From: Acidaminococcus intestini DSM 21505
GTDB taxonomy: Bacteria; Bacillota; Negativicutes; Acidaminococcales; Acidaminococcaceae
Assembly (NCBI RefSeq): GCF_000425045.1
Contig: NZ_KE384298.1
Location: 35,583-99,582, forward strand
DNA length: 64,000 bases
Direction of reading: 5' to 3'
A program made the translations under genes and the position numbers. The notes beneath the pieces are model-generated. The model searched no databases and had not been told where the DNA came from. It saw only the letters and a list, made by a program, of their open reading frames with translations. Numbering within the stretch: the first letter of the stretch is position 1; every line of letters starts with the position of its first letter. This document shows positions 1 through 64,000 of the stretch, in pieces.

Positions 1-1538
1 CCGTCAGCTGTAATATTGGAAAGATCTTTCAGGTTCCTAATATCTGTCGCGTTGCTCGCAATGTTCGACGTATTGGTGGAGATGTTGTCGGCATTACTCT
101 TCACCTGTCCATCAAGGGCCAGAAGGTTATCACCCGTCGTGCTTGCCGTCTTGACATAGGTCCCATCAGATGAAGGCCGCACTTCGCTGTAGACCGTGCC
201 GCCCGCCACAAGGTTCGCATCGCCGGAAGCAACAGCACCATCATTGTTGACGCTTATCTTGTAAGTGGCAGCCCCTGTCGTTTGGTCCGTTTCGCTTGCT
301 ACACTGATGCGATCGCCTGCCGAAACTTTTGTCAGCTGATCCATGGTTGCCGCATCGTGACCATCTTTACCGTATCCTACATTGACCAAGCGATTATAAA
401 GGTTGCTGCTATAAGTCTGTTCCTTTACGGTTCCTCCCCCGTTCACTGTATACGATGTTTGATAATATTTATCACCTTTGTTATGTCCGACGGAAATGGT
501 TCCTGCTTCCGTGGCCACGGCGCCTGCACCGATGGCAACCCCTTTTTCAACATTTGCTGACGCACCGATGCCAATTGCAACGGCATCTTTTGCCGTATCT
601 GCGGTTGAAGCACCGCCAAGGGCAACAGAATATTGTCCTTGAGCAGCCCCTTTTTCTCCCCCTACCAAAACTGAATAGAGCCCACTTGCAGCATTAGACC
701 AGCCGCCTAAAATGGCAGTCCCCGTTCCGGACACCGTATTGCTGGCCCCGCCATAAACAGAAGTCAGCGTACCTGCTGTCATATTATAGGTTCCGCCAAA
801 AATGCCCGCCTGTCTTCCTCCAACGGTATTTTTTGTTCCCCCAATCAGAACGGACTGGTTAGCATTCCCTGAAGACTTGTTTACCGTTCCGCCAACAAAT
901 ACAGTATCCGTTCCACTCGTCAGTTCGTGTTGATTCCCACCAATGATGATCCCGTTTGCCGCACCATTTTTATTATTTGAGCCTCCAATGATTGTACTGT
1001 TGGTGCCGCTTGCTGTATTGGTATTTCCGCCCATAATAGACGCATTTTCCCCTGAAGCCGTATTGGTGGAACCACTTACAACAATGGAGTTTCTCCCTGA
1101 AGCTATATTATTGGCGCCGCCCGTAACAACAGAATAAACGCCAGAGACCGTATTTCCCGATCCCCCTAAAACAACGGAATAATTTCCGCTGGCCGTATTG
1201 TATTGGCCGCCTAGGACCTGTCCGTATAGCGCAAGAGGTGCCGTTGCGGTTCCAATGCTGCCGCTATCAGTAACAAAGATTTGCCCTGCGTGGCCCCACC
1301 ATGAATTGGTTGAATCAATGAAAGCATAGTATAGATCTCCCGTTGTTTGGGCAGTCGTACCGCCTGATGTCTTATAATCCATCGAGACCTGTTTTTCCGG
1401 CGTGATTTCCGCTGCGTACCCCACATTTCCCACAATCCTGCCTTGATTAAAAGGCAAAAGCGCGGTCACTCCCCATACGGTCATAGATGCCATGGTCAAG
1501 ATAGCAATCTTTTTACGCAAGCTCATTGTCCCTCTCAT
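1..1538 (-). CDS. YadA-type trimeric autotransporter adhesin, N-terminal part (cut by window edge)
   Basis: The reading frame stays open from the ATG at 1538 to the window edge, giving 512 codons with no stop. It starts with a basic, hydrophobic signal peptide (RKKIAILTMASM). A long array of roughly 15-residue head repeats follows, built on GG-x-N-x-x-SG, for example SVVLGGSGNTVSG and SVVTGGANNIASG. Next come a neck-like segment (NRLVNVGYGKDGHDAATMDQL) and the start of a coiled-coil stalk rich in Asn and Ser. The membrane anchor must lie beyond the window. Proteins of this family are exported through the outer membrane as trimers and bind host surfaces. An AAGGAGGAG site lies just before the ATG at 1538; an in-frame ATG at 1526 is an alternative start. 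Type V secretion implies a diderm cell. The ligand cannot be told. Confidence 0.88.
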   Translation of the reverse strand, partial: MRGTMSLRKKIAILTMASMTVWGVTALLPFNQGRIVGNVGYAAEITPEKQVSMDYKTSGGTTAQTTGDLYYAFIDSTNSWWGHAGQIFVTDSGSIGTATAPLALYGQVLGGQYNTASGNYSVVLGGSGNTVSGVYSVVTGGANNIASGRNSIVVSGSTNTASGENASIMGGNTNTASGTNSTIIGGSNNKNGAANGIIIGGNQHELTSGTDTVFVGGTVNKSSGNANQSVLIGGTKNTVGGRQAGIFGGTYNMTAGTLTSVYGGASNTVSGTGTAILGGWSNAASGLYSVLVGGEKGAAQGQYSVALGGASTADTAKDAVAIGIGASANVEKGVAIGAGAVATEAGTISVGHNKGDKYYQTSYTVNGGGTVKEQTYSSNLYNRLVNVGYGKDGHDAATMDQLTKVSAGDRISVASETDQTTGAATYKISVNNDGAVASGDANLVAGGTVYSEVRPSSDGTYVKTASTTGDNLLALDGQVKSNADNISTNTSNIASNATDIRNLKDLSNITAD

Positions 1539-1890
1539 CGGTCTCCTCCTTGTTTTCCTTCAGTCCCCCATGGTATTTTTCTCTTTTATCCATTTTTTCT
1601 CTTTTCAAATTGTAAAATAGGCATAATGAATCGTTTCGTAAACTAAGTTTGTTATTTACAGAATATTATGCGTTTTAATGATAACTAATTATTTTAGTTT
1701 CTTTTTTTATATTTATATCCTTATTCATGTCTCATCATTCTATAAGGAATTTTGTTATATGTCAATAATATTTTTTAAATAAAATAGATTCATAATATAT
1801 ATATTATTGGTAATCATAGTTAAAAATCGATTATATTCACAGAATACAACTTTCACTTTAAACGAATTACTCATTTAATTTATATATAAA
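1539..1890. other. AT-rich intergenic stretch upstream of the adhesin
   Basis: About 350 bases of very AT-rich DNA hold the adhesin promoter region on the minus strand. I see no open frame, no conserved RNA motif and no clear repeat. Several AT-only tracts (for example around 1796-1806) could be UP-element or bent DNA, but no single -35/-10 pair stands out. Confidence 0.4.
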
Positions 1891-1932
1891 AATCGGCCAT
1901 TTTCTTACAAATTCGTAAGAAAATGGCCGATT
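1891..1932 (-). terminator. Intrinsic terminator of the fumarase operon
   Basis: A perfect 18-bp inverted repeat (AATCGGCCATTTTCTTAC and its complement) surrounds a 6-base loop. On the minus strand it is followed by a T run (TTTTTATATA). It lies about 35 bases after the fumarase beta stop codon. Confidence 0.85.
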
Positions 1933-1967
1933 GATTCAGAGACTTACTGAGTTAGGGAACGACCTGA

Positions 1968-2585
1968 TTACTTTATGAACCCAACCTGCTTGCTGATTTC
2001 AGCATAGACCTGTTCCGCCGTTTTACGGTATTTCTTCTTATTTTCTTCAAAAAGGTTGTCCCCGTGAGTATCAATGGCGACAATCAAGGGCCCTAAGGTA
2101 TCGACTTCACTGGTCCACAGGGTTTCCGGCATCCCCAGGTCTTCCCACTTACGGTCAATGATCTGCTTGAAATTGACAGCACTGACAACGGCGCAGCCAG
2201 CCGGAAAAACGCAGAAGATACAAGTATCTTCCTTACAGGCTTCCTGGGTTCCCTCCCCCATGCCGCCTTTACCGACAATCAACTTGACGCCCGTTTCCTT
2301 GATGAAGGCCTTTTCAAATTTTTCCATTCGCATGGAAGTCGTCGGTCCAATGGAGACCATTTCGAAGCGATCCTTTTCGCCGGCAATGGGGCGGACAATC
2401 GGCCCGGCATGGAAGATGGCCCCGCCTTTGAGGTCAACGGGAAGTTCTCTTTTTTCCTCGATGAGGCGGCGATGGGCAACGTCACGGCAGGTCGTAATGT
2501 GACCGGTCAGATAGACAATGTCACCGATTTTGAGGTTCTTGATGTCTTCGTCCTTGATGGGCGTATGAAGGATGATCTTAGCCAT
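1968..2585 (-). CDS. Class I fumarate hydratase (or L-tartrate dehydratase), beta subunit
   Basis: This 205-residue protein matches the C-terminal (beta) half of Fe-S class I fumarases, which interconvert fumarate and malate. The family pattern is visible in the N-terminal swivelling domain (GDIVYLTGHITTCRDVAHRR), the GPIVRP segment and the GPTTSMRME loop, which normally carries substrate-binding residues. The ATG overlaps the alpha-subunit stop by one base (TAATG), so the two chains are translationally coupled. In many bacteria and archaea the enzyme is split in this way. L-tartrate dehydratase (TtdB) has the same fold and cannot be excluded by eye. The transporter upstream in the same operon fits uptake of a C4-dicarboxylate substrate. 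Confidence 0.85.
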   Translation of the reverse strand: MAKIILHTPIKDEDIKNLKIGDIVYLTGHITTCRDVAHRRLIEEKRELPVDLKGGAIFHAGPIVRPIAGEKDRFEMVSIGPTTSMRMEKFEKAFIKETGVKLIVGKGGMGEGTQEACKEDTCIFCVFPAGCAVVSAVNFKQIIDRKWEDLGMPETLWTSEVDTLGPLIVAIDTHGDNLFEENKKKYRKTAEQVYAEISKQVGFIK

Positions 2586-3484
2586 TAAAATTCAGCTCCT
2601 TTGTGGGTAGTAACAGTATAATGCAGATCCTTATCAAAGATGATGTGACCGCGGCGATGGTTCCAGCAGCCAATGTTCACGGCAACACCGATGGCCGATG
2701 GATGGCGGGCTGTATTGACGATATTGACGCCCAGTACAGAGGCCGATCCTGTCATACCCTGCGGGCCTAGGCCAATCTTATTGATGCCTTCTCCCAAGAG
2801 CCGTTCCATCTTGGCTGCCCGTTCGTTCGGGTTATGGGACCCGACAGGACGCATGAGGGCCAGTTTTGAATTAAGGGCCGCTGTTTCAACGCTGGTTGCA
2901 ACACCAACACCAACGAGGAAAGGAGGGCAGGCATTCGGGCCATAGCTGACCATTCTTTCAAGGACAAATTTCGTAACGCCTTCATACCCCTCCCCTGGCA
3001 TCAGGACCATGGCATGACCTGGAAGGGTGCAGCCACCGCCTGCCATATAGGTATAGATTTCGCAGGAATCAGAGTTTGGTTCAATGGACCAAAATACGGA
3101 AGGGGTTCCTTTACCGACATTTTTCCCCGTATTGTATTCGTCAAAGGTTTCTACACTGTTATGACGGAGCGGGGTCGTAACCGTCGTGCGGATCACGGCT
3201 TCACGCAGCAGTGCTTCCAAGTCGTCAATGAGAGGGAACTTGGTCCCGCATTTTACAAAGAACTGCAGCACGCCCGTATCCTGACAGGACGGACGGTCAA
3301 GCTTTTTGGCAAGCTCCATGTTCTTTTCATAGGTTTCATATAGCAGTTTGGCAATGGGTACGGTTTCCTTGGAAGCCAGTTCCTTTAATTTGTCTGCAAC
3401 ATCGTCCGGCAGGACCTTGGACGTATACCCGACAAACCGAGCCATGATATCGGTCATCTGTTCAACTTGTTCAGTGTGTGACAT
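2585..3484 (-). CDS. Class I fumarate hydratase (or L-tartrate dehydratase), alpha subunit
   Basis: This 299-residue protein is the catalytic, [4Fe-4S]-binding half of a two-subunit class I hydro-lyase. Cysteines expected to hold the cluster are seen in RPSCQDTG (about residue 67), in the GPNACPPF segment and in NIGCWNHRRG near the C-terminus. The length is normal for a split alpha chain. A TAAGGAGG site precedes the ATG by nine bases. The gene lies 54 bases after the DASS carrier and is coupled to the beta gene, so transporter-alpha-beta form one operon. The reaction is oxygen-sensitive in this class, which fits an anaerobe. Tartrate is the main alternative substrate. Confidence 0.87.
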   Translation of the reverse strand: MSHTEQVEQMTDIMARFVGYTSKVLPDDVADKLKELASKETVPIAKLLYETYEKNMELAKKLDRPSCQDTGVLQFFVKCGTKFPLIDDLEALLREAVIRTTVTTPLRHNSVETFDEYNTGKNVGKGTPSVFWSIEPNSDSCEIYTYMAGGGCTLPGHAMVLMPGEGYEGVTKFVLERMVSYGPNACPPFLVGVGVATSVETAALNSKLALMRPVGSHNPNERAAKMERLLGEGINKIGLGPQGMTGSASVLGVNIVNTARHPSAIGVAVNIGCWNHRRGHIIFDKDLHYTVTTHKGAEF

Positions 3485-3538
3485 TTAAAAATTCCTCCTT
3501 ATTAATAACTGCCTAGCTTGATATGGTTCATCATTTTC

Positions 3539-4807
3539 TCAAGGATAAAATGGGAAAATGAGGGGAAGCAAAATGAGACTGATAATAGCGGAAACCACAA
3601 TCATCGGAAGGCCTGCCTTGACATAATCATTGAACGTATACCCACCTGGGGCAAAGACCATCATATTGGCCGGCATCCCGATAGGAGTGGCAAAAGCAAG
3701 GGACGCTCCAATGACGGTAGCGACGACAACGGCCTTGGGATCCGCCCCCATTCCGGCTGAGATATTGAGACTGATTGGTACGAGAAGGGCAGTCGTGGCA
3801 AAGTTGCTCATAAAGTTTGTCATGAGGGTCGCGAGGAGAAAGACCACCACGAGCAGAGCAAAGGGAGACGCGCTGGGTCCCAAGGCACTAATGACCGTGT
3901 CAGCAATCATCTTGCCGGCGCCTGTCTTTTGAAGGGCTTTGGCAAGGGCCAAGGTGCCGCCATAAACAAAGATGGTCTGCATATCAATGGAACGATAGGC
4001 CGCCTTTTCGCTGATAGCGCCGCAGGCCACAAGGACAACTGCACCGATGCAGCCGGAAAGATAGAACTTGATGCCAATCTGCTTTTCAAAGATCATGGCA
4101 AGAATGGTAAGGACCATGACAACCAAGGAAACCATTTGTTTCCATCGCGGCACATCGGAAAAGTCCTGCTCCTCATCATACATGGAATCTCCCATGTTCT
4201 TCGTTTTTTCCGGCAGGAAACGATACCCGACACAGGCAAAGAAGGCCGTACTGATCAGAAGAATAGGAAGACCGACAAAGCCATATTCAAAGAAACTGAT
4301 TTCAACACCTACATTCTGAAGCGCGGCTTTTCCTAAAAGGTTGCCCGGAGCGCCGATAATGGAGAGGTTCCCGCCCATGGCAGCAGCAAAGATGAGGGGA
4401 AGGAGCAGGCGGGAACGGGAAAAACCAGATTTTGATGCCGTTCCAATGACGATTGGAATCAAGATAGCGGCCGTTCCTGTATTGGAAAGAAAGCCGCTCA
4501 TGATGCCCGTCACAAGCATGACCGCAACAATGAGTTCCCGTTCCGTATGGGCGAATTTGGTGACGATGCCGCCCACCCGATTGGCCATACCGGTTTCAAA
4601 AAAGCAGCCCCCAATCACGAACATAGCAACAAAAAGGATCAGATTGTTATCGACAAAACCACCAAAGGCATCCTTGGGACTGAGGACTCCTGTAAGAACC
4701 AGGACAAGGAGCGCAATGATGGACGTAACCGCCAGTGGAATCTTTTCCCAAACAAACATAACAATAACAAATAAGAGCAGTGCCAACGTAATGGCAACGG
4801 GTGACAT
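3539..4807 (-). CDS. DASS/SLC13-type anion (dicarboxylate) transporter
   Basis: A 422-residue polytopic membrane protein with about 11-12 hydrophobic segments. It resembles the ArsB/NhaD and DASS families of Na+- or H+-coupled anion carriers. Hairpin-like motifs typical of the fold are seen at GFLSNTGTAAILIP (near residue 115) and NFMSNFATTALLVP (near residue 335), the pseudo-symmetric SNT/SNF elements that bind Na+ and substrate. I start it at 4807, where GGGAGGAATTGCT precedes the ATG; the open frame runs 14 codons further upstream without a better site. It is the first gene of the operon with the fumarase, so fumarate, malate, tartrate or citrate are the likely substrates (inference). Confidence 0.8.
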   Translation of the reverse strand: MSPVAITLALLLFVIVMFVWEKIPLAVTSIIALLVLVLTGVLSPKDAFGGFVDNNLILFVAMFVIGGCFFETGMANRVGGIVTKFAHTERELIVAVMLVTGIMSGFLSNTGTAAILIPIVIGTASKSGFSRSRLLLPLIFAAAMGGNLSIIGAPGNLLGKAALQNVGVEISFFEYGFVGLPILLISTAFFACVGYRFLPEKTKNMGDSMYDEEQDFSDVPRWKQMVSLVVMVLTILAMIFEKQIGIKFYLSGCIGAVVLVACGAISEKAAYRSIDMQTIFVYGGTLALAKALQKTGAGKMIADTVISALGPSASPFALLVVVFLLATLMTNFMSNFATTALLVPISLNISAGMGADPKAVVVATVIGASLAFATPIGMPANMMVFAPGGYTFNDYVKAGLPMIVVSAIISLILLPLIFPFYP

Positions 4808-4844
4808 AGCAATTCCTCCCTTAGATAGAATTGGCGCCATTGGA

Positions 4845-4860
4845 TACATTTTAAAATGTA
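4845..4860. promoter_or_regulatory. Perfect palindrome upstream of the DASS-fumarase operon
   Basis: TACATTTTAAAATGTA is a perfect 16-base palindrome, 38 bases before the transporter start. TGGATAC at 4841-4847 overlaps it and is mirrored by GTATCCA at 4885-4891. The position fits an operator near the transcription start. The neighbouring GntR-type regulator is the obvious candidate to bind it (inference). Confidence 0.45.
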
Positions 4861-5033
4861 CATTTGTATTTTATATTTAATAAAGTATCCATTTCTTGAT
4901 TAGACTATATTCCAAATTTGATATTTCGTCAAGAGAATCATAGAGTTTTCTGTTTTTTCCATACAATTAACGAAATGCTCTTACGAATATTATCTAATTA
5001 GTCGAGTTTTTATCAGGTGTTTTCCATTCTGCT
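4861..5033. other. AT-rich promoter region between the DASS operon and the GntR terminator
   Basis: This stretch is AT-rich and holds no gene. It should contain the -35/-10 elements of the minus-strand transporter operon, but no single pair is convincing. The stretch 4992-5033 next to the terminator shows nothing recognisable. Confidence 0.3.
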
Positions 5034-5090
5034 CATAAAAAAAGAGACTTTCCGAAAATCACTTTGTGACTTTTGGAAAATCTCGTCTCT
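5034..5090 (-). terminator. Intrinsic terminator of the GntR regulator gene
   Basis: On the minus strand an imperfect stem opens with AGAGAC and closes with GTCTCT. A run of nine T (5042 down to 5034) follows directly. It lies about 65 bases after the regulator stop. Confidence 0.75.
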
Positions 5091-5156
5091 ACGAGTGCGC
5101 CAACGCAGGCACTGCTATCCATTTTTGTTTGTTTATAAAATAGATATATCCATTTT

Positions 5157-6131
5157 TTATTTTTCTCCCCTTGTGACAAAGCTGCGGTAATTGGTGAGCA
5201 CGTCTTCCATGCTGCGCTTCATATGGGCAACCATGAGCGCCCTCGCCCGCTTGCCGTCATGGGCCCGCAGGGCTTGCATGAGCTCATCGTGCTCTATGCT
5301 GGAAATCTTGGCATATTCCTCTTCGGTGACCAGATATCCCATGGATAGACCACTCCATAGATTGGCTGCAAGATGTTCCAATTTCTCATTGCCACAGGCT
5401 TTCCAAATGGCCATATGAAAGCTTTCGTTGTAGTCCTTATAAGCACTGTAATTTTTCTCCGCAAGGGATCGCTTCATATCTTTATAGACAGCTTCAATGC
5501 CGGAAATATCGGTCCCTTCCTGCGCTGCAAGATAAGCAGCTTCGCCTTCAAGGAGCGCGCGCACGGCATAGTGGTCACGAATGTTCTTAGTGCTCATGCC
5601 TAGAACAACGGCACCTTTATTGGGACGCAGCCGGACGAGTCCCTGGGAAGAAAGCAGCTGCAGAGCTTCCCGCACAGGGGTGACGGATACACCCATCCTG
5701 CGGGCCGTTTCTTCCAAAGTCAGGACCGTTCCCGTCTCGATTTCCTTACGGAAAATAGCCTTGCGCAAATAGGAGGCGACCTGTTCCCGCGCGGGCAAGA
5801 GATTGATAGGCTGGATGGCCGTATTTTTGAGCGGTTCTTTTATTTTTTCCTGCATGGGTAGATCCAAGCCATCAGGGGAACCTTTTTTTCCCCGCACAAT
5901 GATGTGGCGGTTGGAAAGCTTTTCGGCATAACCTTCTGCCACGAGACGATTCAAAGCCTCTCTTACAGGCATCCGAGAAACACCAAAGGATTTGGCCAGT
6001 TCCACCTGTTTCAATTCTTCACCAGCCGAAAGGATTCCCTTTTTGATTTTTTCTGAAAGGACCGAGAAGATTAGGTCCTGCGAGCTTACTTTTCCCTTAA
6101 GGAGAGCGTTTTCTTTCTTGTCAGCCTTCAT
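5157..6131 (-). CDS. GntR/FadR-family regulator with two tandem winged-helix domains and an FCD domain
   Basis: The usual FadR-type regulator has about 220-250 residues; this one has 324. Two GntR winged-helix motifs can be read: residues about 17-80 (ELAKSFGVSRMPVREALNRL) and about 113-178 (ETARRMGVSVTPVREALQLL). A linker of about 30 residues joins them. The rest (about 185-310) is an FCD effector domain with the expected acidic and His residues (DYNESFHMAIW, HDELMQALRAHD). FCD domains bind carboxylic acids with a metal. The gene points the same way as the DASS-fumarase operon and sits just upstream, with its own terminator, so control of that operon by a dicarboxylate is likely (inference). 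Confidence 0.82.
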   Translation of the reverse strand: MKADKKENALLKGKVSSQDLIFSVLSEKIKKGILSAGEELKQVELAKSFGVSRMPVREALNRLVAEGYAEKLSNRHIIVRGKKGSPDGLDLPMQEKIKEPLKNTAIQPINLLPAREQVASYLRKAIFRKEIETGTVLTLEETARRMGVSVTPVREALQLLSSQGLVRLRPNKGAVVLGMSTKNIRDHYAVRALLEGEAAYLAAQEGTDISGIEAVYKDMKRSLAEKNYSAYKDYNESFHMAIWKACGNEKLEHLAANLWSGLSMGYLVTEEEYAKISSIEHDELMQALRAHDGKRARALMVAHMKRSMEDVLTNYRSFVTRGEK

Positions 6132-6221
6132 GACAAAGGCCCCCTTCTTTGCTTTTTATGAAAAAAGAACTGTCCGCCAGTCTAGGTAAAGAAAGGACAA
6201 TCCCCGCAAGCAAGGAAATGC

Positions 6222-8027
6222 TTACTTTTCATCCATTTTAAGGATGGCCATGAAGGCTTCTTGGGGCAGTTCCACGGAGCCAACCTGTTTCATCCGTTTC
6301 TTCCCGGCCTTTTGTTTTTCAAGAAGTTTACGTTTACGCGTAATATCACCGCCATAGCATTTGGCAAGAACGTCCTTTCTCAGGGCACTGACGTTCTCAC
6401 GGGCAATGATCTTGCTTCCGATTGCGGCCTGGATGGGGATTTCAAAAAGCTGCCGGGGAATGATCTTGCGCAATTTTTCCACAAGGGCGCGGCCCCGTAC
6501 TTGGGCGCGGTCCCGATGGACAATGGCCGACAACGCGTCGACAGGATCCCCATTTAGGAGGATATCGACTTTGACCATATCGCTGGGCCGATATCCCGAC
6601 AGTTCATAGTCAAGGGAGGCATAACCGCGGGATACGGATTTCAAGCGGTCAAAATAATCAAAGATGATTTCACTTAAAGGCAGGCTGTAGTGGAGCATGA
6701 CCCGGTTTTCATCAAGATAGGTCATATTGGCATATTCCCCACGTTTTTCTTGGGACAGTTCCATTACAGGTCCCACATATTCCTTGGGAACGATGATGGT
6801 GGCATTGACAAAAGGTTCTTCTACATGGTCGATGACAGTCTGGGGCGGGAAAAGGGAGGGATTGTCCACCATTTCCACATCCCCATTTGTCCGGACAACT
6901 TCGTAGATGACGTTGGGCGCGGTTGTTATCAAGGCAAGGTTATATTCCCTTTCCAAACGCTCCTTGATGACATCCATATGAAGGAGTCCCAAAAAGCCGC
7001 AGCGGAAACCAAACCCCAGGGCGGAGGAAGTTTCCGGCTCAAACATGAGGGAAGCGTCGTTGAGCTGCAGTTTTTCCAGGGCATCGCGGAGATTGTCATA
7101 ATCGGAATTTTCCACAGGATAAAGGCCGCAGTACACCATGGGGGTAGCCTTGCGATAACCAGGCAGGGCCTGGGCAGCGGGATGATTTTCATCCGTAATG
7201 GTATCCCCCACCCGCGCATCGCGGACGTTCTTGATGGACGCGGCAAGGAAACCGACCATGCCTTCCCCCAGTTCCTCGACATTGACGAGGGCCGGTTTGA
7301 AGACACCCACTTCCGTGACTTCATAGACCTTCCCTGTTGCCATGAGACGAATGGTCATGCCCTTTTTAAGGCAGCCATTGACCACACGCAAGTAGAGCAT
7401 GACCCCTTTATACGAGTCAAATTTGGAGTCAAAGATGAGCGCCTGCAGCGGAGCTGCATCGTCCCCTTGGGGGGCCGGAATGCGGTTAACGACAGCCTCT
7501 AGGACCTCATCGATGCCAAGGCCCGTTTTGGCTGAGCAAAGAATCGATTCCGCCCCATCAATACCCAGGACATCCTCCACTTCCTTGATGACCCGGCAAG
7601 GATCAGCACTGGGAAGATCCACCTTGTTGATGACCGGGATGATTTCAAGGTCATGTTCCATTGCAAGGTAAACGTTGGCCAGGGTCTGCGCTTCAATGCC
7701 CTGGGTCGCATCGATGACAAGGAGTGCGCCTTCACAGGCAGCAAGGGCTCGGGAAACCTCGTAGTTGAAGTCGACATGGCCCGGGGTGTCAATGAGGTTC
7801 AAGATGTAATCATTGCCGTCTTTGGCATGGTAATCAAGCTGGACAGCCTGGTCCTTGATGGTGATGCCCCGCTCCCGTTCAAGGGACATATTGTCAAGGA
7901 TCTGGTCTTCCATTTCTCGCTTGGAAAGGGTTCCCGTCTTTTCGATGAGGCGGTCGGCAAGCGTGGATTTTCCATGATCGATATGGGCAATGATGGAAAA
8001 ATTCCGGATTCTATGGGTCTGTGCCAT
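6222..8027 (-). CDS. lepA: Elongation factor 4 (LepA), ribosomal back-translocase GTPase
   Basis: At 601 residues this is full length for LepA. The G1 motif (AHIDHGKST) is near residue 15, the G3 motif (DTPGHVDF) near residue 80 and the G4 motif (NKVD) near residue 134. The LepA-specific C-terminal domain is present, ending in the basic segment [19 protein letters not shown]. LepA binds stalled or mistranslocated ribosomes. A GGAGG site precedes the ATG. rpsT lies upstream on the same strand, an order common in Firmicutes. A hairpin in the gap probably separates the two transcripts. Confidence 0.97.
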
Positions 8028-8060
8028 GGATTGATTCTACCTCCAAGATTTCAGTAAGCT

Positions 8061-8100
8061 AAAAACACCGCGCGGCGTAAGCCGCGTGGGGGTTATTTTT
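8061..8100. terminator. GC-rich hairpin between rpsT and lepA
   Basis: A CGCGGC/GCCGCG stem with a GTAA tetraloop, extended by weaker pairs, has A and T tracts on both sides. It could stop transcription on either strand, or mark the lepA leader. Confidence 0.5.
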
Positions 8101-8157
8101 CATTATAGCATGAAGGATGGCTCCTTGTAAAAAGCCGCTCCTGAAAAAGCTTCCATA

Positions 8158-8196
8158 TAGCAAAAAGACTGGCAGCCGAATGGCTGTCAGTCTTTT
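8158..8196 (-). terminator. Intrinsic terminator of rpsT
   Basis: A 15-bp stem (AAAAGACTGGCAGCC, one wobble pair) has a 4-base loop and runs into T on the minus strand. It starts 9 bases after the rpsT stop. Confidence 0.85.
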
Positions 8197-8204
8197 GGAC
8201 TGTC

Positions 8205-8468
8205 TTATTTGACTGCGTTGACTTTCTTGGCTAAACGGGACTTTTTGCGAGCAGCAGCAAATTTGTTCACCGTACCCTTGCGGGCAGCTTTATCGAGTAA
8301 GCTTGCAGCGGTCTTAAGAGCGGCCTGAGCCTCATCCTTGGAACCAGCAGCAGCAAAAGCTTCAACCTTACGTGCAGTACTGCGGATTTCCGCCTTGACG
8401 GGGCCATTGGCAGCGCGGCGCTCAGCATCAGTCTTGACGCTACGAACGGAAGACTTAATATTCGGCAT
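8205..8468 (-). CDS. rpsT: 30S ribosomal protein S20
   Basis: A small, very basic protein of 87 residues, standard for S20, which binds 16S rRNA during early 30S assembly. It begins MPNIKSSVRSVKTDAERR and ends KKSRLAKKVNAVK, both typical. A GGAGGTG site lies seven bases before the ATG. It has its own terminator. Confidence 0.97.
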   Translation of the reverse strand: MPNIKSSVRSVKTDAERRAANGPVKAEIRSTARKVEAFAAAGSKDEAQAALKTAASLLDKAARKGTVNKFAAARKKSRLAKKVNAVK

Positions 8469-8572
8469 GTTTTCACCTCCACCAATTAGCTTTACCGAAA
8501 CATTTTATCATTAATAGATATAAAAGGCAAGGAGTTTTTCCATAAGGCTCCTGTATGGGCCGGATGGTTCCC

Positions 8573-10945
8573 CTATTTGACGTACACGATGGTCGCTCCA
8601 AAACCGCCTTCGTTAAGAGGTGCCATTTCCGTTTTTTTCACATTAGGATGCTGCTTGAGATAGTCCAACAGTCCTTTGCGAAGCATGCCCGTGCCCTTTC
8701 CATGAACCAAGCGGAAGCGGTCCATGCCGGCAAGCAATGCATCATCAATGGCCTTGTCCACGTCAGGGATGGCTTCATCCACGGTTTTCCCCCGTACATC
8801 GGTCTGTACAGACGTGTCCTGGGCCTTTTTGACAAAGAACTCATGACGGCTGCCGGAACTTTTCTTAAGCGTCCGGTGCGTTTTTTGCGGCGAAACTGGC
8901 TGGGCCTTTGTGAGAATACAATCCTTCATGGACACATTCATCTTCATGACACCAATAGCAACCGTCACATCACGGCCATTGACAGCCGTAATCTTTCCTT
9001 CCTGGCCCAAGGTCTTGACAAAGACCACCTTGCCAACAGCCGCATTGCCGCTTGTAAGGCCCTGCCCTTCCGGCTCCGTGCGACCCGAAATGGAAAAATT
9101 CTTACTAAGGGCCTTGCGGCTCATCTCAGCCAGCCGTTCGACTTTGGCACTTTCCACAAGATTCTGCTGGGCCCGCAGTTCCTTTAGGATGCCTTGGCTT
9201 TCACGGCGAGCATTGCGATAAAGCTCATCTGCGTCTTCCCGTGCCTTGCGAAGGATGTCATTTCGACTCTTTTCAAGGCGGGTCTTTTCTGCTTTCAGCT
9301 GGTTGCGGAGAATTTCCGTTTCCCGCCGCAGCGTCTCAATTTCATCCTTGCGGCTTTCATATTCCCGCCTCTCTCCTTCAAGGTTCTGAAGCACCCGTTC
9401 CATATTGCTGTGCCGCTCATTGATAAAGGTCCGTGCCTCATCAAGGATGTCTTCAGGAAGACCTAAACGGCGGCTGATATAAAAGGCGTTGCTGCTTCCC
9501 GGGACCCCCATGAGAAGACGGTAGGTCGGGCGCAGCGTTTCCGGATCGAATTCAACGCTGGCGTTCTGCATGCCTTCATGTTCATAGGCAAAGGTCTTGA
9601 GCTCGCTGTAATGCGTTGTCATGATCGTAAGGACATGGGCCTTGTAAAAATGCTCAATCATGGCCATGGCAAGGGCTGCCCCTTCTGTCGGATCGGTCCC
9701 GACACAGACTTCATCGACAAGGACCAGATCGCGATCCGTGGCTTCCCTTATAATGGAAATCATGTTCTTCATATGACCGGAAAAAGTGGACAGGCTCTGT
9801 TCAATGCTCTGTTCATCGCCAATATCGGCGTAAACCCCGGAAAACACAGGAAAAATTGCTTCTTCAGCAGGAAGAAAGAGCCCCGCCTGGGCCATGAGGG
9901 CAAAAAGGCCGACGGTCTTTAAGGCGACAGTCTTGCCGCCCGTATTAGGTCCCGTAATGAGGAGCGTCGTGAAGTCCTGCCCCAGCTCAATATCAAGGGG
10001 TACAATAGATTCCTGTTCCAAAAGGGGATGGCGGCCCTTGACAATACGCAGATGATGATCAAGGACCATCATGGGACGCCGCGCCCCAAGCGCCTCGGCA
10101 TAGAGGGCCTTGGCCGAAATAAGGTCCACTTGGGCCACAACGGCAAGACTCTCAAGGATATGGTCTGCTTCAGCCCCTACATGGCTTGTCAACGTTCGCA
10201 GGATGCGTTCTACTTCCGCCTTTTCTTCAAGGACATACTTCTTGATGTCATTATTGAGGTTAACAACGGCCATAGGCTCAATAAAGAGCGTTGCCCCGCT
10301 TGACGACTGGTCATGGACAATGCCGGGAAAATTGAGGCGATATTCCTGCTTGATGGGGATGACATACCGATCCTCACGCATGGTGACGAGGGCATCTTGA
10401 AAATATTTCTGGTTGTTTGGGTCATGCAGGAGGTCGGAAAGCTTATCCTTTACCCGGTTGCGGGCAACGAGGATGCCCGTCCGAAGGCCTGAGAGCTTCA
10501 CAGAGGCCGTATCCTTGATATTGCCTTTTTCATCAAGGACGCTGGAAAGCTGCTTAGAAAGGCGCGAGAAATCATGGAGCTCATCGCTGTAACGCACAAG
10601 GGCTGGTGCCGTCTCGCTGACTTCCTTAAGGAATGCCTTAAGGTCCAGCATCCCCGAAATGGCATCCTGGATGGCCTTGAATTCTTCCGGATCAAGAAGG
10701 CTGCCAACACGGGTACGTTTCACCAATCCGGAAATATCGGTAATCCCCCCTAAGGGGATACGTCGTCCTTCATCTAGGATGCGGACCGCTTCCGCAGTTT
10801 CTTCCTGAGAAAGCTTGACCTCCTCAAAGCGGGAAGAACTCATCAGTTCCATGGCAAGACGCTGCCCCATGGCCGTACCGGCGTACTGGCTAAGCTTTTC
10901 CCTGACTTTGGTAAATTCCAAGGTATTGATTGCAAATTTTGCCAT
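8573..10945 (-). CDS. mutS2: MutS2 ATPase with C-terminal Smr domain
   Basis: This 790-residue protein has the normal MutS2 layout and lacks the mismatch-recognition domain of MutS1. The ATPase shows Walker A (GPNTGGKT, about residue 332) and the DEVCVGTDPTEGAALA Walker B region. A coiled-coil, Arg/Glu-rich arm follows (about 510-620). The Smr nuclease domain (about 715-790) contains LVHGKGTGMLRKGL. MutS2 acts in suppression of recombination or rescue of collided ribosomes, depending on species. The start codon overlaps the stop of the U32 peptidase gene by one base (TAATG), so the two are co-translated. Confidence 0.95.
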   Translation of the reverse strand: MAKFAINTLEFTKVREKLSQYAGTAMGQRLAMELMSSSRFEEVKLSQEETAEAVRILDEGRRIPLGGITDISGLVKRTRVGSLLDPEEFKAIQDAISGMLDLKAFLKEVSETAPALVRYSDELHDFSRLSKQLSSVLDEKGNIKDTASVKLSGLRTGILVARNRVKDKLSDLLHDPNNQKYFQDALVTMREDRYVIPIKQEYRLNFPGIVHDQSSSGATLFIEPMAVVNLNNDIKKYVLEEKAEVERILRTLTSHVGAEADHILESLAVVAQVDLISAKALYAEALGARRPMMVLDHHLRIVKGRHPLLEQESIVPLDIELGQDFTTLLITGPNTGGKTVALKTVGLFALMAQAGLFLPAEEAIFPVFSGVYADIGDEQSIEQSLSTFSGHMKNMISIIREATDRDLVLVDEVCVGTDPTEGAALAMAMIEHFYKAHVLTIMTTHYSELKTFAYEHEGMQNASVEFDPETLRPTYRLLMGVPGSSNAFYISRRLGLPEDILDEARTFINERHSNMERVLQNLEGERREYESRKDEIETLRRETEILRNQLKAEKTRLEKSRNDILRKAREDADELYRNARRESQGILKELRAQQNLVESAKVERLAEMSRKALSKNFSISGRTEPEGQGLTSGNAAVGKVVFVKTLGQEGKITAVNGRDVTVAIGVMKMNVSMKDCILTKAQPVSPQKTHRTLKKSSGSRHEFFVKKAQDTSVQTDVRGKTVDEAIPDVDKAIDDALLAGMDRFRLVHGKGTGMLRKGLLDYLKQHPNVKKTEMAPLNEGGFGATIVYVK

Positions 10946-13410
10946 TATAAGACACCTCTAAAATAGTGGCCCCGCGTGGTTCCCGGTTCATTTTCCTCGA
11001 CAAGGGTCACCCCGTCAAGAACGCCCCGGTACATGGCGGTCAGGACGCCGGTCTCTTCGACAGAAGCATTCCGGGCGTCAAACCGCAGCCGGGCAAGACC
11101 CATCTTCTCCATTTTCTTTGCATGGGCCAGCATGGAAAGGCGCTGCCCATTGAGGATATGCATCCGGCCAAATTGGTCCTGTTTCAACGGGAAACGGACT
11201 TTCTTCCGGTCCTCGAGAAAACCTGCTTCCTTGCAGTGATAATCGCAGTGGCCCTGGTCAAGATGGCCAAGGAAGCTGCCCTCTACGCAATATTCAGAGA
11301 CCATCATTTCAAGGGAGCCTTCGGCAAGGCACTCCAAGGGCAGGTTTGATTTTCTTGCAAGGCCCTCGACCTGGGAGAGAGTAAGTTCCGGAGACAGCGT
11401 GATGCCCTCAGCACCAAGCTCCTGCCAGAAAAGGATACTCTGGCTATTAAATGTATTTTGGTCCCAATCAACCCACAAAGGAAGCCCCTGGGCAAGGACC
11501 TTTTCCACAAGGCCGTTATTGCTCACGACGATACCGTCAGGCGACAGGGCCTGCCAACGAGGAAGGACCTGATCATAGTAGGAAAGCTGTCCTTCGGAAA
11601 CAACACGGCTCGTGCCGATATACCACTTCTTTCCCTTTTCCCGGACCCAGTGACCAAGGGTCTCGAGGTCTTTCAGCGTCAAAAGAGGCAGGGTAAAACT
11701 ATCGCCGCCAACAATAAGGACGTCGGCGCCGCCTGAAAGGGCAGCTTTGGCCTTGTCCAAGGTATCGACATGGACGGACAGTTCAGCATGGCGACGCAGG
11801 GAATGATTGACTGGCTGGGACAGATAGCGGTCGTGCCACTGGACTTTTTGGCGGGGCGGACAAAACTCCTCAAGGCGCGCTTTCGTGAGGGCTTCTACAG
11901 AAAGACGGCGCGCTTCATTGATCTCACTCATGGGAACCATGACATTGTCGTCACACGTAAGGAGCAAGCTCCCCAAGGAAAATTCCGTGTTGCCCAGACG
12001 GTCCACCTGTTTGCGTACCACGGTTTCATCAAGGGCATGCTTGCGGGCTCTTTCCACGATAAAACGGGTCTGCGCTGTCCCTGTATGCCCTTCATCATCT
12101 GTGGCCGTTATGGTCATGGGCTCACCGAGGGCAGCTGTCACATAAAAGGACAGGGGAATACGTTTTTTATGGTCTGGACCAAAGAAGCTTTCAGCATAGG
12201 TCATGAGTTCGTGATCATTTGTCCGGAAGACGCGGTCGTTGAGACGGATGCCCCGAGGCACGGAAATGGTGACCTTCTCACCGACTTCGGCTACATCACG
12301 GTTCTTGCCATTGACCGTCATGGAATCGACAGTCGTTCCCACGCGGCCGCCGACGCTCACCCAAAATTCCAGGCCGTCGCCCAAATGTAGGGTCCGTTCG
12401 AGCTTGACCGTTCCTTCCGTGTGATCTTTATTCAAAGAAACAACCCGGCCCAGAAGGATGCCGCGGTTATTAGGGCGGCGGTCGCTCATCATGGTGCGGC
12501 CCGGCTTTTTCTCAAGGTAGGCCGTCGTAAAATCACGGTTGAAGATCTGTTCAATGTGTTCACGATCTTTTTCAGGGACAACGTACTTGCCTGTGAAATA
12601 GCGGTCAATGGCGCGGCGGTAGATATCTGTCACGACGGCCACGTATTCAGGCCGTTTCATGCGCCCTTCGATTTTAAAGGACCGAACGCCGGTTTCGATG
12701 AGTTGGGGGAGGATGTCAAGGGTGTTCATATCCTTTGGACTCAAGAGATACTGACCGGCATCAGCGTTTTGGAGCATGTCCTTTCCCTCCTTGTTGACCA
12801 AGGTATAGGGCATGCGGCAGGTCTGGGCACAGCGGCCCCGGTTTCCGCTGCGGCTGCCGATGAGGCTTGACATAAGGCACTGACCGGAATAACAGATGCA
12901 GAGTGCGCCATGCATGAACGTCTCGATCTCACCAGGCGTCTTTTGACAGATTGTTTTTAAGTCCTTTAAGGTGGTTTCCCTAGCCATGACAGAACGGGGC
13001 ATACCCTGATGGTAGGCAAAGATGGCACCAGCGGAATTGGTAATGGTCATCTGCGTACTGGCATGCAGTTCCAGTTCAGGTACCGTGCGGCGGCAAAGCC
13101 GGATGATGCCAAGATCCTGGACAATAATGCCATCAACACCGATATTGCTGAGGAACGTGACATAGTCCCCCAGCGCCTTCATTTCCTCATCAGTGACAAG
13201 GGTATTGACCGTGACATAGATACGAACATGGTGCAGGTGAGCAAAAGTGATGGCCCGCTGCAGTTCTTCAGGGCCAAAATTTTCGGCATAGGCCCGAGCG
13301 CCAAAAGCAGAGCCACCCAGATAAACCGCATCGGCACCGGCAAAAACAGCCGCCTCAAGGGCCTCCCAGGTCCCAGCCGGGGCCAAAAGTTCAACATCTT
13401 CTCGTCTCAT
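10945..13410 (-). CDS. U32 family peptidase-like protein with extended C-terminal region
   Basis: An 821-residue member of the U32 (collagenase-like) family. The N-terminal TIM-barrel-like start is LLAPAGTWEALEAAVFAGAD. The U32 signature region has ELHASTQMTITN, then FMHGALCICYSGQC and CAQTCRMPY; its cysteines may hold an Fe-S cluster. Long members of this family carry an extra domain (DUF3656) after residue ~380, which fits the length. Some U32 proteins act in tRNA or rRNA hydroxylation (TrhP, RlhA) rather than proteolysis, so the peptidase name is a family label. It is co-translated with mutS2. The ATG at 13410 follows a clear Shine-Dalgarno site. Confidence 0.85.
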   Translation of the reverse strand: MRREDVELLAPAGTWEALEAAVFAGADAVYLGGSAFGARAYAENFGPEELQRAITFAHLHHVRIYVTVNTLVTDEEMKALGDYVTFLSNIGVDGIIVQDLGIIRLCRRTVPELELHASTQMTITNSAGAIFAYHQGMPRSVMARETTLKDLKTICQKTPGEIETFMHGALCICYSGQCLMSSLIGSRSGNRGRCAQTCRMPYTLVNKEGKDMLQNADAGQYLLSPKDMNTLDILPQLIETGVRSFKIEGRMKRPEYVAVVTDIYRRAIDRYFTGKYVVPEKDREHIEQIFNRDFTTAYLEKKPGRTMMSDRRPNNRGILLGRVVSLNKDHTEGTVKLERTLHLGDGLEFWVSVGGRVGTTVDSMTVNGKNRDVAEVGEKVTISVPRGIRLNDRVFRTNDHELMTYAESFFGPDHKKRIPLSFYVTAALGEPMTITATDDEGHTGTAQTRFIVERARKHALDETVVRKQVDRLGNTEFSLGSLLLTCDDNVMVPMSEINEARRLSVEALTKARLEEFCPPRQKVQWHDRYLSQPVNHSLRRHAELSVHVDTLDKAKAALSGGADVLIVGGDSFTLPLLTLKDLETLGHWVREKGKKWYIGTSRVVSEGQLSYYDQVLPRWQALSPDGIVVSNNGLVEKVLAQGLPLWVDWDQNTFNSQSILFWQELGAEGITLSPELTLSQVEGLARKSNLPLECLAEGSLEMMVSEYCVEGSFLGHLDQGHCDYHCKEAGFLEDRKKVRFPLKQDQFGRMHILNGQRLSMLAHAKKMEKMGLARLRFDARNASVEETGVLTAMYRGVLDGVTLVEENEPGTTRGHYFRGVL

Positions 13411-13556
13411 GAAAATCTCCTTATATATAGAAAGAAAATAGCATAACAGAATTTTGAACTTACATTATATCATATTGAAAGTCCCAAAAGAAGAAGGACC
13501 TACCCTCCCTTCCCCTTTCGAGGGCCACAAGGCATGCGAATTCGGAAAGAATTTCT

Positions 13557-13584
13557 ATTGCAGTCCGTCAAGTTGTGATATAAT
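13557..13584 (+). promoter_or_regulatory. Candidate promoter of the penicillin-binding protein gene
   Basis: TATAAT at 13579-13584 lies 56 bases before the chosen start. TTGCAG at 13557-13562 is a possible -35 box, but the 15-base spacer is short. The -10 box is convincing; the -35 is weak. Confidence 0.5.
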
Positions 13585-13639
13585 ACGGTTAGCTATTTGC
13601 TTTTTCCATCAGATCAATCTAGAAACAGGAGCTGACACA

Positions 13640-15739
13640 ATGACGTATAAAGGAAAAAGAAACTGGAGGAATCTCCTCAAGCCCCGAAACCCTCGGGAAA
13701 AGAAAAAATTAGGAGGCATGATTCTTTCGGCTGTCCTTGCCCTGATCCTTGTAGGGTTCATTTCCCTCACGGCTTTCTTTGCCCTGGCAAAGTTCACAAC
13801 AGCCAAGATTATGTCAAAAGATATGGTGCCCATGGCGTCGTCCCAGTTCTATGACATCAATGGCGACCTGATTTCGACCGTTGATTCCGAAGAAGACCGT
13901 ATCCCCGTTTCCATCAGTAAGGTACCTAAAAACCTGCAGAACGCGTTCCTTGCAGCTGAAGACATCCGCTTTTACCAACACGGCGGAATTGACTTCAAAG
14001 GGATTGCCCGCGCCATCTACACCTACATTCGTTATGATGAGGTCCAAGGCGGCAGTACCATTACCCAGCAGCTGGCCAAAAACTACTTCCTTACGCAGGA
14101 ACGGACGCTGACGCGAAAGATCCACGAAGCCTTCATTGCACTCCAGATTGAACAGAAGTACACCAAAAAGGAAATTCTGGAAATGTACATGAACCAGATT
14201 TACTTCGGTCAAGGGGCCTACGGGGTCGAAACGGCAGCCAATACCTACTTTGGGAAACATGTTGAAGATTTGGATCTTGCCGAGGCCGCTATGATTGCCG
14301 GCATCCCCAAGAGCCCGAACTACTACAACCCGAAAGCCAATCCGAAGGCAGCCAAGGCCCGTCAGGAAACAGTCCTCAGCCAGATGGAAAAGTATAATTT
14401 CATTACGCCGGAAGAGCACAAAAAAGCAAGTGAGGAAAAGCTCGAATATAAGAGCCTGACTTCAAATCCCGGCTCCAAGAGCTATTTCATCGACTACTGC
14501 ATCCAGATCCTCATTGATAAATTTGGTCCTGATGCCGTCTATAAGCAAGGGCTCAAGGTTTACACCTCCCTTGACCCGACCATGCAGAAAGCCGCCGAAC
14601 GGGCCGCTGCCCTGACGCCGACCTACTACACGGACAACAATAAGCTCAAGCAGCCTCAGTCAGCCATCGTGGCAATCGATCCGAAGACAGGATACATCAA
14701 GGCCATGATCGGCGGCCGCGGGACGGACCAATTCAACCGGGCCGTCATGGCAGAGCGCCAGCCAGGTTCCGCTTTCAAGCCCTTTGTTTACCTTAATGCC
14801 CTGGAGCATGGCGCCACGCCAAATGATATTGTCGATGACTCCCCGATTCCTGGCAGCTGGAACCCGCAGAACTATGACCGCCGCTTCCACGGCAAGATGA
14901 CCTACCGTCGGGCCCTCACCTATTCGTACAACATTCCAGCCATCAAGATCAGTGAAAAATACGGCAACAGTAATGTCTTGAAGCTTGCCAAGAAAATGGG
15001 CATCACGACCCTTGTGGAAGATGGACCCCAGTCCGATGACAACTCAGCCATGGCCTTGGGCGGCCTCACCCACGGCGTCACGCCCCTTGAAATGGCCGGT
15101 GCCTATGGTGCCATTGCCAACATGGGGAAATTCAACAAACCGACACCGATCGTCAAGATTGTGGACCGGAACGGCAAGACCATCTATGAACACAAAGCAG
15201 ATCCTGTTACCGTAGCTAAACCGAGCAGCGTCTATATGCTGATCAGCATGATGGAGGATGTCATGACCCGCGGTACCGGGCGCGGTGCTGCCATCAGCCG
15301 GCCTTCTGCCGGCAAGACGGGGACCACGAGTGAATACCGCGATGCTTGGTTCGTTGGCTTTACACCGAATCTGGCCGCTGCCGTCTGGATCGGCGACGAC
15401 AACAATGATTCCTTAGGCGGGATGACGGGCGGCGGTGAACCGGCCACCTTGTGGCGGACCTTTATGACTTATGCCGTCGAAGAACTGCCTGTGGAAGATT
15501 TTGAGCGTCCCAGCGGCTTCAAGGAACCGGTTCGGGTAAGTGAACCCAACGATGACAAAAAAGCCGAAGAAGATAAGAAAAAGAAAGAGGCAGAAGAAAA
15601 GAAAAAGAAAGCAGCCGATGAAAAGAAGGAAGCGCAGGATGCCAAACCTTCTGAAAGCGGCTCCAAGGCCTCTTCCAGAGAGTCGTCAGCGCCTAGGAGC
15701 AGCATTGCTCCCCCGCCTGTCAGACCGCCAAAACAATGA
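13640..15739 (+). CDS. Class A penicillin-binding protein (PBP1A-type glycosyltransferase/transpeptidase)
   Basis: A 699-residue bifunctional peptidoglycan synthase. A short basic cytoplasmic tail leads into one membrane anchor (about residues 28-52). The GT51 domain shows EDIRFYQHGGID and the GGSTITQQLAKNYF segment. The transpeptidase domain has the SxxK box (GSAFKPF), SYN and KTGTT. The C-terminal 70 residues are a low-complexity Lys/Glu tail ending in a Pro-rich stretch, likely extracytoplasmic and disordered. I start at 13640, where AGGAG lies nine bases upstream; the frame extends 62 codons further upstream but that part looks non-coding. It forms a single-gene transcript with its own promoter and terminator. 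Confidence 0.93.
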   Translation: MTYKGKRNWRNLLKPRNPREKKKLGGMILSAVLALILVGFISLTAFFALAKFTTAKIMSKDMVPMASSQFYDINGDLISTVDSEEDRIPVSISKVPKNLQNAFLAAEDIRFYQHGGIDFKGIARAIYTYIRYDEVQGGSTITQQLAKNYFLTQERTLTRKIHEAFIALQIEQKYTKKEILEMYMNQIYFGQGAYGVETAANTYFGKHVEDLDLAEAAMIAGIPKSPNYYNPKANPKAAKARQETVLSQMEKYNFITPEEHKKASEEKLEYKSLTSNPGSKSYFIDYCIQILIDKFGPDAVYKQGLKVYTSLDPTMQKAAERAAALTPTYYTDNNKLKQPQSAIVAIDPKTGYIKAMIGGRGTDQFNRAVMAERQPGSAFKPFVYLNALEHGATPNDIVDDSPIPGSWNPQNYDRRFHGKMTYRRALTYSYNIPAIKISEKYGNSNVLKLAKKMGITTLVEDGPQSDDNSAMALGGLTHGVTPLEMAGAYGAIANMGKFNKPTPIVKIVDRNGKTIYEHKADPVTVAKPSSVYMLISMMEDVMTRGTGRGAAISRPSAGKTGTTSEYRDAWFVGFTPNLAAAVWIGDDNNDSLGGMTGGGEPATLWRTFMTYAVEELPVEDFERPSGFKEPVRVSEPNDDKKAEEDKKKKEAEEKKKKAADEKKEAQDAKPSESGSKASSRESSAPRSSIAPPPVRPPKQ

Positions 15740-15746
15740 AACCGTG

Positions 15747-15782
15747 AAAAAGCTGCAGGATTTGACCCTGCAGCTTTTTTAT
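15747..15782 (+). terminator. Intrinsic terminator of the PBP gene
   Basis: The stem AAAAAGCTGCAGG/CCTGCAGCTTTTT begins seven bases after the stop codon and runs into T. Confidence 0.88.
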
Positions 15783-15844
15783 AGGAACATGGAAAAGGCT
15801 TCCCCCTCTTTTTGACTGTCAACGAAAGTTTTATTTTCAACAAG

Positions 15845-15892
15845 AAAACGCATCCCTTCAAACAAACGCCTTATTTGAAGGGATGCGCTTTT
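15845..15892. terminator. Terminator hairpin between the PBP and NUDIX genes
   Basis: A 14-bp perfect stem (CGCATCCCTTCAAA) with an 11-base loop has A-rich and T-rich flanks. It lies downstream of the convergent NUDIX gene and can serve both strands. Confidence 0.75.
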
Positions 15893-15948
15893 TGATTTCA
15901 TGGACTTTTGCCTGCACCATCCATGTATTTGCGTCCTTTGCGTTTAGG

Positions 15949-16359
15949 TTACATGATTTTTCTTTCCGCTTCCTTGAAGAAGGTCTTAACGGCTTCCACG
16001 ACCTTTTTATCGGCTTCCATCCAGTCCATCTTATTGAAGTCGCGCCAAGTGAGCCATTCGGCATTTTCATGTTCCAATAGCTTCAGGGCATGGGGATCGA
16101 CGCTGCAAAGGTAGCAGTCCATCACCAGATGGAATTCGGGATAATCATATTCAACGGTCGTAAGCCGTTTTCCCACCGAGATATCGGCAGCCAGTTCTTC
16201 CTTGATTTCACGGACAAGGGCCTTTTCCGGAGTTTCTCCAGCTTCCACTTTGCCGCCGGGGAACTCCCATTTATCCTTAAATTCGCCGTATCCACGCTGG
16301 GTCGCATAGACACGGTCGCCGCGGATCATGACCGCAGCCGCTACATGAACGGTTTTCAT
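15949..16359 (-). CDS. NUDIX hydrolase, MutT/CTP-pyrophosphorylase-like
   Basis: A 136-residue single-domain NUDIX protein. The NUDIX box begins at about residue 35 (GGKVEAGETPEKALVREI, then KEEL), with the metal-binding glutamates in place. The normally conserved Gly after the EE pair is Ala here. The N-terminus (VHVAAAVMIRGDRVYATQRG) resembles MutT-like enzymes that remove oxidised nucleotides such as 8-oxo-dGTP. The substrate cannot be settled from sequence. It is a single-gene unit with a palindrome in its promoter. Confidence 0.85.
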   Translation of the reverse strand: MKTVHVAAAVMIRGDRVYATQRGYGEFKDKWEFPGGKVEAGETPEKALVREIKEELAADISVGKRLTTVEYDYPEFHLVMDCYLCSVDPHALKLLEHENAEWLTWRDFNKMDWMEADKKVVEAVKTFFKEAERKIM

Positions 16360-16417
16360 TGATGGATCCTCCTTAAATGGGAAACAAATTGCAAGGATAA
16401 ATTCCTACGCTTTTTCT

Positions 16418-16438
16418 ATTGTACCATACAGCGTATGG
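16418..16438 (-). promoter_or_regulatory. NUDIX promoter -10 box with overlapping palindrome
   Basis: On the minus strand TACAAT (16423-16418) is a good -10 box. Right upstream lies the inverted repeat CCATAC-AGC-GTATGG (16424-16438), filling most of the spacer, where a repressor would block polymerase. Confidence 0.5.
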
Positions 16439-16479
16439 GAAGGAAACCGGAGTGAACACGTCTTTTCCCTTACGAACCG

Positions 16480-16515
16480 CCCAAAAAGGGCCGTGAAGGT
16501 TCTCACGGCCCTTTT
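16480..16515 (-). terminator. Intrinsic terminator of the CoA-transferase gene
   Basis: The 13-bp perfect stem AAAAGGGCCGTGA with a 6-base loop starts 12 bases after the stop and runs into T on the minus strand. Confidence 0.88.
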
Positions 16516-16526
16516 CCCATAGCTTA

Positions 16527-17876
16527 TCAGCGTTTGTTGGAATTTCTCCAAATCCCGATGCTTTCAGCATCTTTAATCAGTTTTTCACGGACATCCGGAT
16601 GGGCTACGGAAATCAATTTTTCTGCACGCTGCCACGTGGTCATACCTTTGAGATTGACAATCCCGTATTCCGTGACAAAGTAGTTGAGGTTCGTTCTCGT
16701 TGCCGTAATGGCATCGCCAGGGGTTAAAGTCGGAACGATACGGCTCTTGATTTCCCCATCATGCCCCTTAAAGGCAGAGGAGCAGCAAAGGAAGCTCTTA
16801 CCGCCCTTGGACAGATAAGCTCCCAACATGAAGTCAAGCTGTCCGCCAGCACCGCTGATATGTCTGTGCCCAACCGATTCAGAAGCCACCTGACCGGTCA
16901 GGTCCACTTCGATGCAGTTATTGATGGACATGAAGTTGTCAATCTGGGCAATGACACGGGCATCATTGACGTAATCAACCGGGGCAGCCATAATGGCAGG
17001 GTTATTGTCTACATAATCATAAAGTTTCTTTGTGCCAGCTGCGAAGGTAAAGACCTGACGGCCCTTGTCAATGTTCTTCTGCGCGCAGGTCAGCTTGCCG
17101 GCATTAGCAATATCAACAAACCCATCAACATACATTTCCGTATGAACGGAAAGATCCTTGAGGTCGCTCTTGGCAATCATGGCGCCGACAGCATTCGGCA
17201 TGCCGCCAATTCCCAGCTGCAGGCAGGCACCATTCGGGATTTCCGGAACAATGAGCTTAGCAACCGCTTCATCGATTTCACTGGGGGCACCGCTCGGCAA
17301 ATCAGCCATAGGAATGCCTTCATTTTCAACAATGAGGTCAACATCATCAATATGGACGCTGACTTCCGTACCGCCTAAGACGACTGGCATCAGGGGGTTG
17401 ACTTCTACTACAACTTTTTCAGAGACTTCAATCACGGCCGCGATATCGGATGCGGAAAGGCCGAAATTAAAATACCCATGTTTATCCATAGGAGCCACTT
17501 GGATGAACGTGACATCGACATGTTTGATGTTGTCACGGTAATTGCGGGGCAGTTCAGAAAAACGCAGCGGCGCATAGTAGCCAATTCCGTTATCCGTGAG
17601 TTTTCTTTCATAACCGCTTGCATGCCAGGAATTCCAGCACATCTGTTCCTTGGCATTAGGAATCTTGGCTACTTCCGGCATCCAGAGTGCGACACCGCCG
17701 CGGAACTTAAGATCCGTCAGGCTTGGTTCCTTGATCATCCGTTCAGCCAGGGCCTTATCCAGCACGCGGGGATGATTGGCGCACCACCCATAGTCTACCC
17801 AGTCACCGCTTTTTACGATTTTAACGGCTTCTTCAGGCGTCGTGAGTTTCTTTGCGTATTCCTTTTCGTAATTCAT
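16527..17876 (-). CDS. Acetyl-CoA hydrolase/transferase family enzyme, probably an acyl-CoA:acetate CoA-transferase
   Basis: A 449-residue family I CoA-transferase of the butyryl-CoA:acetate / 4-hydroxybutyrate CoA-transferase type. The glycine-rich segment [14 protein letters not shown] (about residue 222) and the following [11 protein letters not shown], whose Glu is expected to form the covalent CoA thioester, are both visible. Such enzymes move CoA between a short acyl group and acetate, the last step of butyrate formation. In a glutamate fermenter that role is plausible, but propionate or 4-hydroxybutyrate remain possible substrates. The gene stands alone between two terminators and has its own promoter. 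Confidence 0.85.
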
Positions 17877-18017
17877 GACGTTAACATCCTCCCTATTTTC
17901 TATACACCCCGAATCCCATGGGCAGGATCCCTCTCCAACTTAAGGACGATGGGATAATTTTCCCCTCGAAAAGGCCCCCAAGGGGCACTTATGGAAATCA
18001 GGTTTATTTACGTCTCT

Positions 18018-18048
18018 ATTATATCTCATTTTAAAGATTTATGTGAAA
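18018..18048 (-). promoter_or_regulatory. Candidate promoter of the CoA-transferase gene
   Basis: On the minus strand TTCACA (18048-18043) and TATAAT (18023-18018) are separated by 19 bases. A leader of about 135 bases would follow. The rest of 17877-18140 shows no gene or RNA motif that I recognise. Confidence 0.5.
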
Positions 18049-18140
18049 AATTCGCTAATTTAGACTAAATTCTCAATGATAACTATTTCTATAAAGAAAT
18101 TATTGTGTGTTTCATACTTATCTGACTCATTTTTTCCCCA

Positions 18141-18186
18141 CGGGAAAAAGGTCCCCCCCCTTCAAGCAGAAGGGTCAGGACCTTTA
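18141..18186 (-). terminator. Intrinsic terminator of tyrS
   Basis: On the minus strand an AAAGGTCC stem closes on GGACCTTTTT, enclosing a second CCCTTC/GAAGGG pairing. A run of eight C is in the plus strand at 18153-18160. It starts about 11 bases after the tyrS stop. Confidence 0.75.
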
Positions 18187-18196
18187 CAACCATCTC

Positions 18197-19423
18197 TTAT
18201 TTCAAGATGAGGCGATAGTATTTTTTCTTTCCTTTACGAAGCAGGACTTCCGTCTTGCCTTCAAAAAGGGTTTCCGAAAGCGCGGCGGCCACATCCGTCA
18301 CCTTCGTGTCCCCGACCGTAAGGCCATTTTGTTGGATCAGGCGGCGTCCCTCACTCTTGGAAGCAATGATCTTGGCATCAAAAAGAAGGTCCAGAAGCGG
18401 GCTTCCGAATTGCGCCCTTGAAACTTCCACCACAGGGGCATTTCCCATATCTCCGCCAGCACCAAAGAGGGCTTCCGCGGCTGCTTTGGCCTTATCGGCT
18501 TCTTCTTTACCATGAACCAATTTCGTAACTTCATATGCCAAGGTCACTTTCGCTTCGTTGATTTTTGACCCTTCAAGGGCGCCGAGACGGCGTACTTCAT
18601 CCATGGGAAGGAAGGTCAGGAGAGCCAGGCATTTTTCCACATCGGCGTCATCGACGTTTCTCCAGTATTGATAAAAATCAAAGGGAGAGGTTTTTTCTGC
18701 TGACAGCCAGACGGCTCCGCCGACGGTCTTGCCCATTTTCTGGCCCTGACTGTTGGTCAAGAGGGTGTTGGTCATGCAGAAAGCGGGCTGACGATCTTTA
18801 CGTCGAATGAGTTCCACTCCGGCAATCATATTGGACCACTGGTCATCACCGCCCAGTTCCATCACGCAGTTATACTTCTTATGAAGGACATAGAAGTCAT
18901 AGGCCTGCATGATCATATAGTTCATTTCAAAGAAAGAAAGTCCATTTTCACTGGCAAGGCGGTTCTTGTAGCATTCTGCCCCCAGCATCCGGTTGACAGA
19001 AAAATGAACGCCTACTTCGCGGAGGAACTTGATGTAATTGAGCCCCAGCAGCCAGTCCGCGTTATCGGCAACAATGGCCTTGCCGTCCGACAGATCGATG
19101 AAGCGGCCAACCTGTTTCTTGAAGCATTCCACATTGTGGTGAATGAATTCCGGTGTCAGCATCTTGCGCATCTCATTTTTGCCGCTTGGGTCACCGATCA
19201 TGCCCGTACCGCCGCCCATGAGGATGATGGGACGATGACCGGCACGCTGCATATGGGCCATGACCATAAGCGCGATGAAATGACCCACATGAAGGCTGTC
19301 CGCCGTCGGATCAAAGCCAATATAGAATGTGATCTTTTCCTTTTCCAATAATTCCTTGATTTCTTCTTCATGGGATAACTGTTTAAGGTAACCCCGTTCC
19401 TTGAGGGTATCAATGACGCTCAT
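18197..19423 (-). CDS. tyrS: Tyrosyl-tRNA synthetase
   Basis: A class I synthetase of 408 residues that charges tRNA-Tyr. The HIGH-type motif reads HVGH (about residue 46) and the KMSKS-type motif reads KMGKT (about residue 228). An S4-like RNA-binding domain forms the C-terminus ([11 protein letters not shown]). The ATG at 19423 has an AAGGAGG site seven bases upstream; the TTG six bases earlier overlaps that site and is rejected. I see no T-box in the short leader, in contrast with thrS. Confidence 0.96.
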
Positions 19424-19443
19424 GGACAAACCTCCTTGTTATG

Positions 19444-19501
19444 ATAAAAAATAAGGATCCATGCAGGCCCCCTCTTTTGCAAAGGAATGACTGCATGGAT
19501 C
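19444..19501 (-). terminator. Terminator between mscL and tyrS
   Basis: GATCCATGCAG (19456-19466) and CTGCATGGATC (19491-19501) form an 11-bp perfect stem. On the minus strand it is followed by TTATTTTTTATC. It lies 14 bases after the mscL stop. Confidence 0.82.
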
Positions 19502-19514
19502 AGCAAAAGCAATC

Positions 19515-19970
19515 TCAGTGACTGTCCTTGGGGATATCAGAAGTACAATGCGGACATTTTGTTGCGGCCGGATCGATAGGCATCTTACAGAATGGGCAAA
19601 GCGTCTCCGGTGCTGGTTCTTCCTTTTCTTCCTTCTTGAAACGGTTCAGGAGGGAAATCATGAGGAAGATGACAAATGCCATGATGAGAAAATCAATGAC
19701 CGTCGTAATGAATTTCCCGTAGGCAATGACAGGGACCTTGGCAGCCGTTGCTTCTGCAAGGGTATCAACTTTTTTGCTGGAAAGATTGATAAAGAGGTTT
19801 GAGAAATCAACCCCACCCAAGATCATCCCAATAGGCGGCATGATGATGTCGGACACAAAGGAAGCGACAATCTTACCGAAAGCACCGCCAATGATCACAC
19901 CGACAGCCATGTCGACGACGTTACCGCGAAGTGCAAAAGCTTTAAAGTCTTTCAAAAAGCTGGACATCAT
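19515..19970 (-). CDS. mscL: Large-conductance mechanosensitive channel with C-terminal zinc ribbon
   Basis: MscL opens under membrane tension to release solutes during osmotic downshock. The N-terminal signature ([20 protein letters not shown]) and both membrane helices are present. The C-terminal end is unusual: the cytoplasmic helix is followed by a CPFC and a CPHC pair, a four-cysteine zinc-ribbon-like knuckle not found in E. coli MscL. Total length is 151 residues against about 136. Two start codons lie side by side (19970 and 19967); the second has the better Shine-Dalgarno spacing. The zinc binding is inferred only from the cysteine pattern. Confidence 0.93.
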
Positions 19971-20180
19971 AAAACCCCTCTCAATTGGGCAGATTTAAAG
20001 CAGTCTGCGGTGGACTGCATTCTTTGTATTATACCATAATATGGGAAGAACGCAACCGTTTCGGGAGATGAGGATCTCCCCCTTTCAAAAAGAAAACCTT
20101 GGAGAAAGAAAAGGCGGATTTGTATGGTTTCTAACAGTTGCAAAGCGAGCACCCATTTTTCTTAATAAATCGAACGATTT

Positions 20181-20219
20181 TAGTTGCATAATAAAATTCA
20201 TTTGTTATAATAGCAACTA
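20181..20219 (+). promoter_or_regulatory. Pyruvate carboxylase promoter inside an inverted repeat
   Basis: TTGCAT (20184-20189) and TATAAT (20206-20211) are 16 bases apart, a good sigma-A promoter. The inverted repeat TAGTTGC (20181-20187) and GCAACTA (20213-20219) brackets it. A leader of about 100 bases follows. The DNA from 19971 to 20180 shows no gene. Confidence 0.6.
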
Positions 20220-20314
20220 CAGTAAGAAAATTTCTATATTGACTATTACCTTTTTCTTATTACCCGGTTCCTAGGCATAGTCCTTTGACCGCGAATCCAA
20301 GGGGAGGTTCTTCT

Positions 20315-23300
20315 ATGAAAAAAATTACGTCCGTCCTGGTCGCCAATCGCGGCGAAATTGCAATTCGTGTTTTTCGTGCCTGTCACGAAATGGGAATCCG
20401 AACAATTGCGGTCTACAGTAAAGAAGATTCCCTATCCCTCCATCGCTTCCGCGCCGATGAGTCTTATTTGATCGGGAAAGGGAAAAAGCCAGTCGATGCC
20501 TACCTTGATATAGAAGAGATCATCCGGGTGGCCCATGAGCACCATGTCGACGCCATCCATCCCGGCTATGGCTTTCTTTCGGAAAACGCAGACCTTGCTA
20601 GGCGCTGCGCCGAAGAAGGCATCACGTTCATTGGCCCCCATATCGACCACCTCACCATGTTCGGTGACAAAGTCAACGCCCGCGCACAGGCCAAAAAGGC
20701 CGGTATCCGGTTTATTCCCGGCAGTGACGGACCAGTCATGAACTTTGCTGAAGTGGAAAAGTTTGCCAAGGATGTGGGCTTTCCCATTATGCTGAAAGCC
20801 GTCAATGGCGGCGGCGGACGCGGCATGCGCATGGCCCATTGCATGAGTGACCTGAAAGACGCCTATGAACGAGCAAAATCCGAAGCTAAACTCGCCTTTG
20901 GCAATGACGAGATCTATCTTGAAAAATACATCCGCAATCCAAAGCACGTCGAAGTCCAAATCATGGGCGATGAACACGGGAATGTCTTCCACCTTTATGA
21001 GCGGGACTGCTCCATCCAGCGCCGCCATCAGAAAGTCGTCGAAATCGCGCCGGCCTTTGCTCTTCCTCGGAAGCTCCGCCAAGAAATCTGCAACGCGGCC
21101 GTAGCGCTCATGAAGAACGTGAACTACGTCAACGCCGGTACCGTCGAATTTCTTGTGACGCCGGACGGTGACTTCTACTTCATTGAAGTGAATCCCCGCA
21201 TCCAGGTCGAACATACAGTAACGGAAATGATTACGGGCATCGACATTGTCCAGACCCAAATCAAGGTGGCAGAAGGCTATGCCCTCACGAGCGACGAAAT
21301 TGGCATTCCGTCCCAAGAGGCCATCATGTGCCACGGCAACGCCATCCAGTGCCGCGTGACGACAGAAGACCCTCTAAATGGTTTCATGCCTGACTCAGGC
21401 AAGATCATTGCCTACCGCAGCGGCGGCGGGTTTGGGGTCCGCCTTGACAGCGGCAACGCCTTTACCGGGTCCATTATTACGCCTTACTACGATTCCCTGC
21501 TCGTGAAAGCAACGACATACGGTCTCACCCACGCCCAAGCCGTACAGAAGATGCTCCGCGAACTCGATGAATTCCGTATTCTCGGCGTCAAGACAAACAT
21601 TGGCTTTTTGACCAACGTCCTGCGCGAAGCCTCCTTTGTACGCGGCGACTACGATGTCAATTTTATCGATGACCACCCTGAGCTCTTTGACCTGCCCGTG
21701 GTCCATAATAGGGGTACGAAGCTCCTCAAATATATTGGCGAAGTCACGATCAATGGCTATTCCGGAAAGGGGCCGGAAGTCCATCCCGATTTTACTCCCT
21801 TGGAACTGCCGGAACCGGCAACGGGCGATTATCCCCAAGGAACGAAGGCCATCTTTGACAGCCGTGGGGCCGAGGGCCTTGCAAAGTGGGTCCTGGAGCA
21901 AAACCAGGTACTCATTACCGATACGACGATGCGGGATGCCCACCAATCACTCCTTGCGACCCGTGTCCGCTCCCAGGATATGCTTCGCGTCCTGGAAACG
22001 TCGGCAAAGAAAATGCCCCAATTCTTCAGTTATGAATGCTGGGGCGGCGCTACCTTTGATGTGGCCTACCGGTTCCTCAAGGAAGATCCGTGGAAACGCC
22101 TGCGGGCCATGCGGAAAAAGGCGCCCAACGTCCTTCTCCAGATGCTGATTCGCGGGGCAAATGCCGTAGGGTACACGAGCTACCCCGATAATGTCGTAAA
22201 AAATTTTGTTGAACTAGCAGCCAAAAACGGCATCGACGTCTTCCGTATCTTTGACAGCTTGAACAGTCTGGACAATATGAAAGGAACCATCGAGGCCGTT
22301 CGTGAAATGGGCAAAGTGGCCGAAGTCGCCCTGTGCTTTACCGGAGACATCTTGGATCCCAGTCGCTCCAAGTATAACCTGGACTACTATGTTTCCATGG
22401 CTAAGGCCCTTGAAGACGCCGGCGCACACATCATTGCCATCAAGGATATGGCAGGACTCTTGAAGCCGGAAGCAGCCTATGCCTTGGTTTCCGCCCTGAA
22501 AGAGGCGGTATCCGTACCGATTCACCTACATACCCACGATGGGTCCGGAAACGCTGTGACGACCTTATGCCGCGCTGCCGATGCCGGTGTCGATATTGTG
22601 GATGCCGCATTTTCCGCGCTTGCCGGCGGAACGAGCCAGCCCAGCATGAACAGCTTCTACTACGCCATGAGCGGCAAAAAGAACCAACCTCAACTGAATA
22701 TCCAAGCGGCAGAGGAAATGAGCCGCTACTGGGCCTCGGTTCGGCCCTACTACAAGGGTGTCGATAAAGGCGACCCCTTCCCCAACACAGAAGTCTATGA
22801 CTGCGAAATGCCAGGCGGCCAGTTCTCAAATCTCAAGCAGCAGGCTAAGGCCGTGGGCCTCGGTGACCGCTGGAACGAGATTAAGAAGATGTACCATGAC
22901 GTGAACCTCATGTTCGGTGATATTGTGAAGGTTACGCCTTCCTCGAAAGTCGTCGGTGACATGACCCTCTTCATGGTCCAAAATGACCTGACAGAAAAGG
23001 ACATCTACGAACGGGGTGACAGCCTTGATTATCCGCAGTCCGTCGTGGATTTTTTTGAAGGCCGCTTAGGCGTGCCCTACGAGGGATTCCCGGAAAAGCT
23101 GCAGAAGATCATCCTCAAAGGCAGGAAGCCCCTTGATAAGCGTCCTGGTGCCCTCCTTGACCCCATTGATTTTGAAGCCGTCCGGACAAAGCTCGAAAAT
23201 GCTCAATACAACCACACCGATGAAGATGTGAACGCCTACTGCCAGTATCCCAAGGTATTCAAGGACTATGAGGAATTCATCAAGAAATATGGGGATGTCA

Positions 23301-23746
23301 GCGTCCTTGATACACCGACCTTCTTCTTTGGCATGACAAAAAACGAAGAAATCACGGTCACTTTGGATGAAGGCGTGGAGCCCGTCATCAAACTCATCAA
23401 CGTAAGCGATCCCGATGATCGGGGCATGCGGACCGTTACTTTCATGTTCAACGGTGCGGAACGGGAAATCGACGTGATCGACAAGAATGTCGACCAAAAG
23501 ACCATCGTCAGCAAGAAAGCAGATCCCAATAACCCCGGTGACGTAGCAGCAACCCTTTCGGGTTCGGTCGTAACTGTCCTTGTAAAGAGCGGAGAAAGCG
23601 TAAAAAAAGGCCAGCCCCTTGTGGTCACGGAAGCCATGAAGATGGAGACGACCATTACGGCTCCCATCGCTGGCGCCGTTGGCACCATCTACGTAACCAA
23701 AGGACAAGCCATTATGAGCGGCGACTGCCTGCTTGAAATCAGGTAA
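20315..23746 (+). CDS. pyc: Pyruvate carboxylase
   Basis: A single-chain biotin enzyme of 1143 residues that makes oxaloacetate from pyruvate, bicarbonate and ATP. The biotin carboxylase domain starts at once (VLVANRGEIAIRVFRA) and has the ATP-grasp loop GGGGRGMRM. The carboxyltransferase TIM barrel begins near residue 530 (DTTMRDAHQSLLATRV). The C-terminal biotinyl domain carries EAMKMET with the lysine to be biotinylated. I start at the ATG at 20315 behind GGGGAGG, not at the ATG ten codons earlier. It feeds C4 acids, which fits the fumarase and dicarboxylate carriers elsewhere in the window. It is a single-gene transcript. Confidence 0.96.
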   Translation: MKKITSVLVANRGEIAIRVFRACHEMGIRTIAVYSKEDSLSLHRFRADESYLIGKGKKPVDAYLDIEEIIRVAHEHHVDAIHPGYGFLSENADLARRCAEEGITFIGPHIDHLTMFGDKVNARAQAKKAGIRFIPGSDGPVMNFAEVEKFAKDVGFPIMLKAVNGGGGRGMRMAHCMSDLKDAYERAKSEAKLAFGNDEIYLEKYIRNPKHVEVQIMGDEHGNVFHLYERDCSIQRRHQKVVEIAPAFALPRKLRQEICNAAVALMKNVNYVNAGTVEFLVTPDGDFYFIEVNPRIQVEHTVTEMITGIDIVQTQIKVAEGYALTSDEIGIPSQEAIMCHGNAIQCRVTTEDPLNGFMPDSGKIIAYRSGGGFGVRLDSGNAFTGSIITPYYDSLLVKATTYGLTHAQAVQKMLRELDEFRILGVKTNIGFLTNVLREASFVRGDYDVNFIDDHPELFDLPVVHNRGTKLLKYIGEVTINGYSGKGPEVHPDFTPLELPEPATGDYPQGTKAIFDSRGAEGLAKWVLEQNQVLITDTTMRDAHQSLLATRVRSQDMLRVLETSAKKMPQFFSYECWGGATFDVAYRFLKEDPWKRLRAMRKKAPNVLLQMLIRGANAVGYTSYPDNVVKNFVELAAKNGIDVFRIFDSLNSLDNMKGTIEAVREMGKVAEVALCFTGDILDPSRSKYNLDYYVSMAKALEDAGAHIIAIKDMAGLLKPEAAYALVSALKEAVSVPIHLHTHDGSGNAVTTLCRAADAGVDIVDAAFSALAGGTSQPSMNSFYYAMSGKKNQPQLNIQAAEEMSRYWASVRPYYKGVDKGDPFPNTEVYDCEMPGGQFSNLKQQAKAVGLGDRWNEIKKMYHDVNLMFGDIVKVTPSSKVVGDMTLFMVQNDLTEKDIYERGDSLDYPQSVVDFFEGRLGVPYEGFPEKLQKIILKGRKPLDKRPGALLDPIDFEAVRTKLENAQYNHTDEDVNAYCQYPKVFKDYEEFIKKYGDVSVLDTPTFFFGMTKNEEITVTLDEGVEPVIKLINVSDPDDRGMRTVTFMFNGAEREIDVIDKNVDQKTIVSKKADPNNPGDVAATLSGSVVTVLVKSGESVKKGQPLVVTEAMKMETTITAPIAGAVGTIYVTKGQAIMSGDCLLEIR

Positions 23747-23749
23747 GGA

Positions 23750-23830
23750 GCGAGTAGCAGTGATTTCTAAATAGCAATCCTGACCTCTCACACGACCGTG
23801 CGTACCGTTCGAAGCGCAGCGGTTTCCTCG
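23750..23830 (-). mobile_element. Orphan 3' end (domains V-VI) of a group II intron, no reverse transcriptase
   Basis: Read on the minus strand, 23824-23782 closely resembles the domain V region of bacterial group II introns that I remember: an ACCGC arm, a short loop, GTACGCACGGT, then the characteristic GTGTGAGAGG. Downstream, CAGGATT and AATCACTG can form a domain VI-like hairpin with unpaired A residues. The piece ends with CTACTCG, like known intron 3' ends. Its end lies five bases after the pyc stop codon. No maturase frame exists within range, so this is a remnant or a minimal, trans-dependent form. The family call is from memory, not from a covariance-model search. Confidence 0.58.
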
Positions 23831-23853
23831 GTTTCACAAACTTGCTTGTCATA

Positions 23854-23883
23854 GCCCACCATGGGTATATAACCATGGTGGGC
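23854..23883. repeat. GC-rich perfect hairpin next to the intron remnant
   Basis: GCCCACCATGG (23854-23864) and CCATGGTGGGC (23873-23883) form an 11-bp perfect stem with an 8-base loop. No T run follows. It sits just upstream of the domain V-like segment on the minus strand, where a stripped domain IV would be expected. Confidence 0.55.
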
Positions 23884-23887
23884 GCAC

Positions 23888-23930
23888 AAAAAACAGCCTG
23901 TGAAGTAATTTCTTCACAGGCTGTTATCTT
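23888..23930. terminator. Bidirectional terminator between pyc and rplT
   Basis: A 14-bp perfect stem (AACAGCCTGTGAAG) with a 6-base loop has an A run on the left and a T-rich right side. It lies 11 bases beyond the rplT stop and can end both convergent transcripts. Confidence 0.85.
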
Positions 23931-23935
23931 ATTTA

Positions 23936-24289
23936 TTAGAGAGCCGCTTTGGCGGTTTCAACGAGTTTTGCAAAAGCAGCAGCGTCGTTGACAGCCAGAT
24001 CAGCCAGGACCTTACGGTCGAGTTCGATACCAGCTTTCGTCAGGCCGCAGATGAAACGGCTGTAGCTCAGGCCATTAGCACGGGTTGCAGCATTGATACG
24101 GGCAATCCAGAGCTGACGGAATTCGCGTTTCTTGGCTCTTCTGTCACGGCGAGCGTAGTACAGCGCCTTCATGACGGTTTCATTGGCTTTTTTGAAGAGC
24201 TTGCTCTTGGAACCTCTGTAGCCCTTAGCGAGCTTCAGAATGTGTTTATGACGTCTATGGGCAGTTACACCAACTTTAATTCTTGCCAT
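23936..24289 (-). CDS. rplT: 50S ribosomal protein L20
   Basis: A basic protein of 117 residues, the standard length. It begins [20 protein letters not shown], the conserved RNA-binding arm. L20 is needed for early 50S assembly. In Firmicutes it also represses its own operon by binding the infC leader. It is the third gene of infC-rpmI-rplT, 33 bases after rpmI. Confidence 0.98.
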
Positions 24290-24322
24290 TTTCCATATCC
24301 TCCTTCGTTCTCAATACCAGTC

Positions 24323-24520
24323 TTATGCGTAAGGCAGCATCTTAGCTACGCGTTCATGGTCAGTCTTATGGACCAAGGCAGCTTTACGCAGGTTTCTCTT
24401 ACGGGTCGGAGACTTGTGTTCCAGGATATGGCTTCTAAAAGCCTTGGCACGCTTGAATTCACCGGTAGCAGTAGCTTTGAAACGTTTAGCCGCAGATCTG
24501 CGGGTTTTCATCTTAGGCAT
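24323..24520 (-). CDS. rpmI: 50S ribosomal protein L35
   Basis: A 65-residue basic protein, normal for L35. It begins [20 protein letters not shown] and ends [11 protein letters not shown], both typical. It lies between infC and rplT with a GGAGG site before the ATG. Confidence 0.98.
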
Positions 24521-24537
24521 AATGGATATCCTCCTTA

Positions 24538-25056
24538 TTATTTGGAACTTTTGGGAGCAACAATCATGACCATGTTGCGTCCTTCCAGTTTCGGTTTTCT
24601 TTCGATGACTGCAATGTCCTGCAGTTTTACAGCCATTTTATTGAGCAATTCCTCTCCCAGTTCAGGGTGGGTCAGTTCACGGCCGCGGAACATAATGGTG
24701 GCCTTGACCTTATCTCCGCCTTCAAGGAAACGAATGGCATTTTTGGTCTTGACATCAAAGTCGTGTTCTTCAATGCGGATACGCAGTTTGACTTCCTTTA
24801 CGTCAACGGTCTTTTGACGCTTGCGGGCTTCTTTTTCCCGTTTCTGCTGTTCATACTGGTACTTGCCATAATCCATGATTCGGCAGACCGGCGGCTTAGC
24901 CTTCGGAGCAATTTCAACCAGATCCAAATGATGCTGGGCAGCAAGCTCGAGGGCACGGGCAAGTGGCATGATGCCCAACTGCTCCCCATCGACAGTATTA
25001 ACGCGGACTTCCCTAGCGCGGATCTCTTCATTGATCCTCAATTCATCTTTTGCTAT
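24538..25056 (-). CDS. infC: Translation initiation factor IF-3 with apparent AUA start codon
   Basis: IF-3 keeps ribosomal subunits apart and checks the start codon. The protein of about 172 residues shows the conserved [15 protein letters not shown] start and the [18 protein letters not shown]-like centre (here [19 protein letters not shown]). No ATG fits. The only in-frame GTG codons upstream lie in or against the Shine-Dalgarno site GGAGGTGAT (25069-25061). Eight bases after its GGAGG core lies ATA (25056-25054), giving (M)[12 protein letters not shown], which matches family N-termini. Rare start codons such as AUU are known for infC and allow IF-3 to control its own synthesis. The choice of ATA is my inference. 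Confidence 0.93.
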
Positions 25057-25071
25057 GACGATCACCTCCAC

Positions 25072-25222
25072 AGAATATGGATAAGTACAATCCCGGCACT
25101 TACCTCAAAGTAAAAGAAAAACGGGCGAACCAAAGTCCACCCGTCAAACGAACATATCATAGACCCTGTCGAGCTTAGGCTGCAAGGTGAGAAGCAGGTG
25201 GCCTCTACTTGGTTACTCGGAT
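25072..25222 (-). promoter_or_regulatory. infC leader, L20-type autoregulatory region with attenuator
   Basis: About 150 bases of leader lie between the promoter and infC. On the minus strand a terminator-like hairpin, ACGGGTG/CGCCCGT, is followed at once by TTTTTCTTTT (25120-25111). Upstream sequence (GGCCACCTGCTTCTCACCTT, then GCTCGACAGGG) resembles L20 leader elements of Firmicutes as I remember them. In that system excess L20 favours the terminator. The terminator is clear; the family assignment is from memory. Confidence 0.65.
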
Positions 25223-25251
25223 ATTCTACTACAGATAGAGCAGTCTGTCAA
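25223..25251 (-). promoter_or_regulatory. infC operon promoter
   Basis: On the minus strand TTGACA (25251-25246), a 17-base spacer and TAGAAT (25228-25223) form a near-consensus sigma-A promoter. The -35 box sits directly after the thrS stop codon. Confidence 0.85.
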
Positions 25252-25252
25252 C

Positions 25253-27163
25253 TTATTTTTTCTCCTTGATTTCCTTCTGGAGTTTGGCAATGAATTCATC
25301 AACAGCCATCGCTCCCATCTCGCCTTCGCTGCGGCTGCGGACGGACACCGTACCATTCGTAGCTTCCTTTTCACCGACAACGAGCATATAGGGAACTTTC
25401 TTGACCTGACCTTCGCGGATCTTGTAGCCAATCTTTTCATTGCGGTCGTCGAGGTGGGCACGGATGCCAAGGGCTTCCATCTTGTCCACGACAGATTTTG
25501 CGTATTCATTGAACTTGTCCGTAATCGGCATGACGCGGACCTGTTCCGGAGCCAGCCAAGCTGGGAAGGCGCCGGCATAGTTTTCAATGAGGATCCCAAT
25601 AAAGCGTTCAATGGATCCATAAACAACACGGTGAATCATGACAGGACGATGTTTCTGTCCATCTTCTCCCGTATAGGTGAGGTTGAATTTTTCCGGAAGC
25701 AACATATCAAGCTGGATCGTACCGCACTGCCACGTACGGCCAATGGAGTCCTTCAAATGGAAGTCGATCTTCGGACCATAGAAAGCGCCGTCCCCTTCGT
25801 TGACGACATATTTCAGGCCAAAGTCATCCATAGCTTTGCGCAGGGCGTTCGTCGTCATTTCCCACGTAGCGTCATCGCCCATGGAGTTATCCGGACGCGT
25901 GGATAGTTCTGCATGGTACGTCAGACCGAAAGTTGCATAGACCTCATCGAAAAGACGGATCGTTTCTTGGATGACGTCTTCAATCTGGTTAGGCATCATG
26001 AAGATGTGGGCATCATCCTGGGTAAAGCAGCGGACACGGAACAGACCATGAAGGGCACCGGACAGTTCATGACGGTGAACAAGACCCAGTTCACCGACAC
26101 GCAGCGGCAGGTCACGGTAGGAATGGGGCTCACTGTCATAGACCAGCATGCCACCGGGGCAGTTCATCGGTTTGATGGCATAATCTTCGCCGTCAATCTT
26201 CGTGAAGTACATATTTTCCTTATAGTGATCCCAGTGACCGCTCGTTTCCCAAAGCTGGCGGTTCATGATCATCGGCGTGGAAACTTCATAATAGTTATAC
26301 TTGCGATGAACTTCACGCCAGTAATTGATGAGTTCGTTGCGAAGGATCATGCCGTTTGGCAGGAAGAAAGGAAAGCCAGGGCCGTAGTCGCTCAGCATGA
26401 AGAGACCAAGCTGTTTGCCCAGTTTCCGGTGGTCACGCTTTTCTGCTTCTTCCAGCATATGGAGATAGGCTTCCAGGTCTTCCTTGCTGGCAAAAGCCGT
26501 GCCATAGATGCGCTGGAGCATCTTGTTTTTTTCATCGCCGCGCCAATAGGCACCGGCAATGCTCATCAGTTTGAAAGCCTTGACCCGGCCCGTGGAAGGG
26601 CAGTGAGGCCCCGCACACAGATCCGTGAAGTCGCCCTGGGAATAGGTACTGATGACAGCATCTTCCGGCAGGTCTTCGATGAGTTCAACCTTGTACGGTT
26701 CATTTTCTGCCTTGAATTTAGCAAGGGCTTCGGCTCTGGGAATTTCATGACGGACAACGGGCAGGTTTTGCTTGACAATCTTCGCCATTTCCTTTTCGAT
26801 GGCTTTCAGGTCATCGGGCGTAAAAACGTGCTCACTGTCAAGATCATAATAGAATCCTTTTTCAATAGCTGGACCAATGGCAAACTTGGTTCCCGGGAAA
26901 AGGTGCTGGATGGCTTGGGCCATGACATGGGAAGCCGTATGACGGATAGCATGGAGGCCTTCCGGACTGTCAGGCGTAATGAATTCAACAGCAGCATCCC
27001 GGTCCAAGGAATCAGCAAGGTCCTTGTTCACACCGTCGACCTTTGCCAAAAGCGCCGTTTTGCCCAGTTTCTGGTTGAGGCTCTTGGCAATATCCAGCAG
27101 GCTGATGCCTGCTTCAAATTCTCTTTTGCTGCCGTCCGGCAGACTGACATTGATCTTTGCCAT
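25253..27163 (-). CDS. thrS: Threonyl-tRNA synthetase
   Basis: A class II synthetase of 636 residues. The order is TGS domain (KINVSLPDGSKREFEAG), editing domain with HTASHVMAQAIQHLFP and the later SQGDFTDLCAGPHCPSTG zinc/editing motif, catalytic core (motif 2 VRCFTQDDAHIF), and anticodon-binding domain from about residue 535. I start at 27163, behind AAGGAGGAG; the longer frame reaches back into the T-box leader and is not coding. Expression is controlled by that leader in response to uncharged tRNA-Thr. Confidence 0.97.
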   Translation of the reverse strand: MAKINVSLPDGSKREFEAGISLLDIAKSLNQKLGKTALLAKVDGVNKDLADSLDRDAAVEFITPDSPEGLHAIRHTASHVMAQAIQHLFPGTKFAIGPAIEKGFYYDLDSEHVFTPDDLKAIEKEMAKIVKQNLPVVRHEIPRAEALAKFKAENEPYKVELIEDLPEDAVISTYSQGDFTDLCAGPHCPSTGRVKAFKLMSIAGAYWRGDEKNKMLQRIYGTAFASKEDLEAYLHMLEEAEKRDHRKLGKQLGLFMLSDYGPGFPFFLPNGMILRNELINYWREVHRKYNYYEVSTPMIMNRQLWETSGHWDHYKENMYFTKIDGEDYAIKPMNCPGGMLVYDSEPHSYRDLPLRVGELGLVHRHELSGALHGLFRVRCFTQDDAHIFMMPNQIEDVIQETIRLFDEVYATFGLTYHAELSTRPDNSMGDDATWEMTTNALRKAMDDFGLKYVVNEGDGAFYGPKIDFHLKDSIGRTWQCGTIQLDMLLPEKFNLTYTGEDGQKHRPVMIHRVVYGSIERFIGILIENYAGAFPAWLAPEQVRVMPITDKFNEYAKSVVDKMEALGIRAHLDDRNEKIGYKIREGQVKKVPYMLVVGEKEATNGTVSVRSRSEGEMGAMAVDEFIAKLQKEIKEKK

Positions 27164-27198
27164 AATAAAAACTCCTCCTTTTGATTGCCAGGGGATAT

Positions 27199-27425
27199 AA
27201 AAAAGGCCCGTCCCTAACATAGGGACGGGCACATGCTCGCGGTTCCACCCTGATTGATCCCCGATATGGGGACCCACTCGGTACCTTTAACGCAGGTAAT
27301 ACGATCAGGCTTACTTTTGGGTTCAGCCGATGGTTTGAAGGTGGTGAATCATCATTCGTCTGGGTCGTTCTCAGCTTCCGACCTCTCTGTACAGTGGCCC
27401 TGATGACGTGTCCTTCGCATGACCG
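27199..27425 (-). promoter_or_regulatory. T-box riboswitch of thrS (tRNA-Thr sensing)
   Basis: The conserved T-box AGGGTGGAACCGCG lies at 27251-27238 on the minus strand. It is followed by a strong terminator, GCCCGTCCCT/AGGGACGGGC with a T run (27230-27199). Upstream lie stem I-like elements, including the TGATGATTCACCACC segment, where ACC would be the Thr specifier codon. Uncharged tRNA pairs with the T-box and opens the terminator. Specifier choice is inferred from the gene downstream. Between about 27426 and 27665 I see only the hydrolase promoter region. Confidence 0.93.
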
Positions 27426-27665
27426 ATGGCAATTTTGAATTTGTGCTCATTATACCACGACAAAATCCCTTGTCAAGGGAATTTGGAAAATTTTTCTTGA
27501 TAACATGCCTGTCACAAGAAAATGAACAGCGGCTATTTTGTCACTTTTTACAAGATGGCACAATAAAAATCCGGATTTTTTGTGACAATCCCCTGTTCCC
27601 ACTACCGTCTTGAATAAAATCGCGCTACAATGGGATGCGAAAAAAATAGAAGGAGACGCATCATC

Positions 27666-28619
27666 TTGAAAAAAATCATCGACCTCCTCCTTGTCCTTAT
27701 CGTGCTGATGATGGGCATAGGAGGCGGCTTTTTATACCGTGAAGGGATGGGATATGTGGACTATGCCCTGCGTCGGGGCAATTCCAAGGACCCTTGGGGG
27801 CCGCCCCAGGCCTTTGAGGAAATCTACCCCTACCCCAACAAAGATCCCCAGAACCAGCCCAATGCCCCCCTGGCCCCAACTGAAATCTGGACACTCCAAT
27901 CCTTTGACGGGCTGCAGCTTGTAGGATCCCATTTCCTGCCGGAAGGAGAAAGCCACCGCTGGGTCATCCTCGTTCACGGCTACGGCTGCAATGAACGCTT
28001 TATGTGGGGCGTCGCTCCCTATTATCTAAAAAGGGGCTATCATGTCGTGACACCCAATATGCGGGCATCGGGAAAAAGTGAGGGAACCTACCTCACCATG
28101 GGCGTCCTTGAAGGCAAGGACGTGGCCCAATGGGCCCGGGAAATCACAGCCGTGGACCCTAAGGCACGCATTGTCCTGCACGGCGAATCCATGGGTGCAA
28201 GTGATGTCATGATGGCCCTGGGAGAGCCCCTTCCTAAAAATGTCAAGGCCGTCATTGAAGACAGCGGCTACAGTGACCTATCCCGTCTCCTTGAAGAACG
28301 CATGGAAGACCTCGATATCCCCTACCCCAGCGCTATCATTGAGGGAGCGAATCTCCTGATGAAAATCCGTACAGGCGTCTTTTTGCGGGACGTTTCCCCC
28401 ATCAAGGAGGTCAAAAAAAGCACCCTTCCGATTCTCTTCATCCATGGTTCACGGGATGAACTCATTCCGCCCCACATGATGAATGACCTTGCCGCACAGA
28501 GCCCGTCCCCAATAAAGGAGGAACTGCTCATCAAAGGTGGGCGGCATGCAGAAAATGATACCTTGGGAGATGTCTATTTCCGTCAAATCTTCCGTTTCCT
28601 TGAAGAAGCGGGCTTGTGA
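27666..28619 (+). CDS. Membrane-anchored or secreted alpha/beta hydrolase
   Basis: A 317-residue alpha/beta hydrolase with an N-terminal hydrophobic anchor or signal (MKKIIDLLLVLIVLMMG). The nucleophile elbow is GESMGA (about residue 177), the oxyanion region HGYGCNERFMWG, and late Asp/His candidates are SRDELIPPH and GGRHAE. This pattern resembles the YtaP/BEM46-type serine hydrolases found in many Firmicutes; the substrate is unknown. I choose the TTG at 27666 because AGAAGGAGA lies ten bases before it. An ATG at 27630 is in frame but lacks a ribosome site. It is a single gene between the T-box region and a terminator. Confidence 0.82.
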   Translation: MKKIIDLLLVLIVLMMGIGGGFLYREGMGYVDYALRRGNSKDPWGPPQAFEEIYPYPNKDPQNQPNAPLAPTEIWTLQSFDGLQLVGSHFLPEGESHRWVILVHGYGCNERFMWGVAPYYLKRGYHVVTPNMRASGKSEGTYLTMGVLEGKDVAQWAREITAVDPKARIVLHGESMGASDVMMALGEPLPKNVKAVIEDSGYSDLSRLLEERMEDLDIPYPSAIIEGANLLMKIRTGVFLRDVSPIKEVKKSTLPILFIHGSRDELIPPHMMNDLAAQSPSPIKEELLIKGGRHAENDTLGDVYFRQIFRFLEEAGL

Positions 28620-28664
28620 ACCTCCCCCGCATATAAAAGCGGGAGATTCTCGAAAAAGATAAAA

Positions 28665-28707
28665 AGGACCTTGGAAAAGTACGATTTTTCCAGGGTCCTC
28701 GTTTTTT
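28665..28707. terminator. Bidirectional terminator between the hydrolase and glmM
   Basis: A stem of about 14 bp (AGGACCTTGGAAAA) with a short loop is followed by GTTTTTT on the plus strand. It ends next to the glmM stop codon and serves both genes. Confidence 0.8.
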
Positions 28708-28708
28708 A

Positions 28709-30049
28709 TTAAGCCAATTCGCGGCGAACCACTTCGGCAATTGACTCCGTGATTCGGTCTGTTTCGGTCTGCGTTTCCCCTTGGGCCATAATCCGGATCA
28801 GCGGTTCCGTACCAGATGCGCGGACAAGGACTTGCCCGTCTTCACCCAGTTCATCCGTAAATTTTTTGACCACGTCCTTTATGGCTTGATTCTTTTCCCA
28901 GCCCGTTTTATTGGCAACACGGACATTAAGAAGGGTCTGCGGATATTTGACCATGAGGGCACCCAATTCAGAAAGGCTCTGGTTTTGGCGCACAACGCAG
29001 CCAAGAAGTTTAACAGCGGTCATCATGCCATCGCCGGTCTTAGCAAGGTCACCAAAAATAATATGGCCGGACTGTTCCCCTCCGAGCTTATAATCATGGG
29101 CAAGCATCTCTTCAAGGACGTAACGATCGCCTACACCGGTCTTCACGGTACTCCCGCCATGTTCCTTCATGGCCTTGTTAAGGCCTACATTGCTCATGAC
29201 CGTTGTGACAAGAACCTGATCCTTGAGTTTTCCCCGCTTCATCAGATCAAGGGCACAGATGAGCATGATCTGGTCCCCATCAAGGACTTCGCCCCGTTCG
29301 TCGACAGCCAGGCAACGGTCTGCATCACCGTCATTGGCAATGCCACAGTCCGCTCCCACTTCGACAACCTTCTTCTGAAGGGCTTCCAAATGGGTGGACC
29401 CGCAGCCATTATTAATGTTGATGCCATTGGGCTGGTCATAGATGGGAATCACCTGGGCTCCCAAAAGGCGCAGGATGGCAGGGGCCACTTGACTGTTGGC
29501 CCCGTTGGCACAGTCCATGACCACCTTGAGTCCATTCAGTTTTGTATCGGCACAGGCCACAATGTGCTGGATATATTCCATGGCCATATCCGGTTCCTGG
29601 ATGACGCGGCCGACAGAAGATCCTGTCAGGGTCTTTGTGTAGTCAATGGGCTGGTTCACAATGGCTTCAATTTCGTCTTCCACGGCATCGGGAAGCTTGA
29701 AACCGGTCTTAGCAAAAAACTTGATGCCATTATCTTCAAAGGGATTGTGGGAGGCAGAAATGACAACACCAGCGCTGGCGCCCAGTTTTTCCGTCAAATA
29801 GGAAACAGCCGGTGTAGGGATGACGCCCAGAAGATGGGCATTGCCGCCCGCACTGCAGATACCTGCCGCGAGAGCGGATTCAAGCATGGTCCCCGAAAGC
29901 CGCGTATCCCGGCCAATGATGATTTTCGGGCTTTTCACTTCACGGCCAAAATATTGGGCCGCTGCCCGTCCCAGTTTATAAGCAAGTTCCGCATTCAGAT
30001 GAGCGTTCGCAATACCGCGGACACCATCGGTTCCAAAAAGTCTAGCCAT
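28709..30049 (-). CDS. glmM: Phosphoglucosamine mutase
   Basis: Converts glucosamine-6-phosphate to glucosamine-1-phosphate for peptidoglycan and LPS precursors. The 446 residues are standard. The phosphoserine loop reads ISASHNPFEDNGIKFF (about residue 98), the metal site DGDADRC (about 240) and the sugar-binding loop GGEQSGH (about 325). The ATG at 30049 follows GGAGG; the frame upstream has no better start. It begins 25 bases after hisIE, so it may ride on the histidine transcript. Confidence 0.96.
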   Translation of the reverse strand: MARLFGTDGVRGIANAHLNAELAYKLGRAAAQYFGREVKSPKIIIGRDTRLSGTMLESALAAGICSAGGNAHLLGVIPTPAVSYLTEKLGASAGVVISASHNPFEDNGIKFFAKTGFKLPDAVEDEIEAIVNQPIDYTKTLTGSSVGRVIQEPDMAMEYIQHIVACADTKLNGLKVVMDCANGANSQVAPAILRLLGAQVIPIYDQPNGININNGCGSTHLEALQKKVVEVGADCGIANDGDADRCLAVDERGEVLDGDQIMLICALDLMKRGKLKDQVLVTTVMSNVGLNKAMKEHGGSTVKTGVGDRYVLEEMLAHDYKLGGEQSGHIIFGDLAKTGDGMMTAVKLLGCVVRQNQSLSELGALMVKYPQTLLNVRVANKTGWEKNQAIKDVVKKFTDELGEDGQVLVRASGTEPLIRIMAQGETQTETDRITESIAEVVRRELA

Positions 30050-30073
30050 CAGATCAGCCTCCAAATGATACGA

Positions 30074-30733
30074 TCACTCGTGTTGTTTGTTCTTTGCCAG
30101 CTCGCCCATCTTTTGAAGCATCTGGGCGGGCGTAATGCCATGGTAAGCAAGCAGTACCAAGCAATGATACCATAAATCGCCCATCTCGTAAACAAGACCG
30201 TCGGGATTTCCATTCTTTGAAGCAAGGAGGGAAGCCGTCGCGTGCGCCATCAGTTTGGTCAGGATCCGGTCTTCCCCGGACTCAAAAAGATAGCCCGCAT
30301 ACGAACCATCCTTGCGGTTTCTCATTTCATTGGTGAGTTTACGGTAGAGTTCATCCACAACTGTGGGAAGGTCGCTGTACGTGACAGGCAAGTTCTCACC
30401 AGAGCCCGCGTTCCACAGCGGATAGCTGAAGCAGGAGTAGTTGCCCTCATGGCAGGCAACCCCTTTTTGGACGACCCTCACAAGAAGCGTATCACCGTCA
30501 CAATCATAAACGATGGATTTCACTTTCTGCAGGTTGCCGCTTGTGGCCCCCTTGTTCCACAGTTCCTGCCGGCTCCGTGACCAGAACCAGGTGTAGCCAG
30601 TTTCTACGGTCCGCGCAAGGGATTGTCCGTTCATATAAGCGAGCATAAGGACCTTGTCCGTCGTCACGTCCTGGACGATGGCCGGGATGAGCCCTCTTTC
30701 ATCAAATTTCAAATGACTGATATCGATTTTCAT
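30074..30733 (-). CDS. hisIE: Bifunctional phosphoribosyl-AMP cyclohydrolase / phosphoribosyl-ATP pyrophosphatase
   Basis: Catalyses steps two and three of histidine synthesis. The HisI half (about 1-115) shows [14 protein letters not shown], the metal site DCDGDTLL and the cysteine motif CHEGNYSCF. The HisE half (about 125-219) is a MazG-like helical domain with [11 protein letters not shown] and [14 protein letters not shown]. Length is 219 residues from the ATG at 30733. A GTG nine bases earlier lies inside the ribosome site and is rejected. It is the last his gene of the operon. Confidence 0.96.
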
Positions 30734-30794
30734 AAGAAACACCTCTTGTTCCTATTGTATCACGTTTCCTAGGCCCTGACGCGGGGCTTTTGCA

Positions 30795-30842
30795 GAAGAC
30801 GCAGGAAGGGCCCTTCCCCTGTTATGAGGAAAGGCCCCCTTT
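30795..30842 (-). other. Hairpin between hisF and hisIE
   Basis: On the minus strand GGGCCTTTCC can pair with GGAAGGGCCC, with one G-U pair, directly after hisF. No strong T run follows. It may stabilise the upstream mRNA or lower expression of hisIE-glmM. Confidence 0.45.
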
Positions 30843-31601
30843 TCAGCGCCGCACGACGACGCCGCGTCTTGAAAGATAATCCTTCACTTCCTTGATACGG
30901 AAGGTTCCATAATGGAAGACCGACGCGGCAAGGGCCGCGTCCGCCTTGCCTTCAGTCAGGACACGGTAAAAATCCTCCAGTTTGCCCGCGCCGCCGGAGG
31001 CGATGACAGGAACCGGGACCTCTTCGGCAACCGCCCGCGTCAGGTCAAGGTCAAACCCATCTTGGGTCCCATCGGCATCCATACTCGTAAGAAGGATCTC
31101 GCCGGCCCCCAAGGTCACGGCTTTGCGGACCCATTCAAGGACGTCCAATCCCGTTGCCGTCCGGCCGCCATGGATATAGACCTCCCAGCCGCTGGATGTC
31201 TTTTTCTTTGCATCAACAGCAAGGACCATACACTGGGCTCCATAAGCTTCGGCCCCTTTTTGGATGAGTTCCGGCGTCATGACCGCGGCCGTATTGAGGC
31301 TCGTCTTATCAGCGCCGGCCATGAGGACGGCCCGGATATCTTCCATGGTGGAAATACCGCCGCCCACTGTAAGAGGCATAAAGACTTCCCTGGCCGTCCG
31401 TTCAATGACGTCCAGCATGGCTTTGCGGCCTTCCACGGAGGCAGTGATATCAAGGAAAGTCAGTTCATCGGCCTGCTCCCGTTCATATTGGGCTGCAAGC
31501 TCCACGGGATCACCGGCGTCGCGGAGGAAGACGAAATTCGTTCCCTTGACAACGCGGCCTGCCTTGACATCAAGACAAGGAATGATTCTTTTTGCCAGCA
31601 T
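30843..31601 (-). CDS. hisF: Imidazole glycerol phosphate synthase, cyclase subunit
   Basis: A (beta/alpha)8 barrel of 252 residues that closes the imidazole ring using ammonia from HisH. The two catalytic aspartates lie in [16 protein letters not shown] (residue 11) and AVDAKK (near residue 130). The second half-barrel has the phosphate-binding [10 protein letters not shown]. The ATG lies two bases after the hisA stop; the GTG six bases upstream overlaps the Shine-Dalgarno site. Confidence 0.97.
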
Positions 31602-31603
31602 GG

Positions 31604-32332
31604 TCACACCTCCCCGGCAATCTTGAGGGCATCAGAAAGGGAAAAAGCACCGGCGTAAAGCGCTTTTCCAATGATGCAGCCTTCGATGCCATCTGTTTCA
31701 CGGGCTTTGAGCCTTCTGATGTCTTCAAGCGAAGAGACGCCGCCTGAGGCCGTGATAGGAACCCCGCAGGCTTGATAAAGAGCGGCTGTGGCTTCGATAT
31801 TGCTGCCATTCATCATCCCATCACGGCTGATGTCCGTAAAGATGATTCTCTCCGTCCCCGCCGCGGCGACACGCCGAGCAAGTGCCTCGGCCGTGAGATT
31901 GCTGTCTTTTTCCCATCCATCAGCGGCTGCATAGCCATTTTTGGCATCGATGCCGACCACGATTTTGTGGGGAAAATCCCGGTTGGCCCTTTCCACAAGC
32001 TGGGGATCATAGATGGCGGCAGAGCCCAGGATGACCTGACTGACCCCTAAAGAAAGCAGCCCTTCAATCTGTTCATAGGTTCGGATGCCGCCGCCCACTT
32101 CGATGGAGATACCCCCCTCCCTCAGGATGGCCTTAATGGCGGAAAGGTTCTCACTTTTTCCGGCAAGGGCACCGTCAAGGTCCACCACATGGATGGTACG
32201 GGCCCCCGCTTCCGCAAAGCGACGCGCCATGGCTCCAGGGTCCTTGCTGTAGACCGTTTCTTTTGAAAAATTTCCTTTTTCAAGGCGTACACACATTCCG
32301 CCTCGCAGATCAATGGCTGGATAAAGGTTCAT
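31604..32332 (-). CDS. hisA: Phosphoribosylformimino-5-aminoimidazole carboxamide ribotide isomerase
   Basis: The HisA barrel, 242 residues, performs the Amadori rearrangement before HisF. Catalytic Asp is in [14 protein letters not shown] and the second in [11 protein letters not shown]. The ATG overlaps the hisH stop (ATGA), so translation is coupled. AAGGAG lies inside the end of hisH. Confidence 0.97.
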
Positions 32333-32943
32333 GGCTTCCACTCCTTAAAGGCTTTCAGCATGGCAAGACCGGCAGCAGAGGACTTTTCCGGATGGAACTG
32401 GAAGCCCTGGACGTTGCCGCGGCCTACGGCAGCGACAAGTTCTGTACCATAATCGGTGGTTGCCGTGATGATATTTCGGTCACAAGGGTCCGCGGCAAAG
32501 CTATGGACAAAATAGACCATTTTTCCTTTGGCATCCTTTAGCAAAGGTGACGGCCGGGTTATAGTAAGCTCGTTCCACCCCATATGAGGAATCTTATAGG
32601 GCGTGCGGATGAGGCGCACCCGCCCCTTAAAGATGCCAAGACCTTTGACACCGGGTGTCTCCTCGCTGCCTTCAAAAAGGAGCTGGAGTCCCACGCAGAT
32701 GCCAAGAAAAGGGGTCCCCTTTTCAACGATGCGAAAAATGGCATCTTCAAGGCCTGACGCGGCAAGATGGTCCATGCAGTCCCCAAAGGCGCCGACGCCT
32801 GGCAGGATGACCCGCGGTGCTTCAAGAATGGTTTTTTCGTCATTGGTGATGATGGGGTCAGCGCCAATCTTTTTCAGTCCGTAATAGACGCTGTGCAGGT
32901 TGCCCCGACCATAGTCGATGATTGCAATGGAATGATTGTTCAT
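32329..32943 (-). CDS. hisH: Imidazole glycerol phosphate synthase, glutaminase subunit
   Basis: A class I glutamine amidotransferase of 204 residues. The nucleophile cysteine is in FLGICVGLQLLFE and the His-Glu pair in FQFHPEKSS. The N-terminus IAIIDYGRGNLHSV is typical. It supplies ammonia to HisF, encoded two genes downstream. A small gap (35 bases) separates it from hisB. Confidence 0.97.
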   Translation of the reverse strand: MNNHSIAIIDYGRGNLHSVYYGLKKIGADPIITNDEKTILEAPRVILPGVGAFGDCMDHLAASGLEDAIFRIVEKGTPFLGICVGLQLLFEGSEETPGVKGLGIFKGRVRLIRTPYKIPHMGWNELTITRPSPLLKDAKGKMVYFVHSFAADPCDRNIITATTDYGTELVAAVGRGNVQGFQFHPEKSSAAGLAMLKAFKEWKP

Positions 32944-32978
32944 GGGAATCCTTTCCCACGGCTAGATTCAGCCGCGTC

Positions 32979-33563
32979 TTACAGGGCGCCCTTGCTGCTC
33001 ATGATGCCATGGACCCGCGGATCGATGGCAACAGCTTCGGAAAGGGCACGGCCAAAACCTTTGAAGATGGCTTCAAGCATATGATGGGTATTGCGGCCGT
33101 AAGGGACATTGATATGCAGGGTCATCCCGCTTTGGACAGAAAGGGCGCGAAAAAAATCTTCCCCCATTTCCGTATCAAAAAGACCAAGGCTGACACGGGG
33201 TATATCGGCATGCCACACAAGATAGGAGCGTCCGCTGATATCAAGGATCACTTCGGCTAGGGCCTCATCCATGGGAAGGAGCATGCTTCCGTAGCGATGG
33301 ATTCCCACCTTGTCACCCAAGGCTTTGCGCAGGGCCTCGCCCAACGTCAGGGCCACATCTTCCACCGTATGGTGACAGTCTACATCAAGGTCCCCGGTCG
33401 CCCGTACGGTCAGGTCAAAATGACCGTGAACGGCAAAAAGGGTCAGCATATGGTTCAAGAAACCCACACCTGTATCGATATCAGCTTCCCCCGTGCCGTC
33501 AAGTTCCAAGGTCACTGTCACGTCAGTTTCCTTCGTCCGGCGATGGACAGTACTGTCTCTCAT
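32979..33563 (-). CDS. hisB: Imidazoleglycerol-phosphate dehydratase (monofunctional HisB)
   Basis: A 194-residue IGPD. Both metal-binding motifs are present: DCHHTVEDVALTLGEAL and a second NTHHMLEA near the C-terminus. There is no N-terminal phosphatase domain, so the histidinol-phosphatase step must be done by another protein, and no such gene is in this window. Two ATGs are close; the one at 33563 has GGAGGG at correct spacing, while 33569 would overlap the hisC stop. Confidence 0.96.
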   Translation of the reverse strand: MRDSTVHRRTKETDVTVTLELDGTGEADIDTGVGFLNHMLTLFAVHGHFDLTVRATGDLDVDCHHTVEDVALTLGEALRKALGDKVGIHRYGSMLLPMDEALAEVILDISGRSYLVWHADIPRVSLGLFDTEMGEDFFRALSVQSGMTLHINVPYGRNTHHMLEAIFKGFGRALSEAVAIDPRVHGIMSSKGAL

Positions 33564-33565
33564 GA

Positions 33566-34720
33566 TCATCCCTCCAGAATTTCCTTTACCGCTTCAATGA
33601 TGCGGGCATTTTCTTCCAAGGTCCCCGTCGAAATCCGCAGGGCCCCAGGCAGCAGTGGATGCTGGGAATAATTTCGAACCAAGATCTTCCGGGCGAGGAG
33701 CCCCTCAAAAAGGGTCTTTCCGGCGGCTTTTGCCATGTTCTCCCTACCTTTGGCCCGGCTTTTGCTTTTTGCAAAAAGGACAGTGAGGGTCTCTTCCTTG
33801 GGCATGACAAGAAGGAAGTTCGTCCCTGACGGCAGGACCGTAAAGCCCAAGGTCCCAAGGTCTGATGCAAGGGCCTCACGGGCCTTGACGACAGCGGCCA
33901 CCCGCTTTTTGAGGTAGTTTTTGGACTTTAGGAACGCAAGGGCGATGGCAAGGGTCAGCCGATTGACGTGATAGGGCAGGAGTACCTTGTGAAGGATTTT
34001 CATAACGGCCCTGCTCCCGGCGCCAAAGCCGATGCGCAGGCCTGCCAGGCCATAGGCCTTGGACAGGGTACGCAGGACGAGGAGATGATCGGTATCAGCC
34101 ACAAGGGGGAGGGTCGAATTTTCCTCAGCATCCGCTCCCCCATTGGAAAATTCAATGTAGGCTTCATCCATGACGACAAGGGCATCGACGCTGCGGATGA
34201 TTTTTTCCATCATTTGCCGCGCATTATAGGTTCCCGTCGGATTATTGGGGTTATTGACGATGAGAACGTCAGGTTTTTCCTTTTTGCAAAACTTGATGAC
34301 CGCATCGGCATCTACCTTAAACTCCTCATCCAAACGATACGGTACGGGCGTGCTGTCAGATAGGGTGATATACGTTTCGTACATGGAAAAGGACGGAGCG
34401 GGATAGGCAATCTTACGGCCCTTGCCGCCAAAAGCAAAACAGACTTTTTCCAACAGTTCACTGGAACCATTTCCCAGGCAGAACAGGTAAGGATCAAGAC
34501 CATATTTCTTTCCAAGAAAAGCACACAGGTCTTCCCCGTGCATGGAGGGGTAGCGGTTCAACGCTTCCTTAAGGACAGCGTTCACCAGCTTTTTCTCCAT
34601 TATCTTTCCCATCGGTTCATTGGTTTCGTTGGCATTTACGATAATATCGGCATCGGGGACCGTTTCCACAACATAATCCTCGATGCGGCTCAGGCACTCA
34701 CGGCCCCTAATTTGGCTCAT
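33566..34720 (-). CDS. hisC: Histidinol-phosphate aminotransferase
   Basis: A PLP enzyme of 384 residues, fold type I. The Schiff-base lysine lies in RTLSKAYGLAGLRIGF. NNPNNPTGT binds the cofactor and DEAYIEF carries the Asp. It is slightly longer than usual because of an inserted Lys/Arg-rich stretch (FAKSKSRAKGRENMAKAAG) near residue 320. It lies in the middle of the his operon, 15 bases after hisD. Confidence 0.95.
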   Translation of the reverse strand: MSQIRGRECLSRIEDYVVETVPDADIIVNANETNEPMGKIMEKKLVNAVLKEALNRYPSMHGEDLCAFLGKKYGLDPYLFCLGNGSSELLEKVCFAFGGKGRKIAYPAPSFSMYETYITLSDSTPVPYRLDEEFKVDADAVIKFCKKEKPDVLIVNNPNNPTGTYNARQMMEKIIRSVDALVVMDEAYIEFSNGGADAEENSTLPLVADTDHLLVLRTLSKAYGLAGLRIGFGAGSRAVMKILHKVLLPYHVNRLTLAIALAFLKSKNYLKKRVAAVVKAREALASDLGTLGFTVLPSGTNFLLVMPKEETLTVLFAKSKSRAKGRENMAKAAGKTLFEGLLARKILVRNYSQHPLLPGALRISTGTLEENARIIEAVKEILEG

Positions 34721-34735
34721 CGGCTGCCTCCCTTC

Positions 34736-36082
34736 TTATAGTTCCCCTTTGCGGACGCGGATGGCATTGGCATGGGCTTTGAGGCCCTCTGCTTCTGCCA
34801 TGGCAATGATATCATCCGCAGCCTCTTTGAGGGCCTCCCGCGTATAGGAAATGAGGCTCGTTTTCTTCATGAACGTTTCCACATTGAGAACAGAATAAAA
34901 TCGTGCCGTCCCGCCTGTCGGCAGGATGTGATTAGGACCGGCATAGTAGTCTCCCAGCGGTTCCGGTGAATAGGCTCCAAGGAAGATGGCGCCGGCATTG
35001 CGGATACGAGGCACAAGGGAGAAAGCGTTCTCTGTCATGATTTCCATGTGTTCCGGTGCCGAAAGATTTGCCATCTGAACGACTGTATCCATGTCCTTAG
35101 CCAGGATGATCTTGCCCGTCTGGGCAAGGCTCGTTTCCGCGATTTCCTTGCGCGGCAGGGCTTCAAGCTGCTCATCCACTTCCCTTGCTACGGCCCTAGC
35201 AAGGGGCTCATCGCAAGTGATGAGGATGGCACAGGCCAAGGGATCATGCTCGGCCTGGCTCAACAGATCGGCCGCCAGATACTTCGGATTGCCGGTTTGA
35301 TCCGCGACAATCAGGATTTCACTGGGGCCTGCCAGCATATCGATATCGACGTGACCATAAACAGCCTTTTTGGCAAGGGTTACAAAGATATTTCCCGGGC
35401 CCGTTATTTTTTCGACCTTGGGAATGGTCTCTGTCCCAAAAGCAAGGGCAGCCACGGCCTGTGCGCCGCCCATCTTATAGATTTCCGTGATTCCGATTTT
35501 CCGGGCCGTAGCAAGGACATAGGGATTCATCCGGCCGTCACGGCTGGCAGGCGCTGCCATCACGATGCGGGGCACACCGGCCACCATGGCAGGCACGGCA
35601 TTCATAATGACGCTGGACGGGTACGCCGCCGTACCGCCCGGCACATAGATGCCTACCGAATCAACAGGAGTCATCTTTTGGCCCAGGAAGGATCCATAGG
35701 CGCGGGGCGTCAGCCACGTCTTGGGAAGCTGTTCCTCATGAAACTTTCGTACATTGCTGATAGCCCGGCTGATTGCTTCCATGGTCTTTGTATCGACAGC
35801 CTTTTCTGCTTCTTCAAACTCTTTTTCCGTCACAGCGATGGTGTCTTTAGTAAAGTCGCCGCCGTCAAGGAGCTTTGTATAGTAAAAGAGGCGCTCGTCC
35901 CCACCCTTGCGAATCTCACCGACAATGCGGTCCACGACCTGGGCGGCCGTCAGCTTTTGACCAAACATCTTTTCCGTCCCAGCCGCCACGCGGGGGGACA
36001 GTTCCACTTCATCAAAAGCTTTCTTTTTCAGGAGCCTACTGATTTCTTCTGCACTGCTCTTTCTTTCATCAAATATCTTCAT
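34736..36082 (-). CDS. hisD: Histidinol dehydrogenase
   Basis: Zn-dependent enzyme for the last two oxidation steps to histidine, 448 residues. Characteristic stretches are YVPGGTAAYPSSVIMNAVPA, ITGPGNIFVTLAKK, GPSEILIVAD and the metal/catalytic QAEHDP segment. The final zinc-site region reads GPNHILPTGGTARF. Its ATG overlaps the hisG stop (ATGA). Confidence 0.97.
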   Translation of the reverse strand: MKIFDERKSSAEEISRLLKKKAFDEVELSPRVAAGTEKMFGQKLTAAQVVDRIVGEIRKGGDERLFYYTKLLDGGDFTKDTIAVTEKEFEEAEKAVDTKTMEAISRAISNVRKFHEEQLPKTWLTPRAYGSFLGQKMTPVDSVGIYVPGGTAAYPSSVIMNAVPAMVAGVPRIVMAAPASRDGRMNPYVLATARKIGITEIYKMGGAQAVAALAFGTETIPKVEKITGPGNIFVTLAKKAVYGHVDIDMLAGPSEILIVADQTGNPKYLAADLLSQAEHDPLACAILITCDEPLARAVAREVDEQLEALPRKEIAETSLAQTGKIILAKDMDTVVQMANLSAPEHMEIMTENAFSLVPRIRNAGAIFLGAYSPEPLGDYYAGPNHILPTGGTARFYSVLNVETFMKKTSLISYTREALKEAADDIIAMAEAEGLKAHANAIRVRKGEL

Positions 36083-36726
36083 GCTTCTTCCTCCTTCAGC
36101 ACGGCCTTCAAATCTTCAACGAGTTTCTTGATGCGTTCGTGCTGAAGTTTGAAACTGACCTTATTGGCAATGAGACGCGCCGAACTTTCATAAACCGTGG
36201 CGACTTCCTTGAGGTGATTTTCCCGGATGGTTGTCCCCGTTTCCACAATATCGACAATGAGTTCACTAAGACCCACAATCGGGGCCAGTTCAATGGAACC
36301 ATTGAGCTTGATAATCTCCATCTGCATCCCCTGCCGGTCAAAGAACTCGACAGCACTGTGAGGGTATTTTGTCGCGACTCGCATATGGGTATAATCCATC
36401 ATACGGGGCAGAACCTTTTCTTCCGGCACGGCCATCATGAGATGGCATTTGCCGTAGCCCATATCAAGCAGTTCATAGACGTCCCGTTCTTCTTCCTTGA
36501 GGACATCCTTTCCGATGATGCCGATGTCAGCTGCACCATATTCGACATAGACCGGAAGGTCCATGGTCTTGACAATGATGAAGCGGACTTTTGTTTTTTC
36601 ATTGGTAATGACAAGTTTCCGTGAATCCTCGACGACGTTGTCAGCATCGCAACCGACTTTGGCAAGGACCTTGACGGACCGATCAAAGAGTTTTCCCTTA
36701 GGAAGGGCAATGGTTAGGTATTCCAT
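36079..36726 (-). CDS. hisG: ATP phosphoribosyltransferase, short catalytic form
   Basis: First and committed enzyme of histidine synthesis. At 215 residues this is the short HisG, which lacks the C-terminal regulatory domain and needs HisZ. The gene for HisZ lies immediately upstream. Typical stretches are LTIALPKGKLFD, AADIGIIGKDVL and the PRPP loop DIVETGTTIRENHL. Confidence 0.97.
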   Translation of the reverse strand: MEYLTIALPKGKLFDRSVKVLAKVGCDADNVVEDSRKLVITNEKTKVRFIIVKTMDLPVYVEYGAADIGIIGKDVLKEEERDVYELLDMGYGKCHLMMAVPEEKVLPRMMDYTHMRVATKYPHSAVEFFDRQGMQMEIIKLNGSIELAPIVGLSELIVDIVETGTTIRENHLKEVATVYESSARLIANKVSFKLQHERIKKLVEDLKAVLKEEEA

Positions 36727-36743
36727 AAAAAGGTCCTTCTTTC

Positions 36744-37916
36744 TTATTTGACGTAGACGAGATTCAAGGCTTTCTGCTGCTTACAGCATGCCGCCGCTTC
36801 GCCTTTATCCATAGGACGGGTTGCCACCTTGACTTTCCGTCCCTTGCAGCGCAGGGTCATGGCCTTTATAATGGCCTTGGTTTCTCCCTTGGCACTAAAA
36901 GCGACATAATCGTCCCAAGCTTCCTTCCCCTGCAGGGCGCCTTCGCGGCGCAGGGCGAGGATGATGCGGTCTACACCAAGGGCAAAACCGGTTGCCGGCA
37001 TGGCTTTGCCAAATCTTTCCATCATCGAATCGTAGCGTCCGCCGCCGCAGATATTGAAGCCGATCTGGGGACCGTACGCTTCAAAGACCATGCCTGTATA
37101 ATAGTCAAAGTTGCGGATAAGACTTAGATCAAAGACAATCTTATCTGTAACACCGTAGGCTTCACACAGATGATAAATGGCAAGCAGATTATCCAGAGCT
37201 TCAAGGCTTCTGGGATGAGTGACCTTTGTTTTCAAGGCTTGAAGCAGGTCCGGACCGCCCTGTTGGTAAAGGAGTCCTTTGACCAGCTCCCGGACAGGTT
37301 CGTAGGAAATGACGGAAGCGGCCTTTTCAAGGGCCACTGCATTATGGGTCAGGATCATCTTTTTGAGGCGTTCCACTTGGGCATCAGAAAGTTCCGCGTC
37401 TTCAATCAAGCCTGCCAAAAAACCGCTGTGCCCTATACTGATGGTAAAATGCGCAAGTCCCGCTGCCTTAAGGCTTTCCACGGCAAGGGCCAAGACCTCC
37501 GCGTCCGCTTCGGGTCCTTTTTCGCCAAAAAATTCAACCCCAGCCTGACGGAACTCGCATTGCCGCCCGGCTTGTGTCTCTTCGTGACGGAAAACATTGG
37601 CAATATAAAAAAGACGCTTGATGCCTTCGTCCTGCCGCATCCTTGTAACAACCATCCGCGCCAGCGGCGTCGTCATTTCACTGCGGAGCATAAAAGTCCG
37701 ATTGTCCCGCCCCAGAAATTTCATGCTTTCATCGGGAAGATCGGCCCCACTCAGGGCAAAGGTATCAGCGTATTCAAAAGTCGGCGTCATCGCCTCATCA
37801 TACCCCCAGGAAAGAAAATTCCGGGCGAGGCGGTTTTCCATTTCACGCTTCACTCGGGCCTCGCCAGGCAGGATATCTTTCGTTCCATAGGGAATCTGCA
37901 AAAAGCCAGTGGTCAT
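36744..37916 (-). CDS. hisZ: ATP phosphoribosyltransferase regulatory subunit
   Basis: A HisRS paralogue of 390 residues without aminoacylation function. It begins with GTKDILPGEARVKREME and retains class II motif 2 (RSEMTTPLARMVVTR) but has no complete anticodon-binding domain. It forms an octamer with short HisG and carries histidine feedback control. Position directly before hisG supports this over a true HisRS. Confidence 0.94.
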   Translation of the reverse strand: MTTGFLQIPYGTKDILPGEARVKREMENRLARNFLSWGYDEAMTPTFEYADTFALSGADLPDESMKFLGRDNRTFMLRSEMTTPLARMVVTRMRQDEGIKRLFYIANVFRHEETQAGRQCEFRQAGVEFFGEKGPEADAEVLALAVESLKAAGLAHFTISIGHSGFLAGLIEDAELSDAQVERLKKMILTHNAVALEKAASVISYEPVRELVKGLLYQQGGPDLLQALKTKVTHPRSLEALDNLLAIYHLCEAYGVTDKIVFDLSLIRNFDYYTGMVFEAYGPQIGFNICGGGRYDSMMERFGKAMPATGFALGVDRIILALRREGALQGKEAWDDYVAFSAKGETKAIIKAMTLRCKGRKVKVATRPMDKGEAAACCKQQKALNLVYVK

Positions 37917-37922
37917 GCTAAT

Positions 37923-38219
37923 CTATTCTCCTTCTTCAAGGAGCATGGGAATCACTTTTCGATATCCCCCGGCTCCATAATTTAAACAGCGGTTGACACG
38001 GGAAACCGTCGTACTGCTGGCGCCCGTATCGTTGACGATTTTGGCATAGTTTTCGCCGCGATGAAGACGCACCGCCACTTCCAGGCGCTGACTCAAGGCC
38101 TTCAATTCATTAGGCGTGCAGATATCCTCCAAAAAATCGAGACACATCCGGTCATTCTTCAAAAGTATAAAAGCGTGTGCCAGTCGATGAAGTTCCCTTT
38201 TGTTGAGACCTGCCTGCAT
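37923..38219 (-). CDS. hisR: YerC/TrpR-family regulator, probable histidine operon repressor
   Basis: A 98-residue TrpR-like DNA-binding protein. The helix-turn-helix is visible at NYAKIVNDTGASSTTVSRV (about residues 62-80), after the typical ICTPNELKALSQRLEVA helix. Members of this family (YerC/YecD) are encoded with his genes in many Firmicutes and are called HisR. Here it is the first gene of the his operon, and a tandem palindrome lies just upstream, fitting autoregulation. I start at 38219 behind AAAGGAG. Histidine as co-repressor is inference. Confidence 0.85.
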   Translation of the reverse strand: MQAGLNKRELHRLAHAFILLKNDRMCLDFLEDICTPNELKALSQRLEVAVRLHRGENYAKIVNDTGASSTTVSRVNRCLNYGAGGYRKVIPMLLEEGE

Positions 38220-38274
38220 AATCGAGACTCCTTTCAAAACTACGAAAAATATAAAAGAAAAAGACTGCGTAAAT

Positions 38275-38302
38275 TTAGTACGCTAATACATTAACACGTT
38301 AA
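38275..38302. promoter_or_regulatory. Tandem palindromic operator of the his operon
   Basis: Two palindromes, TTAGTACGCTAA (38275-38286) and TTAACACGTTAA (38291-38302), share the pattern TTARYACGYTAA. Their centres are 16 bases apart. They lie 56 to 83 bases upstream of the hisR start. TrpR-family operators also use short symmetric half-sites in tandem. A possible -35 (TTGCCA on the minus strand) lies just upstream, so the sites would cover the promoter. Confidence 0.6.
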
Positions 38303-38412
38303 TGAAGTCATGGCAAGTCATTTTTTTGTTTTTACCCTTCTGCCTCCAGACGCCCGCTATCAGTGTAAAATGTGATACAGGGTTCTCGTGTCCTTTCTGA
38401 CAGTTCGAGGAG

Positions 38413-38466
38413 AAAAAAAGCTGCAAAGCCATGTTTTCCATGACTTCACAGCCAGATTGTTGCAGC
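38413..38466 (-). terminator. Intrinsic terminator of the metNI operon
   Basis: On the minus strand GCTGCAA and TTGCAGC close a long stem with an inner CATGG-containing hairpin. It is followed by seven T. It starts six bases after the metI stop. Confidence 0.8.
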
Positions 38467-38471
38467 GTACA

Positions 38472-39134
38472 TTACTGCATCTTTGTTTTGTTCAGTTTGG
38501 CGCTGATATAGTTCCCGACGGACTGGACGAGCTGAACCAGGGCAATGAGGATGACGACCGTTGCCGCCATGGTATCTGCCTGGAAACGCTGATATCCGTA
38601 ACGGATAGCAAGGTCACCTAGTCCACCGCCGCCCAAGGCACCGGCCATGGCAGAACTGCCGATGAGACTGATGATGGCAAGGGTCACGCCAAGGACGATG
38701 GCATGCATGGATTCTGGAAGGAGCACCTTCCAAATGATCTGGATGGGACTGGCTCCCATGGATTCGGCGGCCTCAATGACACCTGGATCGACTTCAAGGA
38801 GGGACGATTCAATGATGCGCGCAATAAAAGGCGTTGCCGAAATGGTGAGCGGCACAATGGCAGCCGTCGTCCCGATGGAAGATCCCACAATGATCCGCGT
38901 AAGGGGAATGATGGCCACCATGAGGATGATAAAGGGCGTCGAACGGGTGGCATTCACAACAGCCCCTAAGACGCGGTTGATGCCCTTGTTTTCCAGGATA
39001 TGACCTTCCCGTGTGACGGTAAGGATGACGCCCAAAGGCATCCCGCAAAGGGTAGCAAGGGCCGCCGAAAGAAAGACCATATAACAAGTCTCTCCCAAAG
39101 ATTTGATCAGCATCTGAATCATACTACTTGACAT
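38472..39134 (-). CDS. metI: Methionine ABC transporter permease
   Basis: A 220-residue inner-membrane protein with five hydrophobic segments. The coupling-helix EAA loop is read as EAAESMGASPIQIIWKVLLP. MetI forms the channel for D/L-methionine with MetN and the lipoprotein MetQ. The ATG at 39134 overlaps the region of the metN stop codon, with GAGGTGAT upstream. The metQ gene lies about 22 kb away in this window. Confidence 0.95.
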   Translation of the reverse strand: MSSSMIQMLIKSLGETCYMVFLSAALATLCGMPLGVILTVTREGHILENKGINRVLGAVVNATRSTPFIILMVAIIPLTRIIVGSSIGTTAAIVPLTISATPFIARIIESSLLEVDPGVIEAAESMGASPIQIIWKVLLPESMHAIVLGVTLAIISLIGSSAMAGALGGGGLGDLAIRYGYQRFQADTMAATVVILIALVQLVQSVGNYISAKLNKTKMQ

Positions 39135-40161
39135 ATCCAATCACCTCAATCTGCAACTTTTGCCCCTCAAGGTATGACAGGGCTTCCTTCAAATGGGCCT
39201 CATCTCCGTCCATGCCAATCAGGAGCGTTCCATAAGGCGTATCCTGGAGCGTTTCCACGTTGCCGGAAAGGATATTGACATCGATATCGTACTTTTTGAT
39301 GAGGACCGTAATGACCGGTTCCCCGGCACTGTCACCAAGGAAATGCAAGCGCACAAGGGCCTTGTCACCGCTGGTATACTCCTTATGGAGGTCGAGCTTC
39401 TTTACCAGTTCCGGGACAATATCCGTCCGGGTACTTGCAACAAATTCCTTGGTCGTCGGATTCTTCGGATTCGTGAAGACTTCATAGAGGGGACCCTCTT
39501 CAATGATACGGCCGCCTTCAATGACCGCTACATGATCACAGATTTCTTTGACGACGTTCATCTGGTGGGTGATCATGACAATCGTGATATGAAGCCGTTT
39601 ATTGATGTCCCGCAAGAGTTCCAGAATAGATTCCGTCGTCTGGGGATCAAGGGCGCTTGTAGCTTCGTCACAAAGAAGCACCTTAGGATCGGAAGCAAGG
39701 GCGCGGGCAATACCGACGCGCTGTTTCTGGCCGCCCGACAGCTGGGAAGGATAATGGTCGCGGCGGTCCGTAAGACCGACGAGATCCAAGAGAGGTTCCA
39801 CTTTCTTTCTAATTTCATCCCTGCTTTTCCCCTGGATTTCCAAAGGAAAGGCAATATTGTCATAGACCGTCCGGCTGCTTAAAAGGTTAAAATGCTGGAA
39901 GATCATGCCGATTTCCTGACGGGCCTTGCGCAGTTCCATTTTGGACAGTTTAGTCATGTCCCTGCCGTCAACGATCACTTCGCCACTCGTTGGCTGCTCC
40001 AGCATATTGATGCAGCGAACCAAGGTACTTTTACCGGCGCCGGATAATCCGATGATTCCATAGATTTCTCCTTCCTCAATGGATAGGTTGATATCCTTTA
40101 AGGCTTCCAGGTCCCCGCCCTTTGCATGGTAAACCTTGCCGATATGTTTCAGTTCAATCAC
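39124..40161 (-). CDS. metN: Methionine ABC transporter ATP-binding protein
   Basis: A 345-residue ATPase. Walker A is GLSGAGKST (about residue 38), the signature LSGGQKQRVGIARAL (about 141), and Walker B VLLCDEATSALDP. The C-terminal 90 residues form the NIL (ACT-like) domain that binds methionine and inhibits transport. I start at the GTG at 40161, which has AAGGAGGGAG at proper spacing. The frame upstream runs into the S-box leader and is not coding. Confidence 0.96.
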   Translation of the reverse strand: MIELKHIGKVYHAKGGDLEALKDINLSIEEGEIYGIIGLSGAGKSTLVRCINMLEQPTSGEVIVDGRDMTKLSKMELRKARQEIGMIFQHFNLLSSRTVYDNIAFPLEIQGKSRDEIRKKVEPLLDLVGLTDRRDHYPSQLSGGQKQRVGIARALASDPKVLLCDEATSALDPQTTESILELLRDINKRLHITIVMITHQMNVVKEICDHVAVIEGGRIIEEGPLYEVFTNPKNPTTKEFVASTRTDIVPELVKKLDLHKEYTSGDKALVRLHFLGDSAGEPVITVLIKKYDIDVNILSGNVETLQDTPYGTLLIGMDGDEAHLKEALSYLEGQKLQIEVIGYVK

Positions 40162-40180
40162 AGCGACTCCCTCCTTATGA

Positions 40181-40335
40181 ATAAAAAATTCCTCTTCATC
40201 ATTATGAAGAGGAATGGGTCGATTCATATTCGTCTTCATCTGCCAGGAAAATCCTGTTGGACTTAGCACCGTTCACTTTCGTGTGGTTGCCGTAACATCA
40301 TGGGGCCATTCCCTCCGTTACTCTTGATGAATAAT
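40181..40335 (-). promoter_or_regulatory. SAM-I (S-box) riboswitch of metNI
   Basis: On the minus strand the S-box core is clear: CATCAAGAGTAACGGAGGGA, GGCCCCATGATGTTACGGCA, then GGTGCTAAGTCCAACAGG. The expression platform is a terminator, ATTCCTCTTCAT/ATGAAGAGGAAT with a T run (40215-40181). SAM binding favours the terminator and shuts the transporter off. The bases 40336-40424 show nothing further. Confidence 0.95.
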
Positions 40336-40424
40336 TCCTTAAAATCATACCGGATTCATATTGTTTTGTCAAGGGTAGTTTTATCTCTGTGCACAGATTC
40401 CCCGTCCCTAAGACACAAAGCACC

Positions 40425-41765
40425 TTACTTTCCCTTTGCCTGCGCAAAGAGCCACTCCTTAATGGCATCAAAGGAATAGGCAAAGCTCCACGTATACATA
40501 TGGTTCCCGCCCTTAAATACTGTATAGTAGATATGGGTGTTAGGCCGTAACAATTGCTCTATTTTGTCATTGAGGGTCCCTACAGGAAGGGTGCTGTCCC
40601 AAAGCGTCTCATTCCGCGCCACCTTTACGCCTGCTTTTTCCCAGAGTGCGGTCGTTTCATTCATTGTGGGGTAGGCTTTATTATCCCCTTCACAGACGGT
40701 GATCCAAAGGGGCTTATCCTTGAGGACCTGCATTTCCTTGGGATCCCATTGGCAGGCCACAAGATACTGGGCCGCAAAAAAATCGGGGTAGCGGTCACTG
40801 ATGGCAATATTGGCCATACCGCCCTGGGACTGTCCTGTCCCATAGATCCTGTTTGGATCGACAGGGTAGGTCTTGACCGCATAATCAAGGAAATGCTTGA
40901 GCAAGGTGAGACCCTTTGTCCAATGATGATCATCGGCGGTCAGCATACCCAGTTTCGTCACAAGCTCAGACGTATACTGCGGGGCAACAACAATCGAAGG
41001 GTGCTTTGCCTGAAAAGCAGGATCGGTCCAGACTGTGGCCCCGTTGCCTTGATAAAGCGGCGTCGTAAGATCATCATTATTGCCGCTCATATCAACGCCA
41101 AAGTAGACCAGGGGCAGTTTCTCTCCCTGCTTGATTTCCTTGGGCAGATATAGATTATACGGCAGGGAAATGCCCGTTTCTGGGTCTGTAAAGACTTTCT
41201 GCGTAAAGCGGGAAAGATCGGGTTCAAGCGTTCGAGTCGACGCTATGAATCGGGTGGAGCCAGGGCTTTTATCCCCTCCCGCGCCAGTTACTTCCCCCAC
41301 TTGTTTGACTGCAATGCCAAGATCCGGGGCTTTGCGATCAGAATGACCATCAAGCTTGGGTTCCTGCCTCATTTTTTCCTTTGTTTCCTTTTGGGGCGGT
41401 GCGGGCAGTGTTTCAGGCACCGTATTTTCTGTCTTTACCTTCAAGATGACATAGCGGCCTTCCTCAGCCGCCTTAAGGGCGGGCAAAGAGCGAGTTACCT
41501 GGACGCTTTCAAGGGTACCCTTTGAAAGGACATAATCTTTGGGAGAAACGGAACTTGCCAGAAGGGGCTCACTGTAAGTCAAAATGACTTCCGAAATTTT
41601 TTCCCCATCGCCAAAGACGCGGGCCACACCGGTCACCTCGTTGACGGTGGGCGCCGCTTCTCCGCTTCCCATAAGGCCCACCAGGATCAGGCACAATAAG
41701 CCTTGCCCCAGCCTGCGGCCGATTACGGCTTCTTTTATGCCGCCTTTTTTTATCCGTATAAACAT
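40425..41765 (-). CDS. Secreted esterase/peptidase of the alpha/beta hydrolase fold with N-terminal Ig-like domain
   Basis: A 446-residue exported protein. The signal peptide spans about residues 1-38 (LGQGLLCLILVGLMGSGEA). An Ig-like region (about 40-115) is followed by a Pro/Lys-rich linker and a hydrolase domain from about 190. The nucleophile elbow reads GTGQSQGGMA, and GGNHMYTW holds a candidate His. It resembles feruloyl-esterase or PHB-depolymerase-like and prolyl-oligopeptidase-like enzymes, some of which have such an N-terminal domain. The substrate is unknown. It is divergent from the phosphatase operon and shares its 210-base promoter region. Confidence 0.75.
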   Translation of the reverse strand: MFIRIKKGGIKEAVIGRRLGQGLLCLILVGLMGSGEAAPTVNEVTGVARVFGDGEKISEVILTYSEPLLASSVSPKDYVLSKGTLESVQVTRSLPALKAAEEGRYVILKVKTENTVPETLPAPPQKETKEKMRQEPKLDGHSDRKAPDLGIAVKQVGEVTGAGGDKSPGSTRFIASTRTLEPDLSRFTQKVFTDPETGISLPYNLYLPKEIKQGEKLPLVYFGVDMSGNNDDLTTPLYQGNGATVWTDPAFQAKHPSIVVAPQYTSELVTKLGMLTADDHHWTKGLTLLKHFLDYAVKTYPVDPNRIYGTGQSQGGMANIAISDRYPDFFAAQYLVACQWDPKEMQVLKDKPLWITVCEGDNKAYPTMNETTALWEKAGVKVARNETLWDSTLPVGTLNDKIEQLLRPNTHIYYTVFKGGNHMYTWSFAYSFDAIKEWLFAQAKGK

Positions 41766-41866
41766 GAAAAGACCTCCTCAGCATGAAATCGATTCCATTC
41801 TAGCAAATAGAAAATGAAAATAAGATGAAAGAAAAAAGAATAGCTGCCGTTGTTTGGCCGCGGCAA

Positions 41867-41894
41867 TTTACGGTAATTTTACCAAGCTTTTGCA
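41867..41894 (+). promoter_or_regulatory. 11-bp direct repeats upstream of the phosphatase gene, Pho-box-like
   Basis: TTTACG (41867), TTTACC (41878) and TTTGCA (41889) recur at exactly 11-base steps, like the TTAACA-type repeats bound by PhoP in Bacillus. The same DNA also contains an inverted repeat, GGTAA-TT-TTACC (41872-41883), as a dimeric repressor might use. The two readings exclude a firm call. The rest of 41766-41976 is a divergent promoter region. Confidence 0.45.
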
Positions 41895-41976
41895 GAAACC
41901 TCCAGTTTCCTATGCTACACTCCTTCCATATAAAGAATCTTTTTCTTTGAAGCAAAATCATAGAGGAGGTTTGTTT

Positions 41977-43872
41977 ATGAACACAAAACGTAAGCTTCGC
42001 CTATTTATCCAACTGTCGATGTTAGGGGCCCTTTCCATGGGCATCACCTCGACCCATGATGCCGTGGCTTTTGCGGCAGCATCCTCCATCTCGCAGGTGG
42101 CTGAATTCCATAACCGGATGCAGGAGACGGCAGATAACGGTGCCATTACCATCCTGCCAATCAACCGTGCCAAATTCTGGGCCGGTCAGCGGTTTGACTT
42201 TGAGGTGGAATTTCCCAAAAACAGCACAAACTTCAACGTCGGCATCAACGGAGAAGGGGCAGAAAAAGTCTTTGGGAAAAAGGCCATCATCACAGACTAC
42301 GGCACCCACATTTCCTACCGCATCAACAATGTCACCTTTGACAAAATCGGTGAAAAAAGGGTAACGGCTTCCGCCAGCGGCCTTTCTGGAAGGCTCCAGG
42401 CAAAAGCCGCCTATACGGTGGTCCAGGAAAAAGCAAGGCGGCGCGCCAAGAATGTCATCCTCTTCATTGGTGACGGCATGAGCATGCAGGCAAAGGAACT
42501 GGGCCGCATCCTTTCAAAAGGCCTTTCAAACGGAAAATTCAATGACGTCCTTTCCATGGAAAAGATGCCAAGCCTTGCCCTTGTCACAACAAGCGGCTAT
42601 GACTCTATTGTAACGGACTCGGCAAACTCCATGTCCGCCTATATGACGGGCAATAAATCCGTCGTCAATGCCATGGGTGTCTACGAAAATAGGACCAAAG
42701 ATCCCCTCGATGACCCAAAGGTGGAAACGGCAGCGGAAATCCTCTCCCGCAGTAAGAAGATGAGCTACGGCATGGTTACGACCGCGGCTGTTACGGATGC
42801 TACACCAGCGGCCGTCACGGCCCATACGCGTCGACGTGGGGAACAAAACTACATTGCTGCCGATTTCCTCAGTCGCAGGAATCCGCCAAAAGTGGTCATG
42901 GGCGGTGGGGCACAGTTCTTCCTTCCGCTGCAGACGCCCGGTTCCAAACGCAAGGATGACCGTAACCTGATCCAGGAATTCAAGGATAAAGGTTATCAAT
43001 TTGCCGGCACCAAGACGGAATTAAATGCTCTCAACGGCGATCAGCCCATTCTGGGGCTTTTCACCATGAACCACATGAACGTTTACATGGACCGTGAATT
43101 CCTGCCCAAAAACAGCAAGGTCCTGAAAGGGTTTACTGACCAGCCTGGCCTCCTTGATATGACAAAAAAAGCCGTATCCGTACTTGAAAAAAATCCGAAT
43201 GGCTTCTTTCTCATGAGTGAAGGCGGCAGCATTGATAAGCAGCTCCATACCATGGACTGGCAGCGTTCCACCTATGACACCATCGAATTTGATCAAACCA
43301 TCGAATGGGCGCAGGACTACGCCAAAAAGCACAATGATGATACACTTATCATTGTCGTTGCGGACCATGCCCACGGCATCAGCATCAGCGGCACCTATAA
43401 GGAAGAAAATGGCAAGACCGGCCGCGAAGCGGTTCGCGTCTACGGCGATGCCAAGTGGCCGACCTTCGTTGATGAAAACCACGACGGGTATCCCGATAAC
43501 CCTGATCCGGATGTCACCCTGGCCGTGCAGTACGCCAATGCCCCGGACCATTACGAAAATTATCGTTTCCAGCCTGAACCGACTGTTCCGGCAACGACCG
43601 ATGCCAAAGGAAACGTCATTGCCAACCCGAAACGCGCACCCAAAGGAGCCCGTCTTGTCCAAGGCGACCTGCCGACGACAACCGGAGAAACGAGCGAATG
43701 CCATTCTGCCGACGATGTAGTACTCATGGCCCAAGGCCCTGGTTCTGAATACTTCCACGGCGTCATGGACAACACGGAAGTCTTCTTTGGGATCCTTCGC
43801 GCCCTCGGTGTCGACGCCCATAAAGGCACGCCGGAAGTTTCCTTTACATCAGAAAGCGGTGACAGCAAGTGA
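41977..43872 (+). CDS. Secreted alkaline phosphatase
   Basis: A 631-residue exported enzyme. After a signal peptide (about 1-30) a small beta-rich domain covers about 45-140. The alkaline phosphatase domain starts with NVILFIGDGMS. The active-site serine is in TDSANSMSAYMTG, where the fold places it. Further metal-site candidates are SEGGSIDKQLH and IVVADHAHG. It hydrolyses phosphate monoesters outside the cytoplasm and needs Zn and Mg. The ATG at 41977 follows GAGGAGG. The stop codon overlaps the GTG start of the next gene, so the four genes to 46206 are one operon. Confidence 0.9.
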   Translation: MNTKRKLRLFIQLSMLGALSMGITSTHDAVAFAAASSISQVAEFHNRMQETADNGAITILPINRAKFWAGQRFDFEVEFPKNSTNFNVGINGEGAEKVFGKKAIITDYGTHISYRINNVTFDKIGEKRVTASASGLSGRLQAKAAYTVVQEKARRRAKNVILFIGDGMSMQAKELGRILSKGLSNGKFNDVLSMEKMPSLALVTTSGYDSIVTDSANSMSAYMTGNKSVVNAMGVYENRTKDPLDDPKVETAAEILSRSKKMSYGMVTTAAVTDATPAAVTAHTRRRGEQNYIAADFLSRRNPPKVVMGGGAQFFLPLQTPGSKRKDDRNLIQEFKDKGYQFAGTKTELNALNGDQPILGLFTMNHMNVYMDREFLPKNSKVLKGFTDQPGLLDMTKKAVSVLEKNPNGFFLMSEGGSIDKQLHTMDWQRSTYDTIEFDQTIEWAQDYAKKHNDDTLIIVVADHAHGISISGTYKEENGKTGREAVRVYGDAKWPTFVDENHDGYPDNPDPDVTLAVQYANAPDHYENYRFQPEPTVPATTDAKGNVIANPKRAPKGARLVQGDLPTTTGETSECHSADDVVLMAQGPGSEYFHGVMDNTEVFFGILRALGVDAHKGTPEVSFTSESGDSK

Positions 43873-44312
43873 GATTGGAAAAGGTCTTCAGAAAGTTTCT
43901 TGCTTCCCTCTTCCTATCCATCACAATGAGTATCGCCTTGGAGGCCAATGCGGCCTCCTTGGATTTTTCTGATATGTACAGCGGAGCAAGTTCGGAAGGG
44001 CTCGTCTTTTCGGATACCCTGAATTCCCTGAATGGTTCGGAAGTGACCATGACGGGGTTCATGGCGCCCCCCTTAAAGCCCTCCATCAATTTCTTTGTCC
44101 TTACGGAAACGCCCATGGCTGTTTGTCCCTTCTGTTCCACCGATGCAGACTGGCCCTATAACATGGTTGTCGTCTACGTCAACGGCAGTGTGGACGCCCT
44201 ACCTTACGACCAGGAAGTGACCGTAACGGGGACCCTGGATCTTGGCAGCTATATGGATGGGGATACGGGCTTTGTGAGCCAGGTTCGCCTTCTTGATGCC
44301 ACCGTGGAATAG
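43869..44312 (+). CDS. Small secreted CPFC protein, DUF3299-like
   Basis: A 147-residue protein with a signal peptide (about 1-28). The body reads GSEVTMTGFMAPP, then a loop with CPFC (about residue 86), a beta-rich end and VTVTGTLDLGS. The GFM(A/V)P start and cysteine loop recall DUF3299 proteins, which in Proteobacteria often sit beside FtsX-type ABC transporters; this is a remembered resemblance. The cysteine pair could bind metal or act in redox chemistry. The GTG start overlaps the phosphatase stop (GTGA) and the Shine-Dalgarno site is weak, so coupling is likely. Function unknown. Confidence 0.75.
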   Translation: MRLEKVFRKFLASLFLSITMSIALEANAASLDFSDMYSGASSEGLVFSDTLNSLNGSEVTMTGFMAPPLKPSINFFVLTETPMAVCPFCSTDADWPYNMVVVYVNGSVDALPYDQEVTVTGTLDLGSYMDGDTGFVSQVRLLDATVE

Positions 44313-44321
44313 GAGGTCCAT

Positions 44322-44990
44322 ATGCTCAAAGTTACCCATTTGGTCCATCGCTATCCTGACGGAAGAAGATTCCTGACAGCCCTTTCCGTGCCCCATCTAG
44401 AAGCCTATGACGGCGAAGCGTGGTGCATCACAGGACCAAGCGGCAGTGGAAAATCGACCTTTCTCCATTGCCTTTCAGGTCTCCTGCGCCCTACAGAAGG
44501 GGATATTTCCTATAAGGGCCGTTCCCTTACCCTTGATATGTCGGACGCAGACCTTGATGTGTTTCGGGGCCGCACCATTGGCTGCCTCTATCAAAAGTTT
44601 AACCTCCTGCCCTTTCTTTCAGCCCGGGATAACATCCTCCTTGGCGCCCATTTTGGCGGTGTACCGAAAAAGGAGGCCGAAGCTAGACTGTCAGCTCTTG
44701 CAGAAAAGATGGGCCTCATGCACCTTCTTTCCCATTACCCCAATGAACTGAGCCAGGGGGAAGAACAGCGAACCGCCCTTGCCCGGGCTCTCATCAAGGA
44801 GCCGCCAATCCTCCTTGCCGATGAACCGACAGCCAACCTGGATGAGGATAATAGCCGCATCGTCATTCATCTGCTCCTTGACTATGTAAAAGCGCACAAC
44901 GCCCTAATTTTTGTAGCAAGCCATGACCCTATGGTGATTCGTTCCTTCAGCCACATCCTGCCCCTTCATAAAGGAGGCGCCCATGCTTAG
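44322..44990 (+). CDS. ABC transporter ATP-binding protein, LolD/MacB-like
   Basis: A 222-residue ATPase. Walker A is GPSGSGKS (about residue 39), the Q-loop YQKFNLLPF, the signature LSQGEEQRTALARAL instead of the standard LSGGQ, and Walker B ILLADEP with the DEDN D-loop. It belongs to the type VII group that works with FtsX-type permeases on lipoprotein release or efflux. The start follows an AGGAGG site nine bases after the CPFC gene, and its end overlaps the permease gene by eight bases. Confidence 0.92.
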   Translation: MLKVTHLVHRYPDGRRFLTALSVPHLEAYDGEAWCITGPSGSGKSTFLHCLSGLLRPTEGDISYKGRSLTLDMSDADLDVFRGRTIGCLYQKFNLLPFLSARDNILLGAHFGGVPKKEAEARLSALAEKMGLMHLLSHYPNELSQGEEQRTALARALIKEPPILLADEPTANLDEDNSRIVIHLLLDYVKAHNALIFVASHDPMVIRSFSHILPLHKGGAHA

Positions 44991-46206
44991 AAAAGCTGCG
45001 TTGCGGCAGCTCATCCACCGGCCCATGACAACCCTTCTCATGATACTCATCATGGGCCTTTCCCTTGGCATCAGCCTCTTTTTATCGGCCCTCCACGAAG
45101 GGATCCATGAAGGACTCACAAAGGCGACGGAACCGTTTAGCCTGCTTGTAAGCTCACCAGGAAGCCAGTATCAGCTCGTTCTGACGTCCGTCTTTTTACA
45201 GGACCGGCCCCTCCCCAACCTTCCCTATGAAGAAGTGGATGCTCTCTCAGGCCAGAAAAATCTCGTCAGTTTCGCCCTGCCCTTGGCCTTTGGTGATTCC
45301 TACGGAGGTTATCGCGTTGTCGGGACGACGGGCGGCATCTTTGCCATGACGACGGGGAAAAATAAGGACAAGTGGCTGATCCTTCAGCAAGGCCGTCCCT
45401 TTTCCGCGCCCTATGAAGCCGTCATTGGTGCGGACGTCGCGCGGCGCCTTCATCTAACCGTTGGATCCACCTTTTCTTCCCTCCACGGTCTCGTCCAAAA
45501 AGGCCGCGCCCACAAGGAGCATCCCTACACCGTCGTTGGCATCTTAACCGACGTCAAAGGGCCCTATAACCAGGCCATCCTGACTTCCATCGAGTCCATT
45601 TGGGACGCCCATGAGCACAAGAAGAATAAGAGGCTAGAGGCCAAGAAGGCGGATAATAAGACGCACAATGACCATAAGGAAGTAAGCGCCATCCTCGTCG
45701 AACCTGTAGGCTACAGCGAAGCCTACCAGCTTGCCGCAAAATATCAGCACCGCAAAGACGCCATGCTCGTTTTCCCGTCCCAGAGCATCGTCCAGCTCTT
45801 TAATCTCATGGGCTGCGGCGAAAGAATGTGGCAGAAAGTGGGACTTTTCCTCATAGTTCTTTCCACCCTTATCGTCGTTATGACAAGCTATCTTTCAAGC
45901 CTTTCGAGACTTCGGGAATATGCCATCATGCGGGCCCTCGGGGCTACGGGAAAAGACATTTCCCACATTTTCCTTTGGCAAAACGCCTTTCTCGTCCTTT
46001 GCGGCACCGCTGCAGGCACCCTTTTAGGAATCGGGGCCTATACTCTCTTAGCCCACGCCCTTGCGTCAACGACGGCCCTTTCGCTGCCACTTTTTTCCTT
46101 TTCACCGGTCATGGGAATCCTCCTTGCTGCCACGGTGGCAGCAACCCTTCTATTAAGTCTTATTCCTTTGAAAATCCTGAAAGAAAAACTGGCCTCCATG
46201 ATGTGA
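44983..46206 (+). CDS. ABC transporter permease, FtsX/MacB type
   Basis: A 407-residue permease with one N-terminal membrane helix (about 17-37), a large extracytoplasmic domain (about 38-280) and three C-terminal helices. The FtsX core is visible in LSRLREYAIMRALGATGKDI. A Lys/Glu/His-rich insertion (HEHKKNKRLEAKKADNKTHN) lies in the external domain, near residue 215, and could bind metal (inference). With the ATPase it forms a type VII system that transmits force rather than a classical importer. Its partners in the operon are the phosphatase and the CPFC protein. Confidence 0.88.
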   Translation: MLRKAALRQLIHRPMTTLLMILIMGLSLGISLFLSALHEGIHEGLTKATEPFSLLVSSPGSQYQLVLTSVFLQDRPLPNLPYEEVDALSGQKNLVSFALPLAFGDSYGGYRVVGTTGGIFAMTTGKNKDKWLILQQGRPFSAPYEAVIGADVARRLHLTVGSTFSSLHGLVQKGRAHKEHPYTVVGILTDVKGPYNQAILTSIESIWDAHEHKKNKRLEAKKADNKTHNDHKEVSAILVEPVGYSEAYQLAAKYQHRKDAMLVFPSQSIVQLFNLMGCGERMWQKVGLFLIVLSTLIVVMTSYLSSLSRLREYAIMRALGATGKDISHIFLWQNAFLVLCGTAAGTLLGIGAYTLLAHALASTTALSLPLFSFSPVMGILLAATVAATLLLSLIPLKILKEKLASMM

Positions 46207-46211
46207 TCCTT

Positions 46212-46257
46212 AATAGAAAAACTCCTTCCAATCCATGCCGGAAGGAGTTTTTCTATT
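46212..46257. terminator. Bidirectional terminator after the phosphatase-ABC operon
   Basis: An 18-bp perfect stem (AATAGAAAAACTCCTTCC) with a 10-base loop carries A and T tracts on both arms. It serves the operon and the convergent dipeptidase gene. Confidence 0.87.
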
Positions 46258-46270
46258 CTTACGATACGGC

Positions 46271-47734
46271 TTAGGCATCGCTGCGGGAGAAGCCATTTTT
46301 CATGGCCATGCTCGCTTCGTAAAGGACCTTGCCTAGGCAGGTATCGGTCTTTTCCTTTACCATAGCCGCCATGGCGGCATTGGCCTGTTCAAGGAAAGCC
46401 GTCACGCCGCCTTCGGCTTCTTTTTTATCCGTATCACAGATCATGGCGTGAGCCGCGGAGGCAACGGCCTTTTGGTAGCGCTCAATGGCACTTGCCGTGC
46501 GGGCATAGTGGGCATCGGCAAGGGCGCCGATGAGGCGATTAGCCCAGTAGAATTCTTCCGTCGACGGCACTGTCCCCGCATGGTTCAAATAGTCCGGTGT
46601 CTTCGTCACATTAGCATAAAACGGCACAAAGGCATTGAAGACATTGGAGCCTTCCGCAATCCACATAAGAGCCATACGGTCCTTTTTGGCGTAGGGCCGC
46701 AACTGGGTTAGGGCAACAAAGTTATTGCGATTGATGCCGATGGGACGATACTTGCCTTTCAGGGGATGGTCCACCTTGCTGTAACAGTCAAAGGGGGTTC
46801 CTTGGTAATGAGCACTGAGGACATACTTTACATCTTCGACAGTCACCTTCCGTTCCGGCATGAGGCACCAAGGCAGGTCATCATCTTCAGGACCGTAATC
46901 GGCATCAGGACCATCCCACAAGGCGGAATGGGGATTGAAAAAGCGCAGCATGAACCATGCCCGGGGCGTATTGTATGTGTGATCCGCATCATCATGACTG
47001 CCAAAAGCGGCCCGCGCGTCAAAGGCAAAATCCTTTTCAAGGGCATAGTCTTCTCCTTCATGGATGGTCAGGTCAAGGTGATTGTCCCGAATAAAGGAAA
47101 TAAGGTCTGCGCTGCACATATGGTCTTCCTGAGCTCCAAAGGCATCGACAAAATCCAATAAATCGATTCCCTGCTGATTGGGCATGACCACATACCCATC
47201 ATCAGGAACGCGTTTGGCAATCCAGTGATGACCGCCAATGCTTTCAAACCACCAAACTTCATTTTCATCCTGGAAACCGACACCGTTCATTTCATAGGTC
47301 CCATAGCGCATGATGAGGTCGCCCAGCCGTTTGACACCTTCCCGGGCACTGTGGATATAAGGCAGGACCAAGGTGAGCATGTCCTCTTCGCCAATGCCAT
47401 CTTTTACAAGCGGATCGGCGCCAAGGACGCGGGGATTTGAGGTGATGGTCTCCGTTTCGCTCATGGCCACATTGAGCTCATTGATTCCCGCTTCGCCCCA
47501 AATACCTTCATCTGCTTGGGCATTTGGCATGGCTGTATAGCGCAGGGGCGTTTCGGTCAGCTCGATTTCAAAAGCAGACAGGACTGACCGATAGTGGCGG
47601 GGTTGGTCTTCAGGATTGACTGTAATAAATTTCTTCGGCGTAAAACTTCCCGCACCGGAATCCTCATTGCGGGCCATCATGGTCGAACCATCATAGGTTG
47701 CATTTTTTCCGACAAGCAGCGTTGTACAGGGCAT
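46271..47734 (-). CDS. C69 family dipeptidase (PepD-like Ntn hydrolase)
   Basis: A 487-residue peptidase of family C69. The nucleophile should be Cys3 (MPCTTLLVGKNAT), at the N-terminus as in PepD of Lactobacillus with broad dipeptidase activity. The conserved GSTMMARNEDSG segment follows. There is no signal peptide, so it works in the cytoplasm on imported peptides. The ATG at 47734 has AAAGGAGG upstream. Next to two glutamate-type carriers and near other peptidases, it fits amino-acid catabolism. Confidence 0.92.
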   Translation of the reverse strand: MPCTTLLVGKNATYDGSTMMARNEDSGAGSFTPKKFITVNPEDQPRHYRSVLSAFEIELTETPLRYTAMPNAQADEGIWGEAGINELNVAMSETETITSNPRVLGADPLVKDGIGEEDMLTLVLPYIHSAREGVKRLGDLIMRYGTYEMNGVGFQDENEVWWFESIGGHHWIAKRVPDDGYVVMPNQQGIDLLDFVDAFGAQEDHMCSADLISFIRDNHLDLTIHEGEDYALEKDFAFDARAAFGSHDDADHTYNTPRAWFMLRFFNPHSALWDGPDADYGPEDDDLPWCLMPERKVTVEDVKYVLSAHYQGTPFDCYSKVDHPLKGKYRPIGINRNNFVALTQLRPYAKKDRMALMWIAEGSNVFNAFVPFYANVTKTPDYLNHAGTVPSTEEFYWANRLIGALADAHYARTASAIERYQKAVASAAHAMICDTDKKEAEGGVTAFLEQANAAMAAMVKEKTDTCLGKVLYEASMAMKNGFSRSDA

Positions 47735-47951
47735 ACGGATCCTCCTTTATCTCTTGTCAAAACTTACCTAAAAGGAACGCAGAAGGCGTTCCATAAAATC
47801 CTATTCTCCACTCTCGCACAAAGGGCAGGGTATATTTTTATTGTAGGCGATAGGAGGCATCTTGGCAAGAAAGGCGCCGCATATAATTCCTACTAAGTTA
47901 ATGTATTATCCTTTTCGCCATGCTGAAAAAACTTGAAATCTCTGATTTTTA

Positions 47952-48060
47952 TTGCATTTTCTCAATTTCCTATGATATTATATGAATTATTCTCATTAGG
48001 TAGAACCTGATGAAGAAAGATCCATGGGGGGATCTTTTCCATTTTTCAAAAAAGAAAGGA
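47952..48060 (+). promoter_or_regulatory. Promoter and leader hairpin of the DAACS symporter
   Basis: TTGCAT (47952-47957) and TATTAT (47976-47981) are 18 bases apart. In the leader, AAAGATCC (48016-48023) pairs with GGATCTTT (48030-48037) and a T-rich stretch follows, so a weak attenuator is possible. The rest of 47735-47951 shows no gene and should also hold the dipeptidase promoter. Confidence 0.5.
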
Positions 48061-48068
48061 AGTCCATT

Positions 48069-49370
48069 ATGACCCAAGAAAACCAAACCCATGTCAAAGA
48101 CACAGCTAAAAACGTCATGGCCCGCAACAATCCCCTTGCCCAAGGGCGTCAGCTCGCACTTTGGATAGGAGCCCTCATCTTTGGTGCCGTTCTCGGCTGG
48201 ATGAACGTTCCCTTCCTCAACCAACTCTTCAACTTCATCGCCACCGTCTTCACCCGCCTCTTCCAGTTCATTGCTGTACCAACCATCGCTTTGGCGGTCA
48301 TTACGACCCTTTCCATGATGGGATCCAAGGAAGAAACGAAAAGGATCTTCAAGCACACCATCACCTATACCCTGCTCACGACTATCTGTGCCGCCGGGAT
48401 TGGCCTGCTCCTTTATCTCTGGATCCAGCCGGGCAACCTGCCGACAGAGGCCATCGGTGCCGGCGTGACGAATGTCCCCCAGAACATTGGCAAGATGAGC
48501 TACTATGACCATATGCTCTCCGTCATCCCCAACAACATCCTGACCCCCTTCCTGACGGGGAACGTCCTTTCCATCCTGCTCATTGCCACCGCTGTTGGTC
48601 TTGCCTTTGCCTTTATGCCGGAAACGGAAAACACGAAAACCCTTCTGCGTGGCATCAATGGGGCCCAGGAAGTTCTCTTTGCCCTCATCCGTGCCCTACT
48701 GAAGGTTCTTCCCATCGGCATCCTCGCCTTTGCGGCCCAGCTGTCTTCCCAGCTTGAAGCCGGCGTCATCGTCGGTGCCCTAGGCCGTTATACGCTCGTC
48801 ATCATGGCCGGAAACCTCACCCAGTTCTTCATCGTTCTGCCGCTCTTTCTCCTCATCCGCGGCCTCAACCCGGTCCGCGTCATGAAAGCCATGTCCCCGG
48901 CTCTTGCCGTTGCCCTCTTTACAAAGAGTTCCGCTGCAACGCTTCCTGTCACCATGGCTTCTGCGGAAGAAAACATGCGCATCAATCCCTCCATCAGCCG
49001 TTTCGTTCTCCCCATCTGCACAACCATCAACATGAATGGCTGTGCCGCCTTTATCCTTGTTACATCCATTTTCCTCATGCAAAATGGCGGCATGGAACTA
49101 TCCTTTGGAACCATGATTGTCTGGCTCTTCATTTCTGTCTTTGCTGCCATCGGAAACGCCGGTGTACCCATGGGCTGCTACTTCCTTACCCTGTCGCTCA
49201 TGAGCGGTGTCGGCGCCCCCATCGGCATCATGGGAATCATCCTCCCCATCTACACCATCATCGATATGATTGAAACCTGTGAAAACGTCTGGTCCGACTC
49301 CTGCGTCTGCAGTATGACCCAAAATGACCTGAAAGATGAAATTCCTTTCACGGTGGAAATAGAAGCCTAA
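48069..49370 (+). CDS. Dicarboxylate/amino acid:cation symporter (DAACS, glutamate/aspartate type)
   Basis: A 433-residue GltP/GltPh-like carrier. The first hairpin region shows the serine-rich segment TKSSAATLPVTMAS (about residue 283). NMNGCAAF (about 318) corresponds to the NMDG Na+ site with Asp replaced by Asn. GVPMGCYFLTLSLMSGVGAPIG forms the second hairpin. About eight membrane helices are expected. Glutamate, aspartate, serine or dicarboxylates are possible substrates; the altered motif makes the exact one uncertain. The ATG at 48069 follows GAAAGGAAG. Confidence 0.87.
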   Translation: MTQENQTHVKDTAKNVMARNNPLAQGRQLALWIGALIFGAVLGWMNVPFLNQLFNFIATVFTRLFQFIAVPTIALAVITTLSMMGSKEETKRIFKHTITYTLLTTICAAGIGLLLYLWIQPGNLPTEAIGAGVTNVPQNIGKMSYYDHMLSVIPNNILTPFLTGNVLSILLIATAVGLAFAFMPETENTKTLLRGINGAQEVLFALIRALLKVLPIGILAFAAQLSSQLEAGVIVGALGRYTLVIMAGNLTQFFIVLPLFLLIRGLNPVRVMKAMSPALAVALFTKSSAATLPVTMASAEENMRINPSISRFVLPICTTINMNGCAAFILVTSIFLMQNGGMELSFGTMIVWLFISVFAAIGNAGVPMGCYFLTLSLMSGVGAPIGIMGIILPIYTIIDMIETCENVWSDSCVCSMTQNDLKDEIPFTVEIEA

Positions 49371-49404
49371 GCACACGAAAAAGGTTCTTTTTCCCTTGAT
49401 GGGA

Positions 49405-49446
49405 TAAGGCCCCCAATGCTTTTAAGAAGCGTTGGGGGCCTATTTG
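49405..49446 (+). terminator. Terminator of the DAACS symporter gene
   Basis: A stem of about 16 bp (AGGCCCCCAATGCTT) with a short loop ends in CCTATTT. It starts about 35 bases after the stop. Confidence 0.75.
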
Positions 49447-49479
49447 GGGAGGCAAAAACAGTGCCGCAAGTCCACATAA

Positions 49480-49523
49480 CGTCAAAAACCTTTTTTGACG
49501 CTCATTAAATTCCTTGTTATATT
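49480..49523 (+). promoter_or_regulatory. gltS promoter with palindrome over the -35 box
   Basis: TTGACG (49495-49500), a 17-base spacer and TATATT (49518-49523) form a good promoter. CGTCAAAAA-CCT-TTTTTGACG (49480-49500) is a perfect inverted repeat whose right arm includes the -35 box. A leader of about 190 bases follows with small hairpins and no recognised riboswitch. Confidence 0.58.
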
Positions 49524-49724
49524 GGGCGCTTTCCTGACGGCATCTGCTGTATACTTTGAAACATCCGATTTTCTCCCATTCAGGCTTTGCTGAATCTTTG
49601 CCTTTCCTATCAATCTTTTTGATCGAACAAAGGGGAAAGCCAATCTTTTTGCATGCCCGTTCACCCTATTTTTCGCTAAAATGGAATCGTAGGGATATGA
49701 CAACTTAGGAAGGAAGCGATTCAT

Positions 49725-50966
49725 ATGGTTTTGGACTTTTCATCAGGTTCTCTCCTCATCAAAGCCGATGCGGTCTGCACGACAGCCCTTGCGGCCATCA
49801 TGCTCCTCATCGGATACTGGATCAAGGACAAGAGCACGGCCCTCAGGCGCTACTGCATCCCGGCTCCTGTTGTCGGCGGTTTCCTCTTTATGTTCATCAC
49901 CTTTATTGGCCATCAGACGGAAGCCTTTGCCTTCAAGTTTGATACCTACTATCAAAATCCCTTTATGCTGGCCTTCTTTACGACCGTAGGCCTCGGAGCA
50001 AGCCTCTCCCTCCTCAAAAAAGGCGGGACCTTGCTCATCATCTACTGGCTCACGGCAGGCGCCATTTCCATCTGCCAGAATGCCATCGGGATAGGAATCA
50101 GCATGGCTACGGGACTGGAAGCCCCTTATGCACTCCTGGCCTCAGCCATTTCCATGATTGGCGGCCACGGCGCGGCCGGTGCCTACGGAAAGACTTTTGT
50201 GTCCATGGGCTACCCAGCAGGTCTTGAAGTGGGGATGGCCGCGGCGACTTTTGGGCTCATCTCCGCCGTCCTTGTAGGCGGTCCCCTGGCCCGCGTTCTC
50301 ATTGAGCGCCATCATCTGACACCGGATATGTCGGAAGATTTCAAGGATACAGGCGTTGAAAACGTCAACGCCGCCACAGGCGAGAAACTGGACGGTCTCA
50401 CCATCATCAAGAACGTGACGGCAATCCTCGTCTGCATGGCCATTGGAACCGTCATTTCCGGGCGCATTGGGGCCCTTATCGGCATGAGCTTCCCCACCTA
50501 TGTCGGAGCCATGTTCGTGGCAGTCATCCTGCGGAACGTCAATGAATCGGCTCATTTCTATCAGTTCAGCTTCTCCCTGGTGGATTCCATTGGCGACGTC
50601 ATGCTGAACCTATATCTTGCCATTGCCCTCATGACCCTCCGTCTTTGGGAACTTTCGGGACTTTTAGGCGGCGTCATCCTCGTCGTTGCGGCCCAGGTCC
50701 TTTTCATGGTCCTTGTAAGCTATTTCATTGTCTTCCGGATCCTCGGGAGCAACTACGATGCGGCCGTCATGTGTGCCGGCCTATGCGGGCATGGCCTTGG
50801 TGCCACTCCATCAGCCATCGTCAATATGACGGCAGTCAAGGAAAAGTATGGCATGAGCCGCAAGGCCTTCATGATCGTGCCTATTGTGGGCGCCTTTCTC
50901 GTCGATATCATCTATCAGCCCCAGACGATTGCCTTCATCAAGTATTTCGTCCATGCCCTGAAATAG
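49725..50966 (+). CDS. gltS: Sodium/glutamate symporter
   Basis: A 413-residue carrier of the ESS family that imports glutamate with Na+. The two re-entrant-loop-like motifs GGHGAAGAYGKTF (about residue 146) and CGHGLGATPSAIVNM (about 350) are symmetric and typical. About ten membrane segments are predicted. Glutamate uptake driven by Na+ fits fermenters that use Na+-pumping decarboxylases. It is a single gene with its own promoter and terminator. Confidence 0.95.
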   Translation: MVLDFSSGSLLIKADAVCTTALAAIMLLIGYWIKDKSTALRRYCIPAPVVGGFLFMFITFIGHQTEAFAFKFDTYYQNPFMLAFFTTVGLGASLSLLKKGGTLLIIYWLTAGAISICQNAIGIGISMATGLEAPYALLASAISMIGGHGAAGAYGKTFVSMGYPAGLEVGMAAATFGLISAVLVGGPLARVLIERHHLTPDMSEDFKDTGVENVNAATGEKLDGLTIIKNVTAILVCMAIGTVISGRIGALIGMSFPTYVGAMFVAVILRNVNESAHFYQFSFSLVDSIGDVMLNLYLAIALMTLRLWELSGLLGGVILVVAAQVLFMVLVSYFIVFRILGSNYDAAVMCAGLCGHGLGATPSAIVNMTAVKEKYGMSRKAFMIVPIVGAFLVDIIYQPQTIAFIKYFVHALK

Positions 50967-50974
50967 AGCATGGT

Positions 50975-51011
50975 TAAAGGCCCTTCTCCTTCGTAGGAAA
51001 GGGCCTTTTTG
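50975..51011 (+). terminator. Terminator of gltS
   Basis: The stem AAAGGCCCTT/AAGGGCCTTT with a loop of about 14 bases is followed by TTTTT. It starts nine bases after the stop. Confidence 0.85.
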
Positions 51012-51014
51012 CGG

Positions 51015-51062
51015 CATAAAAAAGACCCCGCAGGGAAAGGAATCCTTTCCTTGCGAAGTCTC
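51015..51062 (-). terminator. Terminator of the greA-lysS operon
   Basis: On the minus strand GAGACTTCGCAAGGAAAGG pairs with CCTTTCCCTGCGGGGTCTT with few mismatches, then runs into T. It lies ten bases after the lysS stop. Confidence 0.82.
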
Positions 51063-51071
51063 AGGATAACA

Positions 51072-53045
51072 TTAGCAGAGCTTGGCCCCAGCCGGAATAT
51101 GGGGATCAAGCATGAGAAGGTTCAGTTTGCGTTCTTCCCCTTCATTATGTTCGGCGCTTAACAGCATCCCACAGGATTCGATGCCCATCATCTTGCGCGG
51201 CGGCAAGTTGACAATGGCAACGAGGGTCCTGCCGATAAGATCCTCCGCCTGATAGTATGCCTTGATGCCCGACAGGATGGTCCGGTCCGTACCCGTTCCG
51301 TCATCGAGTGTGAACTGGAGAAGTTTCTTGCTCTTAGGCACTTCAAAACAGTCCTTGACTTTCACTACCCGGAAGTCGCAGCCAGCAAACTGATCAAAAT
51401 CAACGAAATCCTTGAAGAGCGGTTCAATGGTCACATTGGAAAAATCAATCTTTTCCAGCGCCACGGTCTGCGGAGCATCCACCGTTTCAGCGGGCGCGGC
51501 TGGAGCAGCTGCCACAGATTCGTCTTTCTTTTCGAGTCCCAGGGGCTTCATGGTCGGGAAGAGCAGGACATCGCGGATGGAAGCCGAATTGGTAAGCAGC
51601 ATGACAAGACGGTCAATTCCAATACCCAGACCGCCCGTCGGAGGCAGGCCGTGCATGAGGGCATTGATGAAGTCTTCGTCCATCATACCGGCTTCATCAT
51701 CGCCGTTATTGCGTTCTTCCACCTGTTTTTCAAAGCGTTCCTTCTGGTCGATTGGATCGTTGAGTTCCGTAAAACCATTGCAGATTTCAGAACCGTTGAT
51801 GAAGCCTTCAAAACGATCCGTGACTTCTGGATCAGCAAGGCTGCTCTTAGCAAGCGGCGAGATTTCTTTAGGATGACCCATGATGAAGGTCGGCTGAATG
51901 AGGTTCTTTTCAACGAATTCATCAAAGAAGGCTTCCAGAATCTTGCCAGGGCCGAAGGTCGGCTGGATTTCGACGTTGGCATCAGCAGCCAGCTTGCGGG
52001 CCGTTTCAACATCGCGGACACCCGTAAAGTCATAACCGCTGAATTTCTTAACGGCTTCAACCATGGTCATACGAGGCCAAGGCGGAGTCAAGTCGATTTC
52101 CTTGCCCTGATAGGTGATTTTCATGGTGCCCAAGACGCGCTGCGCCGTTTCTGACACGAGTTTTTCCGTAATATCCATCATGGTTTGATAGTCACCATAT
52201 GCTTCATAAAGCTCGATGGACGTAAATTCCGGGTTATGCTTGATATCCATCCCTTCATTGCGGAAAATGCGGCCAATTTCATAAACCCGTTCCAGACCCC
52301 CTACAATAAGGCGCTTCAGGTTCAATTCCGTCGCAATGCGCAGGTACAAATCGATATCAAGGGCATTATGGTGGGTCACAAAAGGACGGGCCGTAGCCCC
52401 GCCGGAAATAGTATTGAGGACCGGCGTTTCCACTTCAAGGTAGCCTTCATTATCGAGGATATTGCGGATACTTTTGATGATTTCCGTACGTTTGACAAAT
52501 GTGTCGCGGACTTCGGGGTTTACAATGAGATCCACATAGCGCTGACGATAACGGATTTCCTTGTCCTTGAGGCCGTGCCATTTTTCCGGCAGCGGTTTCA
52601 GGGCCTTAGAAAGGAATTCGAGCTTTTTCACGCGAATGGATGGTTCACCCATATGGGTCGTGAAGACTTCGCCTTCTACGCCGACGATATCCCCAATGTC
52701 CAGGAGTTTGACCACACTGTAATTATCTTCTCCCAACTCATCCTTGCGGACATATAGCTGAATCTTACCAGACTTATCGAGAAGGTCCATAAAAGCGGTC
52801 TTGCCGTGACCGCGGATAGCCGTCAACCGTCCGGCAACACGGACTTCAGCGCCCTTTTCTTCCAGTTCCTTGACCTTGTCATGGACTTCTTTATTATGAT
52901 GGGTCACCTTATAGGCATGACCAAAAGGCAAGATACCCTTTTCTTCCAGCTTATGCATCTTGTCCATACGGACAGCGACTTGTTCGCTGACTTCTTCAGC
53001 AGCGCCCGTATCCACAGCGGGCTGGTTCTTCAATTCTTCCGACAT
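51072..53045 (-). CDS. lysS: Lysyl-tRNA synthetase (class II) with C-terminal tRNA-binding domain
   Basis: The first ~500 residues are a normal class II LysRS: OB-fold anticodon domain, motif 2 ([19 protein letters not shown]) and motif 3 ([13 protein letters not shown]). Then, after an Ala/Pro-rich linker (about 505-540), a further ~115 residues form a tRNA-binding (EMAPII/Trbp111-like) OB domain with [20 protein letters not shown] and [17 protein letters not shown]. That domain usually ends MetRS or stands alone. Total length is 657 residues against about 490-500 for typical LysRS. It should raise tRNA affinity. The gene is five bases after greA. Confidence 0.93.
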
Positions 53046-53050
53046 TCATT

Positions 53051-53572
53051 TCACTCCTTGGCTGCAGCTTTTTTCTTCTTCCCTGCACTGGGTTTGGCAA
53101 TGCTGACAATCTTATAGCTCAGCTCACCAGCCGGCGTCGGAACCTTGCATACGGAACCCACTTTTTGGCCCAAGATGGCCTTGCCTACAGGGGATTCGTT
53201 GGAAATGCGGGGAGGATCGGCCATGGGGTCAGCTTCCGTCGTACCCACAACCGTGTATTCCTCTTCTTCTTCCGTTTCCATATCTTTGATGGTGACCTGG
53301 GATCCCAAGGAAACCACCTTTTTATTGATTTCGGAATCCTTGATAACCTTTGCATTGCGGATCATCTTTTCCAAGGTGAGAATACGGCCTTCGACAAAGG
53401 CCTGTTCGTTCTTGGCGTCATCATATTCGGAGTTTTCGCTGATATCACCATAGGAAATAGCGACCTTCAGCCGTTCTGCCACTTGCTGTCTTTTTTCAGA
53501 ACGAAGATAGTCCAATTCGTCTTCTAACTTTTTGAGACCTTCTTCAGTTAAAATTGTTTCCTGTTCAGCCAT
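53051..53572 (-). CDS. greA: Transcription elongation factor GreA
   Basis: GreA stimulates cleavage of backtracked RNA in stalled polymerase. The N-terminal coiled coil carries the tip residues in YGDISENSEYDDAK; the C-terminal FKBP-like domain contains SPVGKAILGQKVGSV. The protein has 173 residues, about 15 more than E. coli GreA, because of a Lys/Ala-rich tail (AGKKKKAAAKE). It heads the greA-lysS operon, a pairing common in Firmicutes. Confidence 0.96.
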   Translation of the reverse strand: MAEQETILTEEGLKKLEDELDYLRSEKRQQVAERLKVAISYGDISENSEYDDAKNEQAFVEGRILTLEKMIRNAKVIKDSEINKKVVSLGSQVTIKDMETEEEEEYTVVGTTEADPMADPPRISNESPVGKAILGQKVGSVCKVPTPAGELSYKIVSIAKPSAGKKKKAAAKE

Positions 53573-53663
53573 CGTTCACGACTCCTTTTCGGCTTTGATC
53601 CCACAAAACCGGCCCATTTGGCCGCCGTGGGGACAGTTTCGGTAAAACTACCGTATCTTGTAA

Positions 53664-53692
53664 ATTATAGATTAGATCCGGGGAGATGTCAA
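53664..53692 (-). promoter_or_regulatory. greA-lysS promoter
   Basis: On the minus strand TTGACA (53692-53687), 17 bases, TATAAT (53669-53664): a full-consensus sigma-A promoter, about 90 bases before greA. Confidence 0.9.
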
Positions 53693-53699
53693 TAAATGA

Positions 53700-53933
53700 G
53701 GAGGGCTGTTCCACCTGTTTTTACTCGGTGCAGGGCTCGCACCAAGTCTCAGCACGTGGTCCCATCCTTGCTTTTTTAGATGGATGAAAGGGGGTCATAA
53801 AAGCATGACGCATCGCAGCATGGAACGTACCGCAATTTCATGCTGAAGCCCTCCCAAAAATGCTATTGTTCGTCTCATCCTGGAATGATTATAGCGGCAT
53901 TCCCCGTTACACAAAAACAATGCCGCTATTTTT
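53700..53933 (+). ncRNA. Candidate structured RNA of unknown family with terminator
   Basis: GGAGGGCT (53700-53707) and AGCCCTCC (53847-53854) enclose 155 bases. Inside, at least three more hairpins can be drawn: CTCGGTGC/GCACCAAG, GTCAT/ATGAC and CAGCATG/CATGCTG, with a weaker CATCC/GGATG pairing. After the closing stem, an 11-bp stem, ATAGCGGCATT/AATGCCGCTAT, runs into T (53891-53933), so a plus-strand transcript is favoured. I compared it by memory with 6S, SRP, tmRNA, RNase P and common riboswitches and found no match. No reading frame explains it. No clear promoter is seen. Confidence 0.45.
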
Positions 53934-54177
53934 GCCATCCGCCTGATACGATGTCAGACGAAGATAAGGGGTAAAAGGGCGCTGCACTCCGACCCATCAC
54001 CGAAAGGACCTACACGCTGCGCAGCTTCAGGCAGCTTTTGCTCTTCTGTCCAAACAAGGGGATGGATTGGCGCTAAGAGGCCAACGTGGCTTCAAAGTGC
54101 GTTTCTGTCAAAAAGAAAGCTAAAGGAAAAGGCTTGAAGCCAGAAGAAAAAACGTGACGCTCAGCCCCAAACCAATT
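53934..54177. other. Gene-free stretch between the RNA candidate and pdxK
   Basis: About 240 bases with no credible reading frame; short frames on both strands are interrupted. GGCTTGAAGCC and a few other small hairpins occur. It might be the remains of a decayed gene or part of a longer RNA, but nothing in it is recognisable to me. Confidence 0.3.
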
Positions 54178-54217
54178 AAGCCGTGGAGAACGCTCGCTCA
54201 CTTCTCCACGGCTTTTT
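54178..54217. terminator. Strong hairpin terminator near pdxK
   Basis: A 13-bp perfect stem (AAGCCGTGGAGAA) with an 11-base loop is followed by TTTTT on the plus strand and by a weaker TTAATT on the minus strand. It lies about 30 bases past the pdxK stop, but the T run suits a plus-strand transcript better. Confidence 0.8.
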
Positions 54218-54246
54218 GCTTGAGGCTCCGATCTAGTTTTCTTCGC

Positions 54247-55110
54247 TTATCCTTTGCAGCTCGTGCAGTCCTTGGTCTGGGGTACAAGGAGTTTCCACAG
54301 ACAGCCTTCCAGAAGGACGCCTTCATGGGGATCGGTTCCTTCATTCAAGGTCGTTTCAATGACAAAACTCAAAAAGTCCGCTGCATGCTGGACGGCAAGG
54401 TTCAGATCCTTCCCGCGCAGGATGTAGGCAAGAAGCGTGCTGGTAAAGATATCTCCTGTACCGCAGGTCCCAAAGGGGAGTTTTGGTACTTCATACTTTT
54501 CCGGGAAAAGCTGACTGTCCGTCTGACTGGCAATGGCAATATGGCAGCTGTCCGTAGGAACACTCGTAATGACGATTGCTTTGGGTCCCAGAGAAAGGAG
54601 CTTATCGCACAGGGTTTCGAGTTCCTTATCCGTCGGGGGCTTCGCCTGATAGGGTGTATCCGTAAGGAGACAGGCTTCGGTGTAATTGGGCGTAATGAGT
54701 GTTGCATGGGAAACAAGCTTTTTCATGGAAGCTGCCATGGTCTCATCAAAAACAGGATAGAGTTTTCCGTCGTCGGCCATGGCCGGATCGACAACAACGC
54801 TCTTCCCCCCACCACCAAAACGGCCGATGGCATCAATCACCACATCAACCTGGGCCGAACTTGCCAAAAAGCCGCTGTAAATGGCATCAAAGGAAAGGCC
54901 CAGTTCCTGCCACTTATCCATGGACGATGTCATTTCATCTGTAAGGTCCTTACTATGGAACTTGCCATAGGTCAGGTTATTGCTGTAAAGAGCAGTCGGG
55001 AAGGGACAGACCTGGCTTCCCAAGGCTGACAGGACCGGAATGGCAGCCGTCAGCGAACAGCGGCCAAAGCTGCAGAGATCATGAATAGCAAGGACGCGAT
55101 TTATTTTCAT
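54247..55110 (-). CDS. pdxK: Pyridoxal/pyridoxamine kinase
   Basis: A ribokinase-family enzyme of 287 residues that phosphorylates B6 vitamers. The start VLAIHDLCSFGRCSLTAAIP and the FPTALYSNNL segment are typical. The anion hole and catalytic Asp lie in FGTCGTGDIFTS (about residue 226), while VVDPAMADDGKLY and TPNYTEACLLT are further family marks. I start at 55110, because the frame upstream has no ribosome site. It stands alone upstream of a terminator. Confidence 0.93.
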   Translation of the reverse strand: MKINRVLAIHDLCSFGRCSLTAAIPVLSALGSQVCPFPTALYSNNLTYGKFHSKDLTDEMTSSMDKWQELGLSFDAIYSGFLASSAQVDVVIDAIGRFGGGGKSVVVDPAMADDGKLYPVFDETMAASMKKLVSHATLITPNYTEACLLTDTPYQAKPPTDKELETLCDKLLSLGPKAIVITSVPTDSCHIAIASQTDSQLFPEKYEVPKLPFGTCGTGDIFTSTLLAYILRGKDLNLAVQHAADFLSFVIETTLNEGTDPHEGVLLEGCLWKLLVPQTKDCTSCKG

Positions 55111-55243
55111 GGTGAAAACCCCTTTCTTTTTCCGTGTTTTTCCTATTGTAAGCCTCTTCAGGGCCATTGAAAATGCACGGTTTTCCTCTTAAACCAGCAA
55201 AGACCGTGCCTGCTGCAGGATGGAGAAAATCCAATTTTGGGCA

Positions 55244-55272
55244 TAAAAAAAGACATCGCCCAAGCGATGACT
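55244..55272 (-). terminator. Terminator of the tRNA operon
   Basis: On the minus strand CATCGC/GCGATG forms a short GC-rich stem followed by TCTTTTTTT. It lies about 20 bases after tRNA-Leu. Confidence 0.8.
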
Positions 55273-55291
55273 CAATATTCCGTATAAAAAA

Positions 55292-55380
55292 TGGTGCCGG
55301 GGACCGGAATCGAACCGGTACGGAGATCACTCTCCGAGGGATTTTAAGTCCCTTGCGTCTGCCAGTTCCGCCACCTCGGC
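55292..55380 (-). tRNA. tRNA-Leu (UAA)
   Basis: The acceptor stem GCCGAGG/CCCCGGC, a long variable arm, the GGTTCGATTCC T-arm and the encoded CCA are present. The anticodon loop reads ACTTAAAAT, anticodon TAA. Last gene of a five-tRNA transcript. Confidence 0.95.
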
Positions 55381-55405
55381 AGATTTGAACATCCATTAAA
55401 AAAAT

Positions 55406-55479
55406 TGGAGGCGACACCCAGAATCGAACTGGGGATAAAGGTTTTGCAGACCTCTGCCTTACCGCTTGGCTATGTCGCC
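55406..55479 (-). tRNA. tRNA-Cys (GCA)
   Basis: The acceptor stem GGCGACA pairs with TGTCGCC, and TCCA forms the discriminator and CCA end. The anticodon loop CTGCAAA gives GCA. The T-arm is GTTCGATTC. Confidence 0.95.
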
Positions 55480-55486
55480 AACAATT

Positions 55487-55561
55487 TGGAGCGGAAAACG
55501 AGATTCGAACTCGCGACCCCCACCTTGGCAAGGTGATGCTCTACCACTGAGCTACTTCCGC
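55487..55561 (-). tRNA. tRNA-Gly (GCC)
   Basis: The acceptor GCGGAAG pairs with TTTCCGC. The anticodon loop TTGCCAA gives GCC, the T-arm is GTTCGAATC, and CCA is encoded. Confidence 0.95.
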
Positions 55562-55569
55562 ATAAAAAG

Positions 55570-55645
55570 TGGTGCCTCAGCGCAGAATCGAACTGCGGAC
55601 ACAGGGATTTTCAGTCCCTTGCTCTACCAACTGAGCTACCGAGGC
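55570..55645 (-). tRNA. tRNA-Phe (GAA)
   Basis: The acceptor GCCTCGG pairs with CTGAGGC. The anticodon loop CTGAAAA gives GAA, the T-arm is GTTCGATTC, and CCA is encoded. Confidence 0.95.
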
Positions 55646-55647
55646 AT

Positions 55648-55724
55648 TGGCGACCCAGGACGGACTCGAACCGACGATCTCCGCCGTGACAGGGCGGCAT
55701 TCTAACCAACTGAACTACTGGGCC
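55648..55724 (-). tRNA. tRNA-Asp (GUC)
   Basis: The acceptor GGCCCAG pairs with CTGGGTC. The anticodon loop CTGTCAC gives GTC, the T-arm is GTTCGAGTC, and CCA is encoded. First gene of the cluster, only two bases before tRNA-Phe. Confidence 0.95.
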
Positions 55725-55754
55725 GTATCAGTGTCTTTCGCAACTGACTTGTTT

Positions 55755-55783
55755 AGTATACAGTAAAACGCCTAATGTGTCAA
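55755..55783 (-). promoter_or_regulatory. tRNA operon promoter
   Basis: On the minus strand TTGACA (55783-55778), 17 bases, TATACT (55760-55755): near-consensus sigma-A promoter, about 30 bases upstream of tRNA-Asp. Confidence 0.87.
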
Positions 55784-55801
55784 CAAACTTTTTTATTTTT
55801 T

Positions 55802-55963
55802 TCAAAAAGCAGGGAAAGGCCCTTCCTCGTATGGCAGCGGTACGACTTTCACAGGCGACGCGCCAGTCCTACCGTCCCGTTTGCGCTGATCAATGCCGCA
55901 TCCTGCCACAAAGGTGCTCACGAGGAGGCTCAAAAAAATCAGGGCCATAATCATTCGTTTCAT
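55802..55963 (-). CDS. Small lipoprotein, 53 residues
   Basis: ATG at 55963 follows AAGGAGACCGGG. The product starts MKRMIMALIFLSLLVSTF and has a lipobox VAGC, so cysteine 22 would be lipidated. The mature part is only about 30 residues, basic then Pro-rich (VKVVPLPYEEGPFPAF), and should be held at a membrane. The gene begins 14 bases after the hydroxyacid dehydrogenase stop, so the two are co-transcribed. I know no family for it. The strong ribosome site and the lipobox are the evidence that it is real. Confidence 0.72.
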   Translation of the reverse strand: MKRMIMALIFLSLLVSTFVAGCGIDQRKRDGRTGASPVKVVPLPYEEGPFPAF

Positions 55964-55977
55964 CCCGGTCTCCTTTT

Positions 55978-56937
55978 TTACATCGTTAGCCTTCCCCTCC
56001 GATCCCCTTTCATCAATGCCACAAGGTTTTCTGCCGCCTCCTGTTTGAGCTTTACGAAGGATTCTTCCGTTGCATAGGAAATATGGGGCGTTACGATAAT
56101 CTGAGGCACACCATAAAGGGGACTTTCGGCAGTAAAAGGTTCGTTTTCCACCACATCAAGGAGCGCGCCTGCAATCGTTCCTTTCTTTACAGCCCCGGCA
56201 AGGGCCTTTTCATCCAGAAGACTCCCCCGGCTTGTATTGATGAGATAACTGCCTTTTTTCATAAGGGACAGGACGCGCGCATCGACAATATGCCGGGTAT
56301 CCGGTGACGCCGCCAGATGAAGGCTCACAAGGTCACCGTTAATAAAGGCCTCTTCCAAGGTCACGGGAATGACGCCGTCTTCCTGCATCTGTTTACTTTT
56401 ATCGCTGCGATTATAGGCTAGGACGGTCATGCCCATGGCTTTGGCCTTTAGGGCTGTCCTGCGCCCAATATGACCATATCCCGCAATGGCGAGGGTAAGA
56501 CCTGAAAGGCGGTGCGGCAGGGCGGGAATGGCGCGCACGCCCCACGGGGACTTTTCATTGTGCTTGAGGAACAAAGGCAGGCGGCGCACAAGAAAAAGCG
56601 TGCCCATGATGACATATTCTGCAATATCCTCAGATGAGTAAGCGGTCACATTGCGCACGCCAATACCTCGCTTTTGGGCGGCGTCAAGGTCCACGGCTTC
56701 ATAGCCCGTTCCATAGAGGGAAATGGCTTTAAGGCGGGGCATCTTGCTAAAGACCTCGTCACCAAGGGGTACGTTTACCTGAGCAAGGAGCCCATCCACT
56801 GTGCTGCCAAATTCCTCAAGGTCATGCCAAAAATCATAGCAAGAGCGGCGGAACATAACGCCGGGAAAGGCTTTTGTAAGAAGGGATATCTCCACATCGT
56901 ACGCATTCCATTCCTCATCGATGATCCAAATGACCAT
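55978..56937 (-). CDS. D-isomer-specific 2-hydroxyacid dehydrogenase
   Basis: A 319-residue NAD-dependent dehydrogenase. The Rossmann motif reads AGYGHIGRRTALKAKAMG (about residue 149). The catalytic Arg, Glu and His lie in NTSRGSLLDEKAL, DVVENEPF and TPHISYAT. It reduces a 2-keto acid to the D-hydroxy acid or the reverse; the substrate is not clear, with glycerate, lactate or a branched keto acid possible. It lies between an M18 peptidase and the small lipoprotein gene on one strand and may be in an operon with both. Confidence 0.9.
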   Translation of the reverse strand: MVIWIIDEEWNAYDVEISLLTKAFPGVMFRRSCYDFWHDLEEFGSTVDGLLAQVNVPLGDEVFSKMPRLKAISLYGTGYEAVDLDAAQKRGIGVRNVTAYSSEDIAEYVIMGTLFLVRRLPLFLKHNEKSPWGVRAIPALPHRLSGLTLAIAGYGHIGRRTALKAKAMGMTVLAYNRSDKSKQMQEDGVIPVTLEEAFINGDLVSLHLAASPDTRHIVDARVLSLMKKGSYLINTSRGSLLDEKALAGAVKKGTIAGALLDVVENEPFTAESPLYGVPQIIVTPHISYATEESFVKLKQEAAENLVALMKGDRRGRLTM

Positions 56938-56955
56938 GACCGCCGCCCTCCTTTC

Positions 56956-58236
56956 TTATGCAAAAAATTCCGTGACTAAATCTTCCAATGCCTTCTGATC
57001 GCTGGCACCCATTGTTTCACGGGCCGAATGCATGGCAAGGAGCGCCACGCCAAGATCCATGGTACGGATCGGTGTAATGGCAGAAGCCATGGAACCAAGG
57101 GTGCTGCCGCCTTTGATATCACTGCGGTTGACATAAAGTTGGTAAGGAATATTTTTTCTATCACAAAGTCCCTTAATCACGGCAACCGCCTCCGCATCAC
57201 CTGCATAGGACTGACTGCATGCCTGTTTGAGAGCCAATCCCCTGCCAAGGACGGGCCGATTTGTGATATCACATTTATCAACATAATTAGGATGGAAAGC
57301 GTGGGCCACATCAATGCTCAGCATAAACCCCTTTGCCATATCCTCAAAAAGAGCCTCTTCCGTAAGGTCAAGAGTTTTATAGATACGGTGCAGGGTATTA
57401 TGAAGGACAAGGGAATTGGCCCCCTGCTTAGTCGTGCTCCCTACCTCTTCGTTGTCAAAAAGACCGATGAGGGCGACACCCTCTTCTGCTTTGCCATTTA
57501 CAATGCCTTCGAGGCATGCCTTGCAGCTTGTGAGGTTATCCAGACGCGGAGATGACACAAAATCATCATGTAACCCAAAGGTACAGCCATCTTCTGTCGG
57601 GTAAGCCGAAAGATCAAAGGAAAGAATATCCTTTTCACAGCATCCGAGCTCTTTTGCAAGGAACTTTTCAAAGAACGCGCTCTCTTTTTCGTCTTCCCCG
57701 ATAAGGGCTGCAAGGGGTAGGATATCCTTTTGCTTATTCCATTTATAACCATCATTCACTTCCCGATTCATGTGGATGGCAAGACTGGCCATGGTAAGAA
57801 GGGGCCGTCCAAAATCAACAAAATGGGTCTTTGGCTGGAAGGGATCTTCTGTCCGTGTCACGATCTTACCGGCAAGGGAAAGGGGCCGATCCATCCAGGT
57901 GCTCACAATCATACCGCCATAGCCTTCAATATTGAGCGTGCCATACCCATGGGTCCGTACTTCGGGGGCAGGTTTCAGACGAAAAGAGGGAAAATCCGTA
58001 TGGGCCGCCGCAAGCTTTAGGCCCCGCGTTCCTTTTTTCCCTGTTCTGAACGCAAGGAGACAGGAATCAAAAACGGTGACAAAATATTTGCCATTGGGTT
58101 TCAGCTTCCAATCCTTTTCTTCCTTAAGTTCCGTAAAGCCTGATTTTTCAAGAATAGCCTTGCTGGAAAGGACCGTATGATAGGGAGACGGGCTGGTCTT
58201 GATGAAAGAAAGTAGGGATTTGATGGTTTGTTTCAT
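56956..58236 (-). CDS. M18 family aminopeptidase
   Basis: A 426-residue cytoplasmic metallopeptidase that removes N-terminal residues, with acidic ones preferred in several family members. Zinc ligands and catalytic residues are expected in KLAAAHTDFPSFRLKP (about residue 79), LFDNEEVGSTTKQGA (about 252), and AHAFHPNYVDK (about 320). C-terminal GGSTLGSMA is also typical. I start at the ATG at 58236 behind GAGGAAA. It heads the transcript that continues into the dehydrogenase. Confidence 0.93.
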   Translation of the reverse strand: MKQTIKSLLSFIKTSPSPYHTVLSSKAILEKSGFTELKEEKDWKLKPNGKYFVTVFDSCLLAFRTGKKGTRGLKLAAAHTDFPSFRLKPAPEVRTHGYGTLNIEGYGGMIVSTWMDRPLSLAGKIVTRTEDPFQPKTHFVDFGRPLLTMASLAIHMNREVNDGYKWNKQKDILPLAALIGEDEKESAFFEKFLAKELGCCEKDILSFDLSAYPTEDGCTFGLHDDFVSSPRLDNLTSCKACLEGIVNGKAEEGVALIGLFDNEEVGSTTKQGANSLVLHNTLHRIYKTLDLTEEALFEDMAKGFMLSIDVAHAFHPNYVDKCDITNRPVLGRGLALKQACSQSYAGDAEAVAVIKGLCDRKNIPYQLYVNRSDIKGGSTLGSMASAITPIRTMDLGVALLAMHSARETMGASDQKALEDLVTEFFA

Positions 58237-58291
58237 GGGAAATTTCCTCCTTGGTTCTTGCATTGATTTCTGGCACAATGTCTCTTGTTAC

Positions 58292-58468
58292 AGTGTACTT
58301 GATTTACGGAGTTTCCTCAATAGGGTTTAGTGATTTACGCAGCGCAGAACCGTCTTTCTGCGTTAGAATTACTCAGTTCCCGACTTTATTTAAGAAGCCG
58401 CTGGACCTATCTTCGTTAGAGGACCCCCATCATCACGAATTGACTTTTCTTGTAGCAATTTGCAAAAT
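58292..58468. promoter_or_regulatory. Divergent promoters between the M18 peptidase and the APC permease
   Basis: Minus strand: TTGAGG (58320-58315), 17 bases, TACACT (58297-58292) drives the peptidase. Plus strand: TTGACT (58440-58445), 17 bases, CAAAAT (58463-58468) is a fair candidate for the permease. No other feature is seen in the 304-base gap. Confidence 0.5.
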
Positions 58469-58540
58469 TTTCTGTTAAGATGAGTGTAATTTCATATGGT
58501 TCCCCCATTTCTACTCTCATTCCACTAGGAGGTATTCGCA

Positions 58541-60052
58541 ATGAATCAACCCACATCCAGCAAGAACAAAATCCTTACCTGGCAAGCCCTAGGTCTCATG
58601 ACCTTTTCCTCAGTCTGGGGCTTTGGCAACATCGTCAATGGCTACGCCAATCAGGGACTCAAGGCCGTCGTCAGTTGGATCATCATGTTCACCATCTACT
58701 TCATTCCCTACACACTCATGGTCGGTGAAATGGGGTCTACCTTCAAAGACAGCCAAGGCGGCGTCTCTTCTTGGATTCGGTCCACGTCGAGCGCTAAATT
58801 GGCTTATTTTGCTGGCTGGACCTACTGGATCTGCCACATGCCCTACTTAGCACAAAAACCACAAAGTATGCTCGTTGCCTTGGGCTGGGCCATTTTTCGC
58901 AATGGATCGCTGACAAAAATGATGTCGCCCTTGGTGCTTCAATCCATTGCTCTCATCCTCTTTTTCTTCTTTTTATGGTATGCCTCTCGGGGCATCCGCT
59001 CCTTGAAGCACATTGGCGCCCTGGCAGGGTCCACAAAGGTCATCATGTCCTTTCTTTACATCCTTCTGGCCCTCGCGGCTCCCTATATTACAGAAGCCAA
59101 GACCTTTACCTATCGCCTTGATATGGAAACCCTCATGCCCACCTTCGACTTTGACTATATGACAACCCTTGCCATCCTCGTCTTTGCTGTTGGCGGCTGC
59201 GAGCGTCTTTCCCCTTACGTCAATAACCTCAAGGACCCAAGCCGTGAATATCCTCGTTCCATGATTTTCATGACCATCATGGTCTGTGTCACGGCTATTT
59301 TGGGCACCTTTGCCATGGGGCTCATGTTTGACCCCCAGAATGTTCCCAAGGACCTCATGATGAATGGTTCCTATTACTGCTTTGCAAAACTTGGCGAATA
59401 CTACGGCGTCGGTCAAACCTTTGTCGTTATTTTTGCTCTCTGCACCCTCATTGGACAAGCTTCAACCTTAGCCGTTTCCATCGACGCGCCCATCAAGATC
59501 CTCCTTGCTGACGTTGATGAAAAGTTCGTTCCTGAACGCTTCCGCAAAATCAACAGCCGTGGAGTTCCTGTTACAGGCTATCAACTGACTGCGCTGCTTG
59601 TGGGCATCCTCATCATCGTGCCCGCCCTCGGTATTGGCGATATGACAAGTCTCTACAACTGGCTCATGCGTCTAAATGCCGTATGCATGCCCCTGCGTTA
59701 CCTCTGGGTCTTTTATGCTTATATGATGCTCAAAAAACATCAGGATCGCTTCCAATCTGACTATCATTTTGTCAAAAGCGCAGCCCTTGGAAAAATGGCC
59801 GGCGCTTGGTGCTTCTTCTTTACGGCCTATGCCTGTTTCATGGGCATGTTCCCTCGCGGCGTGGCAGCCTATTCTCCGGCCTGGACCTTCCAATTTACCC
59901 TTGAACATCTTGACTCCCCTTGTACTTTTTGGCATTGGCGTCATCCTCACCTACCTTGCCAAAAAGGAACGGGAAAGACGGGCACAATAACTTTTACGGG
60001 GGAACCAAGGAAAGCATCCCATAGGGACGCTTTCCTTCCAATCAGCAACTAA
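58541..60052 (+). CDS. APC-family amino acid permease with a frameshift near the C-terminus
   Basis: An amino-acid/polyamine-organocation carrier with 11-12 helices, most like the glutamate/GABA-antiporter branch (GFGNIVNGYANQGL in helix 1, VFAVGGCERLSPYV in helix 6). As read, the frame gives 503 residues, but after residue 455 it turns to a Pro/His/Cys-rich, non-membrane sequence. In the +1 frame from about 59898 the continuation reads LNILTPLVLFGIGVILTYLA, a proper last helix, ending KKERERRAQ at 59990. One extra base near 59895-59900 would explain this. The true product is probably about 482 residues. Substrate unknown. Confidence 0.83.
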   Translation: MNQPTSSKNKILTWQALGLMTFSSVWGFGNIVNGYANQGLKAVVSWIIMFTIYFIPYTLMVGEMGSTFKDSQGGVSSWIRSTSSAKLAYFAGWTYWICHMPYLAQKPQSMLVALGWAIFRNGSLTKMMSPLVLQSIALILFFFFLWYASRGIRSLKHIGALAGSTKVIMSFLYILLALAAPYITEAKTFTYRLDMETLMPTFDFDYMTTLAILVFAVGGCERLSPYVNNLKDPSREYPRSMIFMTIMVCVTAILGTFAMGLMFDPQNVPKDLMMNGSYYCFAKLGEYYGVGQTFVVIFALCTLIGQASTLAVSIDAPIKILLADVDEKFVPERFRKINSRGVPVTGYQLTALLVGILIIVPALGIGDMTSLYNWLMRLNAVCMPLRYLWVFYAYMMLKKHQDRFQSDYHFVKSAALGKMAGAWCFFFTAYACFMGMFPRGVAAYSPAWTFQFTLEHLDSPCTFWHWRHPHLPCQKGTGKTGTITFTGEPRKASHRDAFLPISN

Positions 60053-60104
60053 AAAAGGGACTGAGAAAAATGAAGATTGCATTTTTCTCAGTCCCTTTTT
60101 GTAT
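60007..60104 (+). terminator. Two hairpins after the APC permease
   Basis: AAGGAAAGC...GCTTTCCTT (60007-60038) lies just past the restored stop at 59990. A second, stronger stem, AGGGACTGAGAAAAATG/CATTTTTCTCAGTCCCT, runs into T at 60100. The second also serves the convergent M20 gene. Confidence 0.82.
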
Positions 60105-60108
60105 TACA

Positions 60109-61440
60109 TCAATAGGCCAGCAGGAAGGAACGGAAGAATTCCACGCTCGCCGGCAGGGCGTCCACAGGAATGTGTTCATTGACCTGATGGGCAGCACCCC
60201 ACCGATTATCATGGACATGGCCCGTAAATAAAAGGACCGTATCGGTTATAGGCTTATAGTAGCGCGTATCCGTAGCTCCCAGCATGAGAAATGGAATGGC
60301 AAGGAGTTCATTGCCATAGACGGCATGAAGGATCTTTGTAAGAAGACGATAGGAATCGCTGTCAGGCGTCGAGGCAGGTACAGGATCCTTGCCAGAAATA
60401 TGGCGGATCTTGACGCCTTCCGGCAGGAACCCTTGGAGACGTCTTTCGACCGATTCCACTGTATCGCCCTGCAGGATGCGGACACTAAGTCCCACAGCGG
60501 CATGACTGGGCAGTACATTAGGCTGGGTACTTGCCTGGGCCATGGTAAACGCTACCGTCGTATGAAGCATGGCATCAAGGGCAGGATCTTCCTGCGCAAG
60601 AGTACAGAGGGCTTCAAAATGCCCCTTCGGATCAGCGTAAATGCTGCGTACCGGTTCTTCCTTTAAGGGAGCCGTCGCTGCGAGCTGTGCTTCTACAAGC
60701 GGCGTCAAGCGATAGGGAAACGGATGGGCTTCAATGGCAACCACCGCCTTTGCGACAGCGCCCAGGGCCGTGCCATTGCCTGGCTTGCTCGAATGCCCGC
60801 CCTTGCGGTCACAGTAGATTTCGTAGTTGACGGCCGCTTTTTCGCCAAGACCGATATGAGCGGCAAGACGGCCGCCAGCTTCCGGGAAAAGTCCGCCCCC
60901 TTCATCAAGGATGGTACCAATATGGACACCCTTTTCCGCTAAATGGTCCACGAGGCGCTGGGCTCCGTCCACATCATTTTCAAGATACACTTCCTCACTG
61001 TAGCCCAAAGACAGGTAGAGGTCGTAATCAGGCCGGAAGCCTTCGGCAAAAAGGGATTCCAAGGCTTCCAATTCACTAAGGACCAAATGTTTGCAGTCCG
61101 TCGTGCCCCGGCCATAGACCGAGTCATCAAGGAGAAGACCTGAAAACGGATCATGACTCCATTGGCTGCGGTCCCCAATCTCCACCACATCCTGATGGCT
61201 CATGAGAAGAAGCGGCTTTTTTGCGGTCTCCTTGGGATGATAATGAAACTGGAGACCAGCCCGGCCCACGCGGTCCACTTCCATCACTTCATAGACATGG
61301 GGATAAAGCGTTTCAAAGAGCTTGTGGAGTTTTTCAAATTCAGACCAATCGACTTTGTTAACGTCGGAATTTGAGACCGTCTTCATTTGGATCATTTGGG
61401 AAAGATGGTCGGCAAGGATTTCTTTTGTTGGTACGGTCAT
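60109..61440 (-). CDS. M20 family metallopeptidase (carboxypeptidase/dipeptidase type)
   Basis: A 443-residue zinc peptidase or amidohydrolase. Metal ligands are expected in LLMSHQDVVE (His), VYGRGTTDCKH (Asp), YSEEVYLEN (catalytic Glu and ligand), DEGGG, and the C-terminal GHVHDNRW. It resembles the CPS1/PM20D1-like branch acting on dipeptides or N-acyl amino acids. There is no signal peptide. I start at 61440 behind AAAGGAG. It lies 21 bases after metQ, so it may share the S-box-controlled transcript. Confidence 0.9.
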   Translation of the reverse strand: MTVPTKEILADHLSQMIQMKTVSNSDVNKVDWSEFEKLHKLFETLYPHVYEVMEVDRVGRAGLQFHYHPKETAKKPLLLMSHQDVVEIGDRSQWSHDPFSGLLLDDSVYGRGTTDCKHLVLSELEALESLFAEGFRPDYDLYLSLGYSEEVYLENDVDGAQRLVDHLAEKGVHIGTILDEGGGLFPEAGGRLAAHIGLGEKAAVNYEIYCDRKGGHSSKPGNGTALGAVAKAVVAIEAHPFPYRLTPLVEAQLAATAPLKEEPVRSIYADPKGHFEALCTLAQEDPALDAMLHTTVAFTMAQASTQPNVLPSHAAVGLSVRILQGDTVESVERRLQGFLPEGVKIRHISGKDPVPASTPDSDSYRLLTKILHAVYGNELLAIPFLMLGATDTRYYKPITDTVLLFTGHVHDNRWGAAHQVNEHIPVDALPASVEFFRSFLLAY

Positions 61441-61461
61441 CTTGGCAGCTCCTTTCAATGA

Positions 61462-62286
61462 TTACCACGCAGGAACAAGGGCTCCTTTGGCTTTTTCGTT
61501 GATATAGTTCTTAACGGCATCTGTTTGGAAGATCTTGACAAATTTCACATAGGTGGGATTATCCTTATCTTCTTCACGGGCAGCAATGATATTGACATAA
61601 GGACTCGTATTGTCTTCCTTGGCAATGGCAAGGTTCGGGTCAAGTTTGGCTGAATTGGCGTAGCCGGCATTGATGACAGACGCTGCCGTATCATCCAGGC
61701 TGCGCGGCAGCTGGGCCGCTTCCAGTTCAAGGATCTGCAGGTGTTTCGGATTGTCCGTAATGTCGTTGACCGTCAGATCGGAGGCCTTGACGCCGTCTTT
61801 GACTTTGATAAGGCCAAGCTTGCTCAGCATCAGGATGGCACGGCCGCCATTTGAAGGGTCATTTGGAATCGCAATCTTATCGCCATCTTTCAGTTCCTTG
61901 ATATCCTTGATCTTGGTCGAATATAGTTTCAAAGGAGCCAAGTAGGTCTTGCCAATGGAGACCAGCTTCGTGCCGTTTTTCTTGTTGAAGGCATCAAGGA
62001 AAGGACCATGCTGAAAAGAGTTCAGGTCGATTTCCTTTTGGGCAAGTGCCTGGTCCGGTGTTACATAATCAGAAAAGACCTTCAGCTCCACATCAAGGCC
62101 CTGTTTTTTGGCTTCGTCCTTGACAAACTCCATGATTTCTTCCGAGTAACCCGGCGTAATGCCTACAACGATCTTTTTCTTTTCTTCCGGCGCCTTTTCC
62201 GTCTTCTTTTCGCCGCCGCACCCAGCTAGGAGTGCAGCCGCTGCAAAGACCGCCAGAGTCCCTGCCGTCAGTTTTTTGAGGTTCAT
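61462..62286 (-). CDS. metQ: Methionine-binding lipoprotein
   Basis: A 274-residue NlpA/MetQ-family substrate-binding protein. The signal peptide ends in the lipobox LLAGC (Cys about residue 22). Family marks are VVGITPGYSEEIMEFV, the DLNSFQHGPFLDAFN segment and IAIPNDPSNGGRAILML. It delivers methionine to MetNI, which is encoded about 21 kb away. Each locus has its own S-box. I start at 62286, just upstream of the charged n-region MNLKKL. Confidence 0.95.
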   Translation of the reverse strand: MNLKKLTAGTLAVFAAAALLAGCGGEKKTEKAPEEKKKIVVGITPGYSEEIMEFVKDEAKKQGLDVELKVFSDYVTPDQALAQKEIDLNSFQHGPFLDAFNKKNGTKLVSIGKTYLAPLKLYSTKIKDIKELKDGDKIAIPNDPSNGGRAILMLSKLGLIKVKDGVKASDLTVNDITDNPKHLQILELEAAQLPRSLDDTAASVINAGYANSAKLDPNLAIAKEDNTSPYVNIIAAREEDKDNPTYVKFVKIFQTDAVKNYINEKAKGALVPAW

Positions 62287-62325
62287 TGTGCATCTCTCCT
62301 TTTTTCCTCTCCATCGACAAGCAGT

Positions 62326-62478
62326 AAAAAAAGCGCCATCTATACAGATGACGCTGACCTTCGTTTGAACGCTCATCTGCCAAGCCGCATGGCCTGTTGG
62401 AATTAGCACCTTCCCATTCGGGGGTTGCCGCAGCTTCATAGGGCCAAATCCCTCTGCTGCTCTCGATGAAGGGTTGTT
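62326..62478 (-). promoter_or_regulatory. SAM-I (S-box) riboswitch of metQ
   Basis: On the minus strand the aptamer core reads TCATCGAGAGCAGCAGAGGG, CCTATGAAGCTGCGGCAACC and AAGGTGCTAATTCCAACAGG. The terminator AGCGTCATC/GATGGCGCT with a run of T follows (62355-62326). The upstream stretch 62479-62610 contains the promoter region and no gene. Confidence 0.95.
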
Positions 62479-62610
62479 AACGGGTATGAGTTTACAGTTT
62501 TGACGAACAATTGTCAAGAAATCCATATTTCCGTAGTATAAATTCTTATTTTTTCTCTCTTTTTGTATGTTTTGATACAATAGTATCGAAGTTTTTCTGT
62601 AAAAAGAGGA

Positions 62611-62889
62611 TTATTGTGCGGAAAACCCTGCCTCCATCAGCAGGGTCCTTGCCTTTTCATAGTCTTTTTCAGGCACATCGATATAGTAGAAATTGCGGTC
62701 GATCTTGCCTTGGGGACCAAAATCCCGGATATCAAGCTTGGCTCCGCAGCCGCAGATGGGGGCCTCACCGGGAAGCTCCGTTACGGAAAGCTTCAGGCCC
62801 GCCTCTTTAAGAAGGGCTTGGGCTCTTTTCCATTCCTCTTTTTTGCCTCGTTCCTTATAGATGAGTTTTTCCCTAACAAAAAGTCCCAT
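62611..62889 (-). CDS. Conserved-looking hypothetical protein, 92 residues
   Basis: A small soluble protein without signal or membrane segment. A basic N-terminal helix (KERGKKEEWKRAQALLKEAG) leads to a short motif ICGCGAKLDIRDFGPQG and a final YIDVPEKDYEKARTLLMEAG. The two ALLKEAG/TLLMEAG-like segments look like a repeated ferredoxin-like helix. The CGC cysteines might bind metal. I do not recognise the family. It lies 20 bases after the PanE-like gene on the same strand, suggesting co-transcription. Confidence 0.65.
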   Translation of the reverse strand: MGLFVREKLIYKERGKKEEWKRAQALLKEAGLKLSVTELPGEAPICGCGAKLDIRDFGPQGKIDRNFYYIDVPEKDYEKARTLLMEAGFSAQ

Positions 62890-62909
62890 GACACGCGTCT
62901 CCCTTCCCC

Positions 62910-63884
62910 CTATTCATAATCAAATAAACCGTCATTTTTTTCTTCCAGCGCCTTGATTACATGGTAGGCAAAAGCATTATAGGGCGTGGGGATGCCAAGG
63001 GCTTCTCCCATTTCCACCATACGGCCGCACAGCATATCAATTTCTGTATGGCGGTGGTGATCCAGGTCCTGCAGCGTAGAATGGCGCACGGCAGGGCTCT
63101 CGCTCTTGGTATAGCCCGCACCCTTGCCATTTTTCCCCGGTTCCAGGATGGCCGTATGAAGACTGATTCCCTTGGCTTTTGCCACGAGGACAACCTCTTC
63201 TTCAAGCCGTTCCTTCAAAAAACGCACGTGTTCGGAATCAGCATAAGCCCCGGTTCCGCAGCCTACAATCGCTTGAGGGATATTTTGGCCAATATTGAAG
63301 AGGAACTTGGCCCAAATATCACTTTCGATGGTGCGGCTCATATGGGTCAAGAGCGGAGTCCGTGCGAAAAAGGCCTTCAGGGCTTCAAGCTGTACCTCAT
63401 CCCGTTGTGACAGAGGCGCAGGTTTTCCATAGTAAAGTCCCCGGATACCTTGAGGTTCCTTGAAAGTCACTTGATCGATTCCCTCTTTTCCTCGCTCCCG
63501 ATGGGAAGCAATACGAAGAAGAGCCGGGACAATATGACCTTTTCCTACGGCCGCTTCCAAAACGGCCTCACTGTCCACCCCATTCATGAGGCTTATGATC
63601 ATGGTACGCGAATCGGTAAGAGCGGTTACGGCCGGTAAAATGGCAGAAAGCGCCCCATATTTGACGGTCACAAAAATAACGTCTACAGGGCCCGTTTCTT
63701 CCGCTCCTTGTACCATGGGGCGGAAAGGCTCCCCATTGATGACAAGTCCTTTTTCACGAAGCCTTTCTCCCCGCTGTCCATCCGCGATGACAGTAAAAGA
63801 TAGGTCAGCCAGCCTGCTAAGCCCCCAGATAAGATAACTTCCAATGGCGCCAGCTCCAATCAGTGCCACTTTCTTGATTTCCAT
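62910..63884 (-). CDS. Ketopantoate reductase (PanE/ApbA) family protein
   Basis: A 324-residue NAD(P)-dependent reductase. The Rossmann motif is ALIGAGAIGSYL (residue 8 on), followed by VKYGALSAILPAV and LMNGVDSEA, where the family's substrate-binding Asn lies. The middle has DIWAKFLFNIGQN with the catalytic Lys. It could make pantoate for CoA synthesis, but no other pan gene is nearby and many family members act on other keto acids. GGAGACTGACCT precedes the ATG at 63884. Confidence 0.85.
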   Translation of the reverse strand: MEIKKVALIGAGAIGSYLIWGLSRLADLSFTVIADGQRGERLREKGLVINGEPFRPMVQGAEETGPVDVIFVTVKYGALSAILPAVTALTDSRTMIISLMNGVDSEAVLEAAVGKGHIVPALLRIASHRERGKEGIDQVTFKEPQGIRGLYYGKPAPLSQRDEVQLEALKAFFARTPLLTHMSRTIESDIWAKFLFNIGQNIPQAIVGCGTGAYADSEHVRFLKERLEEEVVLVAKAKGISLHTAILEPGKNGKGAGYTKSESPAVRHSTLQDLDHHRHTEIDMLCGRMVEMGEALGIPTPYNAFAYHVIKALEEKNDGLFDYE

Positions 63885-63958
63885 AGGTCAGTCTCCTTTG
63901 ATCGATAAGGGGGACACCGATGAGGGGGTCCGCCGCAATGGATTCATCTCTTATCCTC

Positions 63959-63964
63959 ATTATA
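63959..63964 (-). promoter_or_regulatory. Candidate -10 box of the PanE-like gene
   Basis: TATAAT on the minus strand lies 75 bases upstream of the start. The upstream DNA is T-rich without a clear -35 box and is cut by the window end. Confidence 0.5.
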
Positions 63965-64000
63965 CAGAAAGATAGGGAAAAAAGAAAAGGACAGTCCCCT

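What the first reader, a model, noticed from the sequence alone, without database searches (positions are those of the whole stretch)
41977..46206. Operon joining a secreted alkaline phosphatase, a CPFC protein and an FtsX-type ABC system
Four tightly packed genes, two of them overlapping, encode a phosphatase, a small secreted cysteine protein, an ATPase with a non-standard LSQGE signature and a permease with a Lys/His-rich external insert. FtsX-type systems beside DUF3299-like proteins occur in zinc-related loci of Proteobacteria. Alkaline phosphatase needs zinc, so the ABC system may handle metal or help export or mature the phosphatase. I know no description of this set.
Basis: inference. 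Interest (0 to 1): 0.62.

Follow-up and report, generated by a model that had tools for sequence, protein, structure and literature searches.

The report
Alkaline phosphatase with dedicated zinc-loading ABC
Many unrelated bacteria keep a phosphate-scavenging alkaline phosphatase gene next to the same three partner genes, which look like an ATP-driven machine for handling metal outside the cell; most likely it loads zinc into the phosphatase, though this still needs a laboratory test.

Summary
The four genes are real and form one unit: secreted PhoA-type alkaline phosphatase, small secreted CPFC protein, ABC ATPase, FtsX/MacB-type permease. The order recurs with different flanks in the 80 best relatives found in GTDB genomes and on Deinococcota plasmids. 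In Negativicutes all 43 genomes with CPFC have this PhoA just upstream; 3 genomes have the PhoA alone. PhoA and permease trees agree even where both contradict species relationships.

New evidence: (1) The permease resembles those of ZrgA/DUF3299 operons and has three near-invariant periplasmic histidines. A disordered loop there is 19% His (1.7% elsewhere; Taylorella 52 of 150). (2) CPFC, without a family name, is a remote relative of DUF3299/ZrgE by profile and fold. (3) The operon carries predicted Pho boxes, shared here with pstS. (4) In Alphaproteobacteria CPFC has Tat-type signals, PhoA has none. (5) PhoA keeps all metal ligands; 43 of 80 have no cysteine, so CPFC is not its disulfide enzyme.

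Best reading: a phosphate-starvation operon pairing PhoA with its own extracytoplasmic zinc-loading machine, functionally like NosDFYL for copper. Linkage, regulation and metal-binding character are computed; zinc transfer is inferred. I found no published description.

The parts
41867..41883 (+). Predicted Pho box TTTACG-GTAAT-TTTACC (11-nt direct repeat), 93 nt before the PhoA start codon
   Evidence: Only match in the window (0.02 expected). Four exact matches in the 2.28-Mb genome: here, before pstS, beside a Na/Pi-cotransporter-like gene, and one unexplained. Same repeat type enriched upstream of sister operons.
41977..43872 (+). PhoA-type alkaline phosphatase, signal peptide without Tat motif, with extra N-terminal (Ig-like) domain; metal/catalytic residues D166, S215, D274, T276, E415, D420, K421, H424, D463, H464, H576
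   Evidence: PF00245 E=2.7e-77; these residues identical in 80/80 operon-linked PhoA, the R166 equivalent in 79/80; codon check.
43869..44312 (+). CPFC protein: small secreted OB-like protein, Cys86 and Cys89 (codons 44124 and 44133), followed by DADW
   Evidence: Both Cys in 85/85 aligned family members. AlphaFold pLDDT 87.5; best PDB fold match 4HSP = PA4066/DUF3299, E=4.2e-4. Profile match to DUF3299: 95.4%, E=1.7e-8.
44322..44990 (+). ABC ATPase of LolD/FtsE/MacB type; signature LSQGE at 44748-44762
   Evidence: PF00005 E=9e-32; best NCBIfam scores LolD, FtsE, below the curated cut-offs; signature third residue varies in the family.
44983..46206 (+). Type VII (MacB/FtsX/LolE-like) permease, four TM helices with a large periplasmic domain
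   Evidence: MacB_PCD + FtsX; AlphaFold pLDDT 92.1; best PDB fold matches MacB, LolCDE, HrtBA, YbbAP.
45484..45618 (+). Conserved periplasmic histidines of the permease: H168 (45484), H177 (45511), H210 (45610), H212 (45616)
   Evidence: H168 81/82, H177 80/82, H210 81/82, shared with ZrgA-type permeases L120 and L121; H212 invariant only in the 14-row close set.
45610..45678 (+). Low-confidence periplasmic loop, Lys/His-rich here, His/Asp/Glu-rich in most relatives
   Evidence: 79 operon-linked permeases: 18.7% His in the loop vs 1.7% elsewhere; 60/79 have 3 or more His; Taylorella 52 His of 150. pLDDT 52-63.
46215..46254 (.). Probable bidirectional transcription terminator that closes the operon
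   Evidence: 15-bp stem, -22 kcal/mol, T-run.

Best explanation
The four genes form a phosphate-starvation operon that makes a secreted zinc enzyme together with its own extracytoplasmic metal-loading machine. PhoA leaves the cell, probably by Sec and without metal, and needs two zinc ions and one magnesium per active site. The MacB-type permease would gather zinc outside the membrane with its histidine cluster and flexible acidic/His-rich loop. CPFC, a secreted OB-like protein with an invariant Cys-Pro-Phe-Cys motif followed by Asp-x-Asp, would be the zinc carrier or docking factor between permease and PhoA. ATP hydrolysis inside would drive shape changes outside (mechanotransmission), so that zinc is handed to PhoA even when it is scarce. 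Computed: operon, conservation, co-inheritance, Pho boxes, kinship to ZrgA/DUF3299-linked permeases and to DUF3299, His-rich loop, signal types, intact PhoA metal site. Inferred: that the metal is zinc, that CPFC binds it, that it is passed to PhoA, and the direction of transfer.
For: Linkage: order PhoA-CPFC-ATPase-permease with unrelated flanks in 15 of 16 family loci; the 16th is broken after the ATPase start. All 80 best GTDB loci have PhoA upstream of CPFC; permease and/or ATPase are missing in only three (L077 and L104 at contig ends, L080 broken). Also on Deinococcus, Thermus and Meiothermus plasmids. 43/43 CPFC genomes of 201 Negativicutes have the PhoA adjacent. PhoA and permease trees agree, including the window copy grouping with Veillonella rather than with A. 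massiliensis, and Taylorella with Negativicoccus. Metal: loop 18.7% His vs 1.7% elsewhere, near-invariant His, homologous permeases beside ZrgA+DUF3299 or ZnuA genes, CPFC remote DUF3299 kin, PhoA ligands 80/80. Regulation: Pho-box mismatches in Alphaproteobacteria 3.00 vs 5.44 (sd 0.12) shuffled, Negativicutes 2.49 vs 3.72 (0.10), Synergistia 3.00 vs 4.43 (0.21); same repeat before pstS in this genome. Signals: Tat-like RR motif in CPFC of Alphaproteobacteria (18/27 strict, the rest by eye), 0/27 in PhoA. Second association: a Paenibacillus-like genome has a different PhoA followed by the same ABC and a CPFC-like protein in another order.
Against: E. coli PhoA is active without such a system (general knowledge). 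PhoA of this very type occurs without the ABC in three genomes of one Negativicutes genus and in one large-genome Bacillota. Some Clostridia-like genomes carry ATPase-permease-CPFC without PhoA, so the machine is not tied to PhoA everywhere. In the window the loop is more Lys than His, and Deinococcus and Meiothermus lack it. No metal binding has been measured. For PA4064/PA4065, AlphaFold and genetics led to the proposal of cobalt-pyochelin export (PMC11481552). No clear Zur box was seen.
Confidence: 0.5

Rival explanations
1. General metal homeostasis, no hand-over to the enzyme: the ABC system takes up, buffers or exports zinc because massive PhoA synthesis in phosphate starvation upsets the zinc balance of the envelope. 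PhoA and the ABC share a promoter but do not interact.
For: Related Zrg systems are described as zinc acquisition systems (PMC9820375, PMC9817125) and PA4063-4066 as metallophore-metal export (PMC11481552); ABC-CPFC occurs without PhoA in some Clostridia-like genomes.
Against: Tight gene order with PhoA across phyla and two different PhoA lineages; no importer-type permease fold; no ZrgA-like or ZnuA-like solute-binding protein in the unit.
Confidence: 0.2
2. Substrate presentation, as in YbbAP-TesA: the permease pulls phosphate-bearing lipids (for example lysophosphatidic acid or polyprenyl phosphates) out of the membrane and offers them to PhoA.
For: YbbAP-TesA is a type VII ABC that feeds membrane substrates to a periplasmic hydrolase (PMC12646458); YbbAP is among the fold matches; the operon looks Pho-regulated.
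Against: Explains neither the His-rich loop, nor the conserved His and CPFC cysteines, nor the kinship with zinc-starvation operons; PhoA is mainly an enzyme of soluble esters.
Confidence: 0.13
3. Secretion, release or folding of PhoA: the ABC moves or matures the protein itself, as MacB or Lol systems move their cargo.
For: Fold matches to MacB and LolCDE; PhoA is the first gene.
Against: PhoA signal peptides without Tat motif, Sec-like; no MacA- or TolC-like partner seen in the unit; found in groups generally held to lack a typical outer membrane; 43/80 PhoA have no Cys and 26 have one, so no disulfide maturation by CPFC.
Confidence: 0.1

Closest known systems
Zrg system (ZrgABCDE of Vibrio; PA4063-PA4066 of Pseudomonas)
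   Same: Homologous split ABC ATPase and MacB-type permease sharing the periplasmic histidines; a small secreted OB-fold protein (DUF3299/ZrgE, 4HSP) remotely homologous to CPFC; a His-rich stretch in the system.
   Different: Zrg has ZrgA, no phosphatase, and is Zur-regulated in the papers; here PhoA takes the place of ZrgA, the His-rich stretch sits inside the permease, CPFC has CPFC...DADW instead of GACIHxPPPPxNQ, and the promoter carries Pho boxes.
NosDFYL (copper loading of nitrous oxide reductase)
   Same: Idea: an ABC pair plus small envelope factors encoded with one secreted metalloenzyme and needed for its metal centre outside the cytoplasm, above all when metal is scarce (PMC7558416, PMC6530538).
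   Different: I know of no homology between NosL/NosD/NosY and CPFC or the permease (not tested); metal and enzyme differ.
YbbAP-TesA
   Same: Type VII ABC paired with a periplasmic hydrolase (PMC12646458).
   Different: TesA is a lipid esterase; YbbP is about 800 residues; no CPFC, no His-rich loop known to me.
Classical PhoA operons such as E. coli phoA
   Same: Same enzyme family with the full ligand set, Pho control.
   Different: No ABC system or CPFC protein; this PhoA has an extra N-terminal domain.

Membership tests
Alkaline phosphatase (PhoA, PF00245) | Family profile over cut-off and complete metal/catalytic residues | tested here: met
   260.9 bits vs cut-off 24.4; 11 residues identical in 80/80, R166 equivalent 79/80
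[quoted passage not shown]
Zrg system | ZrgA (PF10986) protein in the operon | tested here: not met
   No ZrgA gene in the four-gene unit, which is closed by a terminator with an opposite-strand gene next to it; sister loci have unrelated flanks
Zrg system | DUF3299 (PF11736) protein in the operon | tested here: not met
   CPFC misses Pfam DUF3299, no DUF3299 match in the genome (the control genomes gave none either), although remote homology is supported
Zrg system | Homologous permease with conserved periplasmic His | tested here: met
   L120/L121 permeases score 200-210 bits with the family model and share H168, H177, H210
Zrg system | Zur-controlled expression | tested here: inconclusive
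   Zur-box mismatch slightly below shuffle in Alphaproteobacteria, Negativicutes and Synergistia, no clear site; Pho boxes far clearer
Pho regulon | Pho box in the promoter | tested here: met
   predicted only, binding not shown
DUF3299/ZrgE | OB-like fold with GACIHxPPPPxNQ motif | tested here: not met
   Fold similar (4HSP, E=4.2e-4) but the motif is replaced by CPFCxxDADWP
Metal-loading machine (NosDFYL-like function) | Loss of ABC or chaperone lowers metal content of the partner enzyme | not testable with these tools
   needs genetics and metal analysis

The most novel reading that the evidence does not exclude
A widespread, undescribed, ATP-driven zinc-insertion machine dedicated to alkaline phosphatase: a zinc counterpart of copper-loading NosDFYL, built from a ZrgB-like type VII ABC plus a new CPFC zinc carrier, induced by phosphate starvation and inherited with its enzyme across many phyla.
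Probability: 0.42. Interest if true: 0.86.

Novelty: new variant of a known kind. Interest (0 to 1): 0.72.

Why it matters
Alkaline phosphatase is the textbook secreted zinc enzyme and is normally thought to pick up zinc unaided. A conserved operon that supplies it with its own ATP-driven metal handler would show that zinc insertion outside the cell can be an active, dedicated process. It would give type VII ABC transporters a new job, suggest a role for DUF3299/ZrgE, and link phosphate and zinc scarcity, a long-discussed co-limitation in nature. The CPFC family is annotated 'hypothetical protein' in the annotated plasmid records, including Deinococcus radiodurans and Rhizobium.

Tried and rejected
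Chance neighbourhood: rejected. LSQGE as a special signature: rejected, variable in the family. CPFC as a Dsb-type disulfide enzyme for PhoA: rejected as main role, 43/80 PhoA have no Cys and 26 one. Membership in Zrg proper: rejected (no ZrgA, no Pfam DUF3299). Phage origin: no relative in viral contigs or phage records. The first profile comparison of CPFC with only two DUF3299 sequences was uninformative; it became clear with broader alignments. Zur boxes: no convincing signal. Literature searches for the set gave nothing, in an open-access library only.
Full report
What is there. The window comes from an Acidaminococcus-like Negativicute: closest named relatives are uncultured Acidaminococcus; A. 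massiliensis and A. provencensis are in the same genus sample. Four genes on the + strand from 41977 to 46206 encode a PhoA-type alkaline phosphatase, a 147-residue secreted CPFC protein, an ABC ATPase and an FtsX/MacB-type permease. Stop and start overlap twice (4 nt and 8 nt). A strong hairpin with T-run follows the last gene, and the neighbours on both sides are on the other strand: an EstA-like esterase and a C69 dipeptidase. Only one gene matches this PhoA family in the genome.

Is it a unit? Yes. In 17 of 59 genomes of the family sample CPFC is found. Of 16 other loci read in full, 15 have the same four genes in the same order with different flanks; the sixteenth (G057) is broken after the start of the ATPase gene. 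A scan of 84,980 species genomes with the CPFC alignment found 363 relatives, of which the best 80 could be read. All 80 have PhoA directly upstream. ATPase and permease follow in all but three, two of which end at a contig end. They include Negativicutes, Clostridia, Limnochordia, Synergistota, Alpha- and Betaproteobacteria, and MAGs assigned to Myxococcota/Deltaproteobacteria, Planctomycetota and Anaerolineaceae. Plasmids of Deinococcus radiodurans, Meiothermus silvanus, Thermus thermophilus, Paracoccus and Shinella have the same set, with CPFC annotated as hypothetical protein. In 201 Negativicutes genomes, 43 of 43 CPFC genes lie just downstream of this PhoA; three genomes of one genus have this PhoA alone; none has CPFC alone. 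The PhoA and permease trees agree in detail, even where both contradict species relationships: the window copy groups with Veillonella and not with A. massiliensis, and Taylorella groups with Negativicoccus. The operon therefore travels as a block.

Metal character. Across 82 permeases three periplasmic histidines (H168, H177, H210) are near-invariant, also in permeases of ZrgA operons. Directly after H210 lies a loop that AlphaFold leaves at low confidence. In 79 operon-linked permeases the loop is 18.7% His against 1.7% in the rest of the protein; 60 have three or more His, and Taylorella has 52 in 150 residues. One PhoA-less Bacillota relative has a similarly extreme His/Asp/Glu stretch (L128). 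Permease relatives found through plasmids sit in fur-zrgA-ATPase-permease-DUF3299 (Phaeobacter), zrgA-ATPase-permease-DUF3299 (Aeromonas, Sulfitobacter) and an ATPase-permease-ZnuA cluster (Methylomagnum).

CPFC. Both cysteines are present in 85 of 85 aligned family members. CPFC has no named family. Its AlphaFold model (pLDDT 87.5) has one PDB match below E=0.001: 4HSP, the DUF3299 protein PA4066 of the P. aeruginosa Zrg-type operon. Profile comparison agrees: 83% with the narrow CPFC alignment and 95% with the broad one, E=1.7e-8. The DUF3299 motif GACIHxPPPPxNQ is replaced by CPFCxxDADWP. In Alphaproteobacteria CPFC carries twin-arginine signals (18/27 by a strict pattern, the other nine by eye), while none of the 27 PhoA does. 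A protein sent folded through Tat beside an enzyme sent by another route suggests that CPFC may acquire something, perhaps metal, before export; this is inference, and Negativicutes and Synergistia CPFC show no Tat motif.

PhoA. Eleven catalytic and metal residues are identical in 80 of 80 operon-linked PhoA, and the R166 equivalent in 79 of 80. 43 of 80 contain no Cys in the part counted, which argues against disulfide work by CPFC.

Control. Promoters of sister operons are enriched in Pho boxes: CTGTCAT-N4-CTGTCAT in Alphaproteobacteria (mean mismatches 3.00 vs 5.44, sd 0.12, in shuffles) and TTAACA-N5-TTAACA-like repeats in Negativicutes (2.49 vs 3.72, 0.10) and Synergistia (3.00 vs 4.43, 0.21). 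The window has TTTACGGTAATTTTACC at 41867-41883. The pattern TTTACR-N5-TTTACM occurs four times in this genome: here, upstream of pstS, beside a Na/Pi-cotransporter-like gene (in the opposite orientation to that gene), and once without an obvious reason. Zur boxes are not evident.

How it most likely works. Under phosphate starvation the cell makes a large amount of a zinc enzyme outside the membrane. The simplest reading that uses every observation is a dedicated zinc-loading machine: the permease captures zinc with its histidines and loop, CPFC shuttles or docks, and ATP drives the hand-over. Type VII ABC proteins work by mechanotransmission and need not move their substrate across the membrane (PMC5985334, PMC12646458). 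NosDFYL is a precedent for an ABC pair needed for the metal centre of one secreted enzyme (PMC7558416). Main counter-evidence: PhoA without the ABC in a few genomes, ABC-CPFC without PhoA in some Clostridia-like genomes, and the cobalt-pyochelin export proposed for PA4064/PA4065 (PMC11481552). Rivals are general zinc homeostasis, YbbAP-TesA-like substrate presentation, and secretion or folding of PhoA.

Known or new. The pieces belong to known superfamilies, but the set fails two defining features of Zrg (no ZrgA, no Pfam DUF3299) and no description was found in the open-access library searched. I rate it a new variant of a known kind; proof of zinc transfer would make it more than that.

Noticed in passing
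window 43940-43958: A stem GGAGGCC/GGCCTCC with a T-rich tail lies within the CPFC signal-peptide coding region just after PhoA; possible partial terminator that would lower ABC expression relative to PhoA.
   Followed up: no
L130, L131, L132 (Clostridia-like genomes): ATPase-permease-CPFC units without PhoA; here CPFC carries an extra C-terminal domain of about 110 residues and the permease an additional Cys/His stretch (SLACLFHSHG).
   Followed up: partly
L129 (Paenibacillus-like): A different PhoA lineage followed by ATPase-permease-CPFC in another order; CPFC has lost the second Cys (CPFD).
   Followed up: partly
L123, 0.9-11.4 kb (Methylomagnum plasmid): A cluster with a CopC-type protein, a related ABC ATPase and permease, a ZnuA-type binding protein and, nearby on the other strand, a TonB receptor and NikR: another metal setting of the same permease type.
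   Followed up: no
L137 (own genome C23): Pho-box-like repeat 115 nt upstream of a Na/Pi-cotransporter-like gene, on the opposite strand to the gene.
   Followed up: no
window 40425-41765 (-): Divergent secreted esterase with EstA Ig-like N-terminal domain and PHB-depolymerase-like core next to the operon; not part of it in relatives.
   Followed up: no
L035/L080 (uncultured Phascolarctobacterium): The operon is broken after the start of the ATPase gene; other ORFs, one HTH-like, follow; decay, insertion or misassembly.
   Followed up: no
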